64,000 bases of DNA from Microcyclospora pomicola (lineage: Eukaryota; Ascomycota; Dothideomycetes; Capnodiales): assembly GCA_002786065.1 (NCBI GenBank), contig NHNY01000020.1, positions 365,253 through 429,252 of the forward strand, written 5' to 3'. Below are positions 1 to 64,000 of this stretch, piece by piece. Position 1 is the first letter of the stretch; each line of letters starts with the position of its first letter. The translations under genes were made by a program, and so were the position numbers. The notes under the pieces were generated by a model that saw only the letters and a list, made by a program, of their open reading frames with translations, was not told the origin of the DNA and did no database searches.

Positions 1-1412
1 CGGTATACGATCACGGCGTTTTTCCACAGGCAAGCCGTGGTGTCACGCGCCCGGCTCTGTAGTTGTGACAACATCACATGAAACATTGAGCATACGCGCC
101 AAAGCCATTCCCGTTCCTGATCCACGGAGCATCTGCGTTCTCCCATTCACCTTACCCATTGACTTTCCTGATCGCTACACCCGAGCATTCCGATCCGACC
201 CCCATCCTCGAAGGCATATGTGTGTACAGCGCCGCCCGCCTTTCAATGGCAATGGTGACTGAAGGAATATTTCAACGTGCCAAGATTGAACTTGAACCCA
301 TCATATTACCAAACACGGACGCTGTTGAATCTGTCGGCGTCTGTGCATGAAATCGTGGGTACAACCCAGCAACTTGCTTCGCAACTTGGATGCCTGTTGG
401 ACCGGAGGTGCGAGCCTGACTTGGATTAAAAAAGCATCGATTACGTTCGCTAGAACTGCCATGCTTGCAACGCAACTAGGTCTAGCCTTTTCAGTGTCCC
501 CTCGCTCTATACCACAACCAATACATTTCTTCACGTCTATTTGATTCATTTGGGAGCACTTAACGACGCTGTTTTGTAGTTCGCTCGGTTTTCAGCTCCA
601 CCTAAGTGATCCAACATAGCAGGGAAGGATCGTCAGAAGTCTCGGCACCGCCACAGTCGTTCCTCGCGTGCCTCGATGCAAAGCGCCTCAGCACGAGACG
701 TACTTCTGTGTCTTCGTTATCTACCGCAGCGAGCCAGTCGCTATACAAATACCCATGTCCAGGTCGAGGCATGCGACACCTCCAGCACGCATCCAGATAC
801 CGGCGCAGACGATCTTGTACCAAGACTGCATGGCCGATGTAGTATTAGCAACATGCGATGTAAATGTACATACTTTCGTCAGACCGTATGTGTTGGCCAT
901 CGAGATGCACGTCCTACCTTTGCGCTAGAATAATCGATGTACAGATCGTACCATTCAAAAATTTGAGCGGTCAGATAACTAGTGGTCAGCAGGTCTCACT
1001 TCGTTTACGACGTAGTGCTGGCTACCTCCATGTGCTAATCATAGACAAGTAGCTTTCACTGCAATAAAACAGAATCAACCTTAATATCGACGTGCCCGAT
1101 AACAGATATCTGAACGCCTTAGGCTCATACTAACAGCAGGGAAGCTCGATGGACATGCAGTGTGCATGATTGCACTCTATCACCAATCGATTTTTGCATG
1201 TGACACTGATCGACCAATCATCGTGCTTACCTGGTGACGCAGCAGGACGACGTCTATCGCGGTCCAAGCTCAAGCTAACGTAATTTATCGAAGATCTTAT
1301 ACCAAGCTACGGTATGATATCTTCTTGCTCCCACCCAGTCGCAAACCCCACCGCAAACACACAGGACCACCAGAATTCACACGTTCAGAAGTACTCCTTC
1401 ACACACGCGAAT
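1..1412. other. Intergenic, no supported gene
   Basis: Every frame is broken into short ORFs without recognisable domains. I see no tRNA, no repeat array and no transposase remnant. The last 100 bases presumably include the promoter and leader of the small gene that starts at 1413. Confidence 0.5.
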
Positions 1413-1824
1413 ATGTCTGCCCCAGGAGCAACCACAAACCAGTCAGCCGGCAACGAAGACTACCTTGACAGTGGGTCGAACCAGTCACCGCAAAATTCTG
1501 TTGAGAGAGATGCGATCGGCTGACCACCAACCGCGCAGAGGCCGTCGACAAGGCTGAGCAGATGATTGGCAAGAAGAGCGGCCACAACATCGACTCGAAC
1601 AAGATGCGCAGCACCAACGAGAAGTTTGTAAGCGAGTTGCGATCCACATCAAGCTCTCCGGCGTCGAAGACAAGAAGTGCTGATACAGGACTACACAGAC
1701 CGACAAGCTCCGTGGCTTCTTCGAGAAGGCGACTGGCAAGAAGGTGTCCAGCAAGGTATGTGTGCAATCGATCTGGTGCATTTCACCGATCACCGCTGAC
1801 CACAAGGCTCAGGTCTCCAACTAG
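1413..1824 (+). CDS. Conserved small fungal protein (71 aa)
   Basis: Four exons, 1413-1470, 1539-1627, 1699-1755 and 1813-1824, separated by three GT-AG introns of 57-71 nt, give a 71-residue protein. All donors (gtgggt, gtaagc, gtatgt) and acceptors are canonical, and gctgac-type branch points precede the acceptors. The product starts MSAPGATTNQSAGNEDYLDK, continues with a charged middle segment (NKMRSTNEKF), and ends in a Gly/Phe/Lys-rich part (FFEKATGKKV) and VSN. This layout matches a family of very small, abundant fungal proteins of unknown function that I recall as stress- or stationary-phase-associated. There is no signal peptide and no membrane segment; it is predicted to be cytosolic and mostly helical. 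The last exon is only 12 nt, so a plain ORF search breaks the gene into fragments. The structure is well supported; the function is unknown. Confidence 0.8.
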
Positions 1825-2199
1825 ACAAGTGCTTGACATCACCTCATCGCGCGTCGAACACGAACCAGGCGCATCGACTGTAGATACGGGCGCGTGTTAG
1901 GAGGGACCATGGCAGATGCTATGTGGTTTATTGCTTTGCGGAGCGCGACACAGAGATACCCTTAGTAATATTGCGACGATAATAATCTTGCGTTTGCTGT
2001 CACGAGCACTGCTCCTACTTCTCTTCTCCCTCCTTGCACATCGCTCAACATCCCATGCTACTCAGCTAGATTCTCAACTCAGTCCATCTGCGCCCTGCCA
2101 GCTACAATTGAGTTTCCGCCACAAGGCCGCAGACAGCAAAGCCACACTTCCATCCTAGCCACTCCGACAAGCGGTCTTCAAACACATCTTTCGCCCCCA
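1825..2199. other. Intergenic between convergent genes
   Basis: This 375-bp stretch separates the 3' ends of the 71-aa gene (plus strand) and the Hop2 gene (minus strand). It should hold both 3' UTRs. I see nothing else in it. Confidence 0.5.
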
Positions 2200-2945
2200 T
2201 CACAGCTCGATGCCAAGCCTCTCCATCAGCTCCTCCGCCTGCTTCTTCTCCAGCGCATCCGTAATCGCCTCCCACATCAGTTTACGGATCTTCCTTCTCT
2301 CGCCTGCAACCTTGCTCCACTTCTTGTACTCCGCCTGCACACGCTCTCGCTCCTCCGCATTAACCGGCACCAGACTCCCCTCCTTCAGTCCCGCCAAGCG
2401 CCGCGCCACCGACGCTTTCTCCAGCTCCAGCGCGCTCACGGCAGCCTGAAGCTGTGGTAATGGCACCTGCGCCGCGTCATCTCGCAGGCGCAGTCGCAAC
2501 TCCTTCTCCTCCGCCTTCAACGCGTTGGTATGCTCCTTGAGCTGCGCCGTCTGGGTGGCCATGGCTTGGAGATCTTCCGGGCTGACCTCGTCGGCTTCGT
2601 CCTGCGAGCAAAGTCAAGCATGTATCAGTAAGCATGTCTTCCACTCGCCACACAGCCATCGTCCTCGTAAGCAAGACGAAGTCTGAGATGAGATCGAATT
2701 ACCTGAATGGCGTGGTAGACTATTTGCTTGCCTGCGGCACGGCCTTCGATGTCTTTGCGCTCATGCATGTCTTTGAGCAGCTTGGCTGCGGCTGTCTTGG
2801 TGACGCGGTTGCGCAGGTTGGAGCTGATGTCGGTCGCGCTGTAGGGTCGGTTTTGCTTGCGCAGGTAGTCGAGGATCAGAGCGGCGGACTGATCGGCGTT
2901 GAGCTTGGTCTCTTTCTTCTCTTTGGCTTCTTTCTTGGGCGCCAT
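2200..2945 (-). CDS. HOP2: Hop2/TBPIP-like meiotic homologous-pairing protein
   Basis: Two exons, 2703-2945 and 2200-2601 (minus strand), are joined by a 101-nt GT-AG intron to give 214 residues, close to the usual size of Hop2 (about 220-230). Residues about 15-80 form the N-terminal winged-helix DNA-binding domain of the TBPIP/Hop2 family (AALILDYLRKQNRPYSATDI, then the VTKTAAAKLLKDM helix). The rest is a Leu/Glu/Lys-rich coiled coil (LKEHTNALKAEEKELR) with a basic helical C-terminus. In the known family, Hop2 forms a heterodimer with Mnd1 and stimulates Dmc1/Rad51 strand invasion between homologues in meiosis, in the nucleus. I took the Met of MAPKKEAKE as start because an upstream in-frame Met adds only three residues and the basic N-terminus is typical. 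No damage is visible, so the meiotic gene looks functional. Confidence 0.88.
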
Positions 2946-3208
2946 GATGTGCAACTAAGGGGATGTGATGAGGTGTGGTGGAGATGGCATCTGTCATGAG
3001 AATCGTGCAGAGGATGAGAGTGAGGTCGACTTACGCTTCGGCAGGTCCACGCATTGGACTGCTACCGATGACAGACACGTGGGAATGAAGCTTGTGCCGT
3101 GATGTTCTCCGCAAATGGTCTCCTCTTTAGGACGACATGCACCACCCTCTACTTGGCATGTTGAGGTTCTATCTGGGAATGAGAACGATCGACTCATACT
3201 GGTCAGAC

Positions 3209-4044
3209 CTAATCTTCCAGCTTGGGCACAACTCGCTCCAGCCATTTGCACATGTCAAGCATCAGTGGTCCGCTCAGCGAGTGACCCAAGCCCTCATATT
3301 CATGCACCTCCATCGCTCCATCATTCAGGCCCAGGTCTGCTAGACCCTTCAACGCCTGATTCCAAATCCTGGTCGGAATCAATTGGTCCTTCTTCCCGCG
3401 AGCCAGGAACATAGACACCTCACCCACCGTTGGTTGCAGCCCAGCGCGAGCCCGAAGTTGCTGTATCCTACCATTCGACCCTAGTGGTAGATAGCCCATC
3501 AGACCCACTATGCCTGCTAACCTGCCACTGTACTTTGATGACACCAGATCGGTAAGCAAGCTCATCGCACAGCCTTGACTGAAGCCTCCGAGCACGATCC
3601 GTTGCGGTGGGATCCCCTTGTTAACGCACGCATCGATCAAGGATTCGAGATATGTAACCGTCTCTAGCATGCCTTCCTCATCCTCTTCCTCCTCTAGTTC
3701 TGGTCGAGACGGTGGAAAGGGGCTTAAAGAAGATGGACGATACCACGCAGTGGTCATCGCATCGCGATTCTCTTTAGCGTTGGGAATGATCCAGTTCATC
3801 CACGAGAGTTTGTCGTTATTCTGGAATTGGTCCGCTACGTCTGTAATCCTGTCAGCTGCTGCTCTTTCCCGAATCGTGCGCCACGAAACTCACTCTCGAG
3901 CCCGTGAGCGTCATCGCCCAGGCCATGTACGAATATGAACGCGGCAGAGTATCCTGGATCTGAGCATGGCTTGGTCGCCGGCTTGTATATGGGATCCTCT
4001 CTGCCTTCGATAGAGGGCAAGGTCATGCGGCGTGCGCGGGACAT
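3209..4044 (-). CDS. Acyl-protein thioesterase 1-like alpha/beta hydrolase
   Basis: Exons 3894-4044 and 3209-3840 (minus strand), with a 53-nt intron, give 260 residues. The join restores the diagnostic HGLGD...NVADQF segment. Catalytic residues are Ser138 in GGFSQG, Asp202 in KKDQLIP and His237 in GLGHS, all in the order of the phospholipase/carboxylesterase (APT1/Lyp) family. Family members remove palmitate from cysteines of G-protein alpha subunits and Ras-like proteins or act as lysophospholipases; which applies here cannot be told. The protein has an acidic insert (ELEEEEDEE, about residue 98-107) before the helix that carries the nucleophile region, which may be a lineage-specific loop. 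There is no signal peptide, so it is cytosolic. It is transcribed in the same direction as the Hop2 gene, with 263 bp between them. A second, closer acceptor in the intron would put a stop in frame, which is why the distal one was chosen. Confidence 0.85.
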
Positions 4045-4758
4045 GGCTGTCGAGTGGGGATGAAGCTGTTGATGGCGTATCGGAAGGGAAAACATACGAA
4101 GATGACCCTGTTGGAGGTAATCGTATCCTACCTAAGTACGAATGGAGATGTGAGCATCGTTATGCTCGCACCCCGCTCTACGTTGTGACCTCTGTCATCG
4201 CCAATGCAGCATGTTGCATAGAACCGGGCAGATGGGATGCCTCGGATCTGCTTTCGACGTTCATCGTGCTCGAGTCTTCGGGCCAGATGTATCGCAAGGA
4301 TACCGGCAAGAGGCAAAAAAGGCCATGACGACCATTCGAAATCTGGCATTGATGTACTTGGCATCAGCCATGATGAAAGTGAGACGAGAAGCTGCTCTCC
4401 CCCCAAGCTCTACCTGGAGGCGCATCGGGAATGTCTCTACCCAATATTCACCAACTGAACCGCCGGTGACAAGCGATAAAACACAAGCTTCTGGACCATT
4501 TCCGCAACGAAGTCTACACCCCCTCTTCACTTTGATAGCATTCGAAGGAATCTCCCACGAAAAGTAATGATGAGGACTGTTTAGCTGCCATAGAATCAGA
4601 GTACCTTACTAAAGTTGCCTCTCAGTTCAACTGCTCGACCCGTGCGTCATTTTTGTCTTTCACGTGCTTGACATGCTACCACGCGTATGTTCTTGAGACC
4701 TCACTTTCACAAAGCACGAGACACACTCCAAACATCTGTGTATAGTTCTGCCACAGCA
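4045..4758. promoter_or_regulatory. Divergent intergenic region, thioesterase/Vps71
   Basis: A 714-bp region between divergently transcribed genes; both promoters must lie here. Short ORFs on both strands have no family features. No TATA box or known site stands out clearly enough to call. Confidence 0.4.
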
Positions 4759-5607
4759 ATGTCGTACGGGTCCTTGCGCTTCCGCACGCCGCACATTGAA
4801 GAATTGCCAATCACACAATCACGACGAGCTCCGGGATTCGCATATGTCGCAGTATCGGGGCCAGCACTCGATGATCCTTCGAAGAATTGGGGAACCTCCA
4901 ATCGCAAGCGTGCAAGGACCCAAGGAGGACAGACGGATGCGCAAAAGGAAGCACAGTCCGCTCGACGACAGCGTGACATCGAGAGGAAGATCCGAGAATT
5001 GAACAACGACAATTCGAAGGATGTGCAGATTCCGCTGCCGAAGAATCAGGGCGGTGGCGCTGCAGCGAGGTCGGGCAAGACTACACAAACGAAGAAGATC
5101 CTAAACTCGGGAAAGACCTTTGCGCATTATCTGGATGATGAGGAGGCAGAAATCACGAGGACAGGAAGGCGAGATGGTGATGCAGAAGCGGTGCAAGGTT
5201 CCACCTTGCTGCTAACGCGACCAAGCAAGACGCCGATTGCACGAAGGAAGGCCCAAGAGGAAAGAACCGTGGGCAGTAGTCCTGCTCCTACTGCCTTGAG
5301 CATGCCTCCACCACCGACTCCTCAAGCTGATGCTATGGAAATCGATGACGAAGTCCTTGAGGATGGCTCGACTCTTCCACGGCTTCCTACTGCTGCTGAG
5401 ATGGAAGCTCTTCTCAACACGCCCGCATTGTCATACAATCAAGCTCGCTCGGCGCCACCACCACCCGGCGCGCCCCCTCCGCGGCAGTTCTGTGAAACTT
5501 GCGGATACTGGGGTCGGGTCAAGTGCTCCAAGTGTGGTATCATGACCTGCAGTGTGGTCTGCAAAGCCACGCATGATGAGTACAAGTGTCTCAAAATCTA
5601 CGCTTGA
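4759..5607 (+). CDS. VPS71: SWR1-complex subunit Vps71/ZNHIT1-like, HIT zinc finger
   Basis: Single exon, 282 residues from the Met of MSYGSLRFR; an in-frame Met 24 codons upstream (4687) is less likely. The C-terminus carries a HIT-type zinc finger (FCETCGYWGRVKCSKCG, then CSVVCKATHDEYKC), ending four residues before the stop as in Vps71/ZNHIT1. The N-terminal half has the basic, charged RRQRDIERKIRELN helix and the KTFAHYLDDEE segment, which is the Vps71 signature upstream of the finger. In yeast, Vps71 with Arp6 forms part of the SWR1 chromatin remodeller that exchanges H2A for H2A.Z. The middle (about 150-240) is low-complexity and Pro-rich (MPPPPTPQ, APPPPGAPPP). The family assignment is confident; the role is inherited from homologues. 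Confidence 0.85.
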   Translation: MSYGSLRFRTPHIEELPITQSRRAPGFAYVAVSGPALDDPSKNWGTSNRKRARTQGGQTDAQKEAQSARRQRDIERKIRELNNDNSKDVQIPLPKNQGGGAAARSGKTTQTKKILNSGKTFAHYLDDEEAEITRTGRRDGDAEAVQGSTLLLTRPSKTPIARRKAQEERTVGSSPAPTALSMPPPPTPQADAMEIDDEVLEDGSTLPRLPTAAEMEALLNTPALSYNQARSAPPPPGAPPPRQFCETCGYWGRVKCSKCGIMTCSVVCKATHDEYKCLKIYA

Positions 5608-6018
5608 TGACTGTCTCTTCCCGAGAGGAATGGGACGGTTATTGAGGTTTAGCAAGGAGTTCGGTCAGATGTTTACGAGATACCCAAACATGTCAACGAT
5701 TCATTCCTACAAGTTCGACATTGAGAAGAGAAGTGACTCTGTGGTCCTATTCTATTCACGCGTGTCCAGCGGCAAGTACACACATGCCATGCCAGTTCCT
5801 GCTTCAGAAGGCTTCACGTTGTGCTTAAGGGCTGACTCCGACAGAGCCACATTCATGGTGGAACGAACGATGAACGCTAATTTGACCGCTTCAGCACAAG
5901 CTGTGAATCCATGGACATTCCGATCATGATGGCAGCCGCATTTGTATTCTTTGCAGCGTATGGAGCAGTACTTATAGCCATACGTATTCCCACCCGCCGC
6001 AACATAACCATTGCAAAA
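5608..6018. other. Intergenic, Vps71 to BTB gene
   Basis: This stretch holds the Vps71 3' UTR and the BTB-gene promoter. The BTB reading frame stays open upstream to 5911, but the extra residues encode a hydrophobic run with no counterpart in BTB proteins, so I treat it as leader. Confidence 0.45.
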
Positions 6019-6804
6019 ATGGCCGGGCAGTACCATGGTCCTGCTTACATGGGACCTATCCTCCAACCTACCAAAGCTGCTATCTTCTTTGACCACGATG
6101 TCACCCTCGTCGTTGGTTCGACGCAAGCAGAATTCACGGTCAAGAAAAGCTTGTTAGTCGATGCGGCCCTGTACTTCGCAAAGGCATATCTCGCAAAGAC
6201 AAGCGAAGCGCTGGCGCACCGTTTCGTCTTTCGAGAGCTGCGTAGCGTAGCGGTGCACTACTTTATCAGCTGGCTGTACACCAGCGATCTGTCGGCGCTG
6301 AAACTCCATGCCTACAAATGGCCGTTAGTGCGAACGACGCGTACTGACCGTCCTCCGACCGAGAACGAGCGCGCTGCGGCTCGTACAGCGTTCAACGAAT
6401 TCAAGCAGTCGCCCCTTCCGCCCTCGTACGTTATGCTCCCGCTGCATGATCAAGCTCATGAGGATCGCCAGAACGAGCTGGCCGGGCTGTCAGGCCCCGC
6501 GGGGAACGTGGCGGACAGTCCTGACGCAGCCGTAGAAAAGTCCAAAGCTGAAGCACAGAGGGAAGCGAAGGCGCGTTCCGTCGCCCGGACCCTAGCAAGT
6601 TCTCGCGCGAACCTGCAATCATTCGCGCAGCAACAGTCCTCGGTACCGCCAACCCGCATGCCGCTCAGCATGGCCATGAAACCTGTCGATCTCGGCGAGT
6701 TCGTCTGGTTGGCGTACGAGTTTGAATGTCAAGATTTCGGGATCGACGTCGTTGATCTGATCAAAACGATGATGGAGGAAGCAGATGCAAACAAGGCTGT
6801 TTGA
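6019..6804 (+). CDS. BTB/POZ-domain protein, hypothetical
   Basis: 261 residues if translation begins at the Met of MAGQYHGPAY (aaaATGg context); an earlier Met at 5911 would add a 36-residue hydrophobic stretch. Residues about 20-90 look like a fungal BTB/POZ core (HDVTLVVGSTQAEFTVKKSL, then YFAKAYLAKTSEALAHRF and VHYFISWLYTSDLSAL). This is followed by an Ala/Glu/Arg-rich linker with predicted helix, and a short C-terminal segment (EFVWLAYEFECQDFGIDVVD) resembling the end of fungal BTB proteins. BTB domains mediate dimerisation or Cullin-3 binding, but no partner can be inferred and there is no second domain. Fungi carry many fast-evolving stand-alone BTB proteins of unknown function, and this fits that group. 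Confidence 0.65.
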   Translation: MAGQYHGPAYMGPILQPTKAAIFFDHDVTLVVGSTQAEFTVKKSLLVDAALYFAKAYLAKTSEALAHRFVFRELRSVAVHYFISWLYTSDLSALKLHAYKWPLVRTTRTDRPPTENERAAARTAFNEFKQSPLPPSYVMLPLHDQAHEDRQNELAGLSGPAGNVADSPDAAVEKSKAEAQREAKARSVARTLASSRANLQSFAQQQSSVPPTRMPLSMAMKPVDLGEFVWLAYEFECQDFGIDVVDLIKTMMEEADANKAV

Positions 6805-7370
6805 GTCAATTGTTCATTACTAGATGCTCGCTTGCTCTACGTATCGATGCATCTCTGTTCCATGCTTTGAAGTCTCGTGGTGACGATATGACTTTTAACT
6901 TCACATCGCACCTTACATGTACCTTTAAGCAATGCTGTCCGAACCCTATCGACGAGCGATACTTTGGATGTGTGTATCCAATGGGACGATTGAATTATGT
7001 CTACCTACTTGCCCAATACCAGAAGACCATGTATACAGGCAACTGATTGGTACACAGCAGTGGATGACTGGTGAAACCGTGGTGTTATATGTAGGCCATG
7101 TCTGGTGTGAGCAATCGTCGATGACGTCTGTTTCATCTCACTGCAGCGACAGCGAACGACCGCATAGTTGTTGCTAATCTCTCACCCGATCACGTTATCA
7201 TCTTTGCCGTTCTGTTTCAGTACCAGACAAACAATAAAGAAGACATTCTTGCTTACCATTTTGTCTGATCTCTCGCTTGAGGCGCATTCATCACAATTGC
7301 CCCAGCTTGTCCCACACTCCGCAGCGGCACAAGCTTGAACATCACTTCTCGACCTTAGAGCAACAGTATC
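6805..7370. other. Intergenic, BTB gene to SDR
   Basis: Two short overlapping ORFs near 6800-7180 lack any family feature and are not called. An AATAAA-like motif at about 7231-7236 (aacaataaagaag) could serve 3'-end formation of the BTB transcript. The SDR promoter must lie in the last few hundred bases. Confidence 0.35.
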
Positions 7371-8156
7371 ATGCCGAACGCATTGGTCGTCGGCGCCACT
7401 CGTGGACTGGGGTTTGAGCTGGCTAAGTACTACCAGAAACTCGGATACAAAGTTACCGGTACCGCCAGATCATCAAGTCCCAAAGATGCCCCCCAAGACA
7501 TCAGCTGGATTTCTGGAGTCGATGTCAGCGAGGAATCTGCAGGCAAGACGATCGTGGAAGGGTTGAACAGCATCAAGCAAGATGTCGTCCTTCTCACTGC
7601 TGGGTTCTTTGGAAAGGAAAGCTTCGACGAGCCAGACTACGACGCCGAGGTCAAGATGTACAAAACGTCAGCCATTGCACCAGTCTTCATCGCCCATGCT
7701 CTCGTCAAAGCAGGCATACTGAAAGAGGCCAAGGAAGGTGAGACTGGCAGCAAGTTTATCATCGTCTCGTCGGAATCTGGCAGCATCACCCTCCGACACG
7801 AGTCAGAAGGTGGTGGTATGTTCGGCCACCACGCTTCGAAAGCCGCCTCCAACATGGTCGGCAAGCTGCTTTCGCTCGATCTCAAATCCAAGAATGTTGC
7901 GGTCGGTATCGTTCACCCAGGATTCATGCGGACGGAAATGACGGCAAGCGTGGGATTTGATCAGTTCTGGGATGATGGAGGAGCTGTCACGCCTGATGTG
8001 GCGGCCAAGTCATTGGCGGATTGGGTGGAAAAGGAGTTCGACATTGAGAAGACTGGGGAGTACTGGGCTCCTCGTGGGCCGGGAGACATCGGTACTGCAG
8101 AGCCAGTTTTGGGGCCCAAAAGCCAACTGTCTACTCCTCTACACTTACCATGGTGA
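7371..8156 (+). CDS. Atypical short-chain dehydrogenase/reductase (YxxxK Tyr replaced by His)
   Basis: Single exon, 261 residues. The N-terminal Rossmann motif is VVGATRGLG (residues 6-14), an SDR dinucleotide site in the GATRGLG form. The LLTAGFFG segment (74-81) replaces the usual NNAG. The catalytic region reads SSESGS (133-138), then GHHASKAASN (152-161): Lys157 of YxxxK is present, but position 153, normally the catalytic Tyr, is His. Downstream, VGIVHPGFMRTEM is the typical PG..xT segment. I recall related fungal SDRs with a GHHGSK motif, so the change may define a subfamily rather than a mutation. Such enzymes may use another general acid, or may be non-catalytic regulators like NmrA-type proteins; neither can be decided from sequence. 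It is cytosolic, with no signal peptide or membrane segment. Confidence 0.8.
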   Translation: MPNALVVGATRGLGFELAKYYQKLGYKVTGTARSSSPKDAPQDISWISGVDVSEESAGKTIVEGLNSIKQDVVLLTAGFFGKESFDEPDYDAEVKMYKTSAIAPVFIAHALVKAGILKEAKEGETGSKFIIVSSESGSITLRHESEGGGMFGHHASKAASNMVGKLLSLDLKSKNVAVGIVHPGFMRTEMTASVGFDQFWDDGGAVTPDVAAKSLADWVEKEFDIEKTGEYWAPRGPGDIGTAEPVLGPKSQLSTPLHLPW

Positions 8157-8573
8157 AGCGGATTCGGGTTGGATGTCAGGCTTTGTAATGGGTCCACAAT
8201 GTAACGAACGATGTTAAGCAGATAGAGTCTTGGCAAGGACGCCTGATGTATATCGAAGAACAGCATACCTATAGATTGACCGGAATGATGAGGGAAGACA
8301 TCAGGTGCGACACGATGAACTTGTTACTTTGCATGTGAACACTCCAAATCCAAAGATGTTCCAAGCTGGTTCCTACCACATGCGCTTGCCTTGAACCAGT
8401 GCACGACCTCGTTGCCCCCACTCGTCCTGTGACTGCATCCACCATCAGTCCTGCCTTTCGTCTGCACGTGAACATGTAATAGAACAACGTCTTCGACCTC
8501 ATCTGTCTGGGACACTTTCATCTGTCTGCATGTGCGTTTCATCGCACCAGAGGCTGAGCTTATTGACGAAGAC
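8157..8573. other. Intergenic, SDR to coiled-coil protein gene
   Basis: Apparently non-coding. The downstream reading frame is open from 8532, but the codon there is GTG, so the first ATG at 8574 is used as start. Confidence 0.4.
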
Positions 8574-10679
8574 ATGGCGGAAGTGAATCAGTGGCTGCGC
8601 ATGATTCAACCAACCAGAGCACGCACTCCAGCCATCGAGCAGCACGAACATGATGAGCCCTTGACTACGACCACAAACATACCCAAGCGTGGTCTTCGAC
8701 CGAAGATCTCGTCATATTTCAACCTTCATGCGGACTCTGGCCAGCTGAAGCATGGAGCGTCGATTGGGAACGACCCCTCGCATGACAGTCCGTGGCCGTA
8801 TGTGGACACGCCCGCGTTACCAAGAGCTGAAGGACTCGTGGAGACCGTCATGTGCCGACTGATCGCATCTCCATACGAAACTCTTGGGGTTGACATGAAC
8901 GGACCTCTGCTTCAGGTTTGCGAGGCATACCGCGGACTCTGTGACCGCGAGGCGTACCTGCGTCAGCAATTCCAAACCCAGATCGAAAACCATCATGCTG
9001 CAGCATTGAAGATGCAACAGATTCAGAACCGATGGAATGAGGAGAGACAGGATTACCGCGCTGAAGTGAGGCGTCTCGAGCTGCTCCTGGCGAAAGGTAA
9101 GCGCGGTCTCGCAGAAGTCACACTTGCGAGGAAAGACAGTCTGCTCTGGCAGAGAAAACGTAACGAGCCGATCTCCAACAGCAAAGGTATGGCAGAAGAC
9201 GGTCGACAGACAATCTTTGAGGTGTTGGAAAGAGCTCGCCGTGGTCAAGATCAAGCCTTCAACTCACAGCGAGCAACATTCCGACCCAGGGCTGCTTCGC
9301 CATCAGCACAGATGAGGTGTATTTCCGAGCAGCTGATCTCCAAGAAGTCCATGACTAATATCCACGCTGACCTACCGTTTGGATCCCCTCCAGACATGGT
9401 CCCGAGCACGCTGGCGGAAGCGTCGATGCTTGAGGCACAAGTCGTCCTTTCTGAGATCAGGCAAGACGTACATCGCTCTGAGATGGAGGAGTCTGAGTGT
9501 GACGCCAGTGTCTCTGAGGACACATTTTCGACTTTTAGTGCCGCCGATGATGTGGCTATCAATGTGATCACCTTCAGTCCTCCGAAGGAGCATGTCGAGG
9601 GTGAGTGGGAAGACCATGTTGCTCTTCAACGTGTTGCGAACATGCTCGTACAACGTCGTGACGCCGATCCTGCACGTGTAGTCCAAAAGCTCGTCAAGAT
9701 GATGGACCGACCTACTGGCGATGCCACGGAGTACGCACACTTCACCTCAAACTTGTCAGCGGTGTTAGCACCAGCTCCTGATGTTGTCGCCTCGAACAGC
9801 AGCCGCGCACCTGCCATCGCGACCACGGTTCACTTCGGAGCAGATCTCGTGCTGCCTCCCAGAAGCACAAGTTTGCCACTTGCAGTAAGTACCTCTTTCG
9901 AGACAGAGGCCGTCCCCACGGATCGCAAGGCAGTAGAAGACGTTCAGCGAAATCCTTCTCTCATGGCCAAAGCGTCGGGTTTCTTCCAGAAGTTCAGACC
10001 TCGTCTACATGGAGATATCCCCCACGTGCAAAGCCGGAGATTTTCGTTTGAGGCCGGAGATGACTCCATGGCTCTGTCCTCGGATCGGGATGTAGTCGCG
10101 TTGCCAGCTCCGACTGCTCTGCGCAAGAGTGTCTCACTGCTTTCAGTGTCGACCAAGTCGTACGGAACCATGCTCCCGCCGAACGCCGGGCAGGTCCAAC
10201 ACGCGCCAACTCGACCTGGACTACTCAGGAAGCCTCATAGTCATAGCACATTATTGGCGTTGTGCTCCGACGCTTCCAACCAGGACGAAGGAAGAGCACG
10301 GGAAGACTCCCACTCCAGTCTCCTCACCGCCATCAAGCACGACCAAGACATCTTACGCAAAGCTGGCCCCAGATGCACTTCTCTAAGCCATGCATCCCAC
10401 GTCGATCGGCCAGCATACGTTAATGAGACATCGCCTACGCTTATCGGCGCAGCATCGGCGTGGAATAGGCCCAGATGCGGTGGTTCAAAAGCAACACCAG
10501 GTCACTGCACGTCGGCACCAGCCACGACGACGGTTGGAGGATCGCTGATCGAAACGTCTGGCACCAGCCACGCGTCGGACCACCGTGCTAATGAGACTTC
10601 CGGCACTTCTTGTGTTTGTGCCACAGCCGACGCTCAGCCTATCAGACGGCTTAGCGGGACGGAATTCCATCCCAGGTAA
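8574..10679 (+). CDS. Unrecognised fungal protein with coiled coil (701 aa)
   Basis: Single exon, 701 residues from the Met of MAEVNQWLRM (gacATGg). I do not recognise a family. The N-terminal 80 residues are polar and Pro/Thr-rich with a KRGLRPKISSYF motif. Residues about 130-190 form a probable coiled coil (YLRQQFQTQIENHHAAALKM, then RLELLLAKGKRGL). About residues 265-345 are acidic and Ser-rich (EMEESECDASVSEDTFSTF). The C-terminal half is low-complexity, rich in Ser, Pro, Thr and basic residues, with several RRFSFE/KSVSLLSVS-type phosphorylation-like sites. It has no membrane segment or signal peptide. Similar layouts occur in fungal cytoskeletal, septation or polarity scaffolds, but that is only an analogy. 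The length without stops and normal codon use make it a real gene. An upstream exon is possible. Confidence 0.65.
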   Translation: MAEVNQWLRMIQPTRARTPAIEQHEHDEPLTTTTNIPKRGLRPKISSYFNLHADSGQLKHGASIGNDPSHDSPWPYVDTPALPRAEGLVETVMCRLIASPYETLGVDMNGPLLQVCEAYRGLCDREAYLRQQFQTQIENHHAAALKMQQIQNRWNEERQDYRAEVRRLELLLAKGKRGLAEVTLARKDSLLWQRKRNEPISNSKGMAEDGRQTIFEVLERARRGQDQAFNSQRATFRPRAASPSAQMRCISEQLISKKSMTNIHADLPFGSPPDMVPSTLAEASMLEAQVVLSEIRQDVHRSEMEESECDASVSEDTFSTFSAADDVAINVITFSPPKEHVEGEWEDHVALQRVANMLVQRRDADPARVVQKLVKMMDRPTGDATEYAHFTSNLSAVLAPAPDVVASNSSRAPAIATTVHFGADLVLPPRSTSLPLAVSTSFETEAVPTDRKAVEDVQRNPSLMAKASGFFQKFRPRLHGDIPHVQSRRFSFEAGDDSMALSSDRDVVALPAPTALRKSVSLLSVSTKSYGTMLPPNAGQVQHAPTRPGLLRKPHSHSTLLALCSDASNQDEGRAREDSHSSLLTAIKHDQDILRKAGPRCTSLSHASHVDRPAYVNETSPTLIGAASAWNRPRCGGSKATPGHCTSAPATTTVGGSLIETSGTSHASDHRANETSGTSCVCATADAQPIRRLSGTEFHPR

Positions 10680-13600
10680 TCTTGACGCTCGCATTTAATT
10701 GCAAGGACGACTAGATACGGAATACAAGGTCTGACACTGCCAAACTCATGGATCCACACGTCCCCAGGCCGGGTATTAGCGAGATGCCGTGATCAATGCC
10801 GTCCGCTGACCAATGACGGCAGAATGTTGCACTGTAACATACCGTGGCCGTTCAAGAGCTAATAAACTAGCATACATGTTACAGTACAGTACTGCGCTTT
10901 TCTGAACGAAGGGCACCTCTGCTTGCCGTGTGAGCCACAGCTCAAGGGTCACGCCTCACACCCAGCGGACGCCTTGTGGCGAATGAGCACCTGCCACATG
11001 TGCCTCACGTGCATTAGCTTGCTTCATCCTTCAGCCCGTGAATTTCGCTTCCTGCTGCCTTTTTCTCTCCTCACGAGTCACGTCACCTATATGGTACCGT
11101 GAGCGGGGGACGCTGGGAACGATCGCACTCTTTCATACTAGGTTGCCTTTCACATGTATCGTGATATCCGATGTGACTGGTCGCCTGTAGATATGCTATG
11201 CTTCGTACCGTAGAATGAACCCATGTCACTCCACCCCTCTCATTGCTCCGCGCAACAGCATCCTGAAACGTGCTATTGTCGAGGTGTGATATGCTCGATG
11301 TCCTCATTATTACAACGGACCGTCAACGTGGCAGGCGATGGTCCTAGCAGTCGAGTACTGTATACATTACATTTCGCTTTCGATCGTTCGATTGTGCAAA
11401 TAGGTAGGAATGAGTACCTTACAGGGTACTCGTCACGGTCTGCTTTGACAACAGGCTGGACGTCGGACCATCAAAGGCCGAGACGCTGTCCGTCCATCCG
11501 TCCGGGTGTATCAGCCCGTCGCCTCCCCAATCGACCCCCTGCTCGATGATACAGAGACTCATCATCATCACACAGCTCGATCTCTCAGATGACGATGCTT
11601 GGGAGAAGAGATCTGGACTTCCAGGGGAGCCGAATGGGGTATTGGCATCAAGCATCGGCATCTGCACAGGCATGGGCATGGCATCTGCCGCACGTTCTGT
11701 TTCATCAGGAGTGCTAGAGTGCCTGGCCAGACAGCCTGCGTGTCCAGCGTTCGTCTTCTTGCCTTCGCTCTCTCTGCCGTGCCGGTTGTCATCTTGTGTA
11801 GAATATGATGAATGGGAGCGGGCACAGGTCGCGGGTGTGTACTGTACGAGAGCTCAGGTACGTACTTACTGACCTTGCTGTGGCACTGTGGCGCTGTGCG
11901 GTGCGGTGCGGTGGTATGCTATGCTATGCTATACTATGGGGGTTGTATCATGTGCAAGGGACGGGTCGACGGGTCGACAGGTGGGGTATAATAGCGAGAG
12001 AACAAAAGAGAGGAGTGCTAGGAGGATTGGCAGGTTGCCGAGATGCGCGGTAGGTATTGTCGAGTGTGATAATTGGATAATCACGGTCATTATTCATCAA
12101 GCTGACTTTGACGATGTCGCCGTCGATCTCGTGCTGTCCTCTTCCGCAACGTTACCGCACTCATCCACATGACACGCGGCGTATGTGCTTCTGGCCGGAT
12201 GTTGAAGTGGAGCCTTCCGCCGGACTTTGACATGTGATATGCCATGATGATTGCCGGGGTCTGCTCCCAGGCCTCGCTCCCATCGCGAACGATTTACTTT
12301 ACAAGGGTGTGCGTGATGGCGAGCACAACGTGTTGAGGCGCAGTCGATGTCGATCGTGAGGGCGTGTAGGCAGCCACACACAGTTGTGGACTTGTGGTGT
12401 CGATCGGCGACGAGTGGAAAGTATCGTGTCACTCACTTGGACGCACACGGTAGAGGTCTGGAAGATCGCACAGGGAAGATACGGACGCTGGTCCGGCCGA
12501 GATGGTCGTGGATGAGGATTTGTGGGGCCAGGGATGTCGCAATACGAAGAACCCGACACACCGGGGAAGAAAAAAGGAGGGATGATATGTTCTTCTGGAT
12601 GAGGTTCGTCGTGATCGACAGAGCGGTGACTCTCTTGTAACCGGTAGTCAATTGTGAACGGACGGTGGACTGTCATGGCTGGACCATGATTGTGACAGCA
12701 GAGCAGCGGTTGCAGCTCGTGGAGGTGCTGCGCCACACCGCCACAGATAAGGTGGAGTTGTGGGACTCTGATGCAGCAGCAGCCCCACATCTGCTCGATG
12801 TCATATGTACAGCGGTACTATTGTAGCTCGGGCCGATACTGTATACATGTACCAGACACCAACAGAGGTGGGTGGTACGTGGTTGCTCTATCACGATCGT
12901 CGAGCTGCACCGCTCACCGCTTGTGAGAGTGCGTGGTGTGATTGACTGGCTCGTCCCGTCAGTCGTGTCGGCTTTGGTGTCTAGTCTGCCGGGCGAACCA
13001 TTCTTCGTTCCCGAAACATAATTCGTCGCGATAAGTAGGAAGTGAACCGTGGTGGTGCTGTAGACCAGAGGCATCCCACGTACTGTACTTGTACTGTAGG
13101 CTTGTAGCGGAGAACACGAGCCCAACAAGGACAGCCACAGCATCATGCGCACAGCAGCATGACTCGAGCGCGAGCCACGCAGAGCACCACGTGTCGCGCC
13201 ACACTGGCTGAGATAGGACGACCATTCGTGGCTGGTCGGGGGTCTGTTTCGAAAGCCTGCAGCTCCAACAGACATGGGCATGCTCATTGGCAGACGCTTT
13301 ACCGCCTGCAGGGGACAGATGAACGGCGATGGGGAACGCTGGGTGAGACAGATCAGTGTCGTCTGCCGGGATCATCAATTCTGCCGCGAGGTCGACATGG
13401 CTATGAATTCTCCCGGTCTTCGACACTGTACTGTGGTATGTATGCAAGAGTCAATCGGTATGATCGGACGATGGACAGCGTGGGTCCCACGGGCGTCTGT
13501 TGCGTGAAGATGAGCCGACGCGCACGCACGCTGCATGCGCTTGCCCGGGTGGACGCATCAGCTGGTGCACTATGCAGCTATCGTGATCGGGGATGGCTTG

Positions 13601-15480
13601 TACACGGTCTTTCCTATAAAGTCAGGCCGGGAATGGAGCATAGATAGGGAATGAGTCAATAATAGGGCACGGCGGATCGCGATCGAAAGCGCGCGGTTGC
13701 ATGCTGGAGAAGTTGCCCGCATGTGGGACATAGTCCTGCTGCTGTATTGGACTGGGGGATAAGATTGACGACCGTGCTAGGCGATGCTCCTTTCGCATCA
13801 TGTTCCAGTAGTCAGACCGGAGATGATGTCTGATGTGATGCAGACGATCGACAAACGAAGCCAACACGAATAGGATGTCCACTGCTGGCGAAAGGGCTGA
13901 GAGATACGAAAGCGCTCGGGAGAAGCAGTCAGGTGCAGTCCCTGCGCTCGGAAGAGAGCACGGAAAAGGTAAGCCACAGCGTTGCGAGCGCCACACTGAC
14001 GACGCTAGACGCGCGAACTCTACTACCTTTAGCGTTGGAGCTGAAGGTGCTTGGGGATCTTCCGAGATACACGTTGACCGTCTGCTGCCACCGTGGCGCT
14101 GCGTCTACCTGGTTCGAGCCTAGGTCCTGCTCTAGAACTGCTGATCTTTACCGGGCTCGTTCGATGCCACAGTCGAGGTAGACCTTAGCAGAATAGATAC
14201 CGCCGCGACTATTGCATTGTCTAGCAAACTATCAAGGGCACGCCGTTGGAAGCGCAGGTGTTGGTCGGTGCAGGCACGTTGAGACCATCGGCGTCGTAGA
14301 AGCAGCCGAAGCAGAAGAACGTCTGCCCCGGCTGGGGTGTCGCATGTGCAGAGCTTGGCATGCAGGAGGAGCGGTAGAGGAGAGGCAGCGAGGTCACTCA
14401 CTGTATAGAGCTGTCTGCGCATACGTGATCAGGCGGCTCGATGCAACGGCCGAACTGTGGCTAGGGCAGAGGGGAGCTAGGGGAGGGTCCAGGGCCGGGC
14501 TGTAGCCCATCCGTGTCGCAGTCTGGAGCGCGTCGAATTTCGGGAGCCGAATTCATGCACGTCTCGACGTATACCCTCCCAGTATCAGCGATGCGGTATA
14601 GCTGGCGACCCACTCCGCTCCCTTCCCTGGGCCGGTCCCCACCTGAACGGCCGGCATTGACTGGGCCTGCGCACATATCCTCCAATCTGCCCCGACGCGC
14701 GACCTTAAGCGAGCCCGCAACCCATGTCTGCTCGCTACCAACGTCCTCCACCACCACAGTGGCTGTGCAGTGTGGCGTTCCATCTGTGGCGGTGCGAAGT
14801 GCTCGGCCGTGCATTGCGCGTCCAGCAGAACAGAACGTGGGCGGTGGCAGCAACACCCCGATCGCTTGCACAGTAAGGTACAGGTCGTCTGCCAGATCAA
14901 CAACCGGTCGCACACGCAGCAGGGTCCCGTGTTGGGGGGCGAGCGAAGGAGATGCTCGTTGACGGGATGGGACACGACAGGGGTCTCACGGTCCCCCCGG
15001 CCAGCAATCAATCGCCCATCGCACGCTGTCGCCAGCAGAAATCTTCGCCCATTCTCCCGTAGGCCGTCGTCCGCACAATAGTCAAGGGACGGAACCCTGC
15101 TGCCGTCACGTCACGTCGTCTCACCAAAGCAACCCGGGCCTGCGCCTCTCATCATTCATCTCCTCTCGCTGGCCTTGCGTTATGCCCCGACCAGCATTGC
15201 ACTACTTAGCCTCGCCCTCTCCCCCGTCAGCCACACCTCGTCCGTCTGAGCTCTGCCTCTTGTCGCTACTCTCCACACGCCCGTCTAATCTGCCTGCTGC
15301 ACCTTGTTTCACCCTACCACTACTACTATACCTTACCGTACATCCTCCCCCGACCACCACCACCCATCCCGCCGCCGAGCACATTCTTCCTGCTCTGGAT
15401 CGTCGTGATTGTTGTTGTTCATCCTCCCTTCATGCTTTGGACATCACTAGACACGCTCCCTCCACGCTGCGTCGTCCGTT
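10680..15480. other. 4.8-kb gene-poor region upstream of the CP2 factor
   Basis: No ORF here has recognisable domains. Many short ORFs overlap on both strands, as expected from GC-rich non-coding DNA. It contains pentanucleotide repeats at 11896-11935 and, near its end (about 15180-15480), a pyrimidine-rich, C/T-biased stretch typical of fungal promoters and 5' leaders. The 3' part is therefore probably promoter and leader of the CP2 gene. The rest may contain an unrecognised non-coding transcript or old decayed sequence. Confidence 0.45.
11896..11935. repeat. GTGCG and TATGC pentanucleotide repeats
   Basis: About three tandem GTGCG units run straight into three tandem TATGC units plus a degenerate fourth. 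It is a short compound microsatellite in non-coding DNA. Confidence 0.75.
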
Positions 15481-18266
15481 ATGTTCCAGCGACGGTACGT
15501 CAATTCCGCCTCAACTCAAATTCTTCCAGCCTCTTGTCCTCGCGCCACACGTTGGCGGTGTTGGCGCGTCCAGCACCACACCTCGACCATGCTCGTTCCC
15601 ATCTGCGACCCATCATTGAAACACAAGACTGACGAGCCATCTGTTGCATCGCATTAGAGTGTCGCGGAAGCCCAGCGATGCGCTTTACAAGGACTTCAAG
15701 GCCAACTTCGCCCACCTGAATCAGTCCGCCATCAGCTCCAGCGCGGTCGCTGACGGCACCACCTCACTCGCCGACGCGCACGACATCTCACTCGACTCAC
15801 AGTATGTATCATCCTTTTCTTCATCTTTGCATGTGCATGCGCATTGCATGACTTGGGATTCCTGCTGCATCGATGCGACCGCTCGCCAAACCACGACTGA
15901 CAACGTCCAGATCTCTCGAAGCTCACGCACCACACGACATTAAAGATGCGAGCTCAACACCTCGCACCAACCAGGATCTATGGGGCTTCCACAGCTCCGG
16001 ATTGACCCCAAATCTCATGGATCCCAACAGTCACAGCTTCAGCATGTTTACCCATTCTATGCCGGGCTACTACACGCCCACCCCGGGCGGGACCAACACG
16101 CTCTTCCACTCGCAGGCTGGCGACCTGCACACTCCCACTCTCGGCATGGGCTTGAGCACTCCTCTGTCGCTCCCCACTTCCGAGTCGGCGCTGCATGTAA
16201 GCCAACAGGGAAACGTCTTCCATGGGTTCCAGCCTCATCTTGCACAGCACATGCCGCAAGCAGGATTTGCGAACGTCAGCCCGTTCCACATGCAGCAGCA
16301 ACAATCGTTCCCGCCACATCATTTCACGAACCAGCACTCGTTTGACCACATGGAAGGACCTCTAGGAGACTCGCCGGTCGACGACATGCAGATGGATCTA
16401 CCGATGCAGCAGCAACGATCGCATCACCCCTCGGAAGTCATGTTCCACTCCCAGCGACTGCACAGTTCCGTGCCGTCGCTGCAACATCATCCGTCTGGCG
16501 AACAGCAAGTACCGTGCGATCTTCGAGCGCGAGCCGATGCTAACCGATTGCTCAGCTTTCGCTACCACGTCACTCTCAACGCGCCGACCGCGATGATCAA
16601 GCATTCGGCGGAGATCCCCATCACCTACCTCAACAAGGGGCAGGCCTACACCCTCAATGTGGTCGACACACGTAATCAGCAACCTGGCTCGCACGTGCGA
16701 TACCGCACCTTTGTCCGTGTATCATTTGAGGACGAGCAGCAACGCGAAAAGCCGGCTGCGTGCTGGCAGCTCTGGAAAGAGGGCCGCGGCACCAACGAAG
16801 CGCACCAGCGAGGTGGTCGTCTTCAAGCGGTTGAGTATGTCGAATCCGGCCAGACCTCTGGAGTGGAAGATCCTAGCAAACCGCGCGTCGAACTGGAAAG
16901 CGCGTCTTTTGATGGGTTTTGCGTGACCTGGACTCCAGCAGCTGGTGCTGTCGAGTGTCCCATTTCAGTACGCTTCAACTTCTTGTCCACCGACTTCAGC
17001 CACTCCAAAGGCGTCAAAGGCATCCCCGTCCGACTGTGCACCAAGACTGAAATGCTCTCCGATCCCTCTTCTCGAGGACCATCAGGAGCGCCAGAGGTGT
17101 GCTATTGCAAAGTCAAGCTCTTCCGCGACCATGGTGCAGAACGAAAACTCTCCAATGATGTCGCGCACGTCAAGAAGACCATCGACAAGCTAAACCAGCA
17201 GATTGCACAGATTGAATCTGGAATGAGGGACTCTGGCAAGCGAAAGAGAGGGCCCATGTCGAAAGCGAGTCAGGACGAGCGGCCAGGAAAGATGGCCAAG
17301 CACCACCGACGGACATGGTCCATGTCTTCCATCACGTCCAACACCGCCAGGGGAAGTGCGGAGGAAGACCTGCATACGAAGTTGAGCAACCTGCAGGACA
17401 TGTTCACCTCCACCAAGCCGGCCAGCATTCTCTATCTCCGGGGCGCGGAGCAAGATGACCCGGACCTGCATCCGGTCAAGATTCTCGGCGACATGACCGT
17501 GTTGGCGCGCGCCGATTCTGGGGAGACCTCTGGTGAAACATGGGCTCGAGGCGGTGAAGATCAATTGTCTTCCAGCGCTTCCCCAATTGATAGTCCAAAG
17601 TCGTCGCCTGGCAGCCGTCGGGTTTCCACGCTTCAGCAACCCACGCCGATCGATGGCCCGTCAAGGCAGAACTCGAATGACTTCCGAACGCAACTCCCCA
17701 AATTTCCTGCCGACCGAGATCCCTCGCAACCAACGCAGCTTGAGACACCGCCCGAGCAGCACGCAGTCAAAGTCAAATCCCGGACCTCCGAATCTGGAGC
17801 TGGCTCAGGCTGGATCGAAGCTGTTGGTGTCGATGCTTCATATCAGCCACCGCCCACTCGTACAGCCAAACCCGTGGCGTGCTTCTACATCCAGCCTTGC
17901 CTGGTGGCACATCGGTCGTCGAACGACAACTACCACCGTGCGATCTACCTCATGCAACGCTCCTTGAAGGAATTTGTCCAGTCTGTCGCGACGAAATGCG
18001 ACATCGAGGCCAGCAAGGTTGTCCGCACCATCCACGTCAACAAGAAAGGCGTCCATATCCTCTTTGACGACGAATGCATCCGCGAACTCCCCGAAGGACA
18101 AGACATGACGGTCGAAATCCACGAGACCGGATCCAGTGCCGCGACTCCCAAAGCGGGTAAAGAGTGGGATGTGGCCTTTACGGATATGACTGGCGATGAC
18201 GACGATCTGCCCACCATCGAGGAGGAGGAGAGCGGCATCGGTTACGAGCTCAAGCTCCTGTTTTGA
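15481..18266 (+). CDS. CP2/Grainyhead-family transcription factor
   Basis: Three exons, 15481-15494, 15658-15801 and 15911-18266, give 837 residues. The first exon encodes only MFQR plus part of an Arg codon. Exon 2 restores the conserved N-terminus (RKPSDALYKDFKANFAHLNQ) of fungal CP2 proteins, and exon 3 is reached through a gtatgt...cag intron. Residues about 60-210 are Gln/His/Pro-rich, a likely activation region. The CP2/immunoglobulin-like DNA-binding domain follows (FRYHVTLNAPTAMIKHSAEI, YLNKGQAYTLNVVD, GFCVTWTPAAGAVECPISVR, then SKGVKGIPVRLCTKTE). A basic KRKRGPMSK region is a likely nuclear localisation signal, and the C-terminal domain (EFVQSVATKCDIEASKVVRT, then GVHILFDDECIRELPEGQDM) resembles the ubiquitin-like/dimerisation end of Grainyhead proteins. 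In Neurospora and Aspergillus these factors control cell-wall remodelling, septation and conidial separation. An intron-like segment at 16509-16555 lies in frame just before the DNA-binding domain, so the true product may lack about 14 residues. Confidence 0.85.
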
Positions 18267-18627
18267 TCAAGAGATGGATTTCATGGAGGGTCTGTCCGAA
18301 TTGGTACACATACATGCCCTCTGCGCGCACCACGCGCACACATGGATCCGCCATGTCTAATTATACACCACCACGATGACGACCGAAAGAGACGATGACG
18401 ACCCCACGCAGCAACCACATACGAGATACATATGATGACCCTTACCCGCCCAGCCGGTGCTACAACGACCGGACTCACTTCTCCGCTCTTGCGCTGTGCA
18501 CTCAAGCACAGTGCTTTGGTGCGTGTGAGAAGAACAGATCGGAAAGAGGGCTGGTCCACCGACAACGACGACGATATTGATGACAACGACGATAGAGACC
18601 CATGATGGTGGTCCAATGCAACCACAT

Positions 18628-18663
18628 GTTGTTGTTGTTGTTGCTGCTGCTGCTACTACTACT
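18628..18663. repeat. Trinucleotide microsatellite (GTT)n(GCT)n(ACT)n
   Basis: A compound tract of about twelve trinucleotide units changes from GTT to GCT to ACT along its length, just downstream of the CP2 gene. Confidence 0.85.
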
Positions 18664-19654
18664 CTCACTGCAACTATTACCCGAGCCTCAGATTGCGCCC
18701 ACCCACTTTCACATTACGTGTTTCTGCGATTTCTTTCTCTGGAACTATTTTTGGGCCCGAACTGAACATTCTGTTCGGGTGGGATTTTTCTCTTTTTCAA
18801 CGATACCCTCTTGCCCACTTCCGTATGGTCCCTCTCCATTTCTTGGACCGATCAGCTGGCGGACCGGCAGGCATTCTATGCTGGTTGTTGGATTTTTGTG
18901 TGTATGGAAGGGAGTGGAAGAGGTGGAAGAAGACAAGGATATGGTCCTGATCGAAGAGGGGAATGCAATATAGCGATAATAACTTCCAGACAAACGGAAA
19001 TGACATGCTATCTGATCTATCTTGACCTTCGTGCAAATTCCTCTCACGGATTTCACTCCTCGCTCTGCCGATAATGAACGCACGTATGATGTCTCTGTAG
19101 TCGCTTTATCCTAGCGTCTAACGTGCGTGAGGGAATGTTACTCTCTACCCTCTACATCTACCTTCCCGGTCAAACTTACGTGGAGTTCAACGCGACTGCG
19201 CCACGACGCCACGACGCCACACCATCGAGACTTGTCAATCTTACTAAGGTACCTCAAGTAGTTACCTACCTAGGTACTTTCTTACCCCTCCCTTTTAGCT
19301 AAGTTACCTCAGCCTACTGACTTACTACTACTAACTTACTACTACTACTACTTTCTCTTCCCTGCATGCATACATGCCCTGCATCCCTGTCTACATGCAC
19401 CCCTACCACAACCCCAACCGCCCGTCTAGACCGCGAGACGTGCCCTGTGGCGCAGCCGCATCAACCCCTGGCTGCATCGGCGGGCTTCGAACTCCACCCT
19501 CTGCTCTCTCTCGCTCTCTTTCTTCCTCTGATCTCTGACCCATGCCATGCTCCTCTCTCCCGTCACGTCACGTCAACTCCCACCCGCCCTGTCCTTGTGG
19601 CGTGGCGTTGCGTGCGCCCCTTTTCCTCGCTCCTCGCATATGCTACCTACGTCA

Positions 19655-19675
19655 GGTAAGGTAAGGTAAGGTACT
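19655..19675. repeat. AGGTA pentanucleotide repeat
   Basis: About four tandem AGGTA units. Scattered single TACCT/AGGTA words lie nearby at about 19250-19280 (aggtacctcaag, tacctacctaggtac). Confidence 0.8.
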
Positions 19676-20331
19676 GTCGATCCGTCGCTCTAGACCTGCC
19701 TGTGCCATTTCTCTCTTTCTCTTCCTCTGTGCTCAAGAAACTAAAGAATTGGACTGTATCCCGAAGGGTACCTAACTTACGGTTGGACATAAGACTCGTG
19801 GACCCCGGGGATTTGTCTGTAACGAGCTATAGTACTAACGATAGATGAATCGAAACGTCTATTGTTCTGATGATACCGTCGGATCATTCCTGTTATTATG
19901 TACTACACGGCTTCACCATCACCAGAGCGGTGAGCTGGAGCTGCACTGTTTTGCCTTTTGTTGTCCACTGTCTTGTTGCTTTCTGTCGTTAATAAGAGTT
20001 CCGCGTATGAGCTCAGCTATACTCCATGCACTGGTGGATTCGCTTGCTTGGCCTTTGCAGTAGGTGATGTGAGCATGGGGATTTGAGTCTGTACATATAC
20101 GTACATGTACCGGTAGTGTCCGTTGGCTGTTGATGCCCACTCGTCAAGCCACAGAGATTAGAGGAAGGATCTGCACGGAAGCACAATTGATGTCGACTCT
20201 CAGGCTCCTTGAGTTCATGTCTTCTACATTCATTTGTTTCGAAACACTACGAAGCGGCTGTTCAAAGTGGGGGTATGGATTCAACCCAGTGATTTGGCAT
20301 GTCAAGATTACAATATATGTTGGATCCCAAG

Positions 20332-22280
20332 TCAATCCGATGGGGCCACCCACCCGTCCAAAGTCTCCAATGTGATCATCAACGCCTCGATGGGAACGGC
20401 TGCCACCCATTCTCGCCTCGGAGGGAGCTCCACAAGATCCAAGCCCGCGACGTTTTTACGATATGTCTCTCCAGCCGCTGTGGATGGTGGTCGGCCGATG
20501 TGAAAGTGCTTCAGGATCTGCGAGAGAGCTAGGTAGAGCTCGTAGCAAGCGTAGCTGAAGAACACAACGTTCAGTATATGTCGTGATTGCTGTTGACGCG
20601 GATGACGCTGATACTCACTGACTTCCCGTGCAGAAATTCGAGCCTTTCGAGAACGGGATGTGGTATCGGTCGCGCAGAATGTTCTTGCTGAGTGACGAGC
20701 CGTCGGCGGTCAGCCACCGGTATGGATCGAAAACCGTCGGATTCGGAAATGCCTTAGCGTCTCGGAGATACCATGTTGGCGAGGAGGCGATGATGGTCTG
20801 CAGAGTGCCAGGGTCAGCATCGGGCAGTGTGCTCGGGCAGCCGTTGAGTGTGGGAACCTACTCCGCCAGGAAGAAAGTGACCTGCAAAGGTGACGCCTCC
20901 AGGAGGAACCACTCTCGGCAGCATAGCTGATGCAGTGCCTGCCCATCGAATCCCCTCTTTGATGCAAGCCGTGAGCTTTGGCCCGGACTCGAGGCTCGTC
21001 ATGTTGGTGGGCCAGCCAAGATCGCAAAGCTCTTGTCGCAGCCTTTGCTGGAAGCACGAATTGTGTGACAATGCAAACAGAATATGTGCCAGAGTTGATG
21101 ATGTGGTGTCTGTGCCAGGACCAATATTCTCTCGGGCTTCCGAAAGCGCTGTCTCCGGAGGCAGGCCAGCATCGACCAGACTGTGGAGGAAGTTGGGCAA
21201 AGTCCGTGGCGATGTCTGTGCATGCATGGCTTGAGTATAGGCAGTCTTTGCCCACTGGAAGCAAATCAGCATTGTTCTGCTAAGGATGGAGTGGCCCATG
21301 CCTACAGCGGTCCATTGCTCCATACATATGGAGTACTGTGTCCTCCAACCAATCAGTCGGAATATAGCTCGTTCGATGAGGTCGCATAGCATGACCAGTC
21401 CCGGCAGGTGAGCATACTGCGTTGCGTTAGTAGAGATGATGTGAGGCTGTTCCGGGTGAGGTATACTACTGGCATCCACATCGCCTTCCTATCATTGGCT
21501 GAGACCATGCCCAGTGATTGACCATTGGCCCAAGAGGACACCGCTCCGATTGGAACTCCAAAGCTGAAACGTGCTGTGAAAGTCTCAGGTCAGAAAGCCC
21601 GGTCAGGATCTATAGAGGCTGAACAGACCCACAGATAATGTCTGCCTCGAAGGACCGACAAGCTGCGCTGGCGTTGATGACTGGACTGATCCGCTTCTTC
21701 ATGACCGCGATGAAATGCTGAGTCTCGTCGAGCATCAACGCGCGCAGGTTGTCCATCGTGTTCCGGTTGAACAACTGACCCATCATCCTCCGCCGTCGAG
21801 TGTGCTCTTCTTTGTCGCTACAACTGGTAAGCTTGTGCCATCTGTCACAGTCATGGATAACGACATACGTGATCGAGAACAGCGCTGGACAGCCTTGGAC
21901 GAAGCCACCATACATCTGCGGATCTCTACGATACGGACTCCCGGCTGCATAGACGACATCGTATATGTCCATGGAATAGAACGATACTGTATTTGGGCCG
22001 ATCCTGACCAAAGGCCCTGCACCAGTCTCGTCAGCGCTTGGAGCTGCCAGATCGACTCATGGCTCTTGCCTAGTCTTTCGTGTAGATGGGGCAGCTTGAG
22101 GGTCAAGGTCCCATAGAACTCACGCGGGAACATCCAAAGCAGGCAAGAGAACGGCGCCAGTCTGCCAGCATTGGGGATCCCCGCCAGTGGCGAGCAGTAA
22201 GCTCGGCGGTACGCCTGAACGATCATGCACGAGACGTAAAAGAGCAGGACAATCGCCAGAAAGAGAACGAGGAGCATCAT
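20332..22280 (-). CDS. Cytochrome P450 monooxygenase, seven exons
   Basis: Minus-strand exons 22070-22280, 21869-22016, 21629-21817, 21467-21563, 20862-21416, 20619-20797 and 20332-20554 sum to 1,602 nt and 533 residues. The N-terminus has a membrane anchor (MMLLVLFLAIVLLFYVSCMI) and a Pro-containing hinge (CSPLAGIPNAG), so it is a microsomal P450. The I-helix reads ENIGPGTDTTSSTLAH, the K-helix ExxR is EGIR, the PERF region is FDPYRW, and the heme loop is PFSKGSNFCTGS with Cys456 as thiolate ligand. The first intron uses a GC donor (CTAG/gcaaga), which is needed to join HERLG to PLVRIGPNTV. Intron 3 was placed at gtctgt...tttcag to keep frame, and an exact family match there is less sure. 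It resembles fungal secondary-metabolism or detoxification P450s, but no biosynthetic partner is adjacent, so the substrate is unknown. The gene appears intact. Confidence 0.82.
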
Positions 22281-23352
22281 TCAGTGCTGCTGCATGACAG
22301 CAACGGAAGAAGTCAGGAAAGGTACATATCACGCTTCTGCGCCTGCTCCGAGAAGTGGAATAGCTTATATGCGTGTGGTCGAATGGGACGGTGGTGGTGG
22401 ACATGGCACGAGAAGTGGATGTGAGTCTACTGATGTAGTAACCCTCTCTGGACTCTGACATCTCCAGTGGTCGGGAAAGGGTAATGTCTGCGCGCCGAGT
22501 CTGAGTGCTTAAACGAGAGCGCGCCCCGATGGACGAGAAGTAAGATGCACCACAGGTGGCATTGCGGGCGCACCAACATGTCGGGATCGTGGACGACAGC
22601 GCGTGAAGTCGTCCCGGAGACGTGCGTATTGCACAGTAGATGAGCAAAAACCACTTTGACTCGAGCGGAATACTGGTGTCGTAGTATACTTTTCGATATG
22701 CGCTTCAGCCTGAAGAGCCACCAGACGGGTGTCCACCGATCCTGAACGGTCTTCTTGACACAAACGTCCTGGCCCATGTGCTGGACACAAGCGTCGCACA
22801 GAAAGGGCGATGGCCCTGGGAAAGGGGCCCCAGACCTCGTGCCTGTCAGCCAATCTGCATGGTCTGCAGGTAACCGCTGCAGACTCGGTATATCGATAGG
22901 CTGTATGCCCTGGGATGGCATCATGCAGTCGGGCTTGATCCTGGTCACCAAGAGAATCTAGTCGTCGCAGTATTTGATTCAGGATGGGCTCGATGGGACA
23001 TCCATGAGTGATGCTTGACGACTATGGATGTCTGGCTGGACATTGCGACTGTGCCAAGATGCGATCTTGGAGGCGGAACCATTCGAAATGGACGTCTAAA
23101 TTAGTGATGGCACAGGTCCACTCAGACGAAGTTACAAACGTGACTGACCTTCAAGGATTTCCGCGCACCATCGAGCGATCAGTAAGTTGCATATTTGGGC
23201 CAGGACTGGAAATGCGCGTTCATAGACGGACGTGATCGTGATTTGGGGCGTGATATTGTGGTATCTGTGGGCTTGCAGCTTCTATTCATACCTGCAAGGG
23301 CATACTAGAATACATGCTGACCTCGTGTGCCTCGTGACGTTCGCCCAGCTCT
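22281..23352. other. Intergenic, P450 promoter side
   Basis: Overlapping minus-strand ORFs of up to 175 codons cover about 22120-22951, but none has domain features and their composition looks random. The region lies between the P450 start codon and the CCT7 stop codon. Confidence 0.45.
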
Positions 23353-25155
23353 CTACCTGCGAGGCATACCCCGACCTCTGCCTCTCATTGCTCGCTGCGC
23401 TGCTCCCGGCGGTAGCCCTCTTTGAGGCGCTTGTGGTTGCTGGCTTTCCTGGTTCTTGATCGTCTCGTCCACAGAGAGAATGAGACAGCTCGCCTCCACT
23501 GCTGCTTGGATGGCGTTCACTTTGACCAAGGCTGGCTCCCACACGAAAGCCTCGAGGTTGTTCCTCACGCCTTCATTGTCGAAGTCTACTCCTGCCCACG
23601 TTTGGCCTCTCCTGTGCTCAACACGGAGGCGGTTGAGGATATCTGTAGCGTCAAAGCCGGCATTATCACACAGCTGACGCGGAATCACTTCCAAAGCCTT
23701 TGCAAAGGCCTTGATTATTGCTTGTTGCTTGTGTGGAACGTTCTTGTCTGCGAACTTGTGCAGGTATGCAGACACCTCCATCTCGCATGCGCCGCCACCA
23801 GCGACTATCGTTGTGTTCTTGATTGCACGCTTGACGATCATGATGGCATCGTGAAGACTACGCTCCACTTCTGCGATGAATTGTTCAGCGCCGCCTCTAA
23901 GCACAAGCGTACAAGTTTTTGCTTCCGGGCAACCTTCGAAAAAGTTGAATCGCTCGCCACCAATCTGTCGCTCCTCGAATACTGCACACGTACCAAGATG
24001 CTTCGGTTGGATGTCGGAACAGGTTGATTGTATGCTTGCGCCAGTCGCTTGGCATACACGCTCGAGATCTGCAGATTCAACACGACCTGCGCAGAAGATG
24101 TCGCGATCGGCGAAATATTGGGTTGCAAGATCTCCAATGGGGAGTTTTGAAAGGACGACCTTGGCTCCAGTCTTAGACAGCGCCTCCATCTTGTCATAAA
24201 TGATGCGCCATTCTGCATCGACGATTGCTTGGTATTCCGAAACTTGTTCAACGCGCACTTCAGCGTTGTCCTTCTCACTCTTCAATTCAAGCTCGACGTT
24301 GAGGCAGACAATGGACGGATCCTTGAAGGATTTGGGTTGTTGCTCGAATCCAGCGTATGAAAAGGTCTTCTTGAAAGCCACACCGTTGACGAATAGTGAA
24401 TCTTGGAGTGCGCCACCAGTAATCTTCTTGATACCAATGAGCTTCTGGTTGAGATCGTCCTGATCCAGTGTCAAGACAGCATCCACGACCACTGCAGTTC
24501 ATGTTAGTAAATCCCAACAAACAGTCTCCAAATGTCAAGAGAACACGTACTTTTTGTGAAAAAGTCTGCATTTCTGTGTATCAGCTTGCTGCTCATCGCC
24601 GTCGCAGCCAACTTCCTCAAAGTCTCTCTTTGGTTCCCCTCGCTTGTGTTGACGGCAATCTCCTTGATCTTCTGCACTGCCATCAAGCTCGCTCGTCTTA
24701 GACCTTTCATGATCGTCTGACTGCTCACGCCCTGCTCCACAAACTCTTTAATCTCCTTGAGGATCTCTCCGGCTAGCACGACGACAGAGGTTGTGCCGTC
24801 TCCAACTTCCGCATCTTGAGAGCGCGCAATGTCGGTCAAGATACGTGCGGCAGGGTGGACGATATCGAGGAGCTTCATGACCGTGGCACCGTCATTCGTA
24901 ATCGTCTGCTTGCCATTCTCATCCACGAGAAGTAGGTCGCCGCCATAAGGTCCGAGTGTGCTTTTTATCGTGGACTGAACCGCCAAACAGGCGTTTATGT
25001 TGGAGACGATCTGGCCTTTTCCCTGCGACTGGTCGGTGCCTGTACGGACCTGTCAGCAATCACAATGTCCTAGTGTTCGTCGTGTTTGACGGGGTCCTGC
25101 TTGACTAACCCTCCTTGAGCACAATGATGGTCGGGGTTTGCCCGCCGTACGACAT
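23353..25155 (-). CDS. CCT7: T-complex protein 1 subunit eta (CCT7)
   Basis: Exons 25110-25155, 24551-25039 and 23353-24491 (minus strand) total 1,674 nt and 557 residues, the normal length for CCT-eta. The first exon gives [16 protein letters not shown], the eta-specific N-terminus. The group II chaperonin motifs follow: [34 protein letters not shown] and, near the C-terminus, the ATP-site [10 protein letters not shown]. The apical segment [20 protein letters not shown] is eta-typical, and the tail is Gly/Arg/Gln-rich ([17 protein letters not shown]). The protein is one of eight subunits of the cytosolic TRiC/CCT ring that folds actin, tubulin and WD-repeat proteins, using ATP. Introns are canonical, and phase-1 joins preserve the frame. 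It is expected to be essential and constitutively expressed. Prefoldin subunit 3, which delivers clients to TRiC, lies about 9 kb away, probably by chance. Confidence 0.95.
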
Positions 25156-25528
25156 GTTTGGGTTGCTTCAATTGGTAGTGATTTCGTCCGTTCAAGATCT
25201 TTCAGAGGTTTGGTTCGTATTGTGCTTCGGGATACGTCAATACTGTAAACAGGTATGGGCTGCTTCCGTCTGTGTCTCCAAAAAATCCGGAGCTTCACGA
25301 AACGCGCTCGTGAAATTCAGCAAGCAGCCGGATTAGGTAAGGCGCCATAGATTGATAAGTGTTGCTTGCCTAAGGCCGACAACTATTCCCATCACAAACA
25401 CATGCCGAAGTGGATTTCTGAACTGGCTATTCTATAGGTATGGGACAGGAAATGACGCTCAATCTGTAACATCCGAGACACGATGTACTTCTACGTACCC
25501 GGCCATTTCTCTCCAGGAACCCATGGGC
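25156..25528. other. Intergenic, AMMECR1 gene to CCT7
   Basis: A 373-bp gap between two genes transcribed in the same (minus) direction; it should contain the CCT7 promoter and the AMMECR1 3' UTR. No further element is recognised. Confidence 0.5.
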
Positions 25529-26472
25529 TCATTTACCCACCCAATCTCGCCATTCTTTGTATTTGCCATACTCGAGGCCAACCTGCTTGCCTTCATACCT
25601 CACTAACTCACCCTTGCCTTCCTGCCAAGCCTTTTGCCATGAATTACTGCTACCACTCCACCCCGCTTTCCTCATGAGCGAATAAAGAGCTTCCTCCTTG
25701 CTCCACCCTTGCTCCTTTGCCACATCAGGCAGATATGTTGATCCATACTTACGTCCACGATACGTAAACGAGATCCGGATGCCATGGGTTCCAACCGTCC
25801 AGTCGAGGGGGGCTCGAGTTGGCGTCGAGAAATTTGTAAGTAACGTTACATGTGCACTGAGAGATGGTAGCAAGGAGGCAGGGATAGGCGAGAATCTTGT
25901 ATCGTGAAATGCGCTGTGTAGAGACCAAACCTGTCAGCACATGTACCGCATAGCGCTGCCTCCTTCCAGCTACAACAGGATGAAGATGATGGGAAAGTTC
26001 ACCTGATCTTAGCATATTCTCTCAAGCTTCCTTCGAGCTCACTTGCTTCAAATGTCCCTATACAACCACGCAGCATCTTCTCTCCATATTTTGATACGGT
26101 GTTCCACGTCACGAACAGAGGATACTCTTCCCCAGCTTTTGCTTGTCCTTCCGAAGAGACCAGAGACGAGCGTGATGAGGCCGTAGACCCGGATACAGAG
26201 CTCTCCTGGCCACTGCTTGGCGTCGAACTACTCGAGCTGGCGGCGCTGGGATCACGACTTCGATCCAGAGGGCTTTCGTGCAGGGCTTTGTTCATGGTCC
26301 CCGCCTCGGTCGCCTCGTCTTCTCCATCAACCGGCTTTGGTTCTGCCGCGCCATTGCTCGCGTGATACTCATCCCACAGTGCCTGGACCTGGGCTAAGCC
26401 GAGGGGTTGACGATGCTCGAAGCGCGCCGCAAGGATTTCGAAACAGTATGCACAATGAGCTTCACTGGCCAT
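25529..26472 (-). CDS. AMMECR1-domain protein
   Basis: Exons 26003-26472 and 25529-25913 (minus strand), with an 89-nt intron, give 284 residues. The AMMECR1 domain starts at once (MASEAHCAYCFEILAARFEH), is interrupted by a Ser/Thr-rich, acidic insert of about 80 residues (SAASSSSSTPSSGQESSVSG), then resumes with YPLFVTWNT and the family hallmark LRGCIGTF. After the splice it continues with SAFHDTRFSPI, LTNFS, the GTHGIRI turn and the TYLPDVAKEQGWSKEEA motif. The domain is universal from archaea to humans, and its biochemical activity is not established; the LRGCIG motif has been suggested as a binding or catalytic centre. It is a soluble cytosolic or nuclear protein. The inserted Ser-rich stretch is common in fungal homologues. 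Not adjacent to a radical-SAM Memo partner here. Confidence 0.9.
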
Positions 26473-27261
26473 GATGTCGGTGGACTATCTTCCGAACGCT
26501 CCTCAGGTGGTCATGAATCGATGAAGACGTCACAGTTCCAGAAGCCGGGCTCCTAGAGCGTGCACCTGCAGTGACAAGAACTGTGCTGACGATAAGATAC
26601 AGTAGTACATGTCGACTTCCCACATGGAGGTAACGTAAGCGCGCACGTGGCTGCATACTTGCCGATCTGCATCATCATCTCTCAACCTAATCTACACTTT
26701 TGCTCTATCCATTATCTCGTGGCTGCTATAGTATCATCCGTGGAAGCGAGGAGCAGTGAAGTTGTCCAGTAGACATGACTACTGAAATATGCATACAACC
26801 TTGAAGATTGAGGTACCTCAGAAAATGGGTGCACTACGGTGATAGCCTCCAAACAGGAGGAGAGGGATCACGGTACATCGGAGATATAGCCAGCAGAGCA
26901 AGAACAACCCGAACCGGCGATTCGGAGGAACTTTAAGCATGATTGGTAAGGTAACCAAGTATAATACGATTAGAATAGTCCCAAAGGTGCCTGTTGAGCC
27001 AATCCTACGAGGTCTCAAGTAATGTCGGTGTTTCGGGTTTTGGGACACGGCATGATAATTCAGCCGCAGTAAAAACCGCAGAGCCCGGTCTAGACGCGAC
27101 TCGTCCTGCACCTTCGATGGTTGACTTGGAGAATATATACATAAGTATCGTATCATCTGCCCGTAACGGAGCAGGTCGAACAATTACATGTCTCTAACGT
27201 AGTCAGGATACAGGCTTCGAAGTCAACACTAGCAGAGAAAAAGAATCTTCATCCATCTGCC
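26473..27261. promoter_or_regulatory. Divergent intergenic region, AMMECR1/MFS
   Basis: A 789-bp region between divergent genes. A minus-strand ORF of 121 codons at 26818-27183 encodes two hydrophobic stretches but has no recognisable family and lies where two promoters are expected, so it is not called. Confidence 0.4.
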
Positions 27262-29184
27262 ATGTCGACCACCAGCGAGGAGAAGCAGGCTGAGGCACTC
27301 GACAGCGACAACAATAATAACAACAACAACAACGATGCTGCAAAGCCAGCCAGCAATGAATCATCCATCTCAGAAGAAAAGGGTGCACTTGATGAAGCGA
27401 ACAAAGGAGTCGTTGCCCTCATCATGGTGGCGTTATCGGTACGTCTATACCACATCTTGAACTTCAAGACGATCGTTAAACTAACATCGACCATAGTTAG
27501 CAGTGTTTGTATGCAATATCCACAATCCAGCATCACTTGCCACAAACCTACTGACCCTCGACACAGCTCAGTGCACTTGATGTGACCATCATCACCACAG
27601 CACTCCCAACCATCGCAGAACACTTCCACTCAGCGGCCGGGTACACCTGGATCGGATCAGCATACCTCCTAGCCAGTGCAGCCTCGACTCCAGTATGGGG
27701 TAAAGTCTCGGACATCTTCGGTCGCAAGCCGATTCTGCTCCTCGCCAACTTCGTCTTCTTCGTGGGCAGCCTGATTGCAGCCTTGTCGATCAACATTGGC
27801 ATGCTCATCACTGCGCGAGCTATTCAGGGTATTGGCGGCGGTGGACTCCTCGTCATCGTGGATGTCCTCATCTGCGACCTGTTCTCTACGCGTACTCGCG
27901 GATCATATCTCGGGATCATTGGTGGTACCTGGGCGTTTGCTTGTGCTGTGGGCCCGATTATCGGTGGAGCATTCACTGAAAAGGTCTCTTGGAGATGGTA
28001 AGTCTGCACTTCTTGACGTGACCCTCTCAGCATCATTATACTGACATTCGCAACAAAGGTGCTTCTACATCAACCTGCCCTTAGACGGTCTTGCTTTTAT
28101 CATTATCCTCCTGTTCCTCAAGGTCGACACCCCTCGAACTCCCATCATTGCTGGACTTCGTGCCATCGACTGGGCGGGCACCTTCACCATCGTTGGCGGC
28201 ACTCTCCTGTTCTTGTTCGGATTGCAATACGGTGGCGTCACTTTCCCCTGGGGATCCGCCACTGTCATCTGCCTCCTGGTCTTTGGCATCGTTCTCTGCT
28301 TTGCTTTCGTCTTGATTGAATGGAAGTTCGCAAAGTACCCAGTCATCCCATTGAGAATCTTCAAGACCCGCTCGAACAGCGCGGCCCTTATCTCGGTATT
28401 CTTCCACGGTCTGGCCTTCATCGGCCCATTCTACTACCTCCCGCTCTTCTTCCAGAGTGTTCGCGGCGCCACTCCACTGCTTTCAGGTGTTTACATCCTG
28501 CCGATTGCATTGGGCCTTGGATTCTCCGCCATGGCCACCGGCGCCTTCATTGGTATCACCGGATCTTACCGTTGGCCTATCTACATTGGCTGGACATTGA
28601 TGGTCCTGGGCTTTGGGCTCTTCATTGACCTCGATGCGCATTCCAGCTGGGCCAAGTTGATCATTTACCAGATCATCGCCGGTGTTGGCACGGGCCCAAT
28701 CTTTCAAGGGCCTCTCGTAGCTCTTACGGCTCAAATCGCGCAATCCGATGTTGCCACCGCAACAGCAACTTTCAACTTCCTGCGGACACTTGCCACCGCC
28801 ATCGGCGTCATTGTTGGACAAGTTGTTTATCAGAATCAGCTGGTCTCATCCCAGCCTCAACTCGTCGCAGCCCTTGGGCCGAGCCTCGCGTCCCAAGTAG
28901 GCGGCGCCTCCGCTGGTTCGAACACACAGATCATCGATAGTCTTCCCGACGCTCAGCGCGTCTTGGTGCACGAAGTCTACGCGGAAGCGTTGCAACCCGC
29001 TTGGATCATGTACACCTGCTTCGCCGCGGCCGGACTAATCTCCGCCATCTTTATCCGTCAAGTAACCCTCAGCTCCGAGCACACGGTCGCAAAGACAGGT
29101 CTAGTGGCTGAAGAGGAATACGCCGCGCAGCGCAAAGCAGAGAAGGACGCCAAAGCCCTCAAGAAGAATGGTTCGCAGGTATAG
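27262..29184 (+). CDS. MFS multidrug transporter, DHA2 (14-TM) family
   Basis: Exons 27262-27438, 27497-27508, 27567-27997 and 28059-29184 sum to 1,746 nt and 581 residues. The second exon is only 12 nt and encodes LAVF, completing TM1 (MVALS-LAVF-LSALDVTIIT). Motif A is GKVSDIFGRKP, and the motif C region is [20 protein letters not shown] followed by YINLP, both typical of DHA2 drug:H+ antiporters. About fourteen hydrophobic segments fit the family, and the N-terminal tail is cytosolic with an Asn repeat (residues about 17-24). Such transporters sit in the plasma membrane or vacuole and export fungicides, toxins or secondary metabolites. The P450 lies about 5 kb away but with housekeeping genes between them, so a shared cluster is unlikely. 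The C-terminus is Lys/Glu-rich and cytosolic. The substrate cannot be predicted. Confidence 0.9.
27308..27333. repeat. AAC/AAT microsatellite coding poly-Asn
   Basis: A tract of AAC and AAT codons in the first exon of the MFS gene encodes eight consecutive Asn. It is probably length-variable between strains, and the reading frame tolerates changes of whole codons. Confidence 0.8.
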
Positions 29185-29728
29185 ACGCTTATTCCGCGCT
29201 CCTCTTCCTTCTCCTCCTCCTCCTCCTCCTCCTCCTCCTCCTCCTCCTTTTCATCTCCTTGTCTTATCATCATGATTGTATGTGATGGAGCCGAAAACTA
29301 TGAGTTAGATTGATAGAGATACCCCACGCATAGATACTGCTTTTGGAGTGATGTAATATTATTTGAACCGTCATCTTCCCAGTCGCCTCCCGTTGTGCTT
29401 TCAAGATGCTGTCGCCTCAACTACGACTGTAAGGCTTAGCGCAGGAACCTAAAAACGATCGCGTACCTTAGGTTTACAGGTCAGCACAGAACCTCAGCCA
29501 CGACCGGCAGAGTCAACATTTCACCCATGAAGCCATCAGTAGCCTGCTGACAGAGGTGCAGGGAGGCTTGGCCCTGTTGCATGCAGCTTCGCCATGTTGC
29601 GAGCGGCCTCCCCGCGTTACAGCGCATCACTCGATGTTCAGCCTCTCAGGACTGCTTACGCCCGTTGTGAAGAACGAAACACTCGATGTCTCCATAGAAC
29701 CAGATAGTGGAACAGTGCAGAGTCCACC
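29185..29728. other. Intergenic, MFS to STAND receptor
   Basis: It contains the CTC trinucleotide repeat right after the MFS stop codon and otherwise ordinary sequence. It should include the MFS 3' UTR and the promoter of the STAND gene. Confidence 0.45.
29211..29247. repeat. CTC trinucleotide repeat
   Basis: About twelve uninterrupted CTC units lie in the probable 3' UTR of the MFS transporter gene. Confidence 0.9.
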
Positions 29729-32345
29729 ATGGATCCTCTCTCCGCGCTCGGCATCGCCGCCGCGGTCATACAGTTCGTCGACTTTGGGGCCAAGCTCGTC
29801 GGCACCGGGTTGGAGATCTACCGCTCGGCTGAAGGTGCGACGGAAGAGAACCTCGAGATCGAACACCTCACGATGCACACGAAACTACTGACCTCGGAGC
29901 TCGTGAGCTCGCAAGCGACGAATGGCGCGAACACGCCGGACGAAGTCAACTTGCAGAAACTGGCACAACAGTGCTTGCTCCTGTCGCAGGAGCTTATCGA
30001 TCTTCTTGCGTCCTTAAAAGGGACGCAGTCACATCGATCATGGACTGCGGTCCGGCAGGCGGTGCTGGCGAAGTGGAATGATGGCATGGTGAAGTCTCTG
30101 CAGAAGAGGCTTGATGCGATTAAGAGCGAGATTTCGCTCCAACTGCTCGGTATGCTGAGGTAAAGTATAGTCCATGTCGCAGCCTGGGAAAGCATTTGTT
30201 GATCATACATCCTGCAGCAATTCACAGAGGACGTTCGGATCATTGCTTACAGAGGTCAACGAGAGGTGTAAACACCTCGAGCTCCAGAACCAAGCAACAT
30301 TGGCCGCGTTACAGACTAGAGTCAGAGCGGATATGGACTCGAGGAATGAGTCGTTGAAACAAATGTTGAAAATACGTAAATTGATCGAGCAGGGCCAGGT
30401 CAAAGAACGGCCAACGCTTTTGCGACCAGGCGCGCAGTACGCAGCGCTTCTGAAAATGCTTGCAAAGGTGTCGGCGTTAAGTACGAAGCAAGACATCTCG
30501 GATGCGCGTTCTGAACTACTTACAGATCTCGCCAAGGTTGGATTGGGTTTTACAGACGTTGCATCAATACTACACGGTCAGCTCGACGACTATTCAGCAA
30601 TGCTGTCTGCTACTGCCCCTGCTTGTTGGAACTTTGTAGCGCCATGGGCAGAGAGCCTAGGTCAACTTGCACATGAAACCGGCTCACTGGTAAGACAGCT
30701 ACCAATCCTCGAGAGCCTAATTTTCCACGAAATGCCTCACCGTGAACTCGAAATTACCGACGCATTCGCCGACACCTACAATTGGATTTTTGACCCTAAA
30801 GACTCTCCTTTTGCCAAGTGGCTTCAAAGTGGCTCTGACACCTTTTGGATCAGCAGCCACCCAGGATCGGGCAAGTCGACGTTGATGAAGCTCATCACAC
30901 AATTTCAAGACGCGAAGACTTCTGCACTTTTACGAGCCTGGTCCGAGGGAAAGGTCCTGGTGGTGTCGAAACACTTCTTCTGGGGAACCGGTACTGCACT
31001 CCAAAAATCCTACCGGGGCCTTCTGCAAGGCCTCGTCTATCAAATCTTCCGCGAGAATCTAAATCTCATCCAAAGTGCATGCCCGGGGAGATGGGATGAT
31101 CAATCGTGGGTCTCTCGCCGGTTGCCACGACCGTGGACTGTAAACGAGCTCAAGGACACTCTCCACAGGCTCATCACCAATAATGCAGCATCCGGGGCGT
31201 TTTGCTTTTTCCTTGACGGATTGGACGAATTTGCCGAGGACCATTTTACTCTGATTACGGAACTCGTCCAGCAGTATTCCGCGATACCACATGTGAAGTT
31301 CTGTGTCTCAAGCCGACCATATCCCGTATTCAGCAAAGCTTTTGGTGACAAAGGGAGTCCTACTTTTGCACTGCAGGAGCTGAACGGGCAGGATATTGAC
31401 CGGTTTGTTCGCGGGAAATTGGAGGCTGACGAGCGCTTCAAAGCGTTAGCACAACGAGACGTCCGAGCTGCAGATCTAGCCGACGAGATTCGCCGTCGCG
31501 CCGCTGGAGTATTTTTGTGGGTGCATCTCGTCATCTGGGAACTGATGAGCGGATTGAATGATGATAACGACTATATGATGCTCCGAAGACGCCTGGACCA
31601 GTTGCCTAAGTCACTCAAAGAGTTCTTCGCTCGTATCCTCGAGTCAATAGAGCCAGTGTATCAAGAGTGTGCCGCTAGGTCACTGTTGTTGGCGCATCGA
31701 TCGGAGGATCCGTTGCCTATCATGACCTACGCATTCCTCTACAGCGATTACAACGATTCCTTGTTCCTCCCCAGAATTGCAGTAGAACCGCTGTCGAGAT
31801 TAGAATTGCGGCAACATAAGGAACATGTCACCATCCAGATTAGTAGCTGGTGTAGAGGGTTGATGAAAGTTGTCAGATACAATACTGACAACACCTGGGA
31901 GCCACTGAGGCGATATCGAGTCGACTTCCTCCACCGTTCGGTGCGGGACTTTCTTGACTCGTCTGACATGCAGCGGTTTCTGCATGACAAGGCCGGGTCA
32001 GGATTTGATCCTGAAGAAATGTTAGCGCTTTTATTTGTCGCGCAAGCCAAAGTTGTGGACGTGCAGCACGGTCTTAACGATGAAATGCAAGCGTTTGAGT
32101 TCATGTCTGATAAGGCTAGGTATAATGCCCAGTTACGTGATCAGATCAGAGGTGATAAGGCAAGGACCTTTGAATCGCAGATTCGACGGAACCTTGACGA
32201 AGTGCAGAAAACTCTGATGCAGCAAAATGGCGTATCTCAGCTTCCGCATGAGACGTCCCGGCAACAAGAGGGAGATCGCAGCGAATCACCTGGAGGATGG
32301 AGACTACATCTGAGGACATTACTTGGCAAGTTCCGGGGATTGTAA
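29729..32345 (+). CDS. Fungal STAND/NLR-like receptor: Helo-like N-terminus plus NACHT
   Basis: Exons 29729-30159 and 30218-32345, joined by a 58-nt intron, give 852 residues. The N-terminal part (MDPLSALGIAAAVIQFVDFG, then YRSAEGATEENLEIE) is the fungal Helo-like/STAND N-terminal domain, an amphipathic helical bundle related to the HeLo cell-death domain. A helical linker leads to an NTPase: Walker A is HPGSGKST (GSGKST at 360-365) and Walker B is FCFFLDGLDEF (about 472-482), with a sensor-like VKFCVSSRPYPVF. The remainder (SLKEFFARILESIEPVYQE, YRVDFLHRSVRDFL) matches the C-terminal region of NACHT proteins of the DUF7791 type; no WD, ankyrin or TPR repeats are present. Such proteins are regarded as immune or heterokaryon-incompatibility sensors that oligomerise on activation. 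It converges with a patatin-like phospholipase gene whose stop lies 9 bp further on, which suggests a possible partner effector. Cytosolic. No damage is seen. Confidence 0.85.
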
Positions 32346-32354
32346 GACGGCGAT

Positions 32355-33800
32355 CTACTCTCGAGCACGCTCGGAGTCTGCGACATCATTTCCTACGAAC
32401 ACCTCCCATCGCCGACCTCCCATATGTTCTCGAGCACGCCGGTGAAGAACAACCTTCTGGGCCACTTGTCGTAGCGCAGCTCGAGGACTATGAGTGGAAT
32501 CGATGCTTTCGTCAAAATTGCGATTGAGAAGATTGTTTGTGGCGATCTCGATTCCAGATGCTGTGCAGGTGGCTTTGTATCTAGCTGAACCGCTGGCCAC
32601 CCACTTGGCCGTGGCAATTGTCTTCATGCCGTGTGTGACATCGAGACGTCTATACCATGTGTCCTCTCCACCAGCAAAAGTGCGCATTGTGAAATGCTGG
32701 CGAACTCCTTCCGCGTACTTGACTTGTCTGTAAGACTTCCATACAGGCATGCGTCTTGTAGGCAATTGAGCATTATCGAGATCCCTCTTATCCTTGACAT
32801 GTTCAAGACTGCCAGTACCCACAGAGAGCATGACAGCAGGATCTCTTGCTTTGCCATTATAGAGCGAATGGAATTCGGACAGCGCGGCAGCGGAGGGGTT
32901 ATTTGCCCTTGTGCCGCCATCTTCATACCGTCGAGCACCTCCATGGTCGATCGTTCGTACTGACTTGGATCTAAAGGAGACCACTGTTACAGCGCGCAGG
33001 ATCTGGCTGATAGTCATGACGGCAGACCCTTCATTGTACCGTATTATCCAGTTAGGCGTACCTTCTGTGTAGTAGTTTGGGAAGGAACGCAGGAGCCGGG
33101 CTCCGTATGACCTGCCATTATCTGCGTTTATCAACAGACAACATGTCTGTGCCATTCGTGGCTCTTCAGTGTTCATTGGGGCTGGTGACTCCTCGTTTGG
33201 AAACTTCCAAGTAGCGTCCACGAACATTTCAGCCTGTCCAACTCTACGACGCAGCAGCTTCTCAATCCATGCTTCTACTGTTTCGTGGTGCTTCTTAGCG
33301 CTGTAGGGGATGAATGAAAGAAGCGGTCGATTGGACATGGTGTCGGTGATCTCGACGAAGCTTTCGATAGCCTCATCGATATTCATCCGAAGACGCCCGA
33401 GGAATATGGCGATCAGCCCGCCGCTTGATGTGCCGTAGAAATAGTCAAAATAGTGGCAAGGCAACAGATCTTTCTCTGCTGGGACTTGTCTTGATTGATG
33501 CTGAGACCGTGTTATCCATGGACGGTCAAATTCTGCAAATCCGTCCGCTTCATCGTCATCTTCGTCGGCCATGCGGCATTCCCACATCCAGATCTCGTGC
33601 ATTAGAGCCTTGATGATAAGTAGGCTCGAGTACGACCTGGCACCCCCACCGTCAAGTGTCATGTAAGCTGGCGACCACGGGTCGTCTACCGTGCGTGCCC
33701 AGGTAAGCGCAGTCTCATCAGCTTTTTGCCTCGATGTCGATGAAAACCGAGCATCCTCTCGATTCGCCGCATCAGCGGAAGGGGTGAATGCGGCTGTCAT
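32355..33800 (-). CDS. Patatin-like phospholipase
   Basis: Single exon, 481 residues. The oxyanion-hole motif is LDGGGARSYSS (Gly51-Gly53 and Arg55), the nucleophile elbow is YGTSSGGLI with Ser125 in GxSxG, and the catalytic Asp294 is in YEDGGTRANNP (DGG). This is the complete Ser-Asp dyad of the patatin family. The 70-residue gap between oxyanion hole and elbow contains an acidic insert (ADEDDDEADGFAEF). No signal peptide or membrane segment is seen, so it is cytosolic. Patatin domains hydrolyse acyl chains of phospholipids. In fungi they are often fused to NB-ARC or NACHT modules as the executioner of regulated cell death (for example PLP-1 of Neurospora). Here the domain stands alone but is tail to tail with a STAND gene. 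A general lipid-metabolism role is the alternative. Confidence 0.88.
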   Translation of the reverse strand: MTAAFTPSADAANREDARFSSTSRQKADETALTWARTVDDPWSPAYMTLDGGGARSYSSLLIIKALMHEIWMWECRMADEDDDEADGFAEFDRPWITRSQHQSRQVPAEKDLLPCHYFDYFYGTSSGGLIAIFLGRLRMNIDEAIESFVEITDTMSNRPLLSFIPYSAKKHHETVEAWIEKLLRRRVGQAEMFVDATWKFPNEESPAPMNTEEPRMAQTCCLLINADNGRSYGARLLRSFPNYYTEGTPNWIIRYNEGSAVMTISQILRAVTVVSFRSKSVRTIDHGGARRYEDGGTRANNPSAAALSEFHSLYNGKARDPAVMLSVGTGSLEHVKDKRDLDNAQLPTRRMPVWKSYRQVKYAEGVRQHFTMRTFAGGEDTWYRRLDVTHGMKTIATAKWVASGSARYKATCTASGIEIATNNLLNRNFDESIDSTHSPRAALRQVAQKVVLHRRAREHMGGRRWEVFVGNDVADSERARE

Positions 33801-34268
33801 GATAGTCTGGAAGGGCAGTGTTCACTCGTCCACAACGTACACATTGACCACCGCCATAAACACTTACGACAAGAGTTACGAGACACAAGTTAAGGTCGGA
33901 GATAGGAGTATGGCCTTGCACAACTGCGGGAGCATGTACATGATCGCCAATTCACATCTCAAGTACTCGTACAAGGGCTCATCAGCCCAAGAGAGTAACG
34001 TTCGTTAGTGACAAGTCGTTGCTGGGATCTTGACGACGAAAACCAAATACACGTAGTATATTCAAACCTGCAGACAATGAGATGCGGTGCAGTAGCCTCG
34101 AGCTCGAGATTCCGCCGCCGTCAGGACTCCAGCCTCAGCCTGTCTGCTCCTTAGCATCCCACCAACCGCACGTTTGGTGGGGCGCGCACCACACTCTCGT
34201 TTTCAAGAGATCTAACGTGTGGGGGCCAAACACCACACGGCCAAGTCGCACACACGTGAGAACCACAA
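33801..34268. promoter_or_regulatory. Divergent intergenic region, patatin/prefoldin 3
   Basis: 468 bp between two start codons on opposite strands; both promoters must be here. No individual element is clear enough to name. Confidence 0.4.
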
Positions 34269-35261
34269 ATGGCGGAAGTTGATAAGGCCAGGTGAGTTGG
34301 CGACAGGTCTTGACTTTGTCTATCACTGCGATCGCAGTAGCTGAACAGTAGACTACCAGCAATGGTCAGGTCAGCAAGGACGCGCCAACAAATCCGCGAG
34401 GCATACCATATGCCCCCTTCGTAAAGGTCGAGGACTATGTCACCACCCGCGCCGATGTCGAGAGTGCCCTCAAGAAGTTCCAGGAGATGATCTCGTACGT
34501 CTATTTCGTTGGGCGTCGTTTCCTGAATGGACGATCTGGCTATTCTTCGCCTTGGGCAATCCCCTCCTGACGGTGCTCCTGGCGCAGCAAATACCAATTC
34601 ATGGAAGTCAACACCCAACGACGCGCCGCGGGTCTCAAGGACAAGATCCCCGACATGCAGAAGACTCTCGACACCGTCCGCTTCCTCGCGACTCGTTCGG
34701 TAACGTCTTGACCTCTCCTCCAGTTGATAGAGAAGCAATCGCTGACGTCGAATGCTTCGTGTCGCAGGACGATGCTGAGCCCCTCGAGGCCACCTTCGAG
34801 CTGAACGACACGCTGTACGCGAAAGCCAGCGTGGCGAAAACTGAAGAAGTATACCTGTGGCTTGGAGTATGTTCTCTCCCTTTCCCCTCTGCAGCGACGA
34901 CGCATCCGTCCACTGACATCTCCTCCTCATCTCAGGCCAATGTCATGCTTGCCTACCCCATGGGCGAAGCCGAAACTCTTCTCTCCGACAAACTCGGCGC
35001 AGCACAGTCTTCGCTCGCGAACTGCGAGGAGGATCTCGAGTTTTTGCGGGAACAAATCACGGTAAGCATCAACCTCATGGAGTCTTCATGTCAATGACTT
35101 CCTCCTTGTGGGGTACAGTCTAGCTAACGCATATTCACGTGAAGACTATGGAGGTGGCGACTGCGCGAGTCTACAACTGGGACGTCGGCCAGCGGCGGAA
35201 GGAACGAGGCGAAGAAGACGGCCAAGCAGGCGACGGTGACTCTGTTCGGCCAGATGGATGA
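34269..35261 (+). CDS. PAC10: Prefoldin subunit 3 (Pac10/VBP1 family)
   Basis: Six exons, 34269-34291, 34375-34494, 34588-34699, 34768-34866, 34936-35061 and 35145-35261, sum to 597 nt and 198 residues, the expected length. The conserved N-terminal coil includes NPRGIPYAPFVKVEDYV, then YQFMEVNTQRRAAGLKDKIP. The beta-hairpin region reads EATFELNDTLYAKASV, followed by VYLWLGANVMLAYPMGEAET. The second coil is EDLEFLREQITTMEVATARV, then YNWDVGQRR. Prefoldin is a hexamer that hands nascent actin and tubulin to the TRiC chaperonin, whose eta subunit is also in this window. The first exon is 23 nt. The intron count for under 1 kb is high but typical of Dothideomycetes for conserved housekeeping genes. 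The gene is intact; only the exact donor after exon 3 (between Ser and Asp) could shift by a base or two. Confidence 0.92.
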
Positions 35262-36224
35262 TGGAAGTCAAAGCTGTGGTTTTCATTGCTTCGTAGTGGA
35301 GAATGATGGTCATAATGGAGCAAACTCATTCTACGAAGCTAGGATATGCTTGATATCAACGACTGTTCTCTCTTCAGCAGTATTTCGAGTGTGACCTCCA
35401 TCTCCGGGTTGATACCCAATCTAAGTGTTGAGTTCGCATATAGGGTTCTCCGCCCATGTGAGACTAAGCACATGCACCACTAATGATGTGACATGTAAGT
35501 CACGCAGTCTGATTTCAACATTTTCATATTTTGAAACAAGCAATGAATTATTGTATATGCGGAAGGATCGGACTTTCTCTCAAGAGAGTGTTACTACATA
35601 AACCAGAGTCGACATGATGTGTTGTTTTGCAACCCTCCAACCATATCCCCCCTTGTCGCTCCCTTTTTAGGAGAACTTTCTATCTTGTGTGTTGTTTGAC
35701 CAACATCCCCAGAATAAACATCAGAACCCGAACAATCAAGAAGCAAAAAGCGCTGCGCTGCCCCGTGTAAACAAGAAGTGAGAAGCGAGAAATCACATAT
35801 CCAAGCAATGCTAATATCAAAACAGAACAAGACCCAAATGATGTGGAGAACATGCCATGCCAGCTTTCCCCTGCGTCAGGGTTTTCATGACGCCTCCCAA
35901 AGATTAAAAGTATGTGAGTCGATAAAGACTTTTAGTAGCATGATCCAGCTACGAATGGGGCATGAGAAAAGGTCGCGGATCCAGACCGGCCAAGGTAGGA
36001 TCTCTCCCAGATCTCGTGACACCCAATCAGGAGCGGAAATGCTGCGGAGTCATGTCGTTCGTGTCTAACGTGCTCACGCCGGAGTATCGCAAGCCGCTAC
36101 GGATCATCCTCAGCCCAAGGAGACCGTAGCAGCTCGACGATGCGAGCGGGGCGACAGCGTTACGAAATGGGGGTATCGGCAGAAAAGGACAGGCGAGGAA
36201 AGCAGATGCAAAAGCTGGCGTCGT
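35262..36224. other. Intergenic between prefoldin 3 and PKS 3' ends
   Basis: 963 bp between convergent genes, holding both 3' UTRs. Local composition is slightly richer in A/T than the flanks, as expected for terminators. No gene is seen. Confidence 0.5.
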
Positions 36225-39200
36225 TCACGGATTCCACTTCATTCCCTCGCGGATCAGGTTGCCAAGATCCGCAGCGTGGGGTTCCTTCATCATGCTAAAG
36301 TGGTGGCCGCCCATGACGCCGAACTTCATGTTCTCGGAGCCGCAAAGCTGTGCCCAACCATTGTCGGAGAAGTCGGTGCGGTGGTTGAGCAGCCACTTCA
36401 TGGGAGCCGGGTCCTCCTCCTCAGCGGGTGGGGGGCGGGGGTCACCAGGGTTACCGGCTACACCTTCACGACACCAGATGGCGTAGGTTGGGATCGGTCG
36501 AAGAGATGGCTTCGGGTCGTAATCTGATAGTGAGCGGATGGCGGCGGAGAAATGCGGGAGCAGCCACTTGGGAGTCTTGGAGGGGTCGCCTGTGCCGAGA
36601 AGACCAATCTCGTTAAAGAAGACGTGCAGGCGAACAGGAAGTGGGTCAAGGTTGACGGGGCATGGAGAGTCGAGAAGGAGGAGCTTGGACACGGTCTCGC
36701 CGGCAGCCAGAAGAGCCTGGGCGACGGCGTAGGCGATCACACCACCAGCAGACCAACCACCAAGGCTGTATGGGCCCTTTGGTTGACGGCGCTTGATCTC
36801 GGCAAGGTAGAGAAGAGATACAACCTCAATTCCACACTCCCACTTCGCTGGATCCTTCATGAACGGGCAGTTGAGTCCGTAGCAGGCAGTATCGGGACCG
36901 ATGTTGGGAATGCTGACGTAGCTGGTTGCCGAACCGGAGCCATCAGGAAGGAAGAATATTTTCTTGGAGGCGGTCTTAGCGTTGCCTTGGAGCAGGACGG
37001 AAGTCGCAGGCGGGTAGGACGAGATGTCGGTCTTGTTGAGCGCCGTCAACCTAGCGCTGACCTCGTTCATGTCAGTCTTCTTGAACTCAGCCTTGGGTGC
37101 GGAAGTGGGAGCAGCAGCCTTTGGCGCAGAGGCTTTCGGCTTTGGGCGCATACCGAGGGCATCCTCAATATCCCGGATGGTGGGGTTGGTGGTCAAGAAC
37201 GTGGACGGGAGATCCACGCCAGTCTTTTCACGGAGCTCACCGAGGATAGTCAAGCTCATGAGCGAGTCCATGCCCATCTCAGCAAGGTCGGCATCATCGG
37301 TGACCTCAGAGATATCTACACCCATCTCTTGGGCGACGATGTGACGCGCGAGGCTGACATCGCCAATCTCTGGGAGGCTTTCCTGGGTAGGGGAATCCTT
37401 TCCGGCATCGCTTGGTGCTGCGCTGGGTGCGGAGCTTGCGGGTGTCGAGAGCTGATCCTGAGGAGTGGCAAGGTCTGTTGCGGGGATGGAGTCTTCGTCA
37501 GAATCCTCCTCCTCGGCAGCACCTGATTGGCCGTCCAACTGTGCAAAGTACTTCTTCATGTCGCCAACAGTTGGGTAGTCAGTGAAGAGAGAGGAGCTGA
37601 TCTCCATCTCGAGCTCCTCACGGAAGATAGCAGAGATTGTGAGTGAAAGAAGAGAGTCAACACCTAGGTTCTCGAAGTGAGCATCGTCGACCAACTCCAG
37701 CTCATCGACCTCAGTCTCCTTGGCGAGGATCTTCATGACTTTGCTGGTAAGACCGCCCGCTTGCTTCTTGGCAGCCGAGGCCTTCTTGGGAGCAGCCTTG
37801 GGTGCAGGGGCAGCTTTAACAATGGGTGCGGGAGTGAAGTTGACTGGGGTTGGTGGTGCGCGAACAGCTGGGCGAGCAGTCACAGGGGCTGCGGCAACCA
37901 CGGCAGGGCGCGACACAGCCCTTGGCGCAGAGACAGGTGCAGGGGCGAAGGTGGCAGCGCTCTTGTTTGGTGGCAAGAAAGTGTTGAGGACACGACGTGG
38001 GATCTGCTGGAACTTGATGCCTTCACAGACAGCAATGATGTTATCACCCTCCATGATGTAGACATCACCCTTCGAAATGTTGCCAGGTTGAGGCTGCATA
38101 CGGACGTAGTTCTTAAGCTTCATGCCAGCGACAAGAGGCTTGGAGAACTTCATGGCGCCCCAGCCGTGCGAGACGTAGACGTTCTGCTCAGAGTCAAGGA
38201 GATCCGATGCGTTGACAATGAAACCAGAAATGTGGCAAGCACCGTCAATGTGGTAAGGAGTGCAGTAGAAGTCACCGTCCTCTGGCGTGGTTGGGAAGTC
38301 GAGGGTGGCGGATGCTTCGGTGTTGGCACCATCGAGAACAACCTCAGCCATGGCACGGTACTTGTCGTTGTAGTTCACCAAGGCCTTAAACAGCTTGTAG
38401 GCCATGCCTCGCTGGACCTTGTGGGCAGCGCCGGTGTTGCTCTTGGAGTTGAGGATCTCCATTTGAGCCTTGACCATGTAGTTGTAACGTGACCATTCCT
38501 CGGCCCAAGCAGCCTTGTCCTCGTATCGGACGATGCAGTGAGCGTGATCTTGGATTTTCTTGCCGTCTGGCTGGACGCTGCGGAAATTGAGCTTCAAAAT
38601 GCCAGTGTCGAGGTTGGCCACGGCCTCCATCTCGACGTGCTGACCCTGCGGCGGCTGAGGGATCTGGGCAATGAGAGGCTTGGGGACCTCCATGTTGCAG
38701 ACGTTGTAGCCAGGAACCTCGGTGCCTGGGCGCATCTCCTTGTAGATGTAGTCGGCCACGGTGCAAGCCATGTCGGCGTACAAGGACGATGGGCAGAGAG
38801 CAGCGTTGTTGACCATGTGGCCACAGACGATCGGGTAGAGCTTGCTGTCTGCAAGACTGCTGCGAATGACGACCTTGGCGTTGTTGCCATCGTATTCCTC
38901 GGATACAACTCTCTGGCAAGATGTGGAGAGGCGCTTGGCGGGTGCCTCGATAGCAGGTGCGGCAGCGACAGCGGCGCCCTCTCTCTCCACAATCTTCTCG
39001 ATGACCTTTGGTGCCTCACCCTTGGTCAGAGTCCAGTCGTTGGTGTAGTCGAGCCAATACTTCTTGTTGTCGAAGCTGTAAGTTGGCAGCTCGAGCAGCT
39101 CCTGAGCGTTGTTGAACTCGCGGTGGTACTCGTCGAAGTTGATGTACACACCAGCGGCGGATAGAGCGCACAAGCTGGTGGCAATTGTCTTCCAGGCGTC

Positions 39201-42200
39201 CTCTCCACGACGGAGGGATGGCGCAGTCACGGTGGTGCCGACAGATGCCTTCACCATGCCAGAGCAGACGGGGTGGGCGCCAACCTCGAGCCAGGCAGTC
39301 TTCTCATCAAAGACCTTCTCCTTCTGTGCGGTGGTAAGAGCAGTCCAGAAGTTGACAGTCTCGCGAGCGTGACGAGCAAGGTAGTCAGGGTTGATGATAC
39401 CAGCTTCACGGATGATCTCGCCCTCAAGAGGAGACAAGACAGGTACAGAAGGCTTGTTGAACGTGACGGACGACGCAATGGCCTTGAATTGATCGAGGAT
39501 GGGGTCGACCTGGGCAGAGTGGAAGGCGAATGGCACGTTCAGCTTGGTGGCCTTGAAGTTCTTTTGGGTCAAGGTCTCGTTGGCAGCGCCAACGATCTCG
39601 CCGCTGCCACAGAGAACAGTCTCCTCTGGGCCGTTGATGCAGGCGATCTCGGTCATCTTGCTGCCCAGGGCAGTGCGGATAGCCTCAGCGCTACCCTTGA
39701 CGGCAAGCATGCCGTGTGTGTGAGGAGTGCAGTCACGGACAAGAAGCTCAGCACGGCGACCGACGAGGAGAACCATGTCAGAGGCTGAGATAACGCCAGC
39801 AACGTGGAGTGCGGCGTACTCGCCCAAGCTGTGGCCGATAACAGCAGTGGGAGTGACGCCCCAAGATGCCCACATGCGGGCAAGAGCAACCTGGATACAA
39901 GCCATGCCGAGCTGAACCTTGACAGGAGACAGAGTCTGCACATCGGTACCATCAAGCAGCTCCAAGAATGAAGGCAAACCCTGGATGCGAGCCAGACCGT
40001 CAAGCTGGTCAATGTCGTCACGGAACGACTTCAAGTCTTGGTAAAGCTTCTGGCCGAGACCAGTGTACTGCGAGCCTTGGCCAGTGAAGCAGAAGGCAAC
40101 CTTGGTGGAAACCATAGCAACTGGGCTGTAAGACTCCTTGACTTGAGCCTCGAGCGCGGCGCTGGCCTTGCTGATTTGATCAAGTGGGAAGCAGACACGG
40201 TAGTTGTGCTGGATGCGACGGGCAGTGGTTGTGTAGGACAGAGAAGTGAGGGTAGTCTCTGGGTTTGCTGCAAGGTACTGCTGGATGTTGGCGATGTTAC
40301 GCTTGAGCGAAGCGATGGAGCGGGCAGTCACAGTGATAGGGACAGTGCTACGAGGATCGACCACGGTAGGAGCCTCACGAAGGGGACCGTCTTCCATAAG
40401 CAGGGCAGTGTTACCACCAGCAGCAGAGAAGTTGTTCAGGAAGACCTTGCGCTTCTTCGCACCGTCACGGGGCCATGCCACTTCCTTAACCGGAATGTTG
40501 ACGCAGCGATCCTTCAAGTCAGCAGGGAAAGTCTTGTTGATCTCGCCCTTGATACCAACGTTGGCCGGGATCTTGTTGTGCTTCATCATCAGCAAGACCT
40601 TGGACACCGAGTTCAGACCGGATGCAGCCTCAGCGTGACCAATGTTGGCCTTGATGGCACCAAGATGCACAGGCTGCTCAGCTCGGCGCTGGCGGTGGCG
40701 GGGAGCGAAGACGTTCGTGACCGAAGTCATCTCAATTCCGTCACCGGCCTGAGTACCGGTACCGTGCATCTCCACGTAGCTGATCTCGTGGGCGTCAACA
40801 CCGGCATTGGCAAGGACCTTCTTGTACAAGAATTCCTGCGCGCCAGCGTGCGGGTGAGTGATGGAGACGGCCTCGGCAGAGTGGTTGGTAGCAGCGCCGA
40901 GAATGCAGCCAAGGATGTTGTCCTTGTCAGCGATGGCATCTTCGTAGCGCTTCAAGATGACGGTACCGCAAGAGTCACCACGGCAGTAACCATCGGCATT
41001 GTTGTCGTAGGTCTTGCAAGAACCAGTCTTGGACAAGAACTGACCCTTGGACAAACCAGAGAAAATGTCGGGGTTGGTCAACACGTTGAGACCACCAGCG
41101 CAGGCGGTGTCGCAGTCACCAGCCCACAGCGAAGTGCAGGCAAGCTGGATGGCCGCGAGCGACGAAGAACAAGCGGTGTCGACCGAGTAAGATGGACCGG
41201 AGAACTTAAAATAGTAGTTAATGCGTCCAGGCGCGAAAGCACGCACACCACCAGTAATGTAGTAAGTGTCCACATTCTGAGCGGCGTTGATTTCACGCCA
41301 ATCATCGGAAGTCTGACCATAGAAAGTACCAATGCGGTGAAGCTTAGTGGACGGAGTGCGGTTTGGAACATAACCAGACATTTCCAGTGCTTCGTAAGCA
41401 GTCACCAACGCCAAACGTCCCATAGGGTCAGTCTGGGCAGCTTCACGGGGAGACATGTTGAAGAAACGCGGGTCGAAAAGACCCGGCTCATCGATGAAGC
41501 AACCGTATGGAGTGTGCGACTTGTTCTTGCCCTTTCCGGATGGATCGACGTGAGTGTCAGCGTCGAAACGATCAGCCGGGATTCTGCGGTGGACGTCCAG
41601 GCCCTTCATGAGAAGATCCCACAGTTTCTCCGTGTTTGCGGCGTTGGGGTAGCGACCAGCCAGACCAACAATGGCGATCTTGTCGTTCTGGGTGCGGCCG
41701 TTGGTAATCTCAGGCGCATCGGCCCACGAAGAGTGGTCGATAGCCTGAATTTCCGCTTGGCCGCCAGCCTTGAGGGCAGACACCAAGCTGTTTACGACGT
41801 TGCTTACACCAAGACCATAGATCTTGACACCGGCCTTCGACTTGTTTGTAGTCTGGGAAACAACCTCGTTGAGCAAGTGATCCCAGCGAACAGGCTTCTG
41901 GAGCATCTCGACCAAAGCAGCCTTGGTAAGCTCGAAAGTGTTCTCTGCAACAATCACCTTACCGGTGGCAGAGGAGTGCACCATCGAAGCTGGCTTGAGC
42001 TTCTTGAGGGTCTCCACAGTGCCCTCGAGAATGCGGTCAAGGTCGACCTCGCTGTAGAGATGCCCGGCGTGGTAAGGACCGAAGACAGGGATCGGTACAC
42101 GGTTACTCTTCGACAAGACTGGCGACTCCTCAAACAGACGCTTGAGGGTGGTCGGAGGACCAGAGATTGTGAGTGCCATGACCGAGACAGCAGAAATATA

Positions 42201-42797
42201 AGCCTGGCTGCTCTGGGGTATGCCCTTCTCTTTGTGGAACGCAGCAAGAGCATCACGAGCAGCTTGCTCGCTCGTGCCTGATACGATCGAAGCCCAAGAG
42301 CTCTTCTCTTCGCCAACCTGGGACAGCGCAGTACGCACATTGTCCACCACGGCGCCGGAGCGGAATGCAATGCGGATGTAGTCGATGCCCAAAACGGTCA
42401 GCTCGTCCAAGGACTTGGCAGAAACAATGGCGGAAGCAGCGAGCATGCCCGTGCAGAGTCCAAGAGCGCGGGTGTTGTTGGTAGCGGGCAATTCGGAGGG
42501 GTTGTCGGAGAAGTAACCAATGTAGTGTCCGAGGTGAGCAATCGTCACCAAAGCGGACTCGAGCATCGGGACCTTGTCGCTGGTCTGGTAGTAGGCTTCG
42601 ATCAAGTCATTCACCGTGAGGAAATCGGGAATCATGTCCCGTTGGCTACGCGGGAGTAATCTGACTTCCTCTCGGAGGGCAACGGAGGCACGCTCAATGA
42701 ACTTGAGCACGAGAGCATTGTCCTTGCGGAGGACGATTCTGTGCAGCAATTGATGTTGCTCGGCGGTCTGATCGCCGAAAAGAAGGACGTTCGCCAT
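36225..42797 (-). CDS. PKS1: Non-reducing polyketide synthase for DHN melanin (T4HN synthase)
   Basis: One uninterrupted reading frame of 2,190 residues. Domain order: SAT (1-360; GLCTG, Cys115), KS (372-800; Cys543 in DTACSSS, His678 in HGTGTQAGDG, His721 in NIGHAEA), AT (900-1210; Ser990 in GHSLGEYA), product-template domain (1290-1610; His1327 in CGHMVN and Asp1518 in YHIDGACH), two ACPs (Ser1715 in LGVDSLLS and Ser1845 in MGMDSLMS) and a C-terminal thioesterase (Ser2016 in GGWSAGG, His about 2165 in GGHHFS). All catalytic residues are present. This SAT-KS-AT-PT-ACP-ACP-TE layout is that of the fungal synthases that condense acetyl and malonyl units to 1,3,6,8-tetrahydroxynaphthalene, the first step of DHN melanin. 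Linkage to a CMR1-type factor and a THN reductase supports that. Pro/Ala-rich linkers flank the ACPs. In KS, DPMGRL has Gly460 where related enzymes usually have Gln. The absence of any intron is somewhat unusual for this gene. Confidence 0.95.
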   Translation of the reverse strand: MANVLLFGDQTAEQHQLLHRIVLRKDNALVLKFIERASVALREEVRLLPRSQRDMIPDFLTVNDLIEAYYQTSDKVPMLESALVTIAHLGHYIGYFSDNPSELPATNNTRALGLCTGMLAASAIVSAKSLDELTVLGIDYIRIAFRSGAVVDNVRTALSQVGEEKSSWASIVSGTSEQAARDALAAFHKEKGIPQSSQAYISAVSVMALTISGPPTTLKRLFEESPVLSKSNRVPIPVFGPYHAGHLYSEVDLDRILEGTVETLKKLKPASMVHSSATGKVIVAENTFELTKAALVEMLQKPVRWDHLLNEVVSQTTNKSKAGVKIYGLGVSNVVNSLVSALKAGGQAEIQAIDHSSWADAPEITNGRTQNDKIAIVGLAGRYPNAANTEKLWDLLMKGLDVHRRIPADRFDADTHVDPSGKGKNKSHTPYGCFIDEPGLFDPRFFNMSPREAAQTDPMGRLALVTAYEALEMSGYVPNRTPSTKLHRIGTFYGQTSDDWREINAAQNVDTYYITGGVRAFAPGRINYYFKFSGPSYSVDTACSSSLAAIQLACTSLWAGDCDTACAGGLNVLTNPDIFSGLSKGQFLSKTGSCKTYDNNADGYCRGDSCGTVILKRYEDAIADKDNILGCILGAATNHSAEAVSITHPHAGAQEFLYKKVLANAGVDAHEISYVEMHGTGTQAGDGIEMTSVTNVFAPRHRQRRAEQPVHLGAIKANIGHAEAASGLNSVSKVLLMMKHNKIPANVGIKGEINKTFPADLKDRCVNIPVKEVAWPRDGAKKRKVFLNNFSAAGGNTALLMEDGPLREAPTVVDPRSTVPITVTARSIASLKRNIANIQQYLAANPETTLTSLSYTTTARRIQHNYRVCFPLDQISKASAALEAQVKESYSPVAMVSTKVAFCFTGQGSQYTGLGQKLYQDLKSFRDDIDQLDGLARIQGLPSFLELLDGTDVQTLSPVKVQLGMACIQVALARMWASWGVTPTAVIGHSLGEYAALHVAGVISASDMVLLVGRRAELLVRDCTPHTHGMLAVKGSAEAIRTALGSKMTEIACINGPEETVLCGSGEIVGAANETLTQKNFKATKLNVPFAFHSAQVDPILDQFKAIASSVTFNKPSVPVLSPLEGEIIREAGIINPDYLARHARETVNFWTALTTAQKEKVFDEKTAWLEVGAHPVCSGMVKASVGTTVTAPSLRRGEDAWKTIATSLCALSAAGVYINFDEYHREFNNAQELLELPTYSFDNKKYWLDYTNDWTLTKGEAPKVIEKIVEREGAAVAAAPAIEAPAKRLSTSCQRVVSEEYDGNNAKVVIRSSLADSKLYPIVCGHMVNNAALCPSSLYADMACTVADYIYKEMRPGTEVPGYNVCNMEVPKPLIAQIPQPPQGQHVEMEAVANLDTGILKLNFRSVQPDGKKIQDHAHCIVRYEDKAAWAEEWSRYNYMVKAQMEILNSKSNTGAAHKVQRGMAYKLFKALVNYNDKYRAMAEVVLDGANTEASATLDFPTTPEDGDFYCTPYHIDGACHISGFIVNASDLLDSEQNVYVSHGWGAMKFSKPLVAGMKLKNYVRMQPQPGNISKGDVYIMEGDNIIAVCEGIKFQQIPRRVLNTFLPPNKSAATFAPAPVSAPRAVSRPAVVAAAPVTARPAVRAPPTPVNFTPAPIVKAAPAPKAAPKKASAAKKQAGGLTSKVMKILAKETEVDELELVDDAHFENLGVDSLLSLTISAIFREELEMEISSSLFTDYPTVGDMKKYFAQLDGQSGAAEEEDSDEDSIPATDLATPQDQLSTPASSAPSAAPSDAGKDSPTQESLPEIGDVSLARHIVAQEMGVDISEVTDDADLAEMGMDSLMSLTILGELREKTGVDLPSTFLTTNPTIRDIEDALGMRPKPKASAPKAAAPTSAPKAEFKKTDMNEVSARLTALNKTDISSYPPATSVLLQGNAKTASKKIFFLPDGSGSATSYVSIPNIGPDTACYGLNCPFMKDPAKWECGIEVVSLLYLAEIKRRQPKGPYSLGGWSAGGVIAYAVAQALLAAGETVSKLLLLDSPCPVNLDPLPVRLHVFFNEIGLLGTGDPSKTPKWLLPHFSAAIRSLSDYDPKPSLRPIPTYAIWCREGVAGNPGDPRPPPAEEEDPAPMKWLLNHRTDFSDNGWAQLCGSENMKFGVMGGHHFSMMKEPHAADLGNLIREGMKWNP

Positions 42798-45700
42798 TGT
42801 GAGAGAGGAAGTGCGCTCAAAGGCGGATTTTCGGATGCTAAGATATTACTTCAAGGAGTTTCTCAGATTGCTCACTCTCGACGAATGCAGGTTGGGATTT
42901 GGGTGCAATCAGGCTGAGGACTCGAACACGACCGTGGTGGCTAGACACGGAGGATGTTGGTTTCCTAGTAATAGTCGGCAAGCAGGACAGATATGCTTCG
43001 ACGGATTAGAGTACAGGGATGCTGAATTCGCGAAGGAATCGGAGGAATCTCCAAAGCGGACTGCGCAATGAACTGAGGAGAATGCTAAGAGAAACAAAGA
43101 ATGCTCAGGCAGGTGGCTAGACTGTCTGAGAGCAAGTGGTGCTGAGAGAGAGATAGGAGGTGTAAGAAGAGAGGGAGAGTAGGGAAAGACAGTACCTACG
43201 GTCGGCGTCATGCAGCGTTATGTATCAGCTCGCGTTTCCATTGTTAGACCAGGGGGGCTCTACTGCCACGGAAACTGTTATTTGAAGCGTAGCGGGCGGT
43301 GGCGCTCAGACCAAGCGAGAGAAACGGATGGTCAATCTCAGCGCTGCCGCCGCAGTCGTCAGTGCTTGGTGAGCTAGAGAGCGATGCCAAAAGGAGCCAA
43401 CGTTCAATCTCTCTTCCTTCTCTGGCAGATGGGACTAGCTTGAGCCGTCCGGACTGCTAATTGTGACCTTCGGGCATGCAGGGCGGCCACCAGTCGGCAA
43501 GCCCAGGTACAGGAGGCAACACGCCACGCATGATGTACCGAACGATGACACGAAATCCGAGGCTGCACATGATACTCTGCGTGAAGGTGCTTCGTTGTCG
43601 AGGCTCTTGACCAACAGCTGAGGCTGCAACATCATGCTTGTGCAGTCAGCCGTACGAGGCCGAGCAGTGCTCCCGCGAGCATGGTGTATGTATCGAAGTA
43701 TTCGTGATCTATTGATAGGGTTGAGCGGCATGCTAGCGTGGAGACGGCGGTGGCCATCAATCTACTGTGTGGGTGCTCCGGAACAATTTTGCTGAGGATA
43801 GCCGTAGCCTTACCATGTAGCCATGGCGATCTTCATGCCATGCTTCTCGGGTTTCTCAGTGGAGCTGAATCGGAATTTGTCCAGCTGGCATCCAATGCTA
43901 CAGCCTACAGGTCTCTGAGCAGAGTCCTTGGTGAATTGCTTTTAGATTGGCCGTGAGCAAACAGTGGTGCTGTTGGAGGATTCTTCCAGGCTCGCCCACA
44001 AAGATCGGATCCCCCAGCCCACTAGCGGACCAGCCATATCCCCGATCGGGCGAGAAACAATACTCTATTTCTGCTTATAACTGCATCCCTTGTCGTCTCG
44101 ACCGCTGCTGCACCTCTGATTGCACGTGCCGGCCGATTGTTGTTATCGTGGCTTTACACGCACTGCCCTCATCCCGTACGGCTTTTATACAGAGGTCCCT
44201 CTCGGCTTCTCATGCACTGATGAATCATCACGGACTTCAACGTCTGCAAAGCGACTTGAAGCATTTTCCACCCTGCAGCCATTTGCATTGTGCCGGCCTT
44301 ATTTCGCTGCACTGCACCGGAGTTTGCGGTCACTGGTCACACCCGATCCAGTCTTTGGAACCCGTATACTGTAGTGGTGATCACCGTGCGGTCACCCGAC
44401 CACATGGAAACATGTACCCGTAAGCATGAAAGATCGTCGCTCTGGGAGAATAATGGCAGGAATTCCGCTGCGCCAGCCTTGGCAATCCTTCGAACCTGCG
44501 CGTGTAATCATTATTGGCGTACAGTACTGTGCTACACCGCTGCACTCAGCAGCAGCACAAACGCCTAGAATATTGGGGAGCCATCAGGCTCAGCAGCCAG
44601 GGTTTGTAGGCGACATCGATTGCGCCTCTTTCAGCTTGGAGCAGGGCGTCGGTTGGGCGTAGATTCATGCCATGTGGCATAGCCATGAAACCATAACGCT
44701 TCCGCAGCTCTGTGTCTTGCCACATACCACAACTCGGATCGCGGCAAACCTCGTTCTGACCGGTACGACGCAACGACACGTTATAATGCAGCATGATGAG
44801 GAAGCACTCGTTGGCCCACCCATCCATTGGCACACATAGCATCCGATGTCATCGACTATATGTGAGGGAGCATGACGCGCTCGGGAATGTTTATTTCTGG
44901 TCTCGGGATCGCTTCTACCCGCCGCAATGATGAAACCCTGCACACCTTATTGTGTATAAAAATAAAGCGGGGCAGTGTGCTAATGCAAGGCAATGGATGA
45001 CAATGCAGAGATGCTCTCAGCTGGTATTTCCATCCATTGCGCATCGCGCTGATATCTAGGCTCGTATCTGCTTTCATGGTCGCATGTATTATTCGAGCGG
45101 TGTCTGGATCCGTGATCTTATTTAACTTTGCTTGTCACGAGTGCGGCCGCGACCGGATCCTGGAGCAGTCTAGCAAACATCAAGGTACCTTAGCTTTATG
45201 TTACCTCAGCTCTTGCTCCGTACAGGCCTTCGCAACGGAACCACATCCATGAACACCTCTGCCCGTATACGAGAGGCTCTTCCGAAGCATACGAGCCCTC
45301 GAGTTTGGATCCACACCAATCGAAGCTGCTGGAGAATCATGCACTCCATCTGGAACACCCGATCAGATAACATGACCAACCCAAGATATCAGTACATGAA
45401 AGCTCATTTGCCCGTCATCCTGCACGACTCCAGTCTCCATTCGCTATTCGGTCCTACATGGACCGGCGACAAGTCTACCGTTGTCGTCGGATACTCGGTA
45501 GCAGTGTAGTGCATGTGGTGCTCAGCACAGTCACCACGGACAGCCTGTATCAAGTCTTCCGTGTCAAATGCTGCAGGTCGATAAGCCGGCAAATGGTCGA
45601 GGTTGTTGGGAACTACTTGATTGATAGATATAGACATTGACTGTAGCCATCATAGCCATCATCTGTTCCGAAGCCAGTCGGTGGCCGAAGGAGGAGTGGA

Positions 45701-48058
45701 GCCGCAAGACTGGAAATCCGCAAGCTGATGATTCACTCGCACCTGTTCTGTGGCAGCCAGAGCAATACTCGACAGGATGCTGTTGTTAGCCAACCATCGT
45801 CTTGCACTACGTCTTGTGAGCCGACCACTTGCATCGATCTAGGTGCCTATCATTCTCCTCATGCCGCATGATTGCCCATGCAGCAGGTTCGTGTAGAACC
45901 TATTGTGTGCTCGGTCGCTTGTTTACACTCATGTGTAGTCTCGACCGTCGTACTTGCATGACGTGCTTGTTTGTGAACTAAAGCTTCGGCAGATATATTG
46001 GAGATCGCTATTGGTTCCCAATGGAACTACACGGTTCCACTTCACAGCATGTATACATTCTATGGGAACAATTTGGCTGAAAGTCTAGTCTGCCACGCCA
46101 TACGATGTTCTTTTGCGTGTCCATCACATGCTTCTTTCTTCCTTGGATGGAAGACATCCTCCGTGCTGCGATTGGGGCACGCGACCTCTCAACGAACGGT
46201 CGAACGTTATTGGCGACTCTCAACTGTCTTATTATTCTTAGTGCGTCTTCGCATCTCAAGATTTCCGCTAACACGCGCGGAAACCTTATCGGTATACCTC
46301 TCGGACACGTTAAAACGCCATCTTTCTAGCCTATTCAACCATCATGTGTATGATACAGACCTATGTATCGCAACTTCGTAGGGCTTTTGAGCTTTCCAAT
46401 GCCTAGGACACCCTAGTTGTGGTGCTCAGTCATTGACCATCATCGACAACGTATCCTCGCTTCTAACTTCGTGCTTGCAAAACATCCTCCGGTAGTGATC
46501 GAGACTAGAATGACCTTCGGGTTCCGAATATACATTAGACGCTCGTACGGAGGACCTGGCCAAAAACATCAACGCGGCAAATAATCACTGCAGTCTCGGT
46601 TGTATGGGAGAAGACGGACCGCGTGCTAGATCATGTCACTTGATGACGATTTGACTCGAGGAAGCCGCGACGCCCCTTTTCTACGACTTCGCATCACTAC
46701 AGATACTTGTGCATGGAACTTCGCATTATTCATGCTGAGCCATTACATGTACTTCTTTCACGACACCAAGCCCATCACCCAATCGTCGTTCGAAGCGTGC
46801 CCTTCGCATCAACTATGTAGATCGCTTTCTCGCACAGTGCCTGGATCATCCCTTAATCGTGACGCCGCTTGCCAAGGACCTTGTCCATGGCGCCTCAGGT
46901 GCAAGCTGAAACTTGCCCTGTTCTCCACATCCTGCGCAAGCCACCCGACACGATGCCGACACGATGCCATCACGATTCACGCTACACCCAGAACCATTGC
47001 TATCTCACCCTATTCTCTGCACCCGTTTGCGATAGCCGAAAGGCCCTGGATACATGCCGCAAGAACGCCATTCTTGGCAACGGCTTCACCTCCTTTTCGC
47101 AGCTTCGTCCCCCTTTAAACGCTAGCATCTTGCGCATGCACAAGGCATCACGATACCGAGTCTCTCTTACCACATCTTTACATTCTTATCATACCTAGCC
47201 CGGCCTCCAGTACGCAACACGATCGCTTATCTGCATCCGCGTACCCGTGGTGTGGTTGCTGCTTTAGGGTATCCACGATTCCAAAGTATAAAGAGCAGAT
47301 GTCGTCTGCGGTTGGGCTGGCTGGCTGGACTCGGGTGCGTTGTGTTCCGGCTTGAAGGTCACTTCGACCACACTCCATCCTGCGAGATCCTTCGGATGTG
47401 TATTGCCAATGGATGCGAACTAGTGATTTCTTGTACGTCTCCCGGTTGCAGATCTCAGCGGAAGTCGAAGGGGCTCGGAGTCTCAATGGTCTTGTCGGAG
47501 TGACGCCGAATTTCTTGGTGGTATGCAGTTAATCGCCCGCTGCGCTTGTCGGGCTCTACGCTTTCACGAGTGCTTCGTGTGACTGGAACTTTAACAATGG
47601 TATACAGCAGTCGAACCATGGAAGTGTCACAACTCCAATCTCCAGTGTTTGACTCAATCCTTCATCCACCATATGTCGTGAGGGGAAGTGTGGTGCAGAT
47701 AGTTTCAATTGCCACGTCAATGTGTTGACTCTGCTAGAAGTGCTACCGTGACTTTCAGTCGCCATCATAGTGACATTGGTCTGCGCGCATGGCCTAAATG
47801 CTAAGTGACATGGTCGAATAACAACGGTAGATAGGACTGGAAATCAGCATCTCTACCTCCAAAGCGCTGATGGCTCAGGACTTCAAATGTAAGAATGCCT
47901 CAACATTGCTCGTCCAAACTTTGCAGATTGAGGTGTACGCAACCCTAAGGACTCGGCTTCGAATTCTACCCACTCCAAAGATACCTAACAACATCACATC
48001 TACAGTGACAACGTCTCTACTTATTGCATGTTGTAGAGCGCTTGCAACTTGGGTCACC
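42798..48058. other. 5.3-kb gene-poor region inside the melanin cluster
   Basis: It lies between the PKS start (minus strand) and the flavin monooxygenase start (plus strand). The first several hundred bases should be the PKS promoter. No ORF above 161 codons exists, and none has recognisable motifs. I see no transposase fragment, no clear long terminal repeat and no strong A/T enrichment of the kind heavy RIP leaves. It may be regulatory DNA, an unrecognised non-coding transcript, or decayed sequence. Confidence 0.45.
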
Positions 48059-49712
48059 ATGTCTCTTCACGTAATCATCGTTGGAGCGGGCATTGCTGGG
48101 TTGACAGCAGCCATTGCATTACGCGGTGCTGGACACCGTGTTGAGGTTGGTAGACCCAAGTGACACAATATGCTCTTATGATAATCAAACCCATGATGCA
48201 GGTCTTCGAGAAGTCAAGATTCGCTGCCGAGACTGGAGCTGCTTTGGCCGTATCGCCGAACGGCGCAAGAGTCCTAGCACAGCTGGGCTTCAATTTCTCA
48301 AAGGCCAGGGCCGTAAAACTACAGAAGTGGAACGTGGTTCGAGGTGACACTGGCGAATCCATCACTGGAATAGACACCGGAGCCTACGAGGATAGATTCG
48401 GTGCCGCCTTATGGTCCATCCATCGCGTGGACCTTCACAACGAGCTGTGGCGCTTAGCAACTGCTGACAATGGGTCTGGCGTGCCGGTGGAGATACATCT
48501 CGCATCAAAAGTAGAGGCAGCCTCGCCGAACGGTATGATTCGCCTCAAAGACGGTACTAAACATACTGCCGACCTGGTCGTTGCGGCCGATGGACTGCAC
48601 TCCGTGGTCAGGAAAGTCGTCACACACGATCAAGAACCGTCAGCATCGCATACCGGACTAAGCGCCTTTCGATTTTTGTTCGAGCTCGATACTCTTGAGA
48701 ATGGTGATCCCCTCCTGACCAGACTCAAAGCGACCGGCAACCGATCCATACTGCTGGCAGATGTGACGGCGACTACCAAAGAACGACATATCGTGTACTA
48801 CCCATGCCGCGAGTACGTATCCTGTCTCGGCATGCAAGCCGCAGACTGCTTCGGCTGACTTTGGGCAAGTGGGAACACCATCAACGTCGTCGGAATACAT
48901 CCTACCAGAGAGATTGCCGACGACACGTCCGAGAGTGAGCAAATCGTCTGTTTAGTACTGTGACGCACACAAACTGATATTCTCACAGCCATCAAGAATG
49001 TCATGCTCGACGAATTCAGTCACTTCAACGAAGACATCCGTAATGTGATCACGTAAGAACCCCTGGCAACGTCTCGTAGATTTTGTGGTTCTGTCTGATG
49101 GCAGGAGTAGAAAGTCCCAGCATGCCAAGTGTTGGCCACTTCATGCTCATGAGCCATTGGAGAACTGGGTGAAGGAGCGTGTCGTCCTGATCGGCGACGC
49201 AGCACATCCGGTAAGTTGTTGGAACGACAATTACGAGTACTTACTCAACACTGACCTCGTCCAGATGTTGCCATTTGGCGGCCAAGGTTCAAATGCAGCC
49301 ATGGAGGACGCTGCTGCCCTGGCACATATGCTTCGTGGTGCCAAGAGCCCCGACATGATTGCGCAACGCTTACATCTTTTCCAGCGAGCTCGACAAGCGC
49401 GCGCGGCAAGAGTACAGATCCTTTCCAGCGTACGAGCAGGGAGAGAGGGCGAGATACAAGACAAGCTTCGCCAATATGCAGATCCGCCAGGCTCAAGTAA
49501 GTCCGACACTGGCGAGAAGCTCGTCACATATACAGTATACAATACTCATGTTATTGCAGAATTGCCTACCAGCATGCCTGAGCGGGCTATTCACGACTAC
49601 GGGCAAGTACGAGATCTTATTTAAATCTTCCACCATCTAACACCATGCCAGCTTTGATGTCTTTAAGAAGTGCGAAGAGGTCATGAAAGAGGCACGATCG
49701 CACGAGTCATGA
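48059..49712 (+). CDS. FAD-dependent monooxygenase, salicylate hydroxylase-like
   Basis: Eight exons, 48059-48145, 48202-48812, 48870-48934, 48989-49052, 49105-49210, 49265-49496, 49560-49602 and 49652-49712, sum to 1,269 nt and 422 residues, the usual size of group A aromatic hydroxylases. FAD-binding motif 1 is VGAGIAGL (8-15), the second motif is LVVAADGLHSVVRK, and the third is RVVLIGDAAHPMLPFGGQGS (GDAAHP at 306-311). These define the PHBH-fold family that uses NAD(P)H and O2 to hydroxylate phenols. The last intron begins with GC (gcaagt); a GT alternative would break the frame before the conserved C-terminal FDVFKKCEEVM. It sits between the melanin PKS and the CMR1 gene, so a naphthol or naphthoquinone substrate is conceivable, but generic salicylate-type activity is the default reading. 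No transmembrane segment or signal peptide. All motifs are intact. Confidence 0.87.
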
Positions 49713-52700
49713 TCGTTAAGATCACAGAGCTTTTGATGAGTTACGCTTCTTGCATACCTCAAAGCGCAGCACAGCTCACTTCGGTTACGAGATAGATCTC
49801 GTTGAGTACGAACATTGCCTTCTAGACACAACTCGTAAGAACTTCCGACATCAGTCATGAGCATTCAGTGGAGGGCACAACCCAAGCTCGACGCCATGTT
49901 TGTGTTGACTGCGCTTCTAGAATGCAAGTTTTGGCCCTGCGCCCGAGAGATCCGATTTGCTGACTATGCAGCTCATATTAGAAGCACTCCGTGATCTGCG
50001 CCCCCCAGACGCCTAGAGAGGCGTGCGGACATTGTGCATACGACGGAGTGATCGAGAGGTGGTGAAGTCTTACGATGGACTTTCGAGGTAATACGAGGAT
50101 AACGGTGGAGAATGGCTTCTACACGCACGAAACGACCACTTGATCATTGGGCATCTGTCGTCTGCATTCTTGAAGGCCACCTCGAGCTCCAGCCCGGCCG
50201 GACTTACCGATATCGTCTCTTAATGGAGTTGCTGCACAGGAGTGGAGTGCATGACTGTCGTGCAGCAGCCAGCAGCACTCTGACAATCATCTTAACAGGA
50301 ATGCGCGACTTCCTGGATGGGATACGCAGATAGTGTCGTGTGGACGGTTTCGCTCTGCACCACAAGCAGGGTCTAGTTGCGTGTATGGGTCTAGATTCCT
50401 GCATGCTGTTCAGTCGAGTAGGATAGCTGATACAGATCAGGCGTGTCAGCAAGTAAGCCAGAAGCAGAGTTGGAGTCGTGAGATTCTCCCCAACCAGATT
50501 GATAACGACATATCTCTGCGTGCATATATCACACAAGCCACTCGCCTAAACATGCAGCTACTCAGTACAGATCACTCACAATGAGTGAGCTGCAGACCGA
50601 ATAGGAAGATAGACTTAGACATCTTCCCACGTGCCAATCACTTCTATACTGCACGGTCCGGCCTCTCGAACATTGGCTTACGGGAAACGAACCAGCGTAC
50701 AATGCGCTGCAGAGCTCGATGCATACTTGATTAGAAAGTTTGGGCGCCATTAGCCGTCTCACTTGGATGAGGCTCGGCGTTGGCAACGTGAACCTCGATT
50801 CGACAGCTCAGCCGTTTGCATGGCGGAGAGTATGCCAACAGGAGCACTGGACATGGGTATTGAGCTCAAAGGAGGGATGCCACAGCCTCGAACACAAGCC
50901 TGTTTGTGGCGTGTCCTGTCAGGCTGACAGGCTGAATGTGGTGAATGCTTCTCATGCTCGAGGGCCACTTGCTCACGCGCCGCTGGCCGTCGAGGCATGC
51001 AATCCCATGCGCATTGCCAAGCGAGATGTTCCCAGTTTTTGGCTTGCACTCATTCACTCACCGAACGGTTTGGCATCTGCCTTTGAAGTGACCAAGTTCA
51101 CACTATCATGGCAGGGGTGTCTTGCAAGGATTTGTCACTTTGGGCGATTGTTGCGCTCGAATTGGGGTCTTGCAAGATATCGGCTGGATTGATTAGAAGT
51201 GTACATATCTCAGTGCGCCAATGCGCAGGGATGCTCTGATTGGAAGTCGAGAGCGTTGAGGCGAGGTATCCATTTACCCTCAGTGGGATTGTGACCGTGA
51301 TGTTCGGCATGCCATACAGGTATGGGTGCGCAGTCTGTCCCTGAACCTTGCAATGGTTCGTGGAGCAAATCCTGGGCTACGGCTCAGCTGAGATACCTGT
51401 ATTCCACATGAAGCTGCAGGCCAATGCAGATCTGTTGATAGTCGACTACCTCGTCTTCATCTCATTGGATCAGCATCGTCGAAAAGTACGTACCTTTCAA
51501 TAAATCTCGTGATGCTGGAAGGGTGCAGGATACTTGGAATTGTGGTGCTGGAAGCAAGGTTTGTTGGGGAAGTTTGGGCGTGTGGAGGCTGCTTGGCGTC
51601 ATGGATGCAGGCGAACAACCACGCTTTGAGGAAATACACTCTGATCCTCAGACTTGGCAAGAAGGGTCCTTGATTCTATTTATTCCATGCTTGAGCCGCA
51701 GTAAGATAGGCAGCGTGGTCAGATAGGCATGTAGGTAGGTTGTAGTTGGAGGCTAAACAGGCAGGCAGTCAATCATTCAAGCATTCACGTTCGATGCTCA
51801 ACGTCTCTCGCAACAAGGACGTTGCAACTTGCGACTTGCGGAAGATAAGGTATGGTCACAGTACATCACCAATGTCGACCATCCGTACTCGAAGCGAACA
51901 TATACTGCTCGTCTCGATCAAATGATGTAACAAAAGTCTAAGCGATCGTGGAAAGCTGCTGCTTGATCGCCCATCCACCCACAAGGCTCGAAGTGAATGC
52001 AAGCATGCCAAGGGATTCCCCAGGGCACTGTCTGTTGCCACGAGCTGGCTGAAAGGGACTTGATCGGCAGACCCAGATAGCCAACAGGGAACTGACTCGT
52101 TCGAGCTCCCCGACTGTCTGATGAGCGGGATCATCATCCTGCAGCCCCATCACGTTGTCAAAGCATGATGTGTCATGTATCCCCAGGTTCCCAACAGTCG
52201 GTCGCAAGTTGAGGCTGGCTGAGGGTCACGCCATGTCCGCACGTTCCCCTCGCCATGTACCTGGGGAGAGACTTCACTCATCGCGAGAACGGCAACACAT
52301 CGAAGTGACTCCATGCCAATCGGCAGATGTGTCCAGTACGTACACCAAAACCAGGCACGCAAGCAGTACCGTGCCGGTCAGTGTCGATACCGGCCGGCGA
52401 CCCGTTACCAAACCTCGACCGGAATGCGGGCGATGGCGGGGAGCTCTCACAACTCGTCCGATGATGCACGGCGGTGAAATTGCAACGGAGGGGTGGAAAC
52501 AATGTTCCCTTGTCGTCTTTCCATATCAGTGCAACACAACACCGCACAGTCCTCGCTGGGGCCAGAACGCTGACCACCCGCCACAAGGATCTCTCTCACC
52601 TCAGCGCGTTATGCGCCGAGATGGTGCCACTTGAAGAAGCCCAAGCTCCAGATGTATGCAGTCGCACCCGCGCTGGCCATCTGCAGCAAGCATGCATAAG

Positions 52701-53693
52701 CGTGAGATCTACGTTGAGCGTGCTTCGAGTCGTGCGTCGCTCTCTGGAGCGCAGGAGCAACAAAGTGGCTGCCGACTCGTGCTTGATCAACGTGCCACTA
52801 AGCCTGCCGCTGAGCTCCAGAACAACGGCACGCGGTAGACCGAGTACACGGACGATGGTCTTATCATCATCATTTCCGTCCTCTCCATGTGGCGCGTAGG
52901 AGACCAGTCGTCTTCCGGCCGCCTTGAACGCCTCACGCCTCATCGGTCAGCATGGACTGATAGACGAGACCGAGCCGGAGCATCGCGGGCGACTTGATCG
53001 ATCAACGTTCTCGTCATCAATGCGTCTTCTCAATTCTACGTGCACGGGAACGCGGTACTGAACATCCAGCAAGTGTGTGATGCATATAGCTTGCAGTACT
53101 CCAAAGACAAGTTGGGTTTGGCCCGGACCTGACCCACCCACATTAGTCCATCTCCAGGACGATCGCGGGCTGGGAAAGAAATCATAATAATAGTGGGCGT
53201 GCGTCGAACAAGGTTCACTTCGGACGTTTTCTGCCCGTCCCAGTCGTCCTTGTCGATCTTAGCCCCGGGCCTCAGTCCGCGCGACCAGGGGGTGTTTGGC
53301 AGAATCACGGACTAACGCCGCCAGACGCCATACTGTACAATCGTCTTCATCATCACTCATTCTCGCGTGTGGATCTGCGGCCGAGAGTGTGTGCGAGAGA
53401 GAGCTTACTCGCCGTGGCCTCGATGTAACTGTTGACTTCAGCCCAATTCTGCTCTCATCATACGCTCACTTAGCTTACTATAGCCTTGCTCGTACCCGCA
53501 AGCTGCGTCGCACTCGCTGATGGACCCCCCAGCCAGCAGCTTACTTCACCCCAAGCGTTGCTTTGCTTGAGCTTGTCTCTGATCACCTTCGTATCCTCTC
53601 GACCGCTCATTGCTCCGTCCTCGCTGCAGCTGCTGGTGGTCGACAGGGAGTGATCCTCTTTCGTCTTGCGTAGCAGTCCCGACGCCATTGAAG
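49713..53693. other. 4-kb gene-poor region upstream of CMR1
   Basis: Short overlapping ORFs only (at most 159 codons), with no family motif. The last roughly 400 bases are pyrimidine-rich and contain CT-rich runs before the CMR1 start, consistent with promoter and leader. I see no transposon remnants. Confidence 0.45.
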
Positions 53694-56600
53694 ATGGTTT
53701 TCTGCACGTACTGCGGACAGTCCTTCACGCGTGATGAACACCTCGAGCGACATATCCTTACCCGTAGGTAGCAACGACTTGATACGGCGTCCAAGCTTAG
53801 GCGGAACATTGCGTTCGCTGACCTGCTCCGTCGACAGATACCAATGTCAAACCGTGGAAATGCTTTACCTGTCATATGTCCTTCGCGAGACGGTGTGTTC
53901 ACCTGATCCATTGATCTTTCGATCGTCCTGATGTCCGGTATAAGGCTGACCTATGGCGTGCCTCCTCATAGAGACCTCCTCCAACGGCACTACACTGTCC
54001 ATGGGAAGAACGAGAATCAAGAGCCCATTCCTGCGGCCAATGGCATGGTTCCCAAATCAGCTGGGCGGACACCCATAGCTTGCAGCAACTGTGCCAAGAC
54101 CAAGACCAAGTGCGACAAGAAGTTCCCATGCAGTCGATGCGCAGGTCGCAACTTGAAGTGTACACTACGGCCAACTCGAAGATCTACCAAGAATGCTCCG
54201 CGCATGGGAACACCGTTGGAAGGTGCCGTTGCAGTGCCTCCATATATTCATCCTACTCAGGCGGACAACCCGACCACCAGCAGTCCACCGCAGCCCAAGC
54301 CACTGAAGTCAGCGATGCCGAAGCAAACGCATGACGAACAGCAGAAGCAACCACTAATCTCACCGAAAGACGACGTTGCAGCATCCGGACTTCTGGAGCG
54401 ACCTTCCTCTGCATCGCCAGCCAGACCACATCCTACCAGTCCTTGCGTGCAGACACCAGGCAAATTCCCACGAACGACACCGGTATCTGCGTACAGTGAC
54501 TTTCAGGGAACGACCGCGGACGACACCGAGCCCGAGCCGAATCCAAGATTCATGCTCGACTGGACACAGATGCACATGCCGGTCGGGTATAACCACGTCG
54601 TTCAGCCTAGCTTGATCATGAATACGGACGTGACCTTCGATCCGAGCATCATGCACGTCCAACATCCAATGGCACATCCAGGCCCAGTATTACCTGACAT
54701 GATCAGTGGAATCACGTCTCTCATCACGCCCATTGAGTCTCCGTCCATCGAGCGGGCTTCTTCGGATCGAGAGTTTGGCGGCTCTGCTTCGGGGCTTCAC
54801 CGCAACAGATCTGTGATCTGTAAAGCTAATCTCAATCACGATGTCGCGCCTATCATCGCGGCACAAGATTCATGGAGTGTATTCCGCTGCACACCAATAG
54901 TTCCGTCCTCAGCTTGCCCCAAAACGGCGCGACTCAATCTGGAGCTGCTGGAGCAGACGCTGCGAAATCACGAAGGGTGGAGTACTTGGACACCTCAATG
55001 GGAAGAGAACGATCTGGCTGGTGATGATTGTCTGACGGTGATGCAGCTGCACGAGAGCACTCGCGACAAATTGCTTGCAATCACCCAGTCTTTCCTCTAC
55101 AAAGCTCTAGAGATCCATCGCCAGGCGTCGCCCACACAGCTTCCCACCACCGGCCTCCATACACCTAACTCACATAGCGGCTTCAACTTCGTGCTCTTGC
55201 CGCCTGCACGCGTGCTGGAGTTCTTCCTACGCTCATATAGCAACTGCTTCGAGCGCTACTTCCCGCTCACCTCGCGAGGGGTGCTTGACGCGAACGAGCT
55301 GATGCATTGCTACAATGACCGCGCGGCGAGCTTACTCGTGCTCACGATGATCGCGCAAGGCGCAACAAGTGTTCCATCGCGCGAAGCGTGTATGCTGACT
55401 GCTGGCTTTGCGGAGGCCTGTCGAATCTCTCTCTTCGACTTGATCGAGAAGGACATCATCATGTCCGGCGACCCGATCGTGCTGCATGCGGCATTGCTTT
55501 TCACAGTTCAGGCAGCTTGGAGCGGTGATAAATGGCAGATGGACATCGCGATGGGTCAACGTGGCATGTATTTCGCCATGCTTAGACATTCTGGTGTGCT
55601 AGACAATCATCCCGCTGTGGCTCCTGTGCGTGACCAACTCCCCAACGCCGAGCTTTTGTGGAGCGAATGGATCCAGAACGAGAGCACAAGCAGGCTCATC
55701 TACTCCTGGGTCATGGCCGATCAAGACCTGGCGCTCTTCCACGACACGGCGCCTCTGTTCTCGGTTACAGAGTTCTGTGTGCCCATGCCCGATTCCGATC
55801 GACTTTGGAAAGCAAGAACGGCGGAAGAATGGTCGTCAACCTTTGAGCAAGTACATGAGTTTGGGGGCGGCTTCTCATCTCTCGGGTCCGGCGCCCGTCC
55901 ATTGTCTTTGCGCGAGCTGTTTCGTCACTTCCTCAACGACGAAGTGACCGCCCGAAAGATTGAGATGACACCACTGCATCTGCGTTTGCTACTACATCCT
56001 CTTCAATCACAAGTCTGCCAGTACCGTCAGCTACTGGGCTGCTTCTCCGATGCCCCTCCGATCCATCCACCATCAGGACGAGCCATGTCTGCGGCATCCA
56101 CACGCGCACGCTTCGACGAGGTCATGACGTTGTGTCAGCGATGGTTCATCCTTGCCGAGCGATACCTGAAGGCCAACCCGACCTGCGCCATGATGCAGAC
56201 GAACCTGATCATGTTTCATCTCATCAGCCTGAACTCGGTGACAACGTTCGCCGAAGTTGAGCGTCTGGCCCGACGCGAGAACTGCGACGGCTCCTATGCC
56301 CAGCTGATCTGGGCGCACCAGCGCTGTCTGCACGCGCCCGAGGAAGCCATCTTTCACTGTGGGCAGGTCTTGCGGCTGGTGCAGTCGATGCCTCGCGGGG
56401 TACGGCCACCATGGTGGGCAGGCGCCATCTACCGCGCCGGCCTGATCCTATGGGCGGACAGTTTGGTGTCGAAAGAGGTGTCGGCGCCGAGCAACAACGG
56501 TGGCATGTACCCTGTGCCCGGCCCGTCGTTCGCGATCGACGCCCTCCCTGCCGACCACCCACTCATCGTGCGGTATCTGAACAAGCACGAAGGTGTGCCT

Positions 56601-56747
56601 TGCGTCACGCGCCGCGACGGGTCGCAGATGACCATCGACCACTCCTTCAAGGTGCTGCAGCACTGCATCGAGCTCATCGACGCAGGCATCTCCACCCGCT
56701 TCTCCGGCGGCATCCGTGCGAAGCTGGAATACCTGGCCAGGGCTTGA
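53694..56747 (+). CDS. CMR1: CMR1-type melanin transcription factor (two C2H2 fingers plus Zn2Cys6)
   Basis: Exons 53694-53763, 53838-53892 and 53972-56747 sum to 2,901 nt and 966 residues. The first two exons are easily missed because they are 70 and 55 nt long. They encode two C2H2 fingers: CTYCGQSF...RHILTH (Cys4, Cys7, His20, His24) and CFTCHMSF...RHYTVH (Cys32, Cys35, His48, His52). A Zn(II)2Cys6 cluster follows, ACSNCAKTKTKCDKKFPCSRC then CTL (Cys79, 82, 89, 95, 98, 105). This unusual double type of DNA-binding region is the mark of Cmr1/Pig1/Cmr regulators, which activate PKS and THN reductase genes of DHN melanin. The long C-terminal part is a Fungal_trans-like middle homology region (FFLRSYSNCFERYFPLTSRG, FAEACRISLFDLIEKDIIMS). 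A Pro/Ser-rich linker (about 115-220) separates the two. It is nuclear. Position between PKS and reductase fits that role. Confidence 0.93.
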
Positions 56748-58469
56748 GAAGAATAAGTCAAGCTGACCAGGTTAATGCACATAACTACAACATCACAACC
56801 GCAAGTCGAGCTGAGTACTCCGCTGGCTGCCATACATTCGACTCGGATGACGCTGTGACTTGGCCGTCGAACATGAATACAAACGAGCTCACGACGACGA
56901 TTTATACAGCACAAGTTTTCCCCTTCCTAACTTCTTCTTCTTCTTTTTGGGAAATCGACTTCTTTTAGCGCAAGCGATATTCCCCAGCAACCATTTTCCG
57001 ACGCCAGCATCCCTGCTGTGGGGTTCATCTTCGGCGTCGCGGGAAACATGAATCACGAAGAAACTGTACGACTTAATCTATACACATTGGGGTTATCAGG
57101 AGGGAAACATCGGGCGTCTTCGCTAGGGAACTTATATATATACCGGAGGGGTTACAAGGCAAAATCTGCATCACGAATATGGGCGATGGGCTATGGAGGA
57201 AAGAAATGCGTCGCGATGTGGAGTCGTTGGTAGACAATCTGATGTGGAGAATTGAACATATGCGATGAAACAATATCTGTCCCACTGTGACAAGGTCGTC
57301 GAATCTGACGTATGTTCATTTGCCTGTGCATACCTCGTGGCATAGAGCTACTCGCTGGGTTGTGTACTGCAAGCAATTCGAATCTCTGCCTGAGTGAAGG
57401 ATGTGTCGGGAAGGTAGTACTTTATATACTCCATCCATCATGTCCAGACGCTGTCGCATAGATACAGGACGGCAGGACCGTCCATGTGGCCGTCGTCTCT
57501 GCTAGTCTTGATACAAACAGATCTTATTGCACAGAGCCTCATATCATTTGAGAGAAGGTACTGCGATAAGGCTCCGGCGATCTTACCAATGACCCAGACG
57601 AGATAATCGTAGCTACAGTTCTGGTCGGTAACAATCAGCTGCGGCTGATCGAACAATACAGCACACTGTTTGAAAGACATGTAACGTATCATGACATCGC
57701 TCGGGATGGCTTGGGTGCATGCCTCGTACCAACGAGCAACGTTGTAGCACATACGACGTCCAATGACTGCTGCGATGACGACGGAGACTGGTCGGCACAT
57801 TAATCCGCAGTTGCATATTCCGGGTAGTGGGGATAGAATGGCGAAGTGAAGTCGATCGGGTGTGTAAGGTAGAGTAGGTATCTCATGCCAAGAACCAGTC
57901 GAGATGATCGGACGGCTATAAATGGTGCCTGGGAAGTATATTTTTAAGTAGAGGGAAGAATTGGACCCTGGCGGGGGCGCGGCTACAGTGATAATTAGGG
58001 ACTCTTCACGCCCAGCAGCGCGCGCACAGACGATCAGCTCGCTCTTTCGCTGCATCGCTCAATGCCGAGCTGCATTTCGATCCTCGTCGGCAATCTGTTG
58101 TGGCCAGCAACGCACCACGACCAAACGTGGCTCAGCGATAGCTAGACGGCGTTGGCGTCGCGCAGCTCACAATCGGATCTCGCTGAAAAGTGGAGTCGGA
58201 GGGCATCTGGGCGAATCGTGTTGTGCTGGTCAGCACCGGAGGCTTGCGAGTAGTAGGAGTAGCCACAAGAGTAGTATTCTTTGGTTGATCATGGCGCTGC
58301 AGGGGCAGAGAGGGGCGCGGCGGCGGTGAGCCGATTTATTTACCTCCCCTCTACTCCCCCCACCACCCATTGCCATTCTTCGACTCTTTCCAATCCGATT
58401 CACATCAACTCACCGCAACCAACCTCAATCACTCCTCCTCCCCCACCACCACCAACACCACCACACATC
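56748..58469. promoter_or_regulatory. Intergenic, CMR1 to THN reductase
   Basis: 1.7 kb that should contain the CMR1 3' UTR and the reductase promoter. The final 130 bases before 58470 are a C/T- and CA-rich leader (ccaccaccaccaac), typical of highly expressed fungal genes. A minus-strand ORF of 205 codons (57438-58055) has no recognisable feature and is not called. An AT-rich tract at about 57935-57955 (aagtatatttttaagtag) may be a promoter or terminator element on one of the strands. Confidence 0.45.
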
Positions 58470-59359
58470 ATGTCTGCTTCTTCAGCTGTCGAGACCTCCC
58501 GCCTGGATGGCAAGGTCGCCCTCGTCACCGGTTCCGGCCGTGGCATTGGAGCGGCCATGGCCACCGAGCTCGCTGCCCGTGGTGCCAAGGTTGTTGTCAA
58601 CTACGCCAACTCCGCCGACGCAGCCAACAAGATCGTCGAGAACATCAAGGCCAAGGGTGGTGATGCCATTGCCCTCAAGGCAGACGTCGGTGATGTTGCT
58701 CAGACCACCAAGCTCATGTCTCAGGCTGTTGAGCACTTCGGCAAGCTCGACATTGTCTGCTCCAACTCCGGTGTCGTCTCTTTCGGCCACCTCAAGGATG
58801 TGACCGAGGAGGAGTTCGACCGTGTTTTCCGCATCAACACTCGTGGCCAGTTCTTCGTCGCCCGTGAGGCCTACAAGCACCTGTCCGTTGGTGGCCGCAT
58901 CATTCTGATGGGCTCAATCACTGGACAAGCCAAGGGCGTGCCCAAGCACACCGTCTACTCCGGATCCAAGGGTGCCATTGAGACCTTTGTCCGCTGCATG
59001 GCCATCGACTGTGGTGACAAGAAGATCACTGTCAACGCTGTCGCTCCCGGTGGCATCAAGACCGACATGTACCACGCCGTCTGCCGCGAGTACATCCCCA
59101 ACGGCGAGAACCTCAGCGACGATGAGGTTGACGAGGTAAGCTTACAAACGAAGCTCGGAAGTTTCTGAGGCTTTCTCTCTTCCGCATGCCAATCCCCTGC
59201 TAACAAATAATTTCTCTACAGTACGCCAAGACCTGGTCCCCCATGAACCGTGTCGGCCAGCCTATCGATATCGCACGCGTTGTCTGCTTCCTCGCCTCGC
59301 AGGACGGCGAGTGGGTCAACGGCAAGGTCATCGGCATTGACGGTGCCGCATGCATGTAG
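58470..59359 (+). CDS. THR1: 1,3,8-trihydroxynaphthalene reductase (Brn1/Thr1 type)
   Basis: Exons 58470-59135 and 59222-59359 with an 86-nt intron give 267 residues, the length of fungal naphthol reductases. The Rossmann site is TGSGRGIG (20-27). Catalytic residues are Ser149 in GSITGQ, Tyr163 in VYSGSK and Lys167. [11 protein letters not shown] is the NNAG-equivalent in the form used by naphthol reductases, and the enzyme ends IGIDGAACM, nearly identical in pattern to known Brn1/Thr1 proteins. It reduces 1,3,8-trihydroxynaphthalene to vermelone, and usually also tetrahydroxynaphthalene to scytalone, with NADPH in the cytosol. Tricyclazole-class inhibitors act on this enzyme family. Codon choice is strongly biased to C-ending codons, which points to high expression. 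It belongs to the same cluster as the PKS and CMR1 genes and is presumably activated by CMR1. Confidence 0.94.
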
Positions 59360-60966
59360 ATTATGAAATAATGCCGACCTCCCGATCAGATATACCAGAT
59401 CTTTTAGATATCATGAAAAAAACATGAAACCTCACGATTCATACTTCCACGTTTAGAGCATGGCGATACTGCGTTACATGTACGAGATGTTGTGTGACAA
59501 AGGAGAAGCATACATTCACCCTTGTTGGAGGTTCGATGTTGAGCATGCATCCTGAATACAAAGATGTGTGATCAAGGTAGATGAGGATTGCTGCGAAGGC
59601 ATGTTAGGAGAATGCGAAAAGCATGAAGCGCAATCGCACACTCCAGCTTCCCTCTAAGCATTGTCGATCTCGAAGCGATCATGTTGTTGCGTTCTGCTAG
59701 CATGATGCGATTCCAATGTATTGTCTTGCCAACGGTTCCATTCGTATACCACTTGATGTGCCAATGTAGATATGCATTTGAAGATTAATAGGCACGTGAC
59801 GTTATCGTTGGATGTATCGCGGCCTCAGGCACACATCCCCAAACCCGAAGCTCACTTGATCATGAGTCATCGACACAGCACATGTTCGGAGCCTGTTCCG
59901 GTCATTGAGAAGCTCTATGGTCGACGCGGGTACGGCATACAGAAGCTCATATCCCGGCCTGGCATGTGAAAGTCGCCCTGCAGGTGCTCCTCTTGGTCAA
60001 TATCTATTTTCGTTTTTCAAGCTGTCACCGCCTTTGCAATCAGGAAAAGGCCGAGAAGCTTGTTCCGATCAAGAGAACGCGCGAAGGTGAGACCGGATGC
60101 ATAATGGAAGTGGCGCTATCTGCTTAGATTCGGACCTTACTGCGCCAGTAGCGTATAGCCACGTTAAGAGCGACATTATCACAAAGATCATCAAGCCATG
60201 ATGGTGTGCAGCTCAACGGCGGTGACATGCATTTGGGTTTCCTAGGGGCCATTGCTTGATCCTGCGTGGACTGCGAATGCACGAAAACTGGGAGTCATGA
60301 TCTCATCAATGCATATCCCGAGTGTGTTGTTGGGAGATGAAGCAGCTTCGGCGATACCGTGCATTGATTCAGGACGTTGAACGAGCTCGTACCTCGCCGT
60401 CGTGCGGTCTTGCCGGTCCAACACGGCACGGAATAGTAGTAACCAGATTACAGGCTTGAAATCGAGGCAGTTGATGTAAACGAAGATTGTAGTATGCGAG
60501 GATGACTTCCGCGCCACAGATCTGGCCAACGCGCAGATCGATCTGAACCTTGTACATTTCTGCAGGTGCCCCGTGGATAGCCCAAATACTGTTGGACCAC
60601 TCGGACGCGAGTCCGGCCATATCGGGTTGTTCTTGCATGCATTGCAGGATGCATAGTGCGGGGCGGGACGGAGATACGATCTCACAACCATATCGACTAG
60701 GCTGTTTCAGCATCTTTGCGGACTAGATCTGTAAGCGCGATATACTTGAAGTGCAGGGGTGCTCAGTCCTGATTGATCATTGCGGGAGAAAGCATGATTA
60801 TGTTGAGTGTGGCGCCGAGGTGTAACTTTCACTGACTCGCGATACCATGCGCCTTCAACACAATGCCTGTTCCCTGCTAGAAGCGTTCAGCCTCTTTGCG
60901 CTGCTGAGCATGCAATCGAATCAGCGAGGGTATGGATTCTCGCTTTCGTCAACTCATGATTCATCA
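59360..60966. other. Intergenic, THN reductase to hypothetical gene
   Basis: 1.6 kb between convergent genes. Two overlapping minus-strand ORFs at 60242-60713 (149 and 114 codons, different frames) have no domain features and no clear start context; neither is called. Confidence 0.45.
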
Positions 60967-62148
60967 TCAGAGACCGAATAGCATCTTGTCGAGCGCTATG
61001 GCTTTGCTGTCTCTGACTTTCCGCATTTTCGATTGCTCGGTAGTCGTTGCTGGATGGGTGGGCCTAGGACTCGATGGTTGACTCTGCGTCGGTCTAGATG
61101 TTTGACCCCGTTCGAAACAGGTGAACGAGATAGGTTCCAAGGTATCTTGCGTGCTTTGTCCTACGCGAACATCAAGCATTGGCAATCCGGCAGTCTTGAG
61201 ACTCCGCGTACTGCATCCATGAATCATGAAGGCATACACAAGGTCAGACCAGCTTATCCGAGACGCTAGACCATCACCTGGACTCCTGTTGCGAGAGTCC
61301 CGGGCTGAAGGTCCCGACCTTGTCACAGCGTTGTGTTCACTGTCGTCCAGAATCTTCTGCAATTTTTTGACACATACAGCTTGTGATCGCTCCGACCATC
61401 CTTGCACATGCATTACTGTCGTGGAGCTACCGCTCACTGGAAACCCACAGTCCGCAAAGCATATCGTGTACAACGCTGGAAAGGTCTCGAGATAGTGCAA
61501 TGCCCACTCAGTGACTTTATGCTGGCCACGGAGCATGATGACCCGAAGATGCTGGAAAGCAGCGTGCTCGTTCACTTCCTCCGACCACGTTCTGATCACT
61601 CGGTCACTGAGCAAGCTGGTTGCGCCGCATGTGCGCGAGTCAGGTGTAGAAATGGTAAGAGCTTGTAGGTTCTTCAAGCGAGAAACATATATCAGAGCCG
61701 TTGAGCTTAGAGTGTGATTCTGTATGGTAAGTCTCGTCAGCCATGTATCTGCAGGACTGTTTGATGCATCAATCGCTTGTGGAAGTATATCACAACTTTC
61801 GCATCCTGTTCTCCATATATGGGTAAAGCTCGCATCAGCAAGCTCGGTACGCGTGAACATCTTCCAGACTTGTAGGCTCTTGAGTCCGGCCTCGTTCACA
61901 GCATGCCAAATTTGCTGCACGAGACGATGAGGGAGATTGCTCATCGAAGATTCATCCATTCGCTCAAGATTGCAAAGGATTCTCCGCATCGCTGTCTCTT
62001 GAAGCGAGTTGGTGCCTCGCACTGGCGGAAGATATCTCGGTTTCTGACCGCGACATTGGGAAGGCGAAAAGTTGCGGCATTTGTGCTTGCTGCCACTCAC
62101 GACCGTTTCTTTGTATACTAGACCTGAGTCTTCGGCAAAATGAAGCAT
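60967..62148 (-). CDS. Hypothetical protein, F-box/LRR-like layout
   Basis: Uninterrupted frame of 393 codons from the first Met. The start is uncertain: residues 1-50 do not resemble the rest, and a later Met, at MRRILCNLER (61989) or MSNLPHRLVQ (61944), could be the true start, since NLPHRLVQQIWHAV looks like the first helix of a fungal F-box-like domain. Downstream are short repeating segments with leucine-rich spacing (WLTRLTIQNHTLSS, SRLKNLQALTIS, FQHLRVIMLRGQ, YLETFPALYTICFADCGF), as in fungal F-box/LRR-like hypothetical proteins. The C-terminus is polar, Pro/Ser/Thr-rich, ending KALDKMLFGL-like. If the F-box reading is right, it would be an SCF substrate adaptor; this is weakly supported. 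It lies next to the transposon, but its frame is intact. Confidence 0.6.
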   Translation of the reverse strand: MLHFAEDSGLVYKETVVSGSKHKCRNFSPSQCRGQKPRYLPPVRGTNSLQETAMRRILCNLERMDESSMSNLPHRLVQQIWHAVNEAGLKSLQVWKMFTRTELADASFTHIWRTGCESCDILPQAIDASNSPADTWLTRLTIQNHTLSSTALIYVSRLKNLQALTISTPDSRTCGATSLLSDRVIRTWSEEVNEHAAFQHLRVIMLRGQHKVTEWALHYLETFPALYTICFADCGFPVSGSSTTVMHVQGWSERSQAVCVKKLQKILDDSEHNAVTRSGPSARDSRNRSPGDGLASRISWSDLVYAFMIHGCSTRSLKTAGLPMLDVRVGQSTQDTLEPISFTCFERGQTSRPTQSQPSSPRPTHPATTTEQSKMRKVRDSKAIALDKMLFGL

Positions 62149-62276
62149 TATCGCATCGGTGAGCCGTACAATCTTTTACACGAGCGTACCATGAAAGTGA
62201 GGTTACAGGAGAATGCGCTAGAGGCACGTCTCCACGTGATAGAACAGCTCTGCTCTACTCTACTAACGCGGAGGTC

Positions 62277-62307
62277 GGGGGTGTGAAATGGACGGGGGTG
62301 TGAAATG
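62277..62307. repeat. Two 14-bp direct repeats at the transposon end
   Basis: gggggtgtgaaatg occurs at 62277-62290 and 62294-62307, spaced 17 bp apart start to start. Paired subterminal repeats at a transposon end are candidate transposase-binding sites; the right-hand end is not visible. Confidence 0.8.
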
Positions 62308-62379
62308 CCAGATTCCAAGCTGCCACCTTCAATGCATGATAACTTCATAACCACTTAATGAAAAGGCTTGATTCTTGGT

Positions 62380-63984
62380 TTATATGATAGCTAAGAGCTG
62401 TGGCAATAGCTGTTTACAAGATCTTCTGGTGTGGCCTTGTGTGTGGCATGTGGTGCATGTTGGTGCCTTTCTGGCTGGCTTTTCAACTTCTGGTTCTCCC
62501 TCAACTTCTACCAATTGAGTAGGCATGTTTGATACCTGTTCAACTGACAGTGGAATGTCTGATCTGATTGGGCCTCTCTTCCTCTTCTTTCTGATGTGAA
62601 AGGCCTCATTAGCCTGTTGTAGATCATGGACCTGTGCCTGGAACAAGGCAGCTGTTGTAGCCATAATTGTGGCTCCCTTTGACAACTGCTCAATCATGTC
62701 ATATATGGGGGTTGGTGAGCTACTTTGGTGCCTCTGGAGCCTGTGTTTAATGCTTGTAGTCTGCCTAGTGACTTGCAATGCATTATGTGGTGTCTGGGGC
62801 TGCCATGAATGGCTTGATGACTGACTTGATGGCAGAGATATTGGCAATGGATCAAGCCTAGCTAAAACAACCTCTGGATTGAATGGATTGATGCCTGCTC
62901 CTCTGAAACCTGCTTGGATGTTGGCCTTGGTAATTGCCTGTGTATGTGCCATATAGAAACTGTGGATAAATGCCAGTTTATCTATGTGGAATATGTGCCT
63001 CTGGATCAGGCCCTGGTTCTGTTTTGAAAAGGCCTGTTTCAATGGACCAAAACAACCAACATCCATAGGCTGTAATATATGAGATGAATGTGGTGGCATC
63101 CATAACAATATGATGCCTTGATCCTCACAGAATTGCCTAAATTCTGAGGTGGTATGGCTACCATGATTATCCAGAATCAGTAGCCTCTTAGATCCAATTG
63201 TATATGCCTTTGTATGCCTGTCAAAGTGCTGGATCCACTGATATCCAATTTGATCTGTTGTCCAGCCATTTGGGCTCACACTGAATACCCAGTCTGGTGG
63301 TAGGCCTTCAAACCATGCCTTGTTGTATTCCTTGCCTTTGAAGATGATAAATACAGGTATGGCTCTGCCAGTTGCACTGCCACCTTGTATGAGGGTGATC
63401 CACTCAGTATTAGTTGGCTTAATCTGCTTAGGTCTCCCTTCTCCCTCTGTGGCAGTGACTACCTTGGAGGCAGATATCTGGCCCATTTGAAAGCCAGTTT
63501 CATCAAAGTTGTAGATGTCTTCATTCTGGATGCCATACTTGTTGATTGTGTTCCTCACAAGGTCAAACCAGCCTTGTATGATCTGTGGTTGCTCACATAG
63601 CCTTCTCTGGCATTCATATGCCCTACCAAGTCTCACACTGAGCTGTGGTGTCCTTTTTATGAATGTATTGGCCCATTTCATGCCAACTGGTGGTGCACCT
63701 TTGGCCTGGCATATTGAGTCTGCCATGCCTTTGATTATGCCAATTGATGGGGATAATCCCTGCCTATCCAGTTCCAGAATCTTGTTTATTATCACCATCT
63801 CTTCATGTAAATCCAGCCTCTTGTTTTTGACCTTGTAATCTGCCTTTGAAGGTGTTCCATTGATTCTTCTCCAGAGTGTGGTTACAGGGACTTGGTAGGC
63901 AGCTGCACAGGCATTGATGGACTGAAATTGGCCTTGCTTGAAAGCCTGCATTGCAAGGAGAATACTACCTTCTTTTGAGGCCAT
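62380..63984 (-). CDS. Pogo/Fot1-family transposase with C-terminal zinc knuckle
   Basis: 534 residues, no internal stop. N-terminal helix-turn-helix of the pogo/Psq type (AMQAFKQGQFQSINACAAAY, TTLWRRINGT), then a CENP-B-like second DNA-binding region (residues 55-115). The catalytic core has Asp161 in NFDETGFQMG, Asp272 in LILDNHGSH and Asp308 in LQPMDVGCFGPLKQ, a DD35D triad of the Tc1/mariner superfamily. The C-terminus holds a CCHC zinc knuckle, CTTCHTQGHTRRSC (Cys510, Cys513, His518, Cys523), preceded by a basic KKRKRG stretch that may be a nuclear localisation signal. In this family the enzyme excises the element and inserts it at TA. The reading frame looks functional. Arg is encoded only by AGA/AGG because the gene has no CpG at all, unlike host genes. 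The start Met is 16 nt from the window end. Confidence 0.9.
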   Translation of the reverse strand: MASKEGSILLAMQAFKQGQFQSINACAAAYQVPVTTLWRRINGTPSKADYKVKNKRLDLHEEMVIINKILELDRQGLSPSIGIIKGMADSICQAKGAPPVGMKWANTFIKRTPQLSVRLGRAYECQRRLCEQPQIIQGWFDLVRNTINKYGIQNEDIYNFDETGFQMGQISASKVVTATEGEGRPKQIKPTNTEWITLIQGGSATGRAIPVFIIFKGKEYNKAWFEGLPPDWVFSVSPNGWTTDQIGYQWIQHFDRHTKAYTIGSKRLLILDNHGSHTTSEFRQFCEDQGIILLWMPPHSSHILQPMDVGCFGPLKQAFSKQNQGLIQRHIFHIDKLAFIHSFYMAHTQAITKANIQAGFRGAGINPFNPEVVLARLDPLPISLPSSQSSSHSWQPQTPHNALQVTRQTTSIKHRLQRHQSSSPTPIYDMIEQLSKGATIMATTAALFQAQVHDLQQANEAFHIRKKRKRGPIRSDIPLSVEQVSNMPTQLVEVEGEPEVEKPARKAPTCTTCHTQGHTRRSCKQLLPQLLAII

Positions 63985-64000
63985 AATGGATGAAATTGGT

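Follow-up and report, generated by a model that had tools for sequence, protein, structure and literature searches.

CpG-directed mutation of fungal transposable elements is on record in PMC4352252, PMC4165359, and PMC4014442. Tuber is named in this connection in PMC4352252, although CpG enrichment is given as absent for it in PMC4165359. For the transposable elements of Zymoseptoria tritici, PMC8016269 describes CG as the preferred sites of methylation, which are nevertheless not mutated at high rates. Among the open-access papers listed, as judged by title and opening abstract lines, no account of intact CpG-free fungal transposable elements was found.

The stretch of 64,000 nucleotides analyzed here (the window) forms the terminal part of contig C13 in a genome of 23.4 Mb and 58 contigs. 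The first-pass annotation had reported that its last 1,706 bases contain no CG dinucleotide, and this was confirmed by counting: positions 62295 to 64000 hold none, against 85.6 expected from base composition (Poisson 7e-38). TG and CA were described as abundant and are so, with observed/expected (o/e) ratios of 1.71 and 1.33. A general CpG deficit was looked for and is not present, the CpG o/e of the whole window being 0.93 and successive CpGs elsewhere in it lying no more than 193 bp apart. Codon usage taken from eight window ORFs was applied in 1,000 recodings of the 534-aa transposase encoded in the stretch, and each recoding contained at least 69 CpGs.

The element, designated pogo1, was delimited by comparison of 13 copies (L009-L020 and L024), which defined a unit of 1,825 bp with 49-bp TIRs and TA duplications. 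The window and the contig stop inside this unit, 90 bp before its other end, and the second TIR lies beyond the contig end. The TA target-site duplication is located at 62264..62265, and all 15 ends visible in the 13 copies have TA next to the TIR. The TIR on the 3' side of the transposase occupies 62266..62314 and contains four CpGs (62267, 62269, 62276, and 62293); the two TIRs agree over 49 bp. All 8 CpGs of the complete unit fall within the TIRs, and its 1,727-bp interior has 0 against 86.1 expected. Two earlier statements were corrected on this basis: the transposon is not devoid of CpG, and the DNA directly to the left of 62295 is not host DNA, since the element starts at 62266 and the four CpGs there belong to the TIR. 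The same TIR contains a tandem motif, GGGGGTGTGAAATG, present twice, every copy of which starts at the G of a CpG; these are perhaps two putative transposase sites. Outside the element, the neighboring 393-aa ORF on the reverse strand (60967..62148) is CpG-normal and matched no Pfam family at E 0.01.

The transposase gene (62380..63984, reverse strand) is intact and of pogo/Fot1 type. Its 534-codon frame is open, as had been claimed, and the product matches DDE_1 (PF03184) with an E value of 7.6e-34 and 117 bits against a cut-off of 22. None of D161, D272, and D308 varies among the 22 aligned proteins; we take them to be the catalytic triad, the third Asp lying about 34-36 residues past the second in pogo/Fot1 transposases. 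The reported retention of the catalytic residues is borne out to the extent that these three Asp residues are present. The N-terminal HTH region scored just below threshold for HTH_Tnp_Tc5 (22.1 bits, cut-off 22.2) and below it for HTH_psq (17.5, cut-off 20.4), and precomputed domains of these types occur in many of the listed relatives. A C-terminal CCHC motif (C510, C513, H518, and C523) was identified by eye; its three Cys are invariant and its His nearly so in 22 proteins, so that this zinc-knuckle motif is common to the aligned relatives and not unique to pogo1. All 28 Arg codons are AGA or AGG, again in agreement with the first reading, and at the 22 columns where 10 or more of the 14 aligned relatives carry Arg the protein has 15 Arg, 6 Lys, and 1 gap. 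From these sequence features pogo1 is classified as a DNA transposon of the pogo/Fot1 group, putatively autonomous and moving by cut-and-paste. As a transposon it is an ordinary member of that group; what is unusual is that intact elements show such a CpG pattern.

Seven copies of pogo1 are 100% identical, all at contig ends, four with one flank and three with the other. The assembly therefore broke on the repeat, and at least 4 insertions are supported; a count of seven intact copies would be too high. The complete identity may be that of an assembly consensus, and the identical copies at seven contig ends suggest recent pogo1 movement only. Six further copies carry many TAG/TAA stops, and their identity across the part that aligns is 83-92%. 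Relative to the intact unit, C is replaced by T in these six at 1,039 of 1,601 CpA, 12 of 993 CpC, 8 of 1,092 CpT, and 1 of 6 CpG sites. These RIPped copies likewise contain 0-2 CpGs in the aligned part, so the common ancestor was CpG-free there before RIP. Two of them (L016 and L017, 1,825 bp) were assembled inside contigs and are equally CpG-poor. The intact copies have a CA ratio of 1.71 and a TA ratio of 0.68, that is, they are without the CpA-RIP signature. Because the family is so heavily RIPped at CpA, CpG-freedom gives no protection from RIP, and the suggestion of a silencing-proof element finds no support in the present host.

The pattern is real, extreme, and wider than first claimed, for it extends to three intact families. 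The second, pogo2, is another intact pogo family with a 626-aa ORF, found at the ends of contigs C21, C33, C49, and C51; its open frame has 3 CpGs against 88.9 expected, and 9 of the 12 CpGs in the unit sit in two terminal stretches. The third is an intact Ty3/gypsy element located at contig ends or close to them (C30, C36, C38, and C50; in C30 and C38 it was checked to reach the contig end), with a gag of 379 aa and a pol of 1,358 aa that includes protease, RT, RNase H, and integrase domains; it contains 7 CpGs against 362.1 expected. On the opposite strand, 3' of pol in this CpG-free gypsy region, there is a 355-aa open frame (L052, 6552-7619, reverse) with a DUF3716 match (PF12511, E 7e-7). 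AGA/AGG accounts for 76 of 76 Arg codons in pol, 21 of 22 in gag, and 34 of 36 in pogo2, or 159 of 162 across the three families, against 93 of 412 in the eight window ORFs. Each of the four frames was also recoded 1,000 times; the lowest counts obtained ranged from 41 to 239 CpGs, against 0 to 4 observed.

Other repeats of the genome were then compared; the DNA examined covers 33 of 37 pogo-type matches, the other four being short fragments. The proposed comparison with other pogo families gave a divided answer. In group A (pogo1; L021, L022, L023, and L078; pogo2 with L026, L069, L074, L075, and L077) the CpG o/e is 0-0.13, as in the window element, whereas in group B (L070, L071, and L073; L028, L072, and L076) it is 0.94-1.20; the groups are defined by blastn links and not by a tree. 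RIPped copies occur in both groups and CpG status follows the group, and it is therefore inherited by lineage, independent of present RIP. One group B member, L028 on contig C43, has a pogo-type frame of 675 aa that is CpG-normal and shows no RIP; it has no near-identical copy among the listed matches and may be either a domesticated gene or an element that is still young.

CpG was measured at 12 loci of RIPped LTR relics, taken from 68 RVT_1 and 28 rve matches, and the o/e ratios were 0.56-1.14. The LTR family L034, L035, and L038 is intermediate, at about 0.6, between CpG-free and CpG-normal. Two DDE_3 (Tc1-like) relics gave 1.08 and 1.40, flanks included, and the RIPped repeats L048 and L049 retain CpG at 0.96 and 0.90. 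A search of the genome for Copia-type RVT_2 gave no match, and the controls gave no match either.

Contig ends were compared for 55 of 116 (2 read as N). The repeats found there include the CpG-free pogo1, pogo2, and gypsy elements as well as CpG-normal ones without RIP composition. The hAT element has a CpG o/e of 0.80-0.94; 850 bp of it, with a ratio of 0.80, are at least 99.88% identical at five contig ends, and its open frame is evident for the last 160 aa only. A histone-H3-bearing repeat is 100% identical over 1,000 bp at four contig starts and has a ratio of 1.07. In the copy at the start of C2 (L081), positions 304-738 of the forward strand hold a diverged gene that matches the Pfam core histone family (E 5e-26) and was judged H3-like by eye; C7, C12, and C30 begin with the identical repeat, which shows no RIP composition. 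Two more stretches of 385 and 484 bp are common to contig ends at 98.7 and 99.6% identity and lie in CpG-normal sequence. As the CpG-normal hAT and H3-bearing repeats have spread recently and without RIP composition, CpG-freedom is not required for spread here. The idea that it was needed for recent spread was accordingly rejected for the present genome, and the same two repeats speak further against a silencing-proof element.

Host mutation was assessed from C/T differences in seven diverged repeat pairs, which were picked by hand and are overlapping and not independent (L036, L048, and L067 were each used twice). Differences were found at 624 of 1785 CpA, 57 of 1533 CpG, 11 of 1444 CpC, and 24 of 2343 CpT sites. 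In these same non-independent pairs, CpG transitions are about 4 times as frequent as those at CpC/CpT (57/1533 against 35/3787; Fisher 4e-11) and about 9-fold below those at CpA. Host RIP was rejected as the cause of CpG loss, since it is CpA-directed, the intact copies lack its signature, and the RIPped L048 and L049 are CpG-normal. Three methylase loci are present in the host genome. The DIM-2-like protein is 64% identical to a protein filed under Quercus suber, which presumably comes from a fungal contaminant, and the next matches bear mostly Dothideomycete names (such as Meristemomyces and Zymoseptoria), which places the host roughly, among the Dothideomycetes. In the second, an SNF2 domain comes after the methylase, the arrangement of Dnmt5. 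The third, with one in-frame TAA within the matched stretch, may be RID-like, an assignment made by elimination only.

Interior CpG loss is complete in pogo1, spares the TIRs, is common to related families, was already present in the RIPped copies, and did not come from host RIP. Replacement of CpG by TpG and CpA through transitions is supported by the TG and CA excess and by codon endings. In the CpG-free elements, NCN codons end in A at a frequency of 0.49 and in G at 0.004, against 0.21 and 0.22 in the eight window ORFs, an excess and a loss that form the fingerprint of NCG to NCA transition. Four-fold C before G drops from 286 of 802 in the window ORFs to 1 of 343 in the CpG-free elements, and T rises; a similar T:A shift in host ORFs makes this test of the C|G junction not decisive. 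If a simple mutational equilibrium is assumed, which is a simplification, the pooled count of 10 CpGs against 537 would imply that CpG mutates about 54 times as readily. The excess of about 4-fold seen here is far smaller, and the process would thus have acted mainly elsewhere or earlier, or selection was added. As to the earlier proposal of a host with CpG-directed mutation, such mutation is seen in the repeat pairs but is too weak for the depletion. The earlier argument that random decay by itself cannot account for the pattern holds. Conversion of CGN to AGR is impossible by CpG transition, so the prevalence of AGR needs long time or selection. Together with the occurrence of only Arg, Lys, or a gap at the 22 conserved columns, it points either to purifying selection that has acted long enough to reach equilibrium or to CpG being selected against directly.

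The loss was probably caused by sustained CpG-directed mutation in past hosts or lineages, with the transposase kept by purifying selection. The pogo1 lineage would have lost all CpG outside its end repeats before the present copies spread, through methylation-coupled deamination or CpG-type RIP acting in former hosts or ancestral lineages. Purifying selection would have preserved the transposase by keeping Arg through AGR codons and by letting conserved Arg change to Lys only, and the TIR CpGs would have been kept by selection, presumably owing to transposase binding there. The many CpA sites would make pogo1 a good substrate for RIP, and the intact copies may be those that RIP has not reached. 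The methylation of CG without high mutation in Z. tritici (PMC8016269) counts against this reading.

Horizontal arrival from fungi that subject CpG to RIP or methylation, with the present host having no part in the loss and its RIP being a response, overlaps with past CpG-directed mutation, and the two are not mutually exclusive; taken for itself it is a possible but tentative explanation, and it is compatible with either CpG mutation or evasion. The bimodal distribution of CpG status by group within one genome argues for it, as do the intact copies without the CpA-RIP signature and the prediction, in PMC4165359, that Uncinocarpus reesii is RIPped at CG. Against it, identity to the pogo1 transposase is at most 64% over the full length and reaches 69% in partial matches (best 120 of 1,339 relatives), and the closest listed gypsy relatives include one at 63% in the Dothideomycete Aureobasidium pullulans, with no near-identical copy elsewhere among the listed matches. 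Identity to proteins filed under Quercus suber is 63% for pogo1 and 64% for the host DIM-2-like protein, and these about equal values give no sign of recent horizontal transfer. DNA of pogo1 relatives was sought in viral contigs; none was found by protein, and a search with the alignment gave 32 pattern matches, among them a single relative. This is L068, which is 38% identical and has one stop in its frame; its CpG ratio of 0.49, against 1.07-1.18 in the flanks, speaks for past CpG-directed mutation. The gypsy polyprotein had no match in viral contigs, and a search of genome contigs for pogo1 relatives gave 44 pattern matches and 0 relatives.

A competing reading that stays in play, though rather doubtful, is that the elements evade silencing, that is, that CG methylation by Dim2/Dnmt5 silences elements and CpG-free variants escape heritable methylation and out-replicate the others, the TIR CpGs being needed by the transposase. 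The host does encode DIM-2-like, Dnmt5-like (SNF2), and third methylases, depletion is near total in unrelated elements, and the AGR share of 159/162 goes beyond CpG transitions alone. These points are opposed by the recent spread of the CpG-normal hAT (five ends) and H3-bearing (four starts) repeats and by a rough hand count in which CpG-free families make up 3 of the 5 recent ones and 2 of the 11 dead-only ones, a difference that is not significant (Fisher 0.24). Just as doubtful is the broader proposal that CpG-free transposable elements are adapted escape forms, in which, where fungi methylate or mutate the CpG of repeats, only elements recoded to be without CpG except at essential transposase-binding sites stay active, DNA transposons and retrotransposons converge, and the armor fails in a CpA-RIPping fungus, leaving CpA-rich RIP targets. 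If it were true, the dinucleotide make-up of a transposable element would record a host defense that its lineage survived.

Ongoing CpG decay in the present host, with repeats methylated at CpG and losing it and active copies under purifying selection, is improbable. It can draw on the roughly 4-fold CpG transition excess (from the seven non-independent pairs) and the DIM-2-like and Dnmt5-like genes, but that effect is far below what an o/e of 0.02 needs, and the LTR and Tc1-like relics and pogo group B retain CpG; host-wide decay of transposable elements was therefore rejected as the main cause. A CpG-unspecific AT-rich or biased codon usage, or an artefact of collapsed repeats (the intact copies do sit at contig ends, and their sequence could be a consensus of collapsed repeats), has a negligible probability and is already refuted by a GpC ratio of 1.18 in 62295-64000 beside a CpG of 0, by 1,000 recodings of the transposase with its own third-base composition that each gave at least 54 CpGs, and by the same CpG-poor sequence in the RIPped copies inside contigs.

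Dead CpG-poor relics of transposable elements are expected where CpG is methylated; intact recent elements of two unrelated classes, with CpG at 0.00-0.03 of the expected value, differ from these. The presence of CpG-free beside CpG-normal elements in one genome separates the history of transposable element lineages from the present host, and CpG mutation, CpA-RIP, and selection can be measured on the same sequences. Retention of CpG mainly in the TIRs likely marks functional sites.

Compared with known systems, pogo1 resembles pogo/Fot1 (Tc1/mariner) elements in its DDE_1 domain, the 35 residues between the second and third Asp, its TIRs, the TA duplication, and the single frame, and differs from them in an interior without CpG and in the confinement of CpG to the TIRs. 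Its dead copies show the CpA to TpA signature of Pezizomycotina RIP; the CpG loss is not a product of host RIP, for CpA sites differ about 9 times as often as CpG sites in the seven repeat pairs. The host resembles Z. tritici (PMC8016269) in being a Dothideomycete and in its types of methylase genes. The change of CpG to TpG/CpA is like the CpG-directed mutation of transposable elements described for Microbotryum and Tuber (PMC4352252), U. reesii (PMC4165359), and Rhizoctonia AG8 (PMC4014442). In those fungi CpG loss marks mutated copies or heterozygous sites, whereas in the present genome CpG-freedom extends to entire elements whose genes are open, in a host that RIPs at CpA.
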